DNA of 42,025 nt, taken from NCBI RefSeq assembly GCF_023218075.1, contig NZ_JALPTB010000057.1, positions 1 to 42,025 on the forward strand. Direction: 5' to 3'. Under the pieces are notes generated by a model. That model was given only the letters and a program-made list of their open reading frames with translations. It made no database searches and was not told the origin of the DNA. The position numbers and the translations under genes were made by a program. The stretch's first letter is position 1. Every line of letters starts with the position of its first letter. Positions 1 to 42,025 of the stretch are shown here, one piece after another. Source of the stretch: Rhodococcus sp. HM1 (GTDB taxonomy: Bacteria; Actinomycetota; Actinomycetes; Mycobacteriales; Mycobacteriaceae).

Positions 1-130
1 CGGCCGTATCGCGTTCGGGTTCCGTACCCCGGAGAACCAACGCCGCCGGGTACGGTGGGCCTGCACTCGACGGTCACGTCGGGTCGCATCCAGCCGGCGC
101 CAATGCCACTGCTAACTGCGAAGAGCCGGT
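1..130. other. left-edge stretch, no gene supported
   Basis: The frames open across this stretch show no recognisable family. A short piece near 43-63 (PPGTVGL in frame 1) faintly recalls PxpB/KipI, the usual partner of the next gene, but the frame then runs on without the PxpB C-terminal pattern. I treat this as the upstream region of the next gene. A TACGGT hexamer at 51-56 could be a -10 box, without a convincing -35. Confidence 0.4.
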
Positions 131-994
131 ATGGCTTGGCTCGAGATCGTTCGCAGCGGAGCTCTGACCACGATCCAGGATCGTGGACGCGCCGGGGACG
201 CCGAGGCCGGGATCTCCGAATCCGGTGCGGCGGACCTCACCTCGCACGACGCAGCGAACCGCCTCGTCGGCAACGACCCGGTTGCCGCAACCCTCGAGGT
301 GACCGTCGGCGGGCTCGAGATCCGCAGTATCGGGCCGACGATCGTCGCGGTCACCGGCGCCCGGGTCGCGGTCGCGGTGAACGGCCGGCCGAAGGGCGAC
401 TACGCGATGCTGCGCCTGAACGACGGTGATGTCCTCACACTCGGCGCCCCGTCGGAGGGATTACGCACGTATGTGGGGGTGCGCGGCGGCATCGACGTGC
501 CGGAGGTGCTCGGCAGCCGCGCCACCGACACGCTGTCCGGGGTCGGCCCGGCGCCCGTGCGCGCCGGGGACCGCCTGCTCGTGGGGGGACTCGCCGCGGA
601 GCTGCCGACGGAAGTGCAGATTCCGCCGCCCGCCGAGACGCCCGAACCGGCCGTGCTGCGGGTCCGTCGCGGACCCCAGGAACACTGGTTCACACCCGGA
701 GCGGTCGAAGCACTGACCAGGGAGATCTGGTCGGTCACACCGGAACTCGATCGCCGCGGAATCCGCCTGCACGGACCGGGGCCCCTGCACCGGGCCGGTC
801 GGGACAGGTTCGCCGGCGAGCCGACGGTCGCGGGAGCGATCCAGGTTCCCCGGGACGGGCATCCCATCCTGCTGCTCGCGGACCATCCCGCCGTCGGCGA
901 CTATCCGGTGATCGCTGTCGTCGTGCCCGAGGACGTGCACATCGCGGCGCAACTGCGGCCGGGACACCACATCCGGTTCCATCGCGCACGGTGA
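131..994 (+). CDS. PxpC/KipA-like biotin-dependent carboxyltransferase-family protein (5-oxoprolinase subunit C-like)
   Basis: A 287-residue protein that fits the KipA/PxpC (allophanate hydrolase subunit 2-like) family. In bacteria with the full set, PxpA, PxpB and PxpC together carry out ATP-dependent hydrolysis of 5-oxoproline to glutamate. Seen directly: an N-terminal SGALTTIQDRGR stretch, then SGAADLTSHDAANRLVGN and TLEVTVGG, and a C-terminal half ending in an ADHPAVGDYPVIAVV segment; all are typical of the family, and the length is normal. ATG start, with a modest GAAGAG upstream. No PxpB or PxpA gene is visible in the 130 bases upstream, so the partners lie outside the window or are missing. 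The gene converges on rlmB across a hairpin. Family assignment is firm; the exact substrate is inference. Confidence 0.85.
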   Translation: MAWLEIVRSGALTTIQDRGRAGDAEAGISESGAADLTSHDAANRLVGNDPVAATLEVTVGGLEIRSIGPTIVAVTGARVAVAVNGRPKGDYAMLRLNDGDVLTLGAPSEGLRTYVGVRGGIDVPEVLGSRATDTLSGVGPAPVRAGDRLLVGGLAAELPTEVQIPPPAETPEPAVLRVRRGPQEHWFTPGAVEALTREIWSVTPELDRRGIRLHGPGPLHRAGRDRFAGEPTVAGAIQVPRDGHPILLLADHPAVGDYPVIAVVVPEDVHIAAQLRPGHHIRFHRAR

Positions 995-1014
995 CGGGGC
1001 GAACCCGTCACCGT
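988..1014. terminator. bidirectional hairpin between convergent genes
   Basis: A perfect 11-bp stem (ACGGTGACGGG with CCCGTCACCGT) closes a GCGAA loop. It spans the stop codon of the rightward gene and sits 8 bases from the end of rlmB. There is no clear T-tract, as is common for actinobacterial terminators. The position between convergent genes supports a shared terminator. Confidence 0.55.
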
Positions 1015-1021
1015 CGCCGTG

Positions 1022-1993
1022 TCACTTGCGGCGCTGACGCGCGATGTCGGCGAGGACGACGCCCGCCGCGACCGACGCATTGAGCGACTCGACGTCGCCG
1101 GCCATCGGGATCGACAGGATCGAATCGCACGTCTCGCGGACGAGGCGCGACAGGCCCTTGCCCTCGGAACCGACGACGACCACGACCGGATCGGTGCCGT
1201 CGAAGTCGTCGAGGCTCGTGTCGCCACCCGCGTCGAGACCCACGACCCGCACACCCTGGGACTGCCAGTCCTTGAGGGTCCGCGTCAGGTTCGTGGCCCG
1301 CGCGACGGGAAGCCGCGCCGCGGCACCGGCGCTGGTACGCCACGCGACGGCCGTCACCGACGCGCTGCGGCGCTGCGGGATGACCACGCCGTGCCCACCG
1401 AATGCGGCGACCGAGCGGATGACGGCACCGAGGTTGCGCGGGTCGGAGATGTTGTCGAGCGCCACCAGCAGCGGCCGCTCGTGGTTGTCGCGGGCAGCCG
1501 CGATCAGATCGTCCGGGTGCGCGTACCGGTACGGCGGCACCTGGAGACCGATGCCCTGGTGCATGCCGTTCGCGGTGAGCCGGTCGAGCTCGCTGCGCTG
1601 CACCTCGAGGATCGAGATCCCCGTCTCGGCGGCGCGCTGGACGGCTTCCTTGAGCCGCTCGTCGGACTCGGCGCCGATCGCGACGTACAGCGCGGTCGCG
1701 GGCACACCGGCCCGTAGGCACTCGACGACCGGGTTACGGCCGAGCACCATTTCCGGACCGTCCTCGGCCTTCCGGCCGGCCGGTCGGCGACCTCCGCCAC
1801 CGCCGCGCTGGTCGGCGTTCTTCGCGGCGGCACGCGCACGCCGGGCAGCGGGATGGTACGGCCGGTCCTCGGCCTTCGGGGTCGCGCCGCGACCCTCGAG
1901 ACCACGGCGTCGCTGACCGCCGGAGCCGACGACCTGCCCCTTCTTGCTTCCGCCCTTGCGGACTGCTCCGCGGCGCTGAGAATTGCCAGCCAT
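1022..1993 (-). CDS. rlmB: 23S rRNA (guanosine-2'-O-)-methyltransferase RlmB (SpoU/TrmH family)
   Basis: A 323-residue SPOUT methyltransferase predicted to 2'-O-methylate a guanosine (G2251 in E. coli numbering) of 23S rRNA using S-adenosylmethionine. Residues 1-75 or so are a basic low-complexity extension rich in R, K and G, of a kind common in actinobacterial RlmB. The SpoU substrate-binding domain begins near [18 protein letters not shown]. The trefoil-knot motifs are clear: [14 protein letters not shown], then [11 protein letters not shown] and [18 protein letters not shown] near the end. The start ATG overlaps the cysS stop as TGATG (one shared base), which fixes the start and implies translational coupling. 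Last gene of the carD-ispD-ispF-cysS-rlmB run. Confidence 0.95.
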
Positions 1994-3387
1994 CACTGCC
2001 CTGCTTTCAAGGACCACTCGGGTCCGTTCGGCGTATCGGTCACTTCGATGCCCGCCTTCGCCATCCGGGCGCGCACTTCGTCGGCGACCGCCCAGTTCTT
2101 CTCCGCGCGCGCGATCTGACGCCGCTCGAGTTCGGCGGCGACGAGCACATCGAGTGCAGCGAGCGCCGCGGATTCGTCGCGGGACTGCTCCAGCCAGTGC
2201 GGATCGAGCGGGTCGAGACCGAGGACGCCGAGCATCGCGCGGACCTGGCCCGCGATGTGCACGGCGGCGTCGAGGTCGCCCGCGTCGAGCGCCTTGTTGC
2301 CCTCGCTGCGCCGGCCGTGGATCTCGGCGAGCGCCTTCGGCACACCCAGGTCGTCGTCGAGAGCCGCGGCGAACGCCTCGGTCCAGGTCCCGAGAGGGAC
2401 GTCGCCCGCGCGGTCGCGGGTCTTGAGCACGAACGATTCGAGGCCCCGGTAGGCGGCGGCCGCCTCCTGCAGTGCCGCATCGGAGTACTCGAGCATCGAA
2501 CGGTAGTGAGCACTGCCCAGGTAGTACCGCAGTTCCTGCGGACGGACGTGCTCGAGCACGTTCGGGATCGACAGCACGTTGCCGAGCGACTTGGACATCT
2601 TCTCGCCGCCCATGGTGACCCAGCCGTTGTGCAGCCAGTACCGCGCGAAACCGTCGCCCGCGGCCTTGGCCTGCGCGATCTCGTTCTCGTGGTGCGGGAA
2701 CACCAGGTCCATGCCGCCGCAGTGGATGTCGAAGGTCCCGCCCAGGTAGTAGCCGGCCATCGCCGAGCACTCGAGGTGCCAGCCCGGCCGTCCGCGACCC
2801 CACGGGGTCGGCCAGGACGGTTCACCGGGCTTCTCGGCCTTCCACATCGTGAAGTCGCGGGGGTCGCGCTTGCCCTGGCCCGCGCTCTCGCCCTGGTGGA
2901 CGTCTTCGAGCTTGTGCCCGGACAGGGATCCGTACTCCGGGTAGCTGAGCACGTCGAAGTAGACGTTGCCGTCGGCCGCGTAGGCGTGGCCCGCGTCGAT
3001 GAGCCGCTGCATCAGTTCGACCATCTGGGTGATGTGGCCGGTCGCGCGGGGCTCCACGGACGGCGGCAGCACTCCGAGGGCGTCGTAGGCGCGGTTGAAG
3101 GCGCGCTCGTACGTCGACTTCCACTCCCACCACGGGCGGCCGGCCTCGGCGGCCTTCCGGAGGATCTTGTCGTCGATATCTGTGACATTTCTCACAAAAG
3201 CGACGTCCAGGCCTTGCGCGGACAGCCACCGACGCAGTACGTCGAACGCGACGCCACTGCGCACATGACCGATATGGGGTTCGCCCTGCACGGTGGCGCC
3301 ACACAGGTACACCGAGGCATGGCCGGGGACCAGCGGGACGAAATCCCGCACGGCCCGCGTTTCGGTGTCGTAAAGGCGCAAGGTCAC
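1993..3387 (-). CDS. cysS: cysteine--tRNA ligase
   Basis: A 464-residue class I aminoacyl-tRNA synthetase that charges tRNA-Cys. Visible landmarks are the zinc-site cysteine and HIGH box in [18 protein letters not shown], the second zinc region [15 protein letters not shown], and the KMSKS loop in [11 protein letters not shown] followed by [21 protein letters not shown]. That last stretch separates true CysS from its paralogue MshC, whose loop and length differ. I chose GTG at 3387 ([11 protein letters not shown]...), with AGGA nine bases upstream; the longer open frame runs out of frame through ispF and is not real. It sits 11 bases after ispF and is coupled to rlmB. Confidence 0.96.
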
Positions 3388-3398
3388 GACCAGCGATC

Positions 3399-3875
3399 CT
3401 ACCGTTCCGTCTCGAGGGGCAGGACCAGAGCAGTCGCGATCGCCGCCACACCCTCGCCGCGGCCGGTGAGGCCGAGCCCGTCGGTGGTGGTCGCCGAGAC
3501 CGATACCGGGGCGCCGAGCACGTCGGACAGGACCCTCTGCGCCTCGTCGCGACGCGGCCCGATCTTCGGGCGATTCCCGATGACCTGGACCGCGGCGTTC
3601 CCGATCGTGAAACCGTTCGCGTCGAGCAGTCGCCGGACCTCGGCGAGCATCGACGCACCGCTCGCCCCGGCCATCTCCGGCCGATCCGTGCCGAACACGG
3701 AACCGAGATCGCCGAGACCCGCGGCGGAGAGCAACGCATCGCACAGCGCGTGAGCTGCGACATCACCGTCCGAATGGCCCGAGCACCCGTCGACACCCTC
3801 GAACAGCAGCCCCGCCATCCAGCACGGTTTCCCTGCCTCGACAGGATGGACGTCGGATCCGATACCGACTCGCAC
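3399..3875 (-). CDS. ispF: 2-C-methyl-D-erythritol 2,4-cyclodiphosphate synthase
   Basis: A 158-residue MEP-pathway enzyme that cyclises CDP-ME 2-phosphate to ME-cPP with release of CMP; it works as a homotrimer in the cytosol. The divalent-metal ligands can be read as D8 and H10 (GSDVHP) and H42 ([17 protein letters not shown]). The C-terminal signature is [14 protein letters not shown]. Starts with GTG, preceded by AGGAG ten bases upstream within the end of ispD. Only four bases separate it from ispD, as in other actinobacteria where ispD and ispF are adjacent. Confidence 0.96.
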
Positions 3876-3879
3876 GGTG

Positions 3880-4635
3880 CTAACGCTCCTGTTCTCGTTC
3901 GGCCGATTCCCGGGCTCCGGTCTCCGACTCGAGCAGCGCTCGGGCCAGGACCAGGTCCAACGGCGTCGTTATCTTGAAGGCCAGAGGGTCGCCGGCGACG
4001 GTGTGCACCCGCTCACCGAGCCGTTCGACGAGGCCCGCGTCGTCGGTGGCGTCACCGGCGTCGTCGTTCGCCCGGCGCAGCAACGCGATGTCGAATCCCT
4101 GAGGAGTCTGCACCGCACGCAGGGTGGACCGGTCCGGTGTGCCGGTGACCCACCCGTCGGTGTCGATGCTCTTGACGGTGTCGGCGACCGGCAGGACCGG
4201 AATCACCGCGTCCTTGCCCTCGCGCAGTTCCCCCGCGACCCGCACGCACAGGTCCGGCGGGGTCAGGGCCCGCGCCGCGTCGTGCACGAGCACGAATCGG
4301 GCGTCGCCCGCGGCGTCGAGGCCGGCCCGCACCGAGTCGGCGCGCTCCGCGCCACCGGCGACCACCGTGATGCGTCCGTCCGGGACGGCCCCGACGAGCT
4401 CGTCGACGGGTGTCCCGGCCAGTTCGGCGGGCACGACGATCACGACGCGGTCGACCGCGCCGGAGTCGATCATGGTGTGCACCGCACGGTCGAGCATCGT
4501 GCGGCCTCCGAGTTCGACGAACGCCTTGGGAAGCGATTCCCCCAGACGTACGCCGCGGCCGGCCGCCGGAATGATTCCGACGACCGGCCCGCTGCGATCG
4601 TTCAACTGCTGTTTTTCGATGTTCGCTGCTGCCAC
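3880..4635 (-). CDS. ispD: 2-C-methyl-D-erythritol 4-phosphate cytidylyltransferase
   Basis: A 251-residue MEP-pathway enzyme that transfers CMP from CTP to MEP. The nucleotide-binding N-terminus is clear: [19 protein letters not shown] (residues 21-39), with the conserved lysine at 37. [12 protein letters not shown] and a C-terminal [15 protein letters not shown] match the family. The first 17 residues precede the usual start, so an internal start is possible, but GTG at 4635 lies only three bases after the carD stop and fits an operon junction. The carD-ispD-ispF order matches mycobacteria. Confidence 0.95.
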
Positions 4636-4638
4636 GCC

Positions 4639-5160
<522 letters not shown>

Positions 5161-5370
5161 ACACGCGACCACATTCGCCCCTCATCAACGGCGCAGGTCA
5201 GGGGCACCGACGCGTGCGCGTAGGGCTTGACATGCAACCGGTTCCGTGCATCTCGTGACTTCCGACACAGGCCGCCCAATATCATGATTCGCAGGGCGCG
5301 CGTACGCGTCGCCGTGCAGTCGGTGTGCCGCCGGAACGGCCCCGGGGAAGACTGCGCCGCCGGCAACTAC

Positions 5371-5376
5371 TACTCT
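5371..5376 (+). promoter_or_regulatory. candidate -10 box for lpqE
   Basis: TACTCT lies 41 bases before the GTG start of lpqE, with a weak GAC-containing -35 about 17 bases further upstream. It predicts a leader of roughly 35 bases containing the GGAGG at 5406-5410. Confidence 0.35.
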
Positions 5377-5417
5377 GCCTAGTGGATTGCGAGCCTTACT
5401 CGAGTGGAGGACAACCC

Positions 5418-6050
5418 GTGACTGCTCTGAACGCGCCGACTCGCCGAGTCGCGACTGCTCTCGCCCTGGCCGCCGGGGCAGCGCTCACTCTGTCCGCTTG
5501 CGGCGCCGGCCAGATCAGCCAGACCGCCACCCAGGTCGCGGCCATCAACGGCAACAGCGGCAACGTCGGCCAGATAGCACTGCGCAATGTGCACGTGATC
5601 TACCCCGATTCCGAGGAGTACTCCCTCGAGCCCGGCGGCAAGGCCGCCCTCGGCTTCAGCATCGTCAACCTCGATCCGTACACCCCGGACAAGCTGACCG
5701 GCATCTCCACCGATTTCGCGGCCGCCGCGACCGGTGTCGGCGACCTCGAGATTCCGCCGGGACGCTCCGTCGTCGCAGGTCTTCCGCCTGCCCAGGCCGC
5801 CGAGGCCGAGGGACTCGTCGTCGACGAGTCGCCGAAGCCGGCCGGTGACGAGGAGGAGCCCGACACCGCGGTGCCCGTCGCCGTCGAGCTGACCGGCCTG
5901 AAGGAGGGCGTCCGCCCCGGCCTGACCATCCCGGTCACCTTCACGTTCGCCGAGGCCGGCGACGTGACCGTCAGCGTTCCCGTCGACGCGGGCCCGAAGC
6001 TGGAGCGGCACGAGTCCGACAAGTCTCCGGTGGTCGGCGAGAGCCACTGA
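5418..6050 (+). CDS. lpqE: LpqE-like lipoprotein
   Basis: A 210-residue predicted exported lipoprotein matching mycobacterial LpqE by position (between carD and radA) and by character. The signal peptide has a basic start (N5-R10), a hydrophobic core of alanine and leucine (11-24) and a lipobox LSAC with acylated Cys28. The mature part is rich in beta-type sequence ([48 protein letters not shown]), suggesting an immunoglobulin-like extracytoplasmic domain. The GTG start at 5418 is fixed by a perfect GGAGG seven bases upstream; longer in-frame extensions lack a signal sequence. Its molecular role is not established. Followed by a strong terminator. Confidence 0.88.
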
Positions 6051-6059
6051 CCCGATCTC

Positions 6060-6106
6060 ACGAGGGCGGGGCCGGACGAGCATTGCTCGTCCGGCCCCGC
6101 CCTCGT
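6060..6106 (+). terminator. strong intrinsic-type terminator after lpqE
   Basis: A 22-bp perfect stem with an ATT loop begins 10 bases after the lpqE stop: the left arm contains GAGGGCGGGGCCGGACGAGC and the right arm is its exact complement. TTT follows at once. It separates lpqE from radA, so radA probably has its own promoter or depends on read-through. Confidence 0.8.
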
Positions 6107-6121
6107 TTCGGTGGAGGTCCG

Positions 6122-7540
6122 GTGTCGGTCCGCGCCTCTATCGTGCAGTCCGTGGCCAAGACGAAATCGATCTACCGTTGCAGCGACTGCGCGCACACCG
6201 TCGCGAAATGGGTGGGGCGCTGCCCCGAGTGCGGCACGTGGGGGTCGATGGACGAGACAGCGGCCGTTCCCGCCGCGGTCGCCGCACGCCCGGGAACATC
6301 ACTGGCGCGCGCCGGTGCCGCCGCGATCCTGCCGACCACACCCGCGACGCCGCTGACGCTCGTCGACGGCAAGGCCACGCACGCCAAACCGACCGGCATC
6401 TCCGAACTCGACAGGGTGCTCGGCGGCGGGGTGGTGCCGGGGTCGGTCGTTCTGCTCGCCGGCGAACCGGGCGTCGGCAAATCCACGCTGCTCCTCGAGG
6501 TCGTGCATCGCTGGGCACAGCGCAGCCCCGACGACCGCTCGCTCTACGTCACCGGCGAGGAATCCGCCGGTCAGGTGCGGCTGCGCGCCGATCGCACCGG
6601 TTCGGTGCACGAACGGGTCTTCCTCGCCGCCGAATCCGATCTCGCGACGATCTTCGGTCACGTCGAACAGGTGAAGCCGACGCTGCTCGTCGTCGACTCC
6701 GTGCAGACGATGCTCGCCGCCGACGTCGAAGGCGTCTCCGGCGGTGTCACCCAGGTGCGGGCCGTCACCAGCGCGCTGACCTCGCTCGCCAAGGCCAGCG
6801 GCGTCCCGGTGCTGCTCATCGGTCACGTCACCAAGGACGGCGCGGTCGCCGGGCCACGATCGCTCGAGCATCTCGTCGACGTCGTGCTGCACTTCGAAGG
6901 AGACAAGCATTCGACGCTGCGCATGGTGCGCGGCGTGAAGAACCGTTTCGGGGCCGCCGACGAGGTCGGCTGCTTCGAACTGTCCGAGGACGGCATCGCC
7001 GGAGTCAGCGACCCGTCCGGGCTGTTCCTGCAGCACCGCACCGAGGAGGTCGCCGGAACCGCGATCACCGTGACCATGGACGGCAAGCGTCCGATGCTCG
7101 GTGAGTTGCAGGCGCTGGTGGTGCCCACCCACAACCCGTCGCCGCGGCGGGCGGTGAGCGGGCTCGACTCCGCCCGGGTCGCGATGGTCCTCGCTGTGCT
7201 GGAACGTCGCTGCAGGATCCCGCTGGGCAAGTGCGACGTCTATGCGTCGACGGTCGGCGGCATGCGGATCACCGATCCGTCCGCGGACCTCGCCCTGGCA
7301 CTCGCGGTCGCGTCGGCGGTGCGCGAGAAACCGCTGCCGGCGGGCACGGTGCTGCTCGGCGAGGTCGGGCTCGCCGGTGAGGTCCGGCGCGTGTCCGGCG
7401 TGGGCCGGCGACTCGCAGAGGCCGGCCGGCTCGGCTTCACCCGCGCGCTGGTCCCGCCCGGCACCGAGGGCGTGCCCAAGTCGGTGAAGGCGACCGAGGT
7501 GGGCAACGTCGGACAGGCGCTGGCGGCGCTGCGGAGCTAG
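6122..7540 (+). CDS. radA: DNA repair protein RadA
   Basis: About 472 residues, a RecA-like ATPase and helicase that helps process recombination intermediates. Domains in order: an N-terminal zinc finger (YRCSDC ... RCPECGTWG), an ATPase core with Walker [10 protein letters not shown] and Walker [11 protein letters not shown], the RadA-specific KNRFG motif ([13 protein letters not shown]), and a C-terminal Lon-like domain ([20 protein letters not shown]). Start choice: GTG 6122 has GGAGG four bases upstream; the family usually begins at the in-frame GTG 6152 (AKTKSIYRC), so either is possible. Twenty bases separate it from the downstream polymerase gene. Confidence 0.95.
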
Positions 7541-7560
7541 TCGGTGCCGGATGCGAACAT

Positions 7561-8805
7561 ATGTTCGTGTCCGATGCGACGATCCTGCACGCCGACCTCG
7601 ACGCGTTCTACGCGTCGGTGGAGCAGCGCGACGATCCGTGGCTGCGGGGCCGGCCGGTAGTCGTGGGCGGCGGGGTCGTGCTCGCCGCGAGCTACGAGGC
7701 GAAGGCGTACGGGATCAAGACGGCGATGTCCGGACGGGCCGCCCGCGCGCTGTGCCCAGGCCTGATCTCGGTACCGCCGCGCATGGACGCCTACACCCGC
7801 GCGAGCCGCGACGTGTTCGCCGTCTTCGACCGGACGAGCCCGATCGTGGAGGGCATCTCCATCGACGAGGCGTTCCTCGACGTGGGCGGGCTGCGCCGGA
7901 TCGCGGGCACGCCCCTGGAGATCGCGACAAGGCTGCGCCGCGATGTCGCCGAGCAGGTCGGGCTGCCGATCACCGTCGGGGTCGCGCGCACGAAGTTCCT
8001 CGCGAAGGTCGCCAGTGGCGTCGCGAAACCGGACGGACTGCTGCTCGTGCCACCGGACGGCGAACTGCAGTTCCTGCATCCGCTGCCCGTCGAACGCCTC
8101 TGGGGCGTCGGCAAGGTCACCGCCGCCACGCTGCACGCCCACGGCATCCGCCGCGTCGCCGACGTCGCGAGCCACAGTGAGAGCGACCTGGTGGCGCTGC
8201 TCGGGAAGGCCACCGGCCGCCACCTGCACGCACTGGCCAACGGCGTCGATCCCCGGACCGTCCGCACCCGGCGACGACGCCGCTCGATGGGAGCCCAGCA
8301 CGCGCTCGGACGCGGCTACCACGATCCGGACTCCGTGGCTGCGACCCTCATGCTGCTCGTCGACAAGGTGACCCGGCGGATGCGGGCGGCCGATCGGCTC
8401 GGCCGCACGGTCGTGCTGCGACTGCGCTTCGCCGACTACACGCGCATCACCCGGTCGCACACGCTGCCGGTCGCGACCGCGCGCACCGACACCGTCCGCG
8501 ACACCGCCCTGGACCTGCTGCATGCCGCGTGGCCGCTCGTCGCCGATCGCGGGCTGACGCTCGTGGGTGTCGCGGTCACCAATCTCGACGACGAGGACAC
8601 CGAACAGCTGGAACTGCCGTTCGACGACGTCGTCGAACAAGGGGGCAACGCCGCGGGCGAGGTCGTCACACACCGGCCGATCGACCGGCATGCCCTGGAC
8701 GCCGTGCTCGACGACGTGCACAACCGCTTCGGATCCGGGTCCCTGACGTCCGCGACGCTCCTCGGCCACGATCACCGCCCCGGCGTGCCGCTCCTGCCGG
8801 ACTGA
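7561..8805 (+). CDS. dinB: DNA polymerase IV (Y-family translesion polymerase)
   Basis: A 414-residue error-prone polymerase for bypassing DNA lesions. Palm motifs are intact: HADLDAFYASVEQRDDP with the first catalytic aspartate, and ISIDEAFLDV with the second carboxylate pair. VGVARTKFLAKVASGVAKPDG and the helix-hairpin-helix LPVERLWGVGKVTAATL follow, then the little-finger domain. EQLELPF near the C-terminus is a good beta-clamp binding motif. It closely follows radA, giving a repair gene pair, whereas M. tuberculosis has disA directly after radA. ATG 7561 is used; GTG 7567 is possible, and no strong ribosome-binding site is seen. Confidence 0.94.
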   Translation: MFVSDATILHADLDAFYASVEQRDDPWLRGRPVVVGGGVVLAASYEAKAYGIKTAMSGRAARALCPGLISVPPRMDAYTRASRDVFAVFDRTSPIVEGISIDEAFLDVGGLRRIAGTPLEIATRLRRDVAEQVGLPITVGVARTKFLAKVASGVAKPDGLLLVPPDGELQFLHPLPVERLWGVGKVTAATLHAHGIRRVADVASHSESDLVALLGKATGRHLHALANGVDPRTVRTRRRRRSMGAQHALGRGYHDPDSVAATLMLLVDKVTRRMRAADRLGRTVVLRLRFADYTRITRSHTLPVATARTDTVRDTALDLLHAAWPLVADRGLTLVGVAVTNLDDEDTEQLELPFDDVVEQGGNAAGEVVTHRPIDRHALDAVLDDVHNRFGSGSLTSATLLGHDHRPGVPLLPD

Positions 8806-8830
8806 GCCGGGCCGGCCCGACGAGGTAGCG

Positions 8831-9391
8831 CTACACCGACGAGGTGCCGTACGGCGAGACCGGGACGCCGTCGACGTAGTCCTTGCCCTTGTCGAAGTGC
8901 TCGGCACCGACCGTGAGGAACAGCCCCCGGGACGTCGCGACCACGATGTCGGGATCGGCCATCGGGCCCTCCACGATGCGGACTTCCGCGCTCGTGTACA
9001 CCTTGCGGCGCACCGTGCCGTCCAGCCGGGCGCGGAACTCGAGCACCGAACCGAGCGGGATCGGCCGCGCGAAATCCACCTGGAGATGACCGGTGACGAC
9101 CGGCCGCTGCAACACCATGCACGCCATGCCCTGAACTTCGTCGAACGCGCTGGTCAGGATGCCACCGTGGATGAAACCCGGTCCGCCCTGGTAGTAGGTG
9201 GCGACGTCGAGGCGGCCGAGGACCTCGAGCCCCTCCCCGACCGTGCAGTGCATCTTCAGTCCGCCCGGCTGGTCGTCACCGCAGCCGAAGCACTTGCTCC
9301 AGTGCTGGGGCAGTGCCTCACCCGGCCGCGGATGGTTCTCCGGAATCTCCGGAAGTACGAGGTCAGCGGGCAACGTCCAGGTGCTACTCAT
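8831..9391 (-). CDS. PaaI-type hotdog-fold thioesterase
   Basis: A 186-residue protein with a single hotdog domain. The signature is GPGFIHGGILTSAFDEVQGMA, in which the HGG and the acidic residue on the following helix form the usual acyl-CoA thioesterase active site. GHLQVDFARPIPLGSVLEF is the central beta region. The N-terminus contains CFGCGDDQPGGLKM, a pattern common to a subgroup of actinobacterial PaaI-like proteins. Likely hydrolyses an acyl-CoA; the substrate is unknown. Starts at ATG 9391 (SSTWTLPADLV); the longer frame through disA is a shadow. Convergent with dinB (25-base gap) and divergent from disA. Confidence 0.85.
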   Translation of the reverse strand: MSSTWTLPADLVLPEIPENHPRPGEALPQHWSKCFGCGDDQPGGLKMHCTVGEGLEVLGRLDVATYYQGGPGFIHGGILTSAFDEVQGMACMVLQRPVVTGHLQVDFARPIPLGSVLEFRARLDGTVRRKVYTSAEVRIVEGPMADPDIVVATSRGLFLTVGAEHFDKGKDYVDGVPVSPYGTSSV

Positions 9392-9399
9392 GACGCAGT

Positions 9400-9405
9400 A
9401 ATGTA
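9400..9405 (-). promoter_or_regulatory. candidate near-leaderless -10 for the thioesterase
   Basis: TACATT on the minus strand ends eight bases before the thioesterase ATG, a spacing that would give a leaderless or nearly leaderless mRNA. There is no clear -35 and no ribosome-binding site in front of this ATG, which is consistent with that reading. Confidence 0.35.
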
Positions 9406-9487
9406 GTTCCGCGATCGGCTGCCTCCGCCGGGTAGACCGTGCAATTGTGATTGCCGCCGCATGGGCCGTCCGAGGGAGGAGCAAGGT

Positions 9488-10570
9488 ATGTCCGACGTGT
9501 CGTCCGCGACGCTGCGCGACACGATCGCCCGCCTCGCCCCCGGCACGGCACTGCGCGACGGGCTCGAACGGATCCTGCGCGGACGCACCGGCGGCCTGAT
9601 CGTCCTCGGTTTCGACGAGCGGGTCGCGGCCCTGTGCGACGGCGGTTTCGAACTCGACGTCGAGTTCGCCCCGACCCGGCTGCGCGAACTGTCGAAGATG
9701 GACGGTGCCGTCGTCGTCTCCACCGACGGAACGCGCATCGTGCGCGCCAACGTGCAGCTGGTTCCCGACCATCGCATCCCGACCGTCGAGTCCGGGACCC
9801 GGCACCGCGCGGCCGAGCGCACCGCGATCGAAACCGGTTATCCGGTGGTGTCGGTGAGCCAGTCGATGAGCATCGTGAGTGTGTACGTGGCCGGCCACCG
9901 GCACGTCATCAACGATTCCGCGACGATCCTGTCGCGCGCCAACCAGGCCGTCGCGACCCTCGAGCGATACAAGGCGCGGCTGGACGAGGTCACCCGCCAG
10001 CTGTCCGTGGTCGAGATCGAGGACTTCGTGACGCTGCGCGACGCGCTTACCGTGGCCCAGCGCCTCGAGATGATGCACCGCGTGTCGGTGGAAATCGAAC
10101 AGGACGTGCTCGAACTCGGCACGGACGGCCGGCAGCTGGCACTGCAGCTCGAGGAACTGGTCGGCGACAACCAGCTGGCGCGCCAGCTCATCGTCCGCGA
10201 CTACCTCGCCGGAACCGAGGCACCGTCGTCCGCCGATGTCGAACGCACCCTCGAGGTCCTCGAACACCTGACCGACGTCGACCTGCTGGACCTGACGGTC
10301 CTGGCCCGCGCCTTCGGATATCCGGGGACGATCGAGGCTCTCGACACCGCGATGAGCCCGCGCGGATACCGGGTCCTGCACCGGGTGCCGCGGCTGCAGA
10401 CCGCGCAGATCCATCGGCTGGTCGGATCGTTCGGGACCCTGCAGGGGCTGCTCGCGGCGACCGCCGCGGACATCCAGTCCGTCGACGGCATCGGCGCCCT
10501 CTGGGCCCGGTACATCCGCGAAGGACTGTCACGTCTCGCGGAGGCGTCCATCAACGGACCGTACGACTGA
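9488..10570 (+). CDS. disA: diadenylate cyclase DisA (DNA integrity scanning protein)
   Basis: A 360-residue enzyme that makes cyclic di-AMP from two ATP and scans DNA for branched structures. The N-terminal DAC domain shows the DGA motif at 72-74 (KMDGAVVVS) and the RHR motif at 105-107 ([11 protein letters not shown]), both needed for catalysis, so it should be active. A helical linker follows, then a C-terminal RuvA-like helix-hairpin-helix domain ([11 protein letters not shown]..., [17 protein letters not shown]). ATG 9488 is set by AGGAG six bases upstream; the longer frame from 9461 is not needed. In this group disA normally directly follows radA; here dinB and a thioesterase lie between. 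Confidence 0.96.
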
Positions 10571-10603
10571 ACACGCTGTCCTCGGGCGACCGAGTCGCTG
10601 TGC

Positions 10604-11311
10604 TCAGGCGACGTTGAACGGCTCCGGGGTGCTGCGCAGCCCACCGAGCTGGCCGACGACGCTGTATGCGCCCGGACCGACCGGTTCGCGCGGCTGCTGG
10701 CAGCCGGGCGCCGACGTGGTGCCGGACCACTTCACCGAGAACGCCGCCTGGTCACCCGGAGCCAGCGTGCGCACGTCCGCGGTCGACTCGGGGAAGCAGT
10801 CGGTGTTCGACCAGAATCGGGTCGCCCCGTCGAGGCTGTAGACCAGCACCTGCTGCAGGCCGGCTCCGAGGTCGCGTTCGCACTGCTCGGTTCCGATGTT
10901 GGTGATGACGATGGTGAACGCGGGTTCGTCGCCGACGCGATAGTTCGGCTGATCCGCGGTCACGCGAACCGCCAGCGACTGGTCGGGGCACTGCCCCGCG
11001 GCGACCGGCGTCGCGGTCGTGCTCGAGGTGGTCGTGGCGGACGCCGACGTTCCCGCCGACGTTCCCGTCGACGACCCACCGCCGGATCCGGCTGCGGCCG
11101 GCTCGGCGGTGGCGTCGGCGGACGTCGTCGTGGTCGCCGTCGTCGACGTGACCTCGGCGGCGGTGTTCTCCGGCTCGGGGTCGTCACCGCCGCCGGTCAG
11201 TGCCATTACCAGCCACACGACCAGAGCCAGCACGACCAAGCCGACACCCACGGCGAGTGCGCGGCGGCGCCAGTAGATCTCAGGGGGCAGCGGCCCGTTC
11301 GGTTGAAGCAC
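10604..11311 (-). CDS. conserved single-pass membrane protein (Rv3587c-like)
   Basis: A 235-residue protein: a short cytoplasmic N-terminus (about 1-20), one membrane helix (ALAVGVGLVVLALVVWLVMAL, about 19-39), a Ser/Thr/Ala-rich low-complexity linker (about 45-100, with STTATTTTSADATAEP-like stretches), then an extracytoplasmic domain with paired cysteines (GQCPDQSLAVRV, EQCERDLGAGLQQ, TDCFPES, PGCQQP). The four cysteines suggest disulfides outside the cell. Position between disA and the carbonic anhydrase matches the mycobacterial membrane protein. GTG start. Function unknown; the domain looks immunoglobulin-like from its alternating beta pattern, which is inference. Confidence 0.8.
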   Translation of the reverse strand: MLQPNGPLPPEIYWRRRALAVGVGLVVLALVVWLVMALTGGGDDPEPENTAAEVTSTTATTTTSADATAEPAAAGSGGGSSTGTSAGTSASATTTSSTTATPVAAGQCPDQSLAVRVTADQPNYRVGDEPAFTIVITNIGTEQCERDLGAGLQQVLVYSLDGATRFWSNTDCFPESTADVRTLAPGDQAAFSVKWSGTTSAPGCQQPREPVGPGAYSVVGQLGGLRSTPEPFNVA

Positions 11312-11368
11312 GACTCACACGGTAGGTGCAGGTTCGGGCCGTGGCCACACCGAGGTCGGCGTGTCGCG

Positions 11369-11995
11369 TCAGTCGACCGTCACACCGATGTCGCCGACGT
11401 GCTTGTGGAGCTTGACGCGACCGTCGGAGAGTGTGTAGGTGACGCCGACGATGGCGCAACGACCGGCCTCGACGCGATCAGCGATGATCCGGGACCGCTG
11501 CATCAGGAGCTTGGCGGTCTCGACGACGTGGCGTGCCTCGAGCTCGTCGGGATGGGTCAGCCCCTCGCTCCGGCCCATGAGGACCGACGGGGTGACCCGC
11601 TCGACGACGTCGCGGATGAATCCCGGAGGGACGTCGCCCTTGTCCAACGCGGACACAGTGGCCTTCACGGCACCGCAGCTGTCGTGTCCGAGGATCACGA
11701 CGAGCGGCACGTTCAGGATCTCGACGGCGTACTCGATGGAACCGAGAACCGCGCTGTCGATCACGTGGCCGGCGGTCCGGACGACGAACATGTCGCCGAG
11801 ACCCTGGTCGAAGATGATCTCGGCGGCCACGCGGGAGTCGCCGCAACCGAACAGCACTGCCGTCGGATTCTGGCCACCGACGAGCTCTGTGCGGCGGTCG
11901 ATGCTCTGGCTGGGGTGCAGCGGGACACCGGACACGAACCGCTCGTTACCCTCGGTCAGGGCCTTCCAAGCGGAGATGGGATTCGAATTGGGCAT
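11369..11995 (-). CDS. canB: beta-class carbonic anhydrase
   Basis: A 208-residue enzyme interconverting CO2 and bicarbonate. The zinc ligands and catalytic dyad can be read directly: C51, D53 and R55 (FGCGDSRVAAE), then H104 and C107 (ILGHDSCGAVKA). RTAGHVIDSAVLGSIEYAV is the conserved core segment. Length and residues match the mycobacterial second beta carbonic anhydrase found at the same position next to mutY. Starts at ATG 11995 (PNSNPISAWKAL); the long frame running upstream is a shadow of mutY and the hydrolase. Divergent from mutY with a 90-base gap. Confidence 0.94.
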   Translation of the reverse strand: MPNSNPISAWKALTEGNERFVSGVPLHPSQSIDRRTELVGGQNPTAVLFGCGDSRVAAEIIFDQGLGDMFVVRTAGHVIDSAVLGSIEYAVEILNVPLVVILGHDSCGAVKATVSALDKGDVPPGFIRDVVERVTPSVLMGRSEGLTHPDELEARHVVETAKLLMQRSRIIADRVEAGRCAIVGVTYTLSDGRVKLHKHVGDIGVTVD

Positions 11996-12085
11996 GCGGC
12001 CATTATTCACCTGGCCCGATGTCGCTGATCGTTCGGTGTGATCAACGGCGCGAAACAATCTTCCGACACACCGATAGGAGATCTT

Positions 12086-13015
12086 GTGAGATCGACCCTC
12101 GACGCGTCCGCACTGCTGCGCTGGTACACCGCCGAAGCGCGGGATCTTCCGTGGCGACGCGAAGGGGTCACCGGCTGGCAGATCCTCATGTCGGAGGTGA
12201 TGCTCCAGCAGACACCCGTCGCCCGGGTCGCGCCGATCTGGGAGCAGTGGGTGCAGCGTTGGCCGGTGCCGTCGCTGATGGCGGCGTCGAGCCAGGCCGA
12301 CGTGCTGCGGGCGTGGGGCAAGCTCGGCTACCCGCGGCGCGCGCTGCGTCTGCACGAGTGTGCCGGGGTCCTCGCCGCCGAACACGGCGACGTGGTCCCG
12401 GCGGACGTCGAGACGCTGTTGAGCCTGCCCGGCGTCGGCGCGTACACCGCGCGGGCGGTCGCGTGTTTCGCATACGGGCAGCGGGTGCCGGTCGTCGACA
12501 CCAATGTGCGGCGGGTCGTCGCGCGGGCCGTGCACGGCCGCGCCGAACCGGGCAATCCGTCGACCACCCGCGACCTCGCCGACGTCGAAATCCTGTTGCC
12601 GCGCAACCGATCCCGGGCCGCCACGTTCTCTGCGGCACTGATGGAACTCGGTGCGACCGTCTGCACCGCCCGCTCCCCCGAATGCGGACGCTGTCCGCTG
12701 CCGAGTTGCGCCTGGCGCGAGGCCGGCAGTCCCGCCCACGACGGCCCGCCGAAGAAGGTGCAGAAGTTCGCCGGGACCGACCGCCAGGTGCGCGGCAAGT
12801 TGATGGCGGTACTGCGGGAGAGCGAGGGCCCGGTGGAGCGGGCGGCGCTCGACGTCGTGTGGCTCGTCGACCCGGGCCAGCGCGACCGCGCGTTGCATTC
12901 GCTGCTCGTCGACGGACTCGTCGAGCAGACGGACGACGGGCGCTTCGCGCTCGCGGGTGAAGGCGCAGACGGTCAGCCGAGTGCGGCGAGGAATCCTTCG
13001 ACGGCCGCGCGGTAG
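12086..13015 (+). CDS. mutY: adenine DNA glycosylase MutY
   Basis: A 309-residue base-excision repair enzyme that removes adenine mispaired with 8-oxoguanine. The catalytic residues E37 (SEVMLQQTPV) and D138 (VVDTNVRRV) are present, with the helix-hairpin-helix LPGVGAYTARAV between them. Four cysteines form the Fe-S site as C-X6-C-X2-C-X4-C (CTARSPECGRCPLPSCAW); the last spacing is one shorter than E. coli, which I believe is usual in actinobacteria. The C-terminal 8-oxoG recognition region is short. GTG 12086 has AGGAG five bases upstream and gives the standard N-terminus; an earlier GTG at 12038 has no such site. Its 3' end overlaps the convergent hydrolase gene by 43 bases. Confidence 0.94.
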   Translation: MRSTLDASALLRWYTAEARDLPWRREGVTGWQILMSEVMLQQTPVARVAPIWEQWVQRWPVPSLMAASSQADVLRAWGKLGYPRRALRLHECAGVLAAEHGDVVPADVETLLSLPGVGAYTARAVACFAYGQRVPVVDTNVRRVVARAVHGRAEPGNPSTTRDLADVEILLPRNRSRAATFSAALMELGATVCTARSPECGRCPLPSCAWREAGSPAHDGPPKKVQKFAGTDRQVRGKLMAVLRESEGPVERAALDVVWLVDPGQRDRALHSLLVDGLVEQTDDGRFALAGEGADGQPSAARNPSTAAR

Positions 13016-13719
13016 TCCTCCGGCTTGTCGTCGTGGACGAGATGGCCCGCTCCGGCGATGCGCACGTAGGACGTGCCGGGGCGTTCGTCGGCCATCCGCA
13101 GCATCTGACCTTCGGGCGTGATGGTGTATTCGCCCTCGATGAGCAGCGTCGGCGCCTCGACCGCGCGCCACTCGTCCCAGAAGTGCCGGGTGCCCCATTC
13201 CTCGGAGATGTCGCGGAAGGTCGCGACGTCGCCGTGCAGGTACCAACCGTCGTCGCGTCGTTCGAACGAGTCGAGGAAGTACTGCCCGGCGACCGGCCCG
13301 AAGTAGTCGTGGACGGCGGCCTCGGTCGGAAACGGCTGCGGCCAGGCGCCGATCACGGCCGCCCAGTCCGCTGCGGTGCGGCCACGGAAGTCGGGGGCCA
13401 TGTCCTCGAGAACGAGAGCCGCCACCCGGTCCGGATGTGCGGCGGCCAGGCACCAGGCGTGCAGTGCACCCATCGAATGCCCGATGACGACGAGCGGTTC
13501 GTCGAATCCGGCGTCGTCGAGGTGCCGGGCGAGATCGGCCACGAACGCTTCGGTGGTCAGCTCGTCCGGGGCGGGTCGTCCGTGTGCGGCCGCGTCGAAG
13601 GTGTGGACGTGCCCGTGGTCGCGCAGCCACGGCACGTGGCGCCGCCATGTGCGGGCGCTGCCCATCAGCCCGTGCAGCAGCAGGATCGGTCGTCCGGAAC
13701 CACCTTCGTCGTGCAACAC
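12973..13719 (-). CDS. alpha/beta-fold hydrolase
   Basis: About 248 residues. Alpha/beta hydrolase features: oxyanion LLLHGLMGSARTW, nucleophile elbow GHSMGALHAW, an acidic residue after LLIEGEY, and the catalytic histidine in AGAGHLVHDD. A cap region of about 60 residues lies in the middle (RGRTAADWAAVIGAWPQPFPTE...). A similar hydrolase sits at this position in mycobacteria. The start could be GTG 13719 (LHDEGGSGRPILLLHG) or TTG 13728. GTG is favoured because TACCTT, seven bases upstream, would make it the first codon of a leaderless mRNA. Substrate unknown. Confidence 0.85.
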   Translation of the reverse strand: MLHDEGGSGRPILLLHGLMGSARTWRRHVPWLRDHGHVHTFDAAAHGRPAPDELTTEAFVADLARHLDDAGFDEPLVVIGHSMGALHAWCLAAAHPDRVAALVLEDMAPDFRGRTAADWAAVIGAWPQPFPTEAAVHDYFGPVAGQYFLDSFERRDDGWYLHGDVATFRDISEEWGTRHFWDEWRAVEAPTLLIEGEYTITPEGQMLRMADERPGTSYVRIAGAGHLVHDDKPEDYRAAVEGFLAALG

Positions 13720-13751
13720 ACCCGACAAGGTAGCGGAGTAGGCTCGCCGCC
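13719..13751. promoter_or_regulatory. back-to-back near-leaderless promoters for hydrolase and mhuD
   Basis: Plus strand: TAGGCT at 13739-13744 then exactly seven bases and ATG 13752. Minus strand: TACCTT at 13727-13732 then seven bases and GTG 13719. Both match the spacing at which transcription starts on the A or G of the start codon. Neither gene has a Shine-Dalgarno sequence, which supports leaderless translation for both. Confidence 0.5.
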
Positions 13752-14057
13752 ATGGCAGTCGTGAAGATCAACGCAATCGAGGTCCCGGAGGGCGCAGGCC
13801 CCGAACTGGAGAAGCGATTCGCGAATCGCGCGGGCACCGTGGACAAGTCGCCCGGATTCCTGGGTTTCCAGCTGCTGCGTCCGACCGCGGGCGAGACCCG
13901 CTACTTCGTGGTGACGCAGTGGGAATCCGAGGAGGCGTTCGCCGCGTGGCGTGACGGCGATGCCCGTGCCGCCCACGCCGGTGAAGCCAAGAAGCCGGTC
14001 GCTACCGGTGCGTCGCTGCTCGAGTTCGAGGTCGTCCTCGACGTCAAGAAGTCCTGA
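13752..14057 (+). CDS. mhuD: MhuD-type heme-degrading monooxygenase
   Basis: A 101-residue dimeric ferredoxin-like (ABM fold) protein, very close by eye to mycobacterial MhuD, which oxidatively opens heme and releases iron. The key heme-pocket residues occur at the same numbers as I recall for MhuD: N7 (VVKINAIEVP), R26, W66 (AAWRDGD) and the heme-ligating H75 (ARAAHAGEAKKP). The segment GFLGFQLLRPTAGETRYFVVT is the conserved core. This suggests heme-iron use; the exact product (mycobilin-type or other) cannot be told from sequence. Probably leaderless. Ends before a strong terminator. Confidence 0.92.
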   Translation: MAVVKINAIEVPEGAGPELEKRFANRAGTVDKSPGFLGFQLLRPTAGETRYFVVTQWESEEAFAAWRDGDARAAHAGEAKKPVATGASLLEFEVVLDVKKS

Positions 14058-14080
14058 CCCACATCCGCTGAGCAGTACGA

Positions 14081-14117
14081 CAGCCGCGCGCGTCCTCACG
14101 CGCGCGGCTGCCTTTTT
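14081..14117 (+). terminator. intrinsic terminator after mhuD
   Basis: A 13-bp perfect stem (CAGCCGCGCGCGT with ACGCGCGCGGCTG), a CCTC loop, then CC and TTTTT. This is the clearest stem plus T-tract terminator in the window. Confidence 0.85.
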
Positions 14118-14129
14118 CGTGGGCCACCC

Positions 14130-14522
14130 TCACGCATGGAACCCGGCGGGCGGTCGATCGAGGAACACCGTCACCGCCCGGACCCGGCCGTCGTCCGCCA
14201 TGGTGAGCACATCCGTGCCCTCGGCGAACGAATCCCCCGTGGCCGTGACCAGTTCCCAGCTCAGTCTGGCCCGGTCGTGGTGAAGGTCCGGTGCGGTTCG
14301 CCGGCGGAACTCGTAGCTGCCCATGTGGTCGGTGAACTGCCGGCGGAAGTCGACGAGCGCGGCCGGGCCCGTCAGCACTCCGACCGGCGCGCAGTATTCG
14401 ACGTCTTCGACGAGCGTTTCGGCGGTGAGTGCGTCGTCGGCTCCCGGATTCCAGAATCGGACGTACCGTTCGATCGTGTCGGAGAGCTCGAATCGTTCGC
14501 TCTTCGAGGTGGTTTCGGTCAT
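14130..14522 (-). CDS. SnoaL/NTF2-like protein
   Basis: About 130 residues with the cone-shaped NTF2-like fold pattern: IERYVRFWNPGADDALTAETLVEDVEYCAP at the start, a middle FRRQFTDHMGSYEFRRR strand region, and ATGDSFAEGTDVLTMADDGRVRAVTVFLDRPP at the end. Proteins of this kind include polyketide cyclases, limonene epoxide hydrolases and many ligand-binding proteins of unknown role, so no reaction is assigned. Start: ATG 14522 follows AGAGG by about 11 bases; GTG 14531 is an alternative. Divergent from the XRE-family regulator next door with a palindrome between them, so it is the likely target of that regulator. Confidence 0.75.
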   Translation of the reverse strand: MTETTSKSERFELSDTIERYVRFWNPGADDALTAETLVEDVEYCAPVGVLTGPAALVDFRRQFTDHMGSYEFRRRTAPDLHHDRARLSWELVTATGDSFAEGTDVLTMADDGRVRAVTVFLDRPPAGFHA

Positions 14523-14599
14523 GACATTCACTGCCTCTCGGTGACGAGCCGCTTCGGTGCGGCATCATCGATCCTGGACCGCTTCCGTGCCGGCCGTCG

Positions 14600-14616
14600 A
14601 TGACCTCCGGGGTCAT
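14600..14616. promoter_or_regulatory. inverted repeat, candidate operator of the XRE-family regulator
   Basis: ATGACC-TCCGG-GGTCAT is a perfect 6-bp inverted repeat with a 5-base spacer in the divergent gap, 35 bases before the regulator start and about 80 before the SnoaL-like gene. A related GTCATGAC palindrome lies at 14518-14525 over the SnoaL-like start. The operator role is inferred from position and symmetry. Confidence 0.4.
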
Positions 14617-14650
14617 TGCAGCGCTGCGCGGACCCGGGCAGGGTGAGGTC

Positions 14651-15460
14651 ATGCCCGCACAGTCAGCAATCCGCACGGAGTCGGTCGGGCCACTACTGCG
14701 GTCCTGGCGCGAACGACGAGGCCGCTCCCAGCTCGACGTCTCGATCGCCGCCGACCTGTCGACCCGGCATCTCAGCTACGTCGAAACCGGTCGATCGACA
14801 CCCGGGAGGGGTGTCCTCGACAAGCTCGCCGACGAACTCGAGATTCCGCTTCGCGAGCGGAACCGGCTCTACCTCGCCGCCGGCTACGCCCCGGCGTACC
14901 CGGAGCGTCCGTTCGCCGATCTCGGCGCAGCGCGGGAGGCCGTCGAGGCGGTTCTCACCGGACACGAACCCAACCCGGCGCTGGCGGTCGACGTCCGCTG
15001 GGAACTCCTCGCCGCGAATCGGCCCGCGCAGTCGATGTTCACGGACATCGCACCGCATCTGCTCGAACCGCCGGTCAACGTTCTGCGCGCGACCCTGCAC
15101 CCCGACGGCCTGGCCCCGAGAATCCGCAACTTCACCCGGTGGCGCGACCACGTCGTGCGCCGGGTGAGCCGCCAGCTGTCCCGTACCGCGATACCGGAGC
15201 TACGCGAGCTGCGCGACGAACTGGCCGCCTACCCCGTGCCTGCGCACGACGCGGCGGACGGTCCGGCAGCGAACGACCTCGCCATGCCCCTCGTCGTGGC
15301 ATCCGCGCACGGGGACCTGTCCCTTCTGTACACGACGACGGTGTTCGGATCCCCGTTCGACGTGACCCTCGACGAGATCGCGATCGAGACGTTCTTCCCG
15401 GCCGATGCCGTGACCGCGACACTCCTCCGGGCGATGGCGGACCTCACGGTGCCGTCCTGA
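14651..15460 (+). CDS. XRE-family regulator with MmyB-like ligand-binding domain
   Basis: A 269-residue DNA-binding protein. The N-terminal Cro/C1-type helix-turn-helix is clear: LLRSWRERRGRSQLDVSIAADLSTRHLSYVETGRSTPGRGVLDKLADEL (about 15-65), followed by IPLRERNRLYLAAGYAPAYPERP, the hallmark of the MmyB group. The C-terminal half (about 90-269: ALAVDVRWELLAANRPAQSMF..., LVVASAHGDLSLLYTTTVFGSPFDVTLDEIAIETFFPAD) is the MmyB PAS-like ligand domain, which in characterised members binds fatty acids. Actinobacterial members commonly sit divergent from the gene they control, here the SnoaL-like gene. ATG 14651 follows GGGTGAGG. Confidence 0.9.
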   Translation: MPAQSAIRTESVGPLLRSWRERRGRSQLDVSIAADLSTRHLSYVETGRSTPGRGVLDKLADELEIPLRERNRLYLAAGYAPAYPERPFADLGAAREAVEAVLTGHEPNPALAVDVRWELLAANRPAQSMFTDIAPHLLEPPVNVLRATLHPDGLAPRIRNFTRWRDHVVRRVSRQLSRTAIPELRELRDELAAYPVPAHDAADGPAANDLAMPLVVASAHGDLSLLYTTTVFGSPFDVTLDEIAIETFFPADAVTATLLRAMADLTVPS

Positions 15461-15480
15461 ACGTCCACCGTGAGGCGCCC

Positions 15481-15534
15481 GGCTCACACTGCGTACCCGA
15501 CTCACACTGCGCAGCCGTCTCCCGCTGCGCCGGT
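15481..15534. repeat. degenerate 18-bp tandem repeat over the 3' end of the DsbA/FrnE-like gene
   Basis: Two adjacent 18-bp units (15481-15498 and 15499-15516) share 15 of 18 bases; a third weaker unit (15517-15534) lies inside the coding end. On the coding strand each of the two closer units carries GCAGTGTGA, so the real stop codon of the gene is duplicated in frame 18 bases further on. Confidence 0.6.
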
Positions 15535-16212
15535 CACGTCGGCGGCGGCCGTTTCCGCGGCATCGACATCGTCGACGGCACGCTGTAACAGCGCGAGGAA
15601 CACGTCCTTCGGTTGAGCTCCCGAGACGGCCACGGCGCGATTCGCGACGAAGAACGGCACCCCGGTCACGCCCAGCGTCCGGGCTTCGAGCAGGTCGGCT
15701 CGGACCGCATCGGCAGCTGCGTCGCCGTCGAGGCCGGCACGGACGGTCTCCGGGTCCAGCCCGGCCGACGCGGCGATCCGCACGAGCGTGTCGCGGTCGT
15801 CGACCACCTCGCCCTCGACGAAGTGCGCGCGGAACAGCGCCTCGAGCAGCGCGTCACGCCGCTCGCCCGCGAGGTGCAGCAGCCGATGCGCGTCGAAGGT
15901 GTTCGCCGCGATCACGGTGGCGAAGTCGATGTCGAGGCCGTCCTGTGCCGCGACGTGCGCGACGTGCGCGAACATCTGCCGCACCTGATCGGCCGGCATC
16001 CCCTTCATCTCGACCAGCGCATCGATCTCGGGGCGCCGCAGACCCGTCGGGGTGTCCGGGGCCAGCTGGTACGAACGCCAGGTCACCGACACGCGGTCGC
16101 GGTGCTCGAACTCGCTCAGGGCAGCAGCGAACCGCCGCTTGCCGATGTAGCACCAGGGGCAGGCGATATCGGACCAGATCTCGATCCGGGCAGTGTTGTC
16201 TCCAAAGGTCAC
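15502..16212 (-). CDS. DsbA-family (FrnE-like) oxidoreductase
   Basis: About 236 residues with a thioredoxin fold and helical insertion of the COG2761/FrnE kind. The redox motif is IWSDIACPWCYIGKRRF (CPWC). TRYGVTGVPFF-type cis-proline context appears as LGVTGVPFFVANRAVAVSGAQ near residue 195. Likely a cytosolic thiol-disulfide oxidoreductase or isomerase; no signal peptide is seen. GTG 16212 (TFGDNTARIEIWSD) is preferred to TTG 16224, but no ribosome-binding site marks either. A C-terminal Ala/Asp-rich tail ends in CAV. Forms a leftward pair with the OsmC-like gene upstream (46-base gap), suggesting a thiol-stress unit; that link is inference. Confidence 0.85.
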   Translation of the reverse strand: MTFGDNTARIEIWSDIACPWCYIGKRRFAAALSEFEHRDRVSVTWRSYQLAPDTPTGLRRPEIDALVEMKGMPADQVRQMFAHVAHVAAQDGLDIDFATVIAANTFDAHRLLHLAGERRDALLEALFRAHFVEGEVVDDRDTLVRIAASAGLDPETVRAGLDGDAAADAVRADLLEARTLGVTGVPFFVANRAVAVSGAQPKDVFLALLQRAVDDVDAAETAAADVTGAAGDGCAV

Positions 16213-16258
16213 GTGCCGGTGCAACAGCCACCGGCGCCGCGATGTTCCCTCGGCCGGC

Positions 16259-16696
16259 TCACTCCAGCGCCGCGTCGAGGGTGATCTCGACTCCAGTGAG
16301 CGCCTTGCTCACCGGGCATCCGGCCTTCGCGTCCTCGGCGGCCTTGCCGAATCCGGCGGCGTCGAGGCCCTCGACTTCACCACGCACGGTCAGATTGATT
16401 CCGGTGAGCCGGAATCCGCCCGCGGGATCGGGACCGAGCGAGACGTCGGCGGTCACCTCGAGACTCTGCGGTGTTCCCCCGGCCTCGGCGATCAGTGCGG
16501 ACAACTGCATCGCGTAGCACGACGAGTGCGCGGCGGCGATGAGTTCCTCGGGACTGGTGGTGCCGCCGGCGTCGTCGGCGGCGCGCTTCGGGAACGACAC
16601 GTCGAACGTGCCGCGCCCGGAACTGCTGAGCTCGACCTGCCCGGAGCCATCCTGGAGGCCGCCGTTCCATGCGGTGCGTGCGGTGCGTGTGGGCAT
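16259..16696 (-). CDS. OsmC-family peroxiredoxin
   Basis: A 145-residue thiol peroxidase that reduces organic hydroperoxides. The two catalytic cysteines are C60 (AAAHSSCYAMQLSALI) and C127 (AEDAKAGCPVSKAL), both in the OsmC context. The N-terminus TRTARTAWNGGLQDGSGQV is that of the OsmC rather than the Ohr subgroup. ATG start, with GGGGAAG upstream. It precedes the DsbA/FrnE-like gene on the same strand and the two could be co-transcribed. In Mycobacteriales such enzymes probably draw electrons from mycothiol or lipoyl systems; the donor is not visible here. Confidence 0.9.
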   Translation of the reverse strand: MPTRTARTAWNGGLQDGSGQVELSSSGRGTFDVSFPKRAADDAGGTTSPEELIAAAHSSCYAMQLSALIAEAGGTPQSLEVTADVSLGPDPAGGFRLTGINLTVRGEVEGLDAAGFGKAAEDAKAGCPVSKALTGVEITLDAALE

Positions 16697-16804
16697 GAGG
16701 ATCTTCCCCTTCGTGTGGTGGATTCGCGAGCCTCTGCTGTCGCATGTTCACCAACCACACTCGCAGACTCGCCCGCCTCACGAGGGGCGTTCACCGCAGA
16801 CGGT

Positions 16805-18136
16805 TCACCGAGTCCGGCCCGCTCGCAGTTCCCGGTCGCGCTCACCGACGGTGTGCACCGCACCGTCCCGCTCGTACGGCCGGACGTCGAGCCGCTGCTT
16901 CACCTCGCCGATCGCCCGCATGCGCTCGCGGTGCCCCCGGCGCGCCGCGCGCGCGGCGCCTCCCGGCACGGCGACGCTCAGACGGTCGCGGACGAGATTG
17001 CGCGCGAACCACAGCGGATACAGGGCCGCCATCGGACTCAGCCGCGGAATTCCCACGGCGTCGGAGTAGCCGGAACCGAGTGACAGGCGGGCCAGGTCGG
17101 CGTGGAAGTGGTATTGCGCCCAGCTCTTGATGCGGTTCGCAGGTCCGGGACCGTCGACACCGTAGATCCGGGGCACGGCCTTCAGCGCCGCCTCGGTCAG
17201 CGCCCGCGACGAGTCGTCGGGATCCACCTCCGACCAGACCGCGAGCCAGATGAGACGAAGAAGCTCGTCCAGCGAGGTGACCTGGAGTTCGGCCGTCACC
17301 CCCATGGTGTGCGCGACGTACCGGTACAGGTGCACGATCGCGTCCCGTTCCCGTCGCGAGTACCAGTGCCCGGCGGCCATGACGGCCAGGGCGACGCCGG
17401 CGATCGGAATCATCGTCACGCAGTAGTGCAGTTGATTGACGGGCCTGCCGTGGGTGTCGGTGTTCCAATCGTCGACGCGGTCGATCCCGGCGCGGATGTA
17501 GGCGTGGACGACGCGCACCCGGGCGGTGTTCTTCGTCCCCTCCCCGAATCGCTCCATCCCGCCGGGTGCCGTGCAGTCCATCGACCACGAGACCGTCTCC
17601 ACGATCCGTGCCGCGGCGCGCTTCGCGAGGTCGCCGCCGCGCAGCAGCACGTCGTTGACGCGCGGCGAGACGTAGCTGGCGGGGAAGGCGATGGCGGTGG
17701 TGAACGCCAGGAGGGTGCTCACCGGCATCCGTGCGATCGCCTGCGCGGCGAGATCCAGCTTGTCGTAGTCGACCCAGAACGGCACGTCGTCGAGGGCATC
17801 GATGAACGCCTGCACCTCGGGAGCGGGATCGTCCACGGTCTCGATGCCGTGCTCGAGTGCCTGCTCGAACTGCGCACGGATCCGGGTGCGGTCGCGGCGC
17901 ATCGCCGCGACGAGGTCGTCCGCCACCGGATCGCAGGTGTTCGCGAACCTGGCGAACGCCCGGGCCTGCGCACGGGTGGGCCGCACCGAGTCGCCGACGA
18001 GGAGCGACATCGCCAGCCGGGGAGCGCCCTCGCTCAGGATCGGTTTCGGTGCGAGCCGATCGGCTCGGTCGTGCAGGCGGCTCGTCGACAGGCGGATGCT
18101 CGTCGGGCGGGTGGGCAGCGGAGCCTCGATCGTCAC
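16805..18136 (-). CDS. MpaB/DUF2236-family oxygenase (latex-clearing-protein-related)
   Basis: A 443-residue, mostly helical protein of the DUF2236 (ER-bound oxygenase MpaB / rubber oxygenase Lcp) family. Members characterised so far are b-type heme oxygenases; Lcp cleaves polyisoprene. The conserved heme region can be seen in GTKNTARVRVVHAYIRAGI, with the histidine as likely iron ligand, after ETVSWSMDCTAPGGMERFG. LAFTTAIAFPASYVSPRVNDVLLRGG precedes it. No signal peptide, unlike secreted Lcp, so rubber cleavage should not be assumed. GTG 18136 has GAGGAG seven bases upstream; the longer frame is not needed. Divergent from a TetR regulator with a paired palindrome between them, so probably induced by a small hydrophobic ligand. 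Confidence 0.85.
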   Translation of the reverse strand: MTIEAPLPTRPTSIRLSTSRLHDRADRLAPKPILSEGAPRLAMSLLVGDSVRPTRAQARAFARFANTCDPVADDLVAAMRRDRTRIRAQFEQALEHGIETVDDPAPEVQAFIDALDDVPFWVDYDKLDLAAQAIARMPVSTLLAFTTAIAFPASYVSPRVNDVLLRGGDLAKRAAARIVETVSWSMDCTAPGGMERFGEGTKNTARVRVVHAYIRAGIDRVDDWNTDTHGRPVNQLHYCVTMIPIAGVALAVMAAGHWYSRRERDAIVHLYRYVAHTMGVTAELQVTSLDELLRLIWLAVWSEVDPDDSSRALTEAALKAVPRIYGVDGPGPANRIKSWAQYHFHADLARLSLGSGYSDAVGIPRLSPMAALYPLWFARNLVRDRLSVAVPGGAARAARRGHRERMRAIGEVKQRLDVRPYERDGAVHTVGERDRELRAGRTR

Positions 18137-18165
18137 GGTTTCTCCTCGTCCGGATTCGGCCACCG

Positions 18166-18194
18166 ACTATCGCAGGAATACCGAATTTCGTAAA
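18166..18194 (-). promoter_or_regulatory. sigma70-type promoter for the MpaB-family gene
   Basis: On the minus strand TTTACG (18189-18194) and GATAGT (18166-18171) are separated by exactly 17 bases, each matching four of six consensus positions. This gives a leader of about 25 bases containing GAGGAG. The operator pair lies directly upstream of the -35. Confidence 0.5.
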
Positions 18195-18199
18195 CACTT

Positions 18200-18225
18200 G
18201 ATTCCGGAATCTGAAGATTCCGGAA
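18200..18225. promoter_or_regulatory. paired TTCCGGAA operator, candidate TetR binding site
   Basis: GATTCCGGAATC (18200-18211) is a perfect 12-bp palindrome. GATTCCGGAA recurs at 18216-18225, giving two TTCCGGAA cores 16 bp apart, about one and a half turns. It lies between the mpaB-type promoter and the tetR start, where a TetR repressor would control both directions. Confidence 0.5.
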
Positions 18226-18251
18226 ACGTCGCGTGTGACAGACTCGCGGAT

Positions 18252-18878
18252 GTGTCCGAGCCCGAAACCCACCGCGCGTACCGCGGCGTCGCACCGGCCG
18301 ACCGGCGCGCCGAACGCCGCAAACGCCTCGAGAACGCGGTGATCGAGGTGGTCGCAGCCGAAGGATGGTCGGCCGCCACGGTCCGGAAGGTCGCGGCCAC
18401 CGCCGGAATCGGTCCGCGATTCTTCTACGAGAGCTTCACCGACATGAACGATCTCGTGACCACCACCTACGACGAGCTCGGCGCCGAACTGCTCGCGGGC
18501 GCCGTCGCCGCGATCGCCTCGGCTCCCGACGACCTGCACGAGAAGGCCCGGGCCGCGGTCGGAGCGATCGTCGGGGCGGTCGAACGCAACCCCCAGCAGG
18601 GACGATTCCTCATCTCCGACGCTCCCCCGCTCGCCGAACGCAAGAGCGCCTTCATCCGGGCCGCGGCGGACGAACTCGCGAAGCAGAGCGATGCGGTGGG
18701 CACGCGACTCGATTCCCGCCAGGCGGAGTTGTGCGCGGTTGTCGTCATGGCCGGCGCCGTCGAACTCGTCCGCGGATGGCTCGACGGCACGCTCGACATC
18801 CGGCCCGGCGAACTCACCGAGATCGTGGCGAGCACGCTGTCGACGCTGACCGCCCACATGCCCGGCATCGGCAGGTAG
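18252..18878 (+). CDS. TetR-family transcriptional regulator
   Basis: A 208-residue regulator. The N-terminal TetR helix-turn-helix reads RRKRLENAVIEVVAAEGWSAATVRKVAATAGIGPRFFYESFTDMNDLV (about 20-68), with the usual RFFYESF recognition-helix end. The C-terminal helical domain (to 208) is the variable ligand-binding part (EKARAAVGAIVGAVERNPQQGRFLISDAPPLAERK...), of unknown ligand. GTG 18252 has no ribosome-binding site; a CAGACT seven bases before it would fit a leaderless mRNA. Divergent from the MpaB-family gene, its likely target and possibly its only one. Confidence 0.9.
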   Translation: MSEPETHRAYRGVAPADRRAERRKRLENAVIEVVAAEGWSAATVRKVAATAGIGPRFFYESFTDMNDLVTTTYDELGAELLAGAVAAIASAPDDLHEKARAAVGAIVGAVERNPQQGRFLISDAPPLAERKSAFIRAAADELAKQSDAVGTRLDSRQAELCAVVVMAGAVELVRGWLDGTLDIRPGELTEIVASTLSTLTAHMPGIGR

Positions 18879-18927
18879 TCCGCCGAACCGATCACGAACC
18901 GGAAACCGCGGGCGCAGGATGGGCTGC

Positions 18928-19530
18928 GTGACCACGCCACAACAGGACCCCCGCCCGCTCGTCCGTGCCGCCGCCGATCGGGCGCGCCGGATCGTCGAGA
19001 ACGTCGGTCCCGACCACATGACGGCCCCGACGCCGTGCCCCGAGTTCGACGTCCGCACCCTCCTCGGGCACCTCGCGTCGACGCTCGAACGCAGCGTTGC
19101 CGTCGGCTCGGGAGGCGACCCGCGCACGATCCCGGAATCCCTCACCGCCGCGGACGACGAATGGCCCGCCCTCCTGGACAGGTCCATCGAGCACTACTGG
19201 CAGGTGTGGAACGACGATGCTCTGCTCTACAAGCCGGTCACCGCTCCGTGGGGCACCTTCCCCGGCCGGATCGCGGTGCTCGTCGAACTCGACGAGCTGA
19301 TCGTCCACGGCTGGGATCTCGCCGTGGCCACCGGCCAGGAGGCCGAAGCCGACCCGCCCCTGGCCGAAGCGGCCCTCGAGGTGATGCGACTCGCCCTGCC
19401 GGCGTCTCCCCGCGACGGCCTGCCGTTCGGCCCTCCGGTCGAGCCCGCCCCGGGCGCCGGGGCCACCGAACGCCTCGCGAACTGGCTCGGACGCGACACC
19501 GCGCCCTGGGTGCGGCGCGAACGCACCTGA
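18928..19530 (+). CDS. TIGR03086-family metal-binding protein (mycothiol-dependent/DinB-like fold)
   Basis: About 200 residues. The pattern TPCPEFDVRTLLGHLASTLER, then ELDELIVHGWDLAVATGQ, is that of the actinobacterial TIGR03086 family, part of the DinB_2/maleylpyruvate isomerase N-terminal superfamily. Three separated histidines (GHLAS, EHYWQVW, VHGWD) can form the metal site. Relatives include mycothiol-dependent enzymes, so a thiol-transfer or detoxification role is possible but not shown. GTG 18928 is preferred because AGGA lies eight bases upstream; ATG 18919 overlaps that site. Follows tetR by 49 bases on the same strand and could be part of the same transcription unit. Confidence 0.8.
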   Translation: MTTPQQDPRPLVRAAADRARRIVENVGPDHMTAPTPCPEFDVRTLLGHLASTLERSVAVGSGGDPRTIPESLTAADDEWPALLDRSIEHYWQVWNDDALLYKPVTAPWGTFPGRIAVLVELDELIVHGWDLAVATGQEAEADPPLAEAALEVMRLALPASPRDGLPFGPPVEPAPGAGATERLANWLGRDTAPWVRRERT

Positions 19531-19546
19531 GACTCCGAGCAAACGA

Positions 19547-19578
19547 GAGGGGCGGTACCCGTACGGGTACCGCCCCTC
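19547..19578. terminator. bidirectional hairpin between the TIGR03086-family gene and clpC
   Basis: A perfect 32-bp palindrome (16-bp arms, GAGGGGCGGTACCCGT and its complement) lies 16 bases after one stop and 17 bases before the clpC stop. No long T-tract on either side, but the placement between convergent genes fits a shared terminator. Confidence 0.7.
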
Positions 19579-19595
19579 CCTGTGTCCGGAACCGG

Positions 19596-22139
19596 TTATC
19601 CGGCGTCCGCCTCACCCTCGGTGGACTTGGCCAGTGCCACCGCCGGGGTGTCCGGCACCTCGGCCGGCTTCTCGCTCGGCGTGAACGTGAACTTCGCGTT
19701 CTCGCCGGCGCCCTCGCCGTCCCAGCCGTCGACATCGACCAGGACGATCTGGCCGGGGCCGATCTCGCCGAACAGGATCTTCTCGGAAAGCTGATCCTCG
19801 ATCTCGCGCTGGATGGTGCGACGCAGCGGCCGCGCACCCAGAACCGGATCGAAGCCCCGCTTGGCGAGCAGTGCCTTCGCCTTCTCCGTGAGCTCGATGC
19901 CCATGTCCTTGTTCTTCAGCTGCGCCTCGACCCGGCCGACCATCAGGTCGACCATCTCGATGATCTGCTCCTGAGTCAGCTGGTGGAAGACGATGATGTC
20001 GTCGATGCGGTTGAGGAACTCGGGGCGGAAGTGCTTCTTGAGCTCGTCGTGGACCTTGTTCTTCATCCGCTCGTAGTTCGACGCCTCGCCGGAACCGGCC
20101 GAGAAGCCCAGGCCGACGGCCTTCGAGATGTCGGACGTGCCCAGGTTCGAGGTGAAGATCAGCACCGTGTTCTTGAAGTCGACGGTGCGACCCTGACCGT
20201 CGGTGAGACGGCCGTCCTCGAGGACCTGCAGGAGCGTGTTGTAGATCTCCTGGTGGGCCTTCTCGATCTCGTCGAACAGGACGACGGAGAACGGCTTCCG
20301 GCGCACCTTCTCGGTGAGCTGGCCACCTTCCTCGTAGCCCACGTATCCGGGAGGCGCACCGAACAGACGGGACGCCGTGAAGCGGTCGTGGAACTCACCC
20401 ATGTCGATCTGGATGAGCGCGTCGTCCTCACCGAACAGGAAGTTCGCGAGCGCCTTGGACAGCTCGGTCTTACCGACACCGGACGGGCCGGCGAAGATGA
20501 ACGAGCCGGACGGACGCTTCGGGTCCTTCAGGCCGGCACGGGTACGACGGATCGCCCGGGCCACGGCCCGGACCGCGTCCTCCTGGCCGATGATCCGCTT
20601 GTGCAGCTCGTCCTCCATGCGGAGCAGACGCGTGGTCTCCTCCTCGGTGAGCTTGAACACCGGGATACCGGTCCAGTTCGCGAGGACTTCCGCGATCTGC
20701 TCTTCGTCCACCTCGGCGATGACGTCGAGGTCACCCGCACGCCACTGCTTCTCGCGCTCGGCGCGCTGGGCGACGAGCTGCTTCTCCTTGTCTCGCAGGC
20801 TTGCGGCCTTCTCGAAGTCCTGCGCGTCGATCGCGGATTCCTTCTCCCGACGGGCGTCGGCGATCCGGTCGTCGAACTCGCGGAGGTCCGGCGGCGCGGT
20901 CATCCGGCGGATACGCATCCGTGCGCCGGCCTCGTCGATCAGGTCGATCGCCTTGTCCGGCAGGAAGCGGTCGTTGATGTACCGGTCCGCGAGGGTCGCG
21001 GCGGCAACGAGCGCCTTGTCGGTGATCGAGACGCGGTGATGCGCCTCGTACCGGTCGCGCAGACCCTTGAGGATCTCGATGGTGTGCTCGACCGTGGGCT
21101 CACCGACCTGCACCGGCTGGAAACGACGCTCCAGGGCGGCGTCCTTCTCGATGTACTTGCGGTACTCGTCGAGGGTGGTCGCACCGATGGTCTGCAGCTC
21201 ACCGCGGGCCAGCTTCGGCTTGAGGATCGACGCGGCGTCGATCGCGCCCTCGGCGGCACCCGCACCGACCAGCGTGTGCAGCTCGTCGATGAACAGGATG
21301 ATGTCGCCGCGGCTGTTGATCTCCTTGAGGACCTTCTTCAGGCGTTCCTCGAAGTCACCGCGGTAGCGGGAACCGGCGACCAGCGAACCGAGGTCGAGGG
21401 TGTAGAGCTGCTTGTCCTTGAGGGTCTCGGGGACCTCGCCGTTGACGATGGCCTGCGCCAGGCCTTCGACGACGGCGGTCTTGCCGACACCCGGCTCGCC
21501 GATGAGCACCGGGTTGTTCTTGGTGCGGCGGGACAGGACCTGCATGACCCGCTCGATTTCCTTCGCGCGGCCGATGACCGGATCGAGCTTGCCCTCGAGC
21601 GCAGCCTGCGTGAGGTTGCGGCCGAACTGATCCAGCACGAGCGACGTCGACGGGGTGCCGGCCTCGCCGCGGCTCGTGCCCGTCTCCTGGGGTTCCTTGC
21701 CCTGGTAGCCGGACAGCAGCTGGATGACCTGCTGACGCACGCGGTTGAGGTCGGCCCCGAGCTTGACCAGCACCTGGGCCGCGACACCCTCACCTTCGCG
21801 GATCAGGCCGAGCAGGATGTGCTCGGTTCCGATGTAGTTGTGCCCGAGCTGCAGCGCCTCACGCAGGCTCAGCTCCAGGACCTTCTTGGCACGGGGCGTG
21901 AACGGGATGTGCCCGGACGGAGCCTGCTGTCCCTGGCCGATGATCTCCTCGACCTGGCTGCGCACACCTTCCAGCGAGATCCCCAACGACTCGAGCGACT
22001 TCGCGGCCACGCCCTCACCCTCGTGGATGAGGCCGAGGAGGATGTGCTCCGTGCCGATGTAGTTGTGGTTGAGCATCCTGGCCTCTTCCTGAGCCAGGAC
22101 GACGACGCGCCGCGCGCGATCGGTGAACCTTTCGAACAT
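19596..22139 (-). CDS. clpC: ATP-dependent Clp protease ATP-binding subunit ClpC
   Basis: An 847-residue AAA+ unfoldase that feeds proteins to ClpP1P2; essential in mycobacteria as ClpC1. Seen in order: two N-terminal Clp repeats each with [14 protein letters not shown] (about 25-38 and 100-113), AAA domain 1 with Walker [10 protein letters not shown] (K220) and Walker [15 protein letters not shown], a UVR/middle-domain coiled region (about 420-470), and AAA domain 2 with Walker [10 protein letters not shown] (about 555). The ClpP-contact loop lies in [17 protein letters not shown] or nearby. ATG start with GAGG seven bases upstream. Full length, no disruption. A long open frame on the opposite strand here is only a codon-bias shadow. 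Confidence 0.98.
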
Positions 22140-22521
22140 CGCACTCCCTCACACTCTCCGGCCTGCGGATCCGGTACGAGGATTGTTCCGGACCCGACTG
22201 CCGCGTTTCGCTCCGGCACTCGAGTCGTCGTCGAACCGGCGAAGGTTCCACGACCCCACTTGACACTCTAGTTGCCGTGGTTTCGGCCCGCTCCCCCTCT
22301 ACCCGGTTGAGCGGAACTTCGAAACCCGGTCACGAGTGCTAACGCTGCACGTCGCCGATACGTTTCCGCAAGCTCTACGCCTGAAGCGAACAACCCCGCG
22401 GGGCCCACGAGCGCCTCCGCTCGCCCAGCACACACCCGGATTCGGACGGCAGAAGCGGCGAGGCGCCACCCGGGTAATTCCGGGTGACGCCTCGTTCGTC
22501 CGTCTTCGGTCCTACAGCTGC
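22140..22521. other. clpC upstream / lsr2 downstream intergenic region
   Basis: No convincing gene. On the minus strand GAGGGAG before the clpC ATG is its ribosome-binding site. TAGAGT at 22265-22270 could be a -10, giving a leader of about 118 bases, but no -35 accompanies it. GAGTGCTAA at 22334-22342 equals one half of the CIRCE (HrcA) element without its partner. The left part carries the lsr2 hairpin. I see no clear ClgR operator. Confidence 0.5.
22459..22494 (-). terminator. hairpin terminator after lsr2
   Basis: A 15-position stem with one mismatch (7 + 7 paired bases, CGAGGCG/CGCCTCG and CACCCGG/CCGGGTG) and a six-base loop, starting 28 bases after the lsr2 stop on the minus strand. 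Weak T content follows. It would separate lsr2 from clpC. Confidence 0.55.
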
Positions 22522-22884
22522 CTATGCGTGGGCTTCGTTGTAGGCCTCGACAATTTCCGCGGAGATTCGTCCGCGTGCCGAAACTGCGTAGTCGTTCTCG
22601 CGGGCCCATTCCCGAATGACGGCGCTCTTCTCCCGATTCGGGGTGGCCGTCCGGGAGGACTTCCGCCCGGCCGGTGCTGCCGGAACCGCCTTCGGACGCT
22701 TCCGGCCGCCGACCTTCCGGGCGTGCTCGACCCAGAATTCCAATTGCTCGCGCAGTTTCGCGGCATTTTCGTCGGACAGATCGATCTCGTAGGTGACCCC
22801 GTCGATCCCGAATTCCACGGTCTCGTCTGCCGCCGAATCCTGATCCACATCGTCGATCAGCGTGACGGTGACCTTCTTCGCCAT
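22522..22884 (-). CDS. lsr2: Lsr2, nucleoid-associated silencer protein
   Basis: A 120-residue H-NS-like xenogeneic silencer that coats AT-rich DNA. The N-terminal dimerisation domain reads MAKKVTVTLIDDVDQDSAAD...EFGIDGVTYEIDLSDENAAKLREQLEFWV. A basic linker follows, then the C-terminal DNA-binding domain with NREKSAVIREWARENDYAVSARGRISAEIVEAY, which includes the RGR AT-hook-like minor groove motif. ATG 22884 gives the standard N-terminus, with AGAGG about 11 bases upstream. It lies between lysS and clpC as in mycobacteria. It has its own candidate promoter in an unusually AT-rich patch, which fits self-silencing (inference). Confidence 0.96.
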   Translation of the reverse strand: MAKKVTVTLIDDVDQDSAADETVEFGIDGVTYEIDLSDENAAKLREQLEFWVEHARKVGGRKRPKAVPAAPAGRKSSRTATPNREKSAVIREWARENDYAVSARGRISAEIVEAYNEAHA

Positions 22885-22935
22885 GTGCCGCAAATCCTCT
22901 CGAATGAAACGCCCAGCCCCCCGGGTACGGGCACA

Positions 22936-22963
22936 AGAGTACATGCGAATTTCACAAGGGCAA
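22936..22963 (-). promoter_or_regulatory. candidate lsr2 promoter
   Basis: On the minus strand TTGCCC (22958-22963) and TACTCT (22936-22941) are separated by 16 bases; the spacer (TTGTGAAATTCGCATG) is AT-rich for this genome. The predicted leader is about 45 bases. AT-rich DNA here is also a plausible Lsr2 binding site. Confidence 0.45.
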
Positions 22964-22988
22964 TACCGATTCCGGTCGGGGTGCGGAA

Positions 22989-24500
22989 TTAGCGAGCGGA
23001 CGGACGAACAATTGGAAACAGGATGGTTTCCCTGATTCCCAGTCCGGTGAGTGCCATGAGCAACCGATCGATTCCCATACCCGTACCGGTGGTGGGCGGC
23101 ATACCCTGTTCCATTGCGGCGAGGAAATCTTCGTCCAGAACCATGGCCTCGTCGTCACCCGCCGCTGCCAGACGCGCCTGATCGACGAAACGCTCGCGCT
23201 GGATCACCGGGTCCACGAGTTCCGAATATCCGGTTGCCAGTTCGAATCCGCGCACATACAGATCCCACTTCTCGGTCACGCCGGGAATGCTGCGGTGATC
23301 GCGCGTGAGCGGTGACGTCTCGACCGGGAAGTCACGAACGAACGTGGGCTGGTACAGCTGATCGCCGCACATGTGCTCCCACAATTCCTCCACGAGCTTG
23401 CCGTGGCCGTATCCCTTGTCCTTCGGGACCTCGAGCCCCACCCGCCCCGCAAGTTCCAGCAATTCCTCGACCGTGGTGTCCGGCGTCACATCGGTGCCGA
23501 TCGCCTCGGACAACGACGGATACATCTCGAGGGTCTTCCATTCGCCACCGAGGTCGTACTCGGTTCCGTCGGCGAGGGTTACCACGTACGAGCCGAAGAC
23601 CGCGAATGCGACCTCCTGAATGATCTCGCGGATCATGCGCGCCGAATCGTCGTACGTTCCGTATGCCTCGTACGTTTCGAGCATCGAAAATTCCGGTGAA
23701 TGCGTCGAGTCCGCGCCCTCGTTGCGGAAATTCCGGTTGATCTCGAAGACCTTGTCGATTCCACCGACGACGCAACGCTTGAGGAACAACTCCGGTGCGA
23801 TGCGCAGGTACAGATCGATGTCGAGCGCGTTCGAATGGGTGACGAACGGCCGCGCGGCGGCACCGCCGTGCAGCGTCTGCAGCATCGGGGTCTCGACCTC
23901 GAGGAATCCGCGACGTTCGAGCGCATTGCGCAGTTCCCGGACCACCGCGACCCGCATCCGCGCGTTCGCCCGCGCCTCCGGGCGCACGATCAGGTCGACG
24001 TACCGCTGCCGGACTCGCGACTCCTCGCTCATCTCCTTGTGAGCGACAGGCATCGGGCGCAGCGACTTCGCGGCCATCTGCCAGGTGTCGGCCATGACGC
24101 TCAGCTCACCGCGGCGGGAGCTGATGACCTCACCGTGCACGAACACGAAGTCGCCCAGGTCCACGTCGGCCTTCCAGGCGGCCAGCGACTCCTCGCCGAC
24201 GCCGGCCAGGCTCAGCATGACCTGCAACTGCGTGCCGTCACCCTCCTGCAGGGTCGCGAAGCACAACTTGCCGGTGTTGCGGAAGAACATCACCCGGCCG
24301 GCGACACCGACCTGCTCGCCGGTGGTGCTGTCGGGTTCGAGATCGGGGTACTTCGCACGGATCTCCGCGAGAGTGTGGGTGCGGGGCACGACGACGGGAT
24401 ACGCGTCCTTGCCCTGCGCCAGGAGTCGTTCGCGCTTCTCGCGGCGGACCCGGATCTGCTCGGGGGTGTCGTCGGACTGCTGAACGCTGGCATCACTCAC
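22989..24500 (-). CDS. lysS: lysine--tRNA ligase (class II)
   Basis: A 503-residue class II synthetase charging tRNA-Lys. The N-terminal OB-fold anticodon-binding domain (about 65-150: [33 protein letters not shown]) is followed by motif 1 ([24 protein letters not shown]), motif 2 ([19 protein letters not shown]) and motif 3 ([20 protein letters not shown]). GTG start ([14 protein letters not shown]), since the first 20 residues match the usual N-terminal helix. It follows the rhodanese-like gene by 86 bases on the same strand. Confidence 0.97.
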
Positions 24501-24586
24501 GGGTAACCAGACTATCGGAACCCGCAGGCACGAATTCGCAGACCTCCTCGGAGGAACCCGAGGTCAGTGCCCGAAGAGAGAAGCGG

Positions 24587-25051
24587 TCAGTGAGCGGTGA
24601 CGCGCGCCACGTCCTCCGCGATGTGCTGCGCGCGGGTGACAGCGTCGACCAGACCGGCCGTCTTGATCGCGGCGTACCCACCGACGAGGCCGGTCGCGCG
24701 GCGCAATCCGATCTCCTGCAGGGACGCGACCGCGCGGTGTGCGGCGGGGCCGTCCGCGGAAACGACGACCCATTCGACGTCGCGGTCGACGGCGAGCGCC
24801 AGGCTCTCGGCTCCGGCGGCCGGGTCGAGACGCCGGGTCAGAAGCGCGGCGTCGATCGCGAGTGCACCCGGAAGCGTGCCCTGAACGGTGCGCTCGGCCG
24901 AGGTGCGGATGTCGACGACGACGGCGCCGCGGGCAACAGCGGCGGCGAGCTCCGTGGGGTAGGTCCGCTCGGTGGTCAGCGGCAGAAAGCCGACGGAATC
25001 CGAAGCGGGGGAAGCGATGAAAGGTGCAGAAACAGCAAGCGCAGCGCGCAT
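24587..25051 (-). CDS. rhodanese-like domain protein lacking the catalytic cysteine
   Basis: A 154-residue protein with one rhodanese fold: TELAAAVARGAVVVDIRTSAERTVQGTLPGALAIDAALL (CH2A-type region) and EIGLRRATGLVGGYAAIKTAGL at the end. At the active-site loop, where sulfurtransferases have Cys followed by Arg, it reads VEWVVVSADGPAAHRAVASL: the cysteine position is serine or alanine, so it is probably not a standard sulfurtransferase. The single other candidate thiol is absent; I see no cysteine in the protein at all. ATG 25051 has GGGAG seven bases upstream, and part of this site is locked in the hairpin described separately. The cysteine leader upstream suggests a role in sulfur metabolism. 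Confidence 0.85.
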   Translation of the reverse strand: MRAALAVSAPFIASPASDSVGFLPLTTERTYPTELAAAVARGAVVVDIRTSAERTVQGTLPGALAIDAALLTRRLDPAAGAESLALAVDRDVEWVVVSADGPAAHRAVASLQEIGLRRATGLVGGYAAIKTAGLVDAVTRAQHIAEDVARVTAH

Positions 25052-25060
25052 GAGAAAACT

Positions 25061-25114
25061 CCCAGGAATGTGTTATCGGTCGAGGCAGACGTCAGCCTCG
25101 ACAACACTCCTGGG
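25061..25114 (-). promoter_or_regulatory. attenuator hairpin covering the Cys-Cys codons and the rhodanese-like gene's ribosome-binding site
   Basis: Three stacked stems: 7 bp at the base (CCCAGGA/TCCTGGG in plus-strand terms), 5 bp (GTGTT/AACAC) and 7 bp at the top (TCGAGGC/GCCTCGA) with an eight-base loop and small internal loops. On the RNA the 5' arm contains the TGT TGT CGA codons of the leader ORF. The foot of the 3' arm contains the GGG of the GGGAG ribosome-binding site of the rhodanese-like gene, seven bases before its ATG. Ribosomes held on the Cys codons would open the hairpin. No T-tract terminator follows, so translational control is more likely than termination. Confidence 0.65.
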
Positions 25115-25142
25115 CGTTCATGCAGCGGATCACGGCGACCAT
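25092..25142 (-). CDS. cysteine-rich leader peptide (putative cysteine attenuator)
   Basis: A 16-codon ORF from ATG 25142 reads MVAVIRCMNAQECCRG and stops with TGA; from the internal GTG 25133 it would be 13 codons. Three of its last ten codons are cysteine, in a genome where cysteine is rare, and the Cys-Cys pair lies in the hairpin arm. The ATG is two bases after the coaX stop. AAGAAT seven bases before GTG 25133 could serve as a -10 for a leaderless transcript of the 13-codon form. Leaderless polycysteine ORFs acting as cysteine-responsive attenuators are known in mycobacteria; assignment to that class is by architecture. Confidence 0.65.
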   Translation of the reverse strand: MVAVIRCMNAQECCRG

Positions 25143-25144
25143 TC

Positions 25145-25981
25145 TTACACAGATTCGCGAGTGGGGGAACCCGTAGAACCGTGACGTGCGGAACGCCGGG
25201 CCTGGTTCCGCTCGAACACCAGGCGCAATCCCTCGAGCGTCAGATCCGGCTCGTGATGCTCGATCGTCGTCGCCTCCGGCATGATCAGCGGCGCGCAGTC
25301 ACCCGTGCCGATCACCGCGACGTCGTCACGGTCGAATCCGGGAACCTCGGCGCGCACGCGGCGCACGAGACCGTCGACCATGCCCGCGAATCCGAAAACC
25401 GCGCCGGACTGCATGCATTCGACGGTGTTCTTCCCGACCACCCCGCGCGGTCGCGCGAGTTCGACCTTCCGCAGCGCCGCACCCTGCGACGCGAGCGCGT
25501 CCATCGAGATCTCGACACCGGGCGCGATTGCACCGCCGAGGAACTCACCCTTGCCGGAAACCACGTCGACGCACGTGGACGTACCGAAATCGACGACGAT
25601 GCACGGACCACCGTAGAAGTGATGCGCGGCAAGGCTGTTGACGATCCGGTCGGCGCCGACCTCCTTGGGGTTGTCGACGAGCAGCGGCACACCGGTGCGC
25701 ACACCGGGTTCGACGACCACGTGCGGCACCTCCGCCCAGTACCGGCCGAGCATGCCGCGCAGTTCGCGGAGTACCGACGGCACGGTCGACAGCGCGGACA
25801 CCGCGGTGATCCGGTCGACGTCCTCACCCAGCAACCCGCGGAACAGCAACGCGAGCTCGTCCCCCGTCATCCGGGGGTCGGTGCGAACTCGCCAGTCCTG
25901 CAGCAGTTTTGCATGCGAACCGCTGCCGGTGAACAGACCCAGAACAATATTGGTGTTCCGGACGTCGACGGCGAGCAGCAC
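25145..25981 (-). CDS. coaX: type III pantothenate kinase
   Basis: A 278-residue ASKHA-fold kinase for the first step of coenzyme A synthesis from pantothenate. Phosphate-1 motif: [15 protein letters not shown] at the start; [13 protein letters not shown] and [34 protein letters not shown] contain phosphate-2 and the metal-binding acidic residue; a late [11 protein letters not shown] (adenosine region) follows. GTG 25981 starts two bases after the panD stop, so the pair is co-translated. It completes a panC-panD-coaX set for the pantothenate-to-CoA route. The long frame running through panD is a shadow. Confidence 0.95.
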
Positions 25982-25983
25982 CG

Positions 25984-26421
25984 TTACACCAACGAACCGG
26001 AGTCGAGGGTGGCGAGCATGCGCGGGGTGATCAGGCCCGAGCCCTCCGGGGCGTGTGCCGGATCGCTGCCCAGCTCCACCTGGCGGTTGTCGGCGTCGAC
26101 GAACACCACGCGCGGAGCGTAGTCCTTGCACTCCTGCTCGTTCATCACTCCGTAGGCGATGAGGATGACCAGGTCGCCGGGGCTCACCAGACGTGCTGCG
26201 GCACCGTTGATCCCGATGATCCCGGACCCGCGCTCGCCCGCGATGACGTACGTCTCGAGACGATTGCCGTTGTCGATGTCGACGATGCAGACCTGCTCGC
26301 CCTCGAGCAGATCGGCGGCATCCATCAGGTCCTGGTCGACGGTCACCGAACCCACGTAGTGCAGGTCCGCGTGAGTAACCGTGGCGCGGTGGATCTTCGA
26401 CTTCATCATGGTGCGAAACAT
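25984..26421 (-). CDS. panD: aspartate 1-decarboxylase
   Basis: A 145-residue proenzyme that makes beta-alanine from aspartate. It self-cleaves between G24 and S25 ([14 protein letters not shown]) to form the pyruvoyl cofactor. Other family segments are [30 protein letters not shown] and [24 protein letters not shown] 26421 has GAGG seven bases upstream. It lies 37 bases after panC and two before coaX. Confidence 0.97.
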
Positions 26422-26458
26422 GTATTGCCTCAGCTCTTGTCGTTCTGGTTCTGCTCGT

Positions 26459-27403
26459 TCAGCGATTCAGGAGGTCGTCGACGGCCGGGTCGACCGGTCC
26501 GGTCGCCCGTTCCAGGAAGCCGGTGCCGATCGCGACACCGACGTTGTCGATGAGCCGGGTGGTCCCGACCCGCGCGGCCACCAGCAGACGGCCGTCGCCA
26601 CGCTCGGGCGGCTCCCCGAGATCGGCACCGCGCAACTCGAGGTAGTCGAGCTCGATCTCCGGCGCGGACGCGAGCACCTCGCGGGCGGCCGTGAGGATCG
26701 CCTCGGCGCCACCGGCCGCCGCGTGCGCCCCCGCGACGAGCGCGGCGGACAGCACGGTCGCGGTCTGCCGCTGCGTCTCGTCGAGGTAGCGGTTGCGCGA
26801 CGACAGGGCCAGCCCGTCCTGTTCCCGCACCGTCGGTACACCGACGATGCGGACGTCGAAGTTCAGATCGGCGACCATCTGCCGGATCAGCGCGAGCTGC
26901 TGATAGTCCTTCTCACCGAAGTACGCGGTGTTCGGCGCGACGATCTGCAGCAGCTTCGCCACCACCGTGAGCATGCCCGCGAAGTGCGTGGGCCGGCTGC
27001 CGCCCTCGAGTTCCGCACCGAGCGGACCCGGGTGGATCATCGTGCGACGCCCCTCCGGGTACATCGCCGACACGGTCGGCACGAACGCCAGCTCGACCCC
27101 GGCCTCGCGCAGCAACGCGAGATCCGCGTCGAGGGTGCGGGGGTAGGCGTCGAGGTCCTCGTTCTCACCGAACTGGAGCGGATTGACGAAGATCGAGACG
27201 ACCACGACGGCGCCGGTCAGCTTGGCCTGACGCACCAGTTCCAGATGACCGGAGTGCAGCGCACCCATGGTCGGCACCAGCGCGACCGTCCGTCCGACGC
27301 CGCGCAGCGCCTTGGTCACCTTCGTCAAGGCAGCGGGATCGTGATGCACGGTCAGTTCACCGCGCACGTACCCGCCCCGTCCCGTTTCACTCACCGTGAT
27401 CAT
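26459..27403 (-). CDS. panC: pantoate--beta-alanine ligase
   Basis: A 314-residue enzyme that joins pantoate and beta-alanine using ATP. The nucleotidyltransferase HxGH motif is in [16 protein letters not shown], and the KMSKS-like loop is in [32 protein letters not shown] is also typical. The ATG at 27403 overlaps the end of the upstream DUF2520 gene by 17 bases; GTG at 27394 is an alternative start. The overlap means the two are translationally coupled, which links the DUF2520 protein to pantothenate synthesis. Confidence 0.96.
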
Positions 27404-28322
27404 TCCCTTCGAGGAGCTCGATCAGCTCCGGTTTCGAGCCTGCACGCTGCGCCGACCGCAGCGACAGTGCCCGGTAGCCCGCGGCGATGCGCGGATCCAC
27501 CTCGTCGAGCACCTGCAGATGCGTGGCGACCGCCGCGACGTCACCGCGCGCGACCGGGCCGGTCAACGCCGACGGACCGCGACGCAACGCGTTGTCGAGA
27601 GCGGCGACGAGCAGCGGCTGCAGCACCCGTTCGGCGACCCCGCCGGGATCGTCGTCGACGAGCTGCTGGCCGAGCAGTTCCTGGCCCTCGAGCGCGACGC
27701 GCAGTGCCGCGACGGCGTCGACGACGAGGGTGACGAGGTGGTTGCTGCCGTGGGCCAGCGCCGCGTGGTAGAGCGGGCGCAGGTCCTCGCGTACCCGGAC
27801 CGGTTCCCCGCCGATCTCGAGGACCAGGGACTGCGCGATCGCGTAGCCGATGTCGTCGGCGGCGGTGATCCCGAAGCACGCGGAGGACAGCCGGGCCGTG
27901 TCCTCGTCGTGGCCGGTGAACGTCATGGCCGGGTGGATCGCGAGCGGCACCACACCCTGCTCGGTGAGCGGTGCCAGCACCCCGATGCCGTTGGCTCCCG
28001 AGGTGTGGGCGACGATCGTGCCCCGCGGTACCGCTCCGGTCGCGGCGAGGCCCGTGACGAGCTCGGCCAGTTCGGAGTCGGGAACAGCGAGAATCAGCAG
28101 GTTGCAGCGGCCCGCGACGACGTCGACGGGCAGGATCTCGGAATCGGGCAGGCGGGTCCGGGCCCGATGCTTGGACGCTTCGGACACGGCGGAACAGGCC
28201 ACGACCACGTGGCCGACCTTCTCGAGTGCCGCGCCGATCGCGGTGCCCACACGACCGGCGGAGACGATTCCGACGGTGAGGCGTGCGGGGGCAGGCGCGT
28301 TTGTGATCCCGAAGGAATTCAC
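27387..28322 (-). CDS. Rossmann-fold/DUF2520 oxidoreductase, possible ketopantoate reductase
   Basis: A 311-residue protein. The N-terminal Rossmann domain has [26 protein letters not shown] with the dinucleotide-binding glycines, then [15 protein letters not shown]. The C-terminal half (from about 140: [25 protein letters not shown]..., [20 protein letters not shown]) is the helical DUF2520 domain, similar in layout to 6-phosphogluconate dehydrogenase-type enzymes. It is a predicted NADP-dependent oxidoreductase. A PanG class of ketopantoate reductase belongs, as I recall, to this domain architecture, and the 17-base overlap with panC makes that role attractive. GTG start with AGAGGA five bases upstream. 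Confidence 0.85.
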
Positions 28323-28491
28323 GGGAGTCCTCTCGTTCGTTCCAGTCCCGCTCGGCGGGTACCAGACGTTCTGCCCGACAATAGCGCGGCGCGATCTGCG
28401 TCGGCCACGGGTGCCGGGCGTGATCTACGCCTCACCGCAAGGGCGGGCGACCCCCGGAGAGACTCCCGGTCGGGGTCGAAAAGGTCCCCGA

Positions 28492-29418
28492 TCAGCGCTC
28501 CGTGGACAGCGACGCGAGGATCTCGGCGACGCTGCGGCCCTGCTGCGCGCTCTCCTCACCGGCCGCCTCGGCCCGGAGCCGGCGGGCTCGACGCCCGTTC
28601 GGAGGTGCGTCCGGCAGGACGACGGCGGACTCACCGGGCGCTTCGTGCAGGCCTTCGGGAGCGGGCCCGTCCGGACGGGAATCCGGATCCTTCCCGGATC
28701 CCTTCTCCTGCCCGGACGGCGCGACCCGCGGCTTCGGCGCTCCGGTCGGCTTCGGCGCTCCGGTCGGCTTCGGCGTTCCGGTCGGCTTCGGCGTTCCGGT
28801 CGGCTTGGGCGGTTCGGCCGTGTGCGGCGGGTCGGCCGGGTCCGATGTCACCGCGGTGGTCTCCGCGGTGAGCGGTTCGTCGTCCGGGGATGCGAACGCC
28901 GGACCCGCCGGTCGCGGGGCACTGACCTGTGACGAATTCGGGCGCGTCCCGATCTCCTGAACAGGCTTCACGACGGCGTTCAGCGCGGTGCGGTCCTCCG
29001 GCATGCGTCCGTCGAACAGCATCTCGAGGTTGCGGCGCAGCGCGGCGAGTTCGGCACGCAGCTGGGCCATTTCGTCGGCCTCGACCTTCATCTGCGAACG
29101 GACCTTCTGCTCCACGGTCAGTTCGTATTCGCGCCGCGCCGAGATCTCCCGCTCGAGCTGCAGTTCGTAGACGGTCTTGAGATCCTCGACCTTGGCCTTC
29201 TCGAGGGCGGATTCGCGACGGTATTTCGTCATCGCGATCGCCCCGATCGTCGCGGCCCACAGTGCGACGACGATGCCGACGCGCAGCAGCTGAACGCTCT
29301 GACTGAAGACCAGGAACAGCGACGCCACCATGGCGAGGGCGAGGAGCGCCGCGACGATCATCGAACTCGCGCTGCGCCATTGCCGACGTTCGTTCCTGTC
29401 CCGGCCCGAGCTGCCCAT
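28492..29418 (-). CDS. conserved membrane protein with coiled coil and Pro-rich tail (DUF6779-like, Rv3604c position)
   Basis: A 308-residue protein. Two membrane helices near the N-terminus (MIVAALLALAMVASLFLVF about 20-38, and LRVGIVVALWAATIGAIAM about 45-63) are followed by a charged coiled coil (about 65-135: KAKVEDLKTVYELQLEREISARREYELTVEQ). A disordered Pro/Thr/Gly region follows, with a TGxPKP hexapeptide repeat, then a basic end (GRRARRLRAEAAG) and SVAEILASLSTER. The position between DUF2520 and DUF3180 genes matches the mycobacterial Ala/Arg/Pro-rich membrane protein. Function unknown; the layout suggests a membrane-anchored scaffold. Confidence 0.8.
   Translation of the reverse strand: MGSSGRDRNERRQWRSASSMIVAALLALAMVASLFLVFSQSVQLLRVGIVVALWAATIGAIAMTKYRRESALEKAKVEDLKTVYELQLEREISARREYELTVEQKVRSQMKVEADEMAQLRAELAALRRNLEMLFDGRMPEDRTALNAVVKPVQEIGTRPNSSQVSAPRPAGPAFASPDDEPLTAETTAVTSDPADPPHTAEPPKPTGTPKPTGTPKPTGAPKPTGAPKPRVAPSGQEKGSGKDPDSRPDGPAPEGLHEAPGESAVVLPDAPPNGRRARRLRAEAAGEESAQQGRSVAEILASLSTER
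28729..28800. repeat. 18-bp tandem repeat inside the DUF6779-like gene
   Basis: Four 18-bp units of the type CGGCTTCGGCGCTCCGGT (two with C, two with T at one position) follow each other, encoding (T-G-A/T-P-K-P)n. A fifth diverged copy begins at 28801. The near-identity of the units marks recent slippage and possible length variation between strains. Confidence 0.8.
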
Positions 29419-29472
29419 GCGGACAAGGGTACTGGTCCCGGGCGCGATCCCCGAGACTCGATGGCGGGGATC

Positions 29473-29940
29473 TCAGGTCGCGGGCTCGCCGGGGTCCTCG
29501 GGCGTCTTGCAGCAGTGCTCGAGCCACAGGGCCGCCGCGACGAGCAGGATGGCGCCGATCGCTCCGACCACCACGCCGGCGGTGTCCTCGGAGGCGGCCT
29601 GGAGGAACGACCGCTGCGGCAGCAGGTACAGCAGGAAACCCACCCAGACCCCGAAGGCCGCGGAACCGACGAGCGCGGACGCCTTCGCGAGCGCGACCGC
29701 GCGGGCCGCCGTGATCGGATGCAGCTGGCGCGGCCCGTCGCCGATCTCCCGCTTGCCGACGCGCGAGCGGATCATGAAGGCCAGCACCACTTCGAGCACT
29801 GCCACCGGGTACAGCGAGGCACCCGCGTAGACGGGAATCGGCGGCAGCGATCCGTACAGGACGCGGACCAGCAACCACGACACGACCGCGGCGAGCAGCG
29901 CCAAGGCCAGCAGGTCGCGGATACGTGTCGCTTTCAGCAC
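29473..29940 (-). CDS. DUF3180 family membrane protein
   Basis: A 155-residue protein with four predicted membrane helices: [20 protein letters not shown] (about 9-28), [16 protein letters not shown] (about 41-57), [22 protein letters not shown] (about 85-107) and [24 protein letters not shown] (about 120-143). [23 protein letters not shown] in the middle is the DUF3180 signature. Its GTG start overlaps the folK stop by seven bases, and the same folK-DUF3180 link holds in mycobacteria. Function unknown. Confidence 0.88.
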
Positions 29941-30479
29941 CGGCGCTCCCCCTCGTCGGGTTCCCGGTCTTCGGGGTGAAAGCCGAGCCGGAGATCCGTG
30001 CGGTGCACCCCGGCGCGTTCGGCGTCGTCGAGGTCGGCGAGCCAGTCCGTCAGCAGCCTGCGTTCACCGTCGACGGTGAGCGTGCCGTCCGGTGCGACGT
30101 CGAGCCACGGCACCAGTACGAACGCGCGCTGATGCGCCCGCGGATGCGGCAACGTCAGTTCCGGGTCGTCGCTGACGATCTCGTCGCACGTCACCACGTC
30201 GACGTCGAGACTGCGCGGCCCCCACCGCTGCACCCGCACCCGGTCGGCGGCGGCTTCGAGCTGCTGTCCGAGACGCAACCAGCCCCGACTGTCGAGCTCC
30301 GGGTCGTCGGCGACCACGACGGCGTTGAGAAAATCCTGCTGGTCGACTCCACCCCACGGTGCCGTCGTGTACACGGGTGAGACCGCGACGATCCGATCGC
30401 CCAGCGCCTCGGTGACCGAGCGCAGATGCGCGAGCCGATCCCCCAGGTTCGACCCGATGGACAGCACCGCCCGGCTCAT
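29934..30479 (-). CDS. folK: 2-amino-4-hydroxy-6-hydroxymethyldihydropteridine diphosphokinase
   Basis: A 181-residue folate enzyme that transfers pyrophosphate from ATP to hydroxymethyl-dihydropterin. Visible motifs: [16 protein letters not shown] at the start, [35 protein letters not shown] with the metal-binding DxD, and [19 protein letters not shown]. Start ATG 30479 overlaps the folB stop as ATGA. A tail of about 25 residues beyond the core ([17 protein letters not shown]) is an extension that overlaps the next gene. Confidence 0.95.
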
Positions 30480-30841
30480 GGCTGCCGCGTCCGATCGACA
30501 ACGACCGCGACGTCCCCGAACGTCAGCGGGATGGGGGCGGACGGCTTGTGCACGGTGACCTCGACCCGCTCGACCCGCGGGTCGGTGAGCACGTCGTCGG
30601 CGATCTCCCCCGCCACCGTCTCGATCAGGTCCCGGGACGGGCCGGCGACGATCGCGGCGGCGCGTTCGGCGAGGATCCCGTAGTGGAGCGTGTCCTCGAG
30701 GGCGTCGCTCGCCGCGGCCGGCGCGAGGTCGGTCCAGACGACGATGTCGATCAGGAAGTCCTGACCGTCGCGCTTCTCGTGCTCGAACACTCCGTGGTTG
30801 CCGCGCACCCGCAGGCCGCGCAGTTCGATCCGATCGCTCAT
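30476..30841 (-). CDS. folB: dihydroneopterin aldolase
   Basis: A 121-residue enzyme that converts dihydroneopterin to hydroxymethyl-dihydropterin and glycolaldehyde. It begins [33 protein letters not shown], with the conserved glutamate and the lysine-bearing [23 protein letters not shown] at the end. Its ATG overlaps the folP stop by four bases and its stop overlaps the folK start by four, so folP-folB-folK form one coupled set. Confidence 0.96.
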
Positions 30842-31695
30842 TCCGCCTCTCCTGCCGCACTACCCCGCTGCCAGGCCCCTGCGACCGCGAGCGCGTCGAG
30901 CGACGACCGCACGTCGTGCACGCGCACCCCCCACGCGCCGTGGGTGACCGCGAGCGCCGACACCACCGCGGTCGCGACCTCGCGTCCTGCGGGCGGGCGG
31001 GGATTGCCGTCGGCGTCGGCGAGCAGCGAACCGAGGAATCGCTTGCGGGATGCGCCGATGAGCACCGGGAATCCGAGCTCGGTCAGCTCCGGCAACCGCC
31101 GCAGCAGTTCCCAGTTGTGGTCCGGCTGCTTCACGAATCCGAGGCCGGGATCGAGGATCAGATCCTGCGGGTCCACCCCGGCAGCGACCGCCACATCCAC
31201 CTGGGTGAGCAGCTCGTCGCGCACCTCGCGCACGACGTCGTCGTAGTGCGTGGAACCGCCGGCATGAACGAATCCGTCCGCCGGCCGCCAGTGCATGAGA
31301 ATCCACGGCACGCCCGCGGACGCGACGACCGAGGCCATGTCCGCGTCGGCGCGACCACCCGACACGTCGTTGACCAGCGTCACGCCCGCCGCGATCGCCG
31401 CTTCGGCGACCGACGCGCGCATCGTGTCGACGCTGGTCACGACACCTTCGGCGGCGAGCGCCTCGATCACCGGGACGACGCGGCCCGCCTCGACCTCGGC
31501 GTCGACGCGCTGCGCGCCCGGCCTGGTCGATTCACCACCGACGTCGACGATGTCGACGCCGAGCGCCCGCAGTTCCAGTCCGTGTGCGATCGCCGCGTCG
31601 CGATCCAGGTAGCGACCACCGTCCGAGAACGAATCGCTGGTCACGTTGAGAACACCCATGACGACCGGGCGTCTCAGGTTCTGCAGCGCGCTCAC
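30838..31695 (-). CDS. folP: dihydropteroate synthase
   Basis: A 285-residue TIM-barrel enzyme that condenses p-aminobenzoate with the pterin pyrophosphate; the target of sulfonamides. Motifs: [53 protein letters not shown], and [10 protein letters not shown], with a final [14 protein letters not shown]. The start GTG 31695 overlaps the folE stop as GTGA. Matches the functional FolP1 type rather than the FolP2 paralogue, judging from the complete motifs and from its neighbours. Confidence 0.96.
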
Positions 31696-32342
31696 CGGCG
31701 CAGGATCAGATCCAGGGCTTCGGCGCGGGACGCCGAGCTGGTCTGGAACAACCCGCGCACCGCCGACGTCGTGGTGCTGGCGCCGGGCTTCCGGATGCCG
31801 CGCATCGCCATGCACAGGTGTTCGGCCTCGACGACGACGATCGCGCCGCGCGGATCGAGCTTGCGGACGATCGCGTCGGCGACCTGGCTGGTGAGCCGTT
31901 CCTGCACCTGCGGGCGCTTCGCATAGAGATCGACGAGCCGCGCCAGCTTGGACAGTCCCGTGACCCGCCCGGTGGGGCCGGGGATGTAGCCGACGTGCGC
32001 GACGCCGTGGAAGGACACCAGGTGGTGTTCGCAGGTGGAGTACAGCGGAATGTCGCGGACGAGGACGAGTTCCTGGTGACCTTCGTCGAACGTCGTGTTG
32101 AGCACCTCGTCCGGATCCGTGTACAGCCCGGCGAACACTTCGCGGTATGCGCGCGCGACGCGGCGCGGGGTGTCCAGCAGCCCTTCCCGGTCGGGGTCCT
32201 CACCGACCGCGATGAGCAGTTCGCGGACCGCGGCTTCGGCCCGGGCCTGATCGAAGGCCCGGCCGGTCGCCAGACTCAGCTGCTCCTCGTCGCCCGGCGC
32301 CGTCACGGCAGTCCCAGTGCTATCCAGGTGGTTCACCGACAC
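31692..32342 (-). CDS. folE: GTP cyclohydrolase I
   Basis: A 216-residue enzyme, first step of folate synthesis, making dihydroneopterin triphosphate from GTP. Zinc ligands are in [21 protein letters not shown] and [29 protein letters not shown] is the other hallmark. The start is GTG 32342, set by GGAGG eight bases upstream; GTG 32336 is an alternative. It follows ftsH by 31 bases, so ftsH-folE-folP-folB-folK probably form one operon, as in mycobacteria. Confidence 0.96.
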
Positions 32343-32373
32343 CCGACCGTCCTCCACTCTCGTTGAAATCGGC

Positions 32374-34815
32374 TCAGCGCGGGCCGGTCGGCCCCTCCCA
32401 GGGCTGCGTGGGCGGCGGCTCCGGTGCCTGCTGATTCTCGTCCTGCCGATCGCCGGCGTCGGCGGGACGCGCAGGCTGAGTCCACTGAGGGTAGCCGGGA
32501 TACGTGCTGCGTGGCTGTTCGGGCTCCTGCGGCGGCCACCCAGGCGCCGACCATCCTGCGGGAGCGCCGTAGTCGGGCCGGGTCGCGTGCCGCGGCCCGC
32601 CGGAGTACTGGCCGGGCTGCGGGAAACCGGGCATCGGCTCGGAAGCAGGGACGGGCTGCGGCGCGGGATAGCCGTTGCCCGGGCCCTGCGGCGGAGTCCC
32701 GTACCCACCGGGACCGCCGGCCTGCGGGTACTGCTGCGAGGTGGCCGACCGGGAGGGCTCCGGCTGCTGGGCCGGTTCCGGATGCGGCATCACCGGCTGC
32801 TGGGGCGCCTGCTGCTGCGTCACCGGCTGTGAGGGCAGCGGCTGCGGCTTCGCGAGGTTCGGGACCGCGGGCTGCGGCGGCCACGGCTCACCGCGTTCGG
32901 CGGCGAGCTCCGCGGGGGTCTTGATCGGCGGGCGATCCGACGGGATGCGTTCGCCGAAGTCGTTGAACGCGGTGATGCGTGGACGCTTCTCCACGGACGC
33001 GAGGATCCGCTCGAGGTCCTTGCGGGTGAGCGTCTCGTGTTCGAGCAGTTCCCCGGCGAGCGCGTCGAGCGCGTCGCGGTACTCGTTGAGGATCGCCCAC
33101 GCTTCGGTGTGGGCCGCCTCGATGAGGTTGCGGACCTCCTCGTCGATCTCGCGGGCCACCTCGTGCGAGTAGTCCGATGCCTGTCCCATGGACCGGCCGA
33201 GGAACGGGTCGCCCTGTTCCTGCCCGTAGCGCACCGCGCCGAGCTTGGCGCTCATGCCGTACTCGGTGACCATCGCCCGGGCGATCTTGGTGGCCTGGTC
33301 GATGTCGGACGACGCGCCGGTGGTGGGCTCGTGGAACACGAGTTCCTCGGCGGCACGGCCACCCATCGCCATGACGAGACGCGCGATCATCTCGGATCGG
33401 GTCATCAGGCCCTTGTCGTCCTCGGGAACGGTCATGGCGTGACCGCCGGTGCGGCCGCGCGCGAGGATCGTCACCTTGTACACGGGCTCGATGTCGGGCA
33501 TCGCCCACGCGGCGAGGGTGTGTCCACCCTCGTGGTAGGCGGTGATCTTCTTCTCGTGCTCGCTGATGATGCGGCTCTTGCGGCGCGGACCGCCGATCAC
33601 GCGGTCGACGGATTCCTCGAGGATCGCCTCGGTGATCACCGTGCCGTTCTCGCGGGCGGTGAGCAGCGCGGCCTCGTTGACGACGTTCGCCAGGTCGGCG
33701 CCGGACATGCCGACCGTGCGCTTCGCCAGACCTTCGAGGTCGGCGTTCTGGTCGATCGGCTTGCCCTTGGAATGCACCTGGAGGATCGCGCGGCGGCCGG
33801 CGAGGTCCGGGTTGGTCACCGGGATCTGGCGGTCGAAGCGGCCGGGACGCAGCAGCGCGGGGTCGAGGATGTCGGGGCGGTTCGTCGCGGCGATGAGGAT
33901 GATGCCCTGCCGGTCGCCGAACCCGTCCATCTCGACGAGCAGCTGGTTGAGGGTCTGCTCGCGCTCGTCGTGACCGCCGCCGAGGCCGGCACCGCGCTGG
34001 CGGCCGACCGCGTCGATCTCGTCGACGAAGATGATGCAGGGGCTGTTCTGCTTGGCCTGCTCGAACAGGTCGCGCACCCGGGATGCGCCGACACCGACGA
34101 ACATCTCGACGAAGTCGGAACCGGAGATGGTGAAGAACGGAACCCCGGCCTCACCCGCGACCGCGCGTGCGAGCAGCGTCTTGCCGGTGCCGGGCGGGCC
34201 GTACAGCAGCACGCCCTTCGGGATCTTCGCGCCGAGCGCCTGGTAACGGGCCGGGTTCTGCAGGAAGTCCTTGATCTCGTACAGCTCTTCGACAGCCTCG
34301 TTGGCGCCGGCGACGTCGGCGAACGTCGTCTTCGGCATGTCCTTCGAGAGCTGCTTGGCGCGGGACTTGCCGAAGCCCATCATGCCGCCGCGGCCGCCGC
34401 CCTGCATGCGCGTCATCATGAAGAAGAACACGCCGAGCAGGATGATCATCGGAACGACGAACAGCAGGATCGACGTCAGCCAGCTCTCCTGGGTGACGGC
34501 GGTGTCGAACTCGCCGGCGCCCGACGCGGCGACCTTGTCGAAGATCTGTTCCGACGCCGAGGCCGGGTACTTCGCGATGATCTGCGTCTGGTTCTCGGTG
34601 GCGTCGTTTCCGTTGTTCAGCCACAAACGGACCTGCTGTTCGCGGTCGTCGATCTGGGCCTTGGAGACGTTCTTCGAGTCGAGCTGCGCGAGTGCCACCG
34701 AGGTGTCGACCTTGGTGAATCCACGCGTGTCGTTCCCGAAGTAACTGAAGGCGTAGATGACCAACAGAATGCCGGCGACTATCGCCAGATTACGGAACAC
34801 TGTCTTGCGATTCAT
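32374..34815 (-). CDS. ftsH: ATP-dependent zinc metalloprotease FtsH with a long Pro/Gln-rich tail
   Basis: An 813-residue membrane AAA+ protease. Two membrane helices (about 7-25 and 112-135) flank a periplasmic loop. The AAA core has Walker A GPPGTGKT (206-213), Walker [12 protein letters not shown] and the second region of homology [18 protein letters not shown]. The zinc site is HEGGH (428-432) with a later aspartate in [16 protein letters not shown]. From about 640 the protein becomes disordered and rich in P, Q and G ([20 protein letters not shown] and similar) for some 170 residues; a shorter tail exists in mycobacteria. ATG start at 34815. Confidence 0.97.
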
Positions 34816-35066
34816 ACAGGTTCGGCCCGGCCGGCCGGTCCTTTCGATAGTGCGGTCATCAGTGCGGTCATCGTCGATGAGCGTGCGTCGACCGGTGACG
34901 ATCCGGCCACAGCCAGATTACCGCGTGTGCAGATGTCGTCGCCGGTGCGTATTCCGCCCCTCGCGAGCTTCAACGACCCGGACCGACGCAGCGTTCCCGT
35001 ACCGCGGCCGGTTCGGCGGAGCAACTTCACCTGCGGGAGGGGCCGTGGGCGTGGGTATCATTTCGC

Positions 35067-37043
35067 ATGGCCGAGCGGGATCCGCACGCCTTGTCCGGTA
35101 CCGAACCGACTCGGATACCGAGCGCCGAGACCACCGAGGTCGCGGGCGCCGAGACGAGCCGGTTCGATGCCACCCGCACCGCGGAGGTCACCCGGGCCGC
35201 CGACGCCGTGACCGATCCGATGACCCCCGGCGTCCCCGTCACCGTCGACGAACTGCGCGCCGGACGGCGGATCGACGACTTCGACCTGCTCACCAGCCTC
35301 GGCCGCGGCGCCTTCGGCCGGGTGTTCCTGGCCCGCCAGCTCTCGATGCAGCGACTCGTGGCGGTGAAGATCTCTCCCGACCAGGGCAGCGAAGCGCAGA
35401 CCCTCGCGCAGCTCGACCACGACTACATCGTCCGCGTGTTCGACCAGCGGATCCTCCCGGATCAGGGTCTGCGGTTGCTGTACATGCAGTACGTCCCGGG
35501 CGGGACACTGCTGCACGTGCTGCACCGGGTGCGGCGCACCCCGCCGGACCAGCGCGCCGGCTCGATGCTGCTCGACGTCATCGACGCGACCCTCGCGGAG
35601 AAGGGCGAGATCCGCCCGGCGGAATCGACCGTGCGCGGCGAACTCGAATCGCTGACCTGGCCGGAAACCGTGGCGTGGCTGGGACGGCGGCTCGCGGAGT
35701 CGCTCGCCTACGCCGACGGTCGCGGTGTGCTGCACCGCGACGTCAAACCCGCGAACGTGCTGCTCACCGCGGAGGGTGTGCCGAAGCTGGCCGATTTCAA
35801 CATCAGCTACGCCGAGTCCGTCGGGGGCAGCTCCCCCGTCGCCTATCTCGGCGGCTCCCTCGCCTACATGTCGCCGGAACAGCTCGAGGCGTGCCATCCG
35901 GGATTGCCGGGATCCGCCGCGGACCTCGACACCCGCAGCGACATCTACGCCCTCGGAGTGATGCTGTGGGAGCTGCTGGCGGGCGTCCGCCCGGGGGATC
36001 CGGAGCCGGGCGAGGCACTCGACACGAACACTCTCCCGGCTCTCGAGACGATGGTGCGGCGCCGGCGCGGCGGCCTGACCCCCGAAATGATGGCGAAGCT
36101 GCCCGCGGACTGCCCGCAGACGCTGCGGCGGGTACTCGCGAAGTGTCTCGAACCGGATCCGGCGGACCGCTGGTCGTCGGGCACGGAACTGGCCCAGCAA
36201 CTCGACCTGTGCCTCGACCACCGCGCCCGTGACCTCGTCGATCCCCCACCGGACAGCTGGCGAGCCCGGTTGCGCAAACCCGTCGTGCCGGTCCTCGTCG
36301 CCGCGATCGGGATTCCCAACGCCCTCGCAGCGCTCTACAACTACCAGCACAACTCGTCGCTGATCATCGAGAAGCTACCGCCGGACGCGAGGCACAACTT
36401 CGAGGTCGTGTCGCTGATCGTGAACGCGACCCTGTTCCCCCTCGGTGCCCTGGTGATCGTGTACCTGGGCCGTCGCCTGATCACCGTGCCGCGCGGATTG
36501 CAACGCGGACGCACCTACGACGCCGTCACGCTGGCCCGCACCAGACACGACGCGCTGCTGTTCAGCGACAGGGTCGCGGCGGTCGTGATGAGCCTGTGGA
36601 TCCTGGCCGGCATCATCTTCCCCGTGGCACTGAGCGTGATCACCGGGGAGATCGACACGCGCGCCGCCACGCACTTCGTCAGTTCGATGGCGGTGTGCGG
36701 CGCGATCGCCGTGGCCTACCCGTTCTTCTTCGTCGCCTTCTATGTCGTGCGGTCGCTGTATCCGGCGTTCCTGCCGCACGGATCCACCGACGCCACCGAC
36801 GCCCGGGAACTCGACGGTCTGCACCGCCGCAGCATCCGCTACCTGGCCCTGGCTGCGGCGGTCCCGCTCGTCGGGGTCGCCGGGGTGACGTTCCTGAACT
36901 CCTACGAGATCCCGCAGGTGCTGTTCGCGGTGCGGGTGCTGTCCGTCGGCAGCATCGCCGCGTTCGTGCTGGTGTACTGGCTGTTCCGGCTCATGGAACA
37001 GGACCTCGAGGCACTGCGACGCACCGTCGCGCTGCGTCACTGA
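35067..37043 (+). CDS. membrane Ser/Thr protein kinase with DFN in place of DFG
   Basis: A 658-residue protein. A Pro/Thr/Ala-rich N-terminus (1-65) precedes a kinase domain (about 70-390): glycine loop GRGAFGRV (79-86), lysine K101 (VAVKIS), catalytic loop HRDVKPAN (H223, D225, K227, N230), then DFN (243-245) where DFG is usual, and SPE (269-271). An extra segment of about 40 residues (155-195) lies after the hinge. Six membrane helices follow (about 406-424, 447-467, 513-533, 547-575, 603-623, 632-655), an arrangement unlike the single-helix PknA/B/PASTA kinases. TATCAT five bases before the ATG suggests a near-leaderless mRNA. No counterpart at this place in the mycobacterial order. Confidence 0.9.
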   Translation: MAERDPHALSGTEPTRIPSAETTEVAGAETSRFDATRTAEVTRAADAVTDPMTPGVPVTVDELRAGRRIDDFDLLTSLGRGAFGRVFLARQLSMQRLVAVKISPDQGSEAQTLAQLDHDYIVRVFDQRILPDQGLRLLYMQYVPGGTLLHVLHRVRRTPPDQRAGSMLLDVIDATLAEKGEIRPAESTVRGELESLTWPETVAWLGRRLAESLAYADGRGVLHRDVKPANVLLTAEGVPKLADFNISYAESVGGSSPVAYLGGSLAYMSPEQLEACHPGLPGSAADLDTRSDIYALGVMLWELLAGVRPGDPEPGEALDTNTLPALETMVRRRRGGLTPEMMAKLPADCPQTLRRVLAKCLEPDPADRWSSGTELAQQLDLCLDHRARDLVDPPPDSWRARLRKPVVPVLVAAIGIPNALAALYNYQHNSSLIIEKLPPDARHNFEVVSLIVNATLFPLGALVIVYLGRRLITVPRGLQRGRTYDAVTLARTRHDALLFSDRVAAVVMSLWILAGIIFPVALSVITGEIDTRAATHFVSSMAVCGAIAVAYPFFFVAFYVVRSLYPAFLPHGSTDATDARELDGLHRRSIRYLALAAAVPLVGVAGVTFLNSYEIPQVLFAVRVLSVGSIAAFVLVYWLFRLMEQDLEALRRTVALRH

Positions 37044-37102
37044 AACATGCTGCGTCACTGAAACATGCTGCGTCACTGAAACATACCGGGGCACTGAAAC
37101 AT
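37031..37102. repeat. 18-bp tandem repeat carrying in-frame stop codons
   Basis: GCTGCGTCACTGAAACAT occurs three times exactly (37031-37048, 37049-37066, 37067-37084), and a diverged fourth copy sits at 37085-37102. The unit includes the last codons and the TGA stop of the kinase gene, so in that frame the array reads LRH-stop-NM four times over. Confidence 0.9.
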
Positions 37103-37116
37103 GCCGGGCGCCGACG

Positions 37117-37671
37117 TCAGCTCGAGTAGACCTTGGGGTCGAGGGTGCCGATGTACGGAAGGTCGCGATACCGCTCGTCGTAGTCGAGGCCGTAGCCGAC
37201 GACGAACTCGTCCGGGATGTCGAAGCCGACATCGGCGACGTGCACGTCGATCTTGACGGCTTCGGGCTTGCGCAGCAGCGTCACCACCTCGAGCGACGCG
37301 GGATTGCGCGAGGACAGGTTGCGGATCAGCCACGACAGCGTGAGGCCGGAGTCGATGATGTCCTCGACGATGAGCACGTTGCGGCCCGCGATGTCCTTGT
37401 CGAGGTCCTTGAGAATGCGCACCACACCCGACGACGACGTCGACGACCCGTACGAGCTGACCGCCATGAACTCCATCTGGGTGGGGATGGGCATGGCACG
37501 GGCGAAGTCGGTCATGAAGAAGATCGCACCCTTGAGCACGCCGATGAGCAGAAGGTCGCCCTCGGGCGCACCCACCGGGTAACGCTTGGCAATGGACTCG
37601 GCCAGCTCGGCCGTGCGCTCCTTGATCTGCTCTTCGGAGATCAATACCGACGCAATGTCGCTCTCGTACAC
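37117..37671 (-). CDS. hpt: hypoxanthine phosphoribosyltransferase
   Basis: A 184-residue purine salvage enzyme that makes IMP (and GMP) from the free base and PRPP. The PRPP-binding motif is [38 protein letters not shown] and a C-terminal [26 protein letters not shown] are family features. GTG start. Leftward group with tilS upstream (21-base gap), the same pairing as in mycobacteria and Firmicutes. Converges on the kinase gene across the tandem repeat. Confidence 0.96.
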
Positions 37672-37692
37672 CGGTTCGTTCCTGCCCTTCCG

Positions 37693-38730
37693 TCAGTCGT
37701 CCGCACACCGCTGCTGGTCGACGAACACCATGACCAGCCTGCCACGCCGACGCGACACGACCAACCTGGTCCCCGGTCGCGGCCCACGCCCGACCGCCAC
37801 GGGACCCTGCCCGTGCCAGCGGCCGATCAGGTCGTCGACGGCCCGCAACGTCCGGTCCGTGGGCGCCGACGCACCGGCTTCGGCGAGCCAGCGCCGCAGC
37901 GCGCGCCGCCGCACCGCGGGGTGCACCGGCTCGAGCGATTCCACGTCGAGTCCGGCGCCGTCTCCACCCGCGGAGACCAGCGCCTCGTCCGCGGCCGCGT
38001 CGAGCACTTCCCCGTCCTCGCGTAGTTGCGCCGCCGTCCGGGCCAGCGCCGGCGCGACACCGCCGCCGAGCACCTCTTCGAGCAGCGGCAGCACTTCGGT
38101 GCGCAACCGCACGCGGGTGAACCGCGGATCGCTGTTGTGCGCGTCCTCGTAGGGCTCGTACCCGAACTCGCGGCACGCCGCTCGCGTGACCGAGCGCCGC
38201 ACTCCGAGCAGCGGCCGGCCCCAGGGTTCGTCGAAATCGGCCATGCCGCGGATCGAACGGAGGCCGGAGCCGCGGCCCAGGCCGAGCAGCACGGTTTCGG
38301 CCTGGTCGTCGAGGGTGTGCCCGAGCAGCACCGGCAGGTCGGCGCGGTTGTCGTCGAGTGCCCGGTACCGCACGGCCCGAGCCGCAGCCTCGAGCCCACC
38401 GGGCCCGGTCACCTCCACCGGGACGACCTGCACCGACGTGCACCCCCGCGCACGGGCGAAATCCGCGGCCCGCGCCGCGACGACATCGGAGCCGGCCTGC
38501 AGCCGGTGATCGACGACGACCGCCCGCACCGAATCCGCCTCGGCGACCGCCGCGGCGGTCAGGGCGGCCGAGTCCGCGCCGCCGGAAAGACCCACCGCCA
38601 CCGCCCGCACCTCGTGGCGGCCGAGCCATGCCCGCACGGCCAGCCGGACCTCGTGGATCGCCGGGGTCTCGGGCAGCAACGGACGGCTCCCGACAGCCGT
38701 GTCCCGGTCCACGGTCGTGTCCTGTTCCAC
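37693..38730 (-). CDS. tilS: tRNA(Ile)-lysidine synthase
   Basis: About 345 residues. An N-type ATP pyrophosphatase that converts the wobble cytidine of tRNA-Ile (CAU) to lysidine, using lysine and ATP. The PP-loop SGGADS is in AVAVGLSGGADSAALTAAAV; LGHTLDDQAETVLLGLGRGSGLRSIRGM is the second signature. The C-terminal region (LRRWLAEAGASAPTDRTLRAVDDLI) matches the TilS substrate-binding part; the enzyme is of the short actinobacterial kind. GTG 38730 lies five bases after the stop of the metalloprotease gene. The long upstream frame is a shadow. Confidence 0.93.
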   Translation of the reverse strand: MEQDTTVDRDTAVGSRPLLPETPAIHEVRLAVRAWLGRHEVRAVAVGLSGGADSAALTAAAVAEADSVRAVVVDHRLQAGSDVVAARAADFARARGCTSVQVVPVEVTGPGGLEAAARAVRYRALDDNRADLPVLLGHTLDDQAETVLLGLGRGSGLRSIRGMADFDEPWGRPLLGVRRSVTRAACREFGYEPYEDAHNSDPRFTRVRLRTEVLPLLEEVLGGGVAPALARTAAQLREDGEVLDAAADEALVSAGGDGAGLDVESLEPVHPAVRRRALRRWLAEAGASAPTDRTLRAVDDLIGRWHGQGPVAVGRGPRPGTRLVVSRRRGRLVMVFVDQQRCADD

Positions 38731-38735
38731 GCCGC

Positions 38736-39773
38736 TCAGCCCAGGACCCGGGCGATCCAGGCGTCCGGGTCGTCGATCTCGGCGAGCGTGGGCATCGCGT
38801 CCGGGCCGGACCACACGGCGTTGAACTCCGCCATCCCGACGCGGGCGACGACGGCGTCGACGAACTTCTTGCCGTGCACGTACTGCGCCATCTTCGCGTC
38901 CACGCCCAGCAGCGCGCGGATCACCCGATGAACGGGGTTCGAGCTGCGGCGCCGCCGGTTGTCGAACGCCCGGCGGATGCGGCCGACCGCGGGAACCACC
39001 CCGGGGCCGACGGCATCCATGACGTGGTCGGCGTGGCCTTCGAGGAGGGTGCCGAGCGCGAGCATGCGGTCGAGGGCGAGTTGCTGGGATTCCGACTGGG
39101 TGGCCCGCAGCAGACCGAGGACACCGCGCTCGGACATCTGCTTCTCGTCGTTGCTGCGGCGGTCGCGGACGACGGCGACGACCCGGCCCACCAGCTCGGA
39201 GACGGGCTCGTCGGCGGCGGCCCCGAGTTCGGCGGTGGCGGTGCGCATCAGCTCGACCATCCACGGCGCCTCGGCGAACTGCACCCGATGGGTGACCTCG
39301 TGCAGGCACACCCACAAGCGGAAGTCCGCGGTCGGGACCTTCAACGCGCGTTCGACCGCGACGACGTTCGGTGCGACGAGGAGCAGGGTCCGCGAGAACG
39401 GGTCGTACTGGCCGAGTACCGCCGACGACAGGTACGCGAGCATCGCGCCGGCCTGCATGCCGGCGGGCTTGCCCATCCAGGACGTGCCGTTCTGTCCGCC
39501 GCCGGTGAGGTCGGCCATCGACCCCGCCGCGGCCTGCACCCAGCCGCTGCGGTCCACGACCCGGGCGGGCGCCGGAGCGTCGTGGCCGTCACCGAGACCG
39601 GTGAGTTCCCGCACCGGCTGCTCGGCCCGGTCGGCGGCGTCGGCGAGTTCGGCCACGACGGCATCGGCGGTGTACCGGGACATCGCCGGACCCGGCCGGG
39701 CCAGTCGCGCACCCACCCCGGCCGCGAACGACCAGTCGATCGCGTCGCCGATGGTGTGGTCGCGGCCGGTCAT
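38736..39773 (-). CDS. zinc-dependent metalloprotease of the DUF2342 family
   Basis: A 345-residue protein of the DUF2342 zinc-metallopeptidase family (Rv3626c-like; sometimes labelled coenzyme F420 biosynthesis-associated). The zinc motif is HEVTH (FRLWVCLHEVTHRVQFAEAPW), and a second conserved element is LLEGHADHVMDAVG, which may supply the third ligand. No signal peptide. The start ATG 39773 overlaps the dacB stop as ATGA; ATG 39779 is an alternative. Its place between dacB and tilS is conserved in mycobacteria. Substrate unknown, and the F420 link is not supported by anything visible here. Confidence 0.88.
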   Translation of the reverse strand: MTGRDHTIGDAIDWSFAAGVGARLARPGPAMSRYTADAVVAELADAADRAEQPVRELTGLGDGHDAPAPARVVDRSGWVQAAAGSMADLTGGGQNGTSWMGKPAGMQAGAMLAYLSSAVLGQYDPFSRTLLLVAPNVVAVERALKVPTADFRLWVCLHEVTHRVQFAEAPWMVELMRTATAELGAAADEPVSELVGRVVAVVRDRRSNDEKQMSERGVLGLLRATQSESQQLALDRMLALGTLLEGHADHVMDAVGPGVVPAVGRIRRAFDNRRRRSSNPVHRVIRALLGVDAKMAQYVHGKKFVDAVVARVGMAEFNAVWSGPDAMPTLAEIDDPDAWIARVLG

Positions 39774-41179
39774 CGGCATCCGCACCCCCGGAGAGTCGCA
39801 GCGACCGCGTCGAGTGCAGACCGGCTCTCGCCGGGCGGTCGGCCGTTGGCGATCAGTGCGAACGACAGGACCCGCCCGTCGACGTCGACGACGGTTCCGA
39901 CCAGCCCGCTCGCCTCCGAGAGGGTGCCGGTCTTCGCGCGCACCCAGCCGGCGCCGTCGCGGTTGGCGGATGCGTAGCGGGCGCTGAGGGTTCCGGTGGC
40001 CCCCGCGACCGGCAGGTAGTCGAGCATCGGGCGCAGCGCGTCCTGGTCGGTGCCGGCGGCGGATGCCATCACCGCGTCGAGCAGCCGCGTGGGAATGCGA
40101 TTGTCCACGGACAGGCCGCTCACGTCGTGCATGGTGACGCCGCCGACGTCGAATCCGGCGGCCGTGAGGGTGCGGAGCACGGAGTCCACGGCCCCGGAGA
40201 ACGACGCCGGCGAGCCCGACGCGATCGCGATCTCGCGGCCGATCGTCTCGGCGAGGACGTTGTCGGAGTGGTCCATCATCTGGCGGAGCCGGTCGCGCAG
40301 AGGTGCCGACTGCACCGACGCCAGGGGCGCGGCCCCCGGGGATGCGGTCCCGACCGCGACGGTCGCGGGGTCGGCGCCGAGCGCCGCGGCGAGGGCGCGG
40401 CCGGCGTCGAGCGCGGGCGTCGGGCTGCGCGGAGATTCGTCCGCGTTCGGAATCGACCGGCCGCCGTCGAGCATCACCGGTTCGATCGGTGCGATGTAGC
40501 CGCCCCCGACGTCCGACGGCATCCACCCCGTGGCCATCGGATCGCCCATGTAGCTGCCGACGTCGACGAGCACCGTGTCGACGACGGCACCCGAACGCTG
40601 GATCTGCTGAACGAGATCCGCGACGCGCGGCGCGCCCGGGTAGAAGCCGTCCTGCCCGACCGGAAGAGCGGTGAGCGTGGGATCGCCGCCGGCGACGAGC
40701 ACGATCTCGCCGGGACGGCTGCCCTCGACGACCCGCGTGGACACCCGGTGGTCGGGTGGCAGCGACAGCAGCGCCGCCGCGGCGGTGAGGACCTTCGTGG
40801 TCGACGCCGGAATCATCGGGCGGTCGGGATCCTGCGCCCACAGGACCGTGCCGGTGGCGGTGTCGGTGACGGACCCGGTGAGGGTGCCGAGCGCGGGATC
40901 GGCCACGGTGGGCGCCAGAATCGCGCCGAGCGCGGCGGCGACGGGCGCCGGAGCGTCGGCGGGCACGGGAGCGACCTGAGGGGTCGCGGTGACCGGGCCG
41001 GGCGCCGGAGTGATCGCGGCCTCGGCGTCGCTGCCCACGATCTCCGACAGCGCGAATGTGCCGCCGACGACGAGCGCGAGGAATCCGGTGCCCCAGATGC
41101 CGATCAGGATGCGGAGGCTTCGCCGGCGGCGCGCTTCGAGCCCGCCGAGCTTCTTGTTCTTATCCTGACCCGCCAACAC
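39770..41179 (-). CDS. dacB: D-alanyl-D-alanine carboxypeptidase/endopeptidase (PBP4/DacB family)
   Basis: About 469 residues. A class C low-molecular-weight penicillin-binding protein that trims peptidoglycan stem peptides outside the membrane. The active-site motifs are in order: SxxK in [15 protein letters not shown], SxN in [14 protein letters not shown], and KTG in [17 protein letters not shown] single N-terminal membrane helix ([21 protein letters not shown]) acts as anchor or signal, and a Pro/Ala-rich stretch follows. Start uncertain: GGAGG at 41181-41185 suits TTG 41176 or GTG 41179; a longer frame begins at 41236. Divergent from ppa; followed by the metalloprotease with an ATGA overlap. 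Confidence 0.92.
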
Positions 41180-41247
41180 GCCTCCGCTGCGTTCGAGACT
41201 CCCGCGCCCTGGTGGCCGCCCGGGTGGGTCCGGCACCTGCGTCCACC

Positions 41248-41272
41248 AGGGTAGCCCCGCTCCCGTTATCCT
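41248..41272. promoter_or_regulatory. candidate divergent -10 boxes for dacB and ppa
   Basis: TACCCT on the minus strand (41248-41253) and TATCCT on the plus strand (41267-41272) lie 13 bases apart in the gap between the two genes. Neither has a good -35. The plus-strand box would give ppa a leader of about 65 bases with GAGG eight bases before its GTG. Confidence 0.35.
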
Positions 41273-41343
41273 CTCTGCGGACCATCGCCGCGATCGCGGC
41301 AGTTGGAGCGACAGCCAATCACCGACGAAGTGAGGACACCGGC

Positions 41344-41835
41344 GTGGAGTTCGACGTCACCATCGAGATCCCCAAGGGACAGCGCAACAAGTACGAGGTC
41401 GATCACGAGACCGGCCGCGTGAAGCTGGATCGCTACCTCTACACGTCGTTCGGTTACCCGGCCGACTACGGCTACATCGAGAACACCCTCGGCGAGGACG
41501 GTGACCCGCTGGACTGCATGGTGCTGCTCCCCGAGTCGGTCTTCCCGGGTGTCATCGTCGAGGCCCGCCCCGTCGGCATGTTCAAGATGGTCGACGAGGC
41601 CGGTGGCGACGACAAGATCCTGGCCGTGCCGGCCGGCGATCCGCGCTGGGATCACATCCAGGACATCTCCGACGTCGCGCAGTTCGAGCTCGATGCGATC
41701 AAGCACTTCTTCGTGCACTACAAGGATCTCGAGCCGGGCAAGCACGTCGAGGCCGCCGACTGGGTCGGTCGGGCCGAGGCCGAGGCCGAGGTCGAGGCGT
41801 CGATCGCGCGGCTGAAGGAGAACGGCGGCCACTGA
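41344..41835 (+). CDS. ppa: inorganic pyrophosphatase (family I)
   Basis: A 163-residue soluble enzyme that hydrolyses pyrophosphate and so drives biosynthetic reactions. The core reads [54 protein letters not shown], with the acidic metal ligands in [27 protein letters not shown] and [15 protein letters not shown] follow. GTG 41344 is set by GAGG eight bases upstream and gives the family's standard start. The C-terminus has an acidic Glu/Ala repeat ([14 protein letters not shown]). Confidence 0.97.
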
Positions 41836-41838
41836 GCC

Positions 41839-41868
41839 GGGCCGGTCTCTTTCGACCCCCTCTTTTTT
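41839..41868 (+). terminator. weak terminator after ppa
   Basis: A bulged stem (GGG-CC-GGTC with GACC-CCC) and six-base loop start just after the ppa stop and lead into CTCTTTTTT. Confidence 0.4.
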
Positions 41869-41899
41869 CCGAGCGAACGGTACATTCAGTCGATCTGAC

Positions 41900-42025
41900 G
41901 GGCTGTTGCAGAATCGCGGGTCGGTCTCGCCGTGACGCGGCGGGGCCGACCTGCGGCTTTGTGTAGAATCTGTTGGTGGCCAAAGGATATCGACCCGTCG
42001 ATCGCGACCAACAGTTCCTGATCCC
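41900..42025 (+). mobile_element. left part of an insertion sequence, IS1182-like (truncated by window)
   Basis: GGGCTGTTGCAGAATC at about 41898-41913 looks like an IS left terminal repeat, and the start of a transposase follows within 80 bases. The right end and target duplication are outside the window, so the boundaries are approximate. Confidence 0.5.
41976..42025 (+). CDS. transposase, IS1182-like family (5' fragment)
   Basis: Only the first 17 codons are inside the window, reading (M)AKGYRPVDRDQQFLIP from GTG. This is the usual opening of IS1182-family transposases (AKGYRPVxRDQxFLLPP, with the body carrying WLPxxH next). TAGAAT at 41964-41969, six bases before the start codon, would make a near-leaderless promoter. 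Nothing can be said about whether the element is intact. Confidence 0.6.
   Translation, partial: MAKGYRPVDRDQQFLI

Follow-up and report, generated by a model that had tools for sequence, protein, structure and literature searches.

A putative cysteine-responsive translational leader before thiol dioxygenase-family and rhodanese genes in Rhodococcus, Nocardia and their relatives

Cysteine leaders of actinobacteria and the locus of Rhodococcus sp. HM1

Attenuation in response to cysteine is reported to have been shown in Mycobacterium smegmatis by Canestrari et al. (2020), according to PMC9094748, PMC13236596 and PMC9031893, and Cys leaders have been proposed to precede cysA2, Rv0485/Msmeg_0932 and nirA in mycobacteria (PMC4633059). 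Candidate Cys leader peptides are also described for the cys operons of Mycobacterium and P. acnes and for cbs of B. longum (Seliverstov et al., 2005; PMC1262725). According to the portions of this literature that were available to us, the polycysteine leaderless attenuators of mycobacteria consist of a short ORF behind a promoter-like box, with adjacent Cys codons near its end, and this ORF folds with the initiation region of the next gene. All these properties, the fold by prediction, are shared by a leader in the window, the 42,025-nucleotide stretch of contig NZ_JALPTB010000057.1 of Rhodococcus sp. HM1 that was analysed here, which differs from the mycobacterial leaders as described there in having two Cys codons only, a nearly fixed core, genes of the cysteine-dioxygenase family (CDO) and rhodanese as targets, and pairing of the leader with the next start codon. 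With the candidates of Seliverstov et al. it has in common Cys codon runs near the stop of a short actinobacterial ORF; for those candidates, however, the accessible text reports no conserved hairpin and suggests Rho (PMC1262725), whereas here the stem is conserved in leaders of the Rhodococcus and Nocardia type. Since the workings would be of a known kind while the core, the length, the target and the pairing with the start codon differ, the leader is best considered a distinct variant; as far as can be judged from the sequence, its anatomy fits a translational attenuator of the mycobacterial kind that is ON in cysteine starvation.

If this assignment is correct, a thiol dioxygenase and a rhodanese are coupled to the cysteine supply by a single short leader in Rhodococcus, Nocardia and their kin, and the reach of such leaders extends beyond the cysteine genes named for them in the accessible parts of the literature. 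A literature search over titles and abstracts, with most subscription papers outside its reach, returned no link of such a leader to CDO or rhodanese.

Two NCBIfam families, NF042933 (leader_Ms5788A) and NF042934 (cis_reg_atten), likewise represent Cys-rich leader peptides of actinobacteria. Their models, of 27 and 19 residues, are both longer than the window leader, which has 13; at E<=10 they match 7 and 15 places of the same genome, none of them at the window leader, and below their cut-offs they match unrelated control genomes as well. Most of the matches in the Rhodococcus genome contain a VDLxR-like or IDLCR stretch that the window leader lacks. Other Cys leader-like ORFs of this genome (L271, L272, L273, L275 and L276) end, for example, in CRLGGCCCSC, VSAHMCCR, AGAACCHIHR, TRSCLCAA and GASCRCR. 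The search of the window against Rfam gave no match at the gathering threshold, and three sub-threshold matches (E 0.16 to 0.41) were taken as chance.

On the minus strand, the window contains panC, panD, coaX, the leader, the rhodanese-like gene and lysS, in this order. The type III pantothenate kinase gene coaX (25145..25978, minus strand) ends with TAA at 25147-25145, and two bases past it begins, as the initial annotation had described, an ORF of 16 codons (ATG at 25142-25140) that ends in TGT TGT CGA GGC TGA, with the TGA at 25094-25092 and an internal GTG at 25133-25131. The leader is preferably read from this GTG, as 13 codons and a stop (VIRCMNAQECCRG; 25092..25133, minus strand), because the -10-like box AAGAAT (25141..25146, minus strand), which overlaps the stop codon of coaX, lies 7 nt before the GTG, the commonest spacing among relatives; 115 of the 148 placed leaders have 13 codons, which makes the internal GTG of the window the likely start. 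The leader would accordingly be a 13-codon ORF with a predicted -10-like box of its own. The Shine-Dalgarno-like GGGAG of the rhodanese-like gene, recognized from sequence and fold, lies at 25059..25063 on the same strand.

Conservation of the leader core

The core of the leader, CAGGAGTGTTGTCGNGGCTGA, reads CAG GAG TGT TGT CGA GGC TGA in the window (25092..25112, minus strand) and includes the adjacent Cys codons TGT TGT (25101..25106, minus strand). A pattern that admits synonymous codons (CAR GAR TGY TGY CGN GGN TGA) found this core in 133 of 301 family genomes, at one place in each and in 16 of 31 genera; the reversed-pattern control found none. All 133 matches read CAG GAG TGT TGT CGN GGC TGA, with TGT TGT in 133 of 133; among the 1169 Cys codons of matched neighbouring-gene stretches, counted with repeats, 242 are TGT. 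The Arg codon varies at the third base only (CGA 131, CGG 11, CGC 1; n=143), and the prevailing CGA accounts for 5.4% of Arg codons in the matched neighbouring-gene stretches. The QECCRG end with its stop and the hairpin recur within the genus of the window. At least 119 core stretches were found in a named scan, the pattern of which fixed the Cys codons and which was left out of the codon counts; among the matches listed are Rhodococcus, Rhodococcoides, Nocardia, Prescottella, Williamsia, Aldersonia and Speluncibacter.

A loose leader pattern had a match in 28 of 61 genomes. Two candidates, L032 and L056, were rejected, with none of coaX, lysS, panD, rhodanese or CDO found in either. The search at the level of the class matched 13 of 394 genomes at 14 places (reversed control, 2), and eight class-search loci, seven outside the family and one in the genus here denoted g50, were set aside as having no coaX, CDO, rhodanese or lysS neighbour. 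The core also occurs, together with a Gordonia/Williamsia-like rhodanese, in a record labelled Kitasatospora arboriphila (L139), the label or assembly of which may be wrong.

The 187 core loci include repeats of a genome; removal of neighbourless, incomplete or identical loci leaves 149 regions, of which 147 rows remain once L057, for which the -10 rule gives no start, and L193 are taken out, and there are 143 distinct RNAs, in which the next start was chosen by rule. An in-frame ATG, GTG or TTG is located 5-8 nt past a -10 box, loosely defined as NAnnnT, in 148 of the 149 unique regions, compared with 3 and 4 for the other frames, and the distance between start and box is 7 nt in 123 of the 148.

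These counts speak for a coding leader with a start signal of its own, and they bear on the possibility that the stretch is conserved as RNA or DNA and requires no translation, for instance as a stem bound by a protein or as an operator. The core is indeed fixed base by base, including the third positions of the Cys, Gln, Glu and Gly codons, and the stretch forms an imperfect inverted repeat. However, the reading frame and the layout of the start signals are retained in 148 of 149 regions, the Arg codon varies at its third base, and the two arms are unequally conserved, one being almost invariant and the other variable, which is not the picture of an equal-armed operator, so that such an element appears very unlikely.

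Predicted folding over the next start codon and modelled ribosome states

The RNA of 25145-25030 folds with -51.4 kcal/mol (z -4.39), a value that none of 200 dinucleotide-shuffled sequences reached. For the RNA beginning at the GTG, the minimum-energy structure has an inner hairpin formed by GTCGAGGC (25095..25102) and GCCTCGAC (25079..25086), with the leader stop codon in the loop, and an outer stem by CCCAGGAGTGT (25104..25114), which spans Ala, Gln, Glu and Cys codons, and ACATTCCTGGG (25061..25071), all on the minus strand. In the outer stem, the 3' arm occupies the GGG of GGGAG, as the initial annotation had said; the ORF and the hairpin that it proposed are present at their positions and well beyond chance. 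A further pairing, absent from that annotation, joins GCATGA in Cys-Met codons of the leader (25118..25123, minus strand) to TCATGC, the rhodanese start codon with its neighbours (25048..25053, minus strand).

In the window, the duplex of leader arm and tail is better than with any of 200 shuffled tails (z -6.3). Among the relatives, which in these counts are not independent of each other, 118 of 147 rows have an arm-tail duplex with p<=0.05 in comparison with shuffled tails (median z -2.8); in two of the 147 the next start was put 11 nt past the leader stop and may be wrong. The same level is reached by the inner hairpin against tail shuffles in 129 of 143 and by the leader segment with the start region in 111 of 141 rows. 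In 107 of 143 minimum-energy folds, the next start codon is paired with leader bases at each of its three positions, typically with the bases 11 to 13 before the GAG codon. Both the Cys codons and the fold are kept across genomes of the Rhodococcus and Nocardia types; the comparison that the initial annotation had named as a possible refutation, a lack of conservation, therefore did not refute it.

For 48 representatives, the register of the start-codon pairing was compared with slid registers. In the proposed register, 66% of the pairs are standard, against 24% and 34% in the two registers shifted by one base; other registers have at most 50%, except for a short one of only 5 pairs, with 62%. 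Its seven central pairs are present in 34 to 46 of the 48 representatives. Among paired GTG starts of the next gene, the leader carries C five times and T five times. The -9/-2 pair is formed by A and T in 23 cases and by G and C in 8. Compensatory changes, which the initial annotation had asked for in the stem, do occur in single cells. They do not, however, exceed those of the slid registers, with 38 double-change cells in the proposed register and 7 to 50 in the slid ones, and covariation is therefore not shown; in the tree covariation test, two supported independent pairs per base pair put significance out of reach. In the genus g44 (L071-L089), the tail exceeds that of the window by about 26 nt and contains a further CGAGGC/CCTCGA pair, which might allow two alternative hairpins (judged by eye).

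Ribosome states were modelled with a footprint of -13..+15 relative to the first P-site base. The median probability that the next start codon is unpaired (n=147) is 0.01 in the free RNA, 0.65 with a ribosome at the leader start, 0.62 and 0.60 with the first and the second Cys codon (Cys1 and Cys2) in the A site, 0.21 with the Arg codon and 0.10 with the stop codon. The Shine-Dalgarno bases alone do not open in the model, given that their medians (n=147) are lower in the ribosome-bound states (0.17 at the start, 0.06 at Cys1, 0.06 at Cys2, 0.18 at Arg, 0.22 at the stop) than in the free RNA (0.30); with Cys1 in the A site, they are less open than in the free RNA in 107 of 147 rows and more open in 4. 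The energy required to open positions -12..+6 (median, n=143) is 14.4 for the free RNA, 10.8 at the start, 8.5 at Cys1, 8.7 at Cys2, 9.2 at Arg, 9.6 at Gly and 10.0 at the stop; for the window, the respective values are 19.8, 15.3, 8.2, 8.4, 9.8, 9.7 and 13.2. Opening is easier by more than 1 kcal/mol at Cys1 than at the stop in 82 of 143 RNAs and harder in 7. In these models, a ribosome waiting at the Cys codons would thus free the next start codon and one at the stop mostly would not; a ribosome at the leader start also frees it (0.65).

We consider that the leader is probably a cysteine-responsive translational attenuator that is ON in cysteine starvation. Transcription would begin at the leader GTG, with no 5' untranslated region ahead of the translated ORF. 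At low levels of charged Cys-tRNA, the ribosome would wait with a Cys codon in the A site and cover the leader bases able to pair with the next start codon, leaving the gene translatable. When cysteine is plentiful, it would reach the stop codon and leave, and the leader would re-pair and shut the gene. Leader codons that cover the start codon of the next gene would constitute a compact switch. An attenuator is also supported by further Cys leaders, different in sequence, at other places of this genome and by the cysteine-responsive attenuation reported for M. smegmatis.

Genes behind the leader and the direction of the response

Among the 187 core loci, 133 are located between coaX and a CDO-family gene and 37 between coaX and a rhodanese gene; nine others have partial neighbours and eight none. 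The commonest gene behind the leader is hence a CDO-family gene, followed by rhodanese, and the former had gone unmentioned in the initial annotation. In the clade of the window (genus g1), there is no CDO at the leader place and the rhodanese gene comes directly behind the leader; a coaX tree of 100 rows requires at least 5 changes between presence and absence of CDO next to the leader, and the clade of the window seems to have lost CDO from this place. The original target of the leader would probably have been a CDO-family thiol dioxygenase followed by a rhodanese; in the window's clade, the rhodanese-like gene alone occupies this place.

That the location directly behind pantothenate and CoA genes is the notable feature of the locus, as had been put forward, is not supported by the comparison: the leader has a promoter-like box of its own, and ECCR-type leaders of the genus g50 precede CDO in stretches where coaX does not lie beside it. 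The position is a matter of shared gene order, not of mechanism. What stands of the original Cys-leader reading is the Cys codons in the arm that masks the next initiation region, which are conserved.

The rhodanese-like gene (24587..25051, minus strand) encodes a protein of 154 aa that matches PF00581 with 28.7 bits (cut-off 22.2); in the alignment, its catalytic Cys is replaced, and the protein contains no Cys anywhere. Counting repeats of a genome, the catalytic Cys is kept in 157 of 157 loci where rhodanese lies beside CDO, and in the 39 leader loci without CDO the position is occupied by Ser in 33, Gly in 4 and Cys in 2. A fixed coupling of CDO absence and Cys loss was rejected, as L035 and L070, from one genome, keep the Cys. 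The catalytic Cys is also kept in L026 and L028, which are beside coaX without CDO and without the leader. It could be argued that in the window's clade, with CDO absent and the catalytic Cys lost, the device is a mere remnant and the leader has lost its importance, as might be suggested by the rhodanese of g1 lying directly behind the leader and by the Cys replacement in 37 of the 39 loci without CDO. Yet the core is exact in 18 of 18 sampled g1 genomes, and the opening energy and duplex z of the window (19.8 and -6.3) exceed the medians (14.4 and -2.8), which renders a mere leftover highly improbable.

The CDO-family protein of one leader locus (L037) matches Pfam CDO_I with 36.8 bits (cut-off 23), and its nearest solved chains are 8qfr and 8qfl, which are named cysteine dioxygenase. 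Ergothioneine dioxygenase is a possible identity of these chains; the literature search, by title or start of the abstract, returned no paper on such an enzyme. The Tyr-Thr-Arg site triplet of cysteine dioxygenase is represented in the leader-linked proteins by ATR (33), STR (21), AAR (18) and a few others, with 53 proteins unmatched by the search expression, and by FTR in 11 of 20 g50 proteins. As the Arg is kept and the Tyr mostly is not, a substrate other than cysteine, namely another carboxylate thiol, is possible.

The sign of the proposed response is odd for a cysteine-consuming enzyme, a paradox not raised in the initial annotation: a shortage of cysteine would not be expected to induce an enzyme that breaks it down. 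This leaves two readings, sulfur salvage from another thiol by the dioxygenase or sensing of excess by the leader. In the former case, induction in cysteine shortage would be explained as sulfur salvage, with the dioxygenase acting on a thiol other than cysteine. In the latter case, an ECCR-x nascent peptide would arrest the ribosome at high levels of cysteine or another thiol, and the halted ribosome would keep the RNA open or Rho off the tail, such that the cysteine-degrading enzyme is made. A precedent of this general type is TnaC, the leader of tryptophanase, which stalls at its stop codon when tryptophan is high. Both are short leaders that precede a catabolic gene of their amino acid, whereas the leader described here has two Cys codons within the masking stem, and we know of no TnaC-like stall for an ECCR leader.

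CDO was found in 47 of the 50 g50 genomes searched, and in 20 of the 20 loci examined it is preceded by a short Cys ORF behind a -10-like box, which contains ECCR in 17, CCR in 19 and TGT TGT in 18; no coaX or lysS was found in the stretches around these 20 loci. For the 20 g50 leaders together with L025 and L029, the median opening energies are 6.9 in the free RNA, 6.7 at Cys1, 6.8 at Cys2 and 6.3 at the stop, and the inner hairpin has p<=0.05 in only 2 of 22 leaders of the g50 type. Thus, g50 retains ECCR but not the fold, and no pairing was found despite TGT TGT in 18 of 20. L025, from the genus g2 (beside coaX, ending in QECCRSI), follows the state-dependent pattern, with 14.8 in the free RNA, 7.5 at Cys1, 8.3 at Cys2 and 13.2 at the stop. 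By eye, the tails behind the g50 leaders are C-rich.

Sensing of excess suits a cysteine dioxygenase in its sign, and the retention of ECCR (17 of 20) and CCR (19 of 20) in g50, where no state-dependent fold was found, is compatible with it, as is an Arg codon that varies only at the third base, which is expected if the residue matters. On the other hand, the start codon is mostly closed in the model with the stop in the A site (0.10), the residues past CCR differ between clades (G, A, F, P, R, Y, SI, SR or an immediate stop), the C-rich tails of g50 have been judged by eye only, and the two adjacent Cys codons, together with the Cys runs in other leaders of the genome, suit sensing of starvation. 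We regard excess sensing as unlikely; it is retained on account of the odd sign for a cysteine consumer and of the CDO site, in which Arg is kept and Tyr mostly is not. Decidedly doubtful is its extended form, in which ECCR would act as a thiol-sensing nascent peptide throughout and excess thiol would open the start-codon lock in leaders of the Rhodococcus and Nocardia type and provide protection from Rho in g50.

Cys-rich ORFs occur also next to other CDO-family genes. The genome of Rhodococcus sp. HM1 has one other CDO-family gene, the product of which is 32% identical to the L037 protein, and this gene is preceded by a polycysteine ORF that ends in GGSCGCCCCCCHD (L221). Many actinomycete CDO-family genes of families f33 and f62 (L224-L251) have a short Cys-rich upstream ORF; a rule of thumb picked 16 such ORFs from 30 loci tried, L221 included, with 65 TGT and 20 TGC codons. 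One genome (G027) contains two leaders, one ending in QECCRG before a rhodanese gene beside coaX and one ending in NRMCCR before a CDO-rhodanese pair elsewhere (L029, L058).
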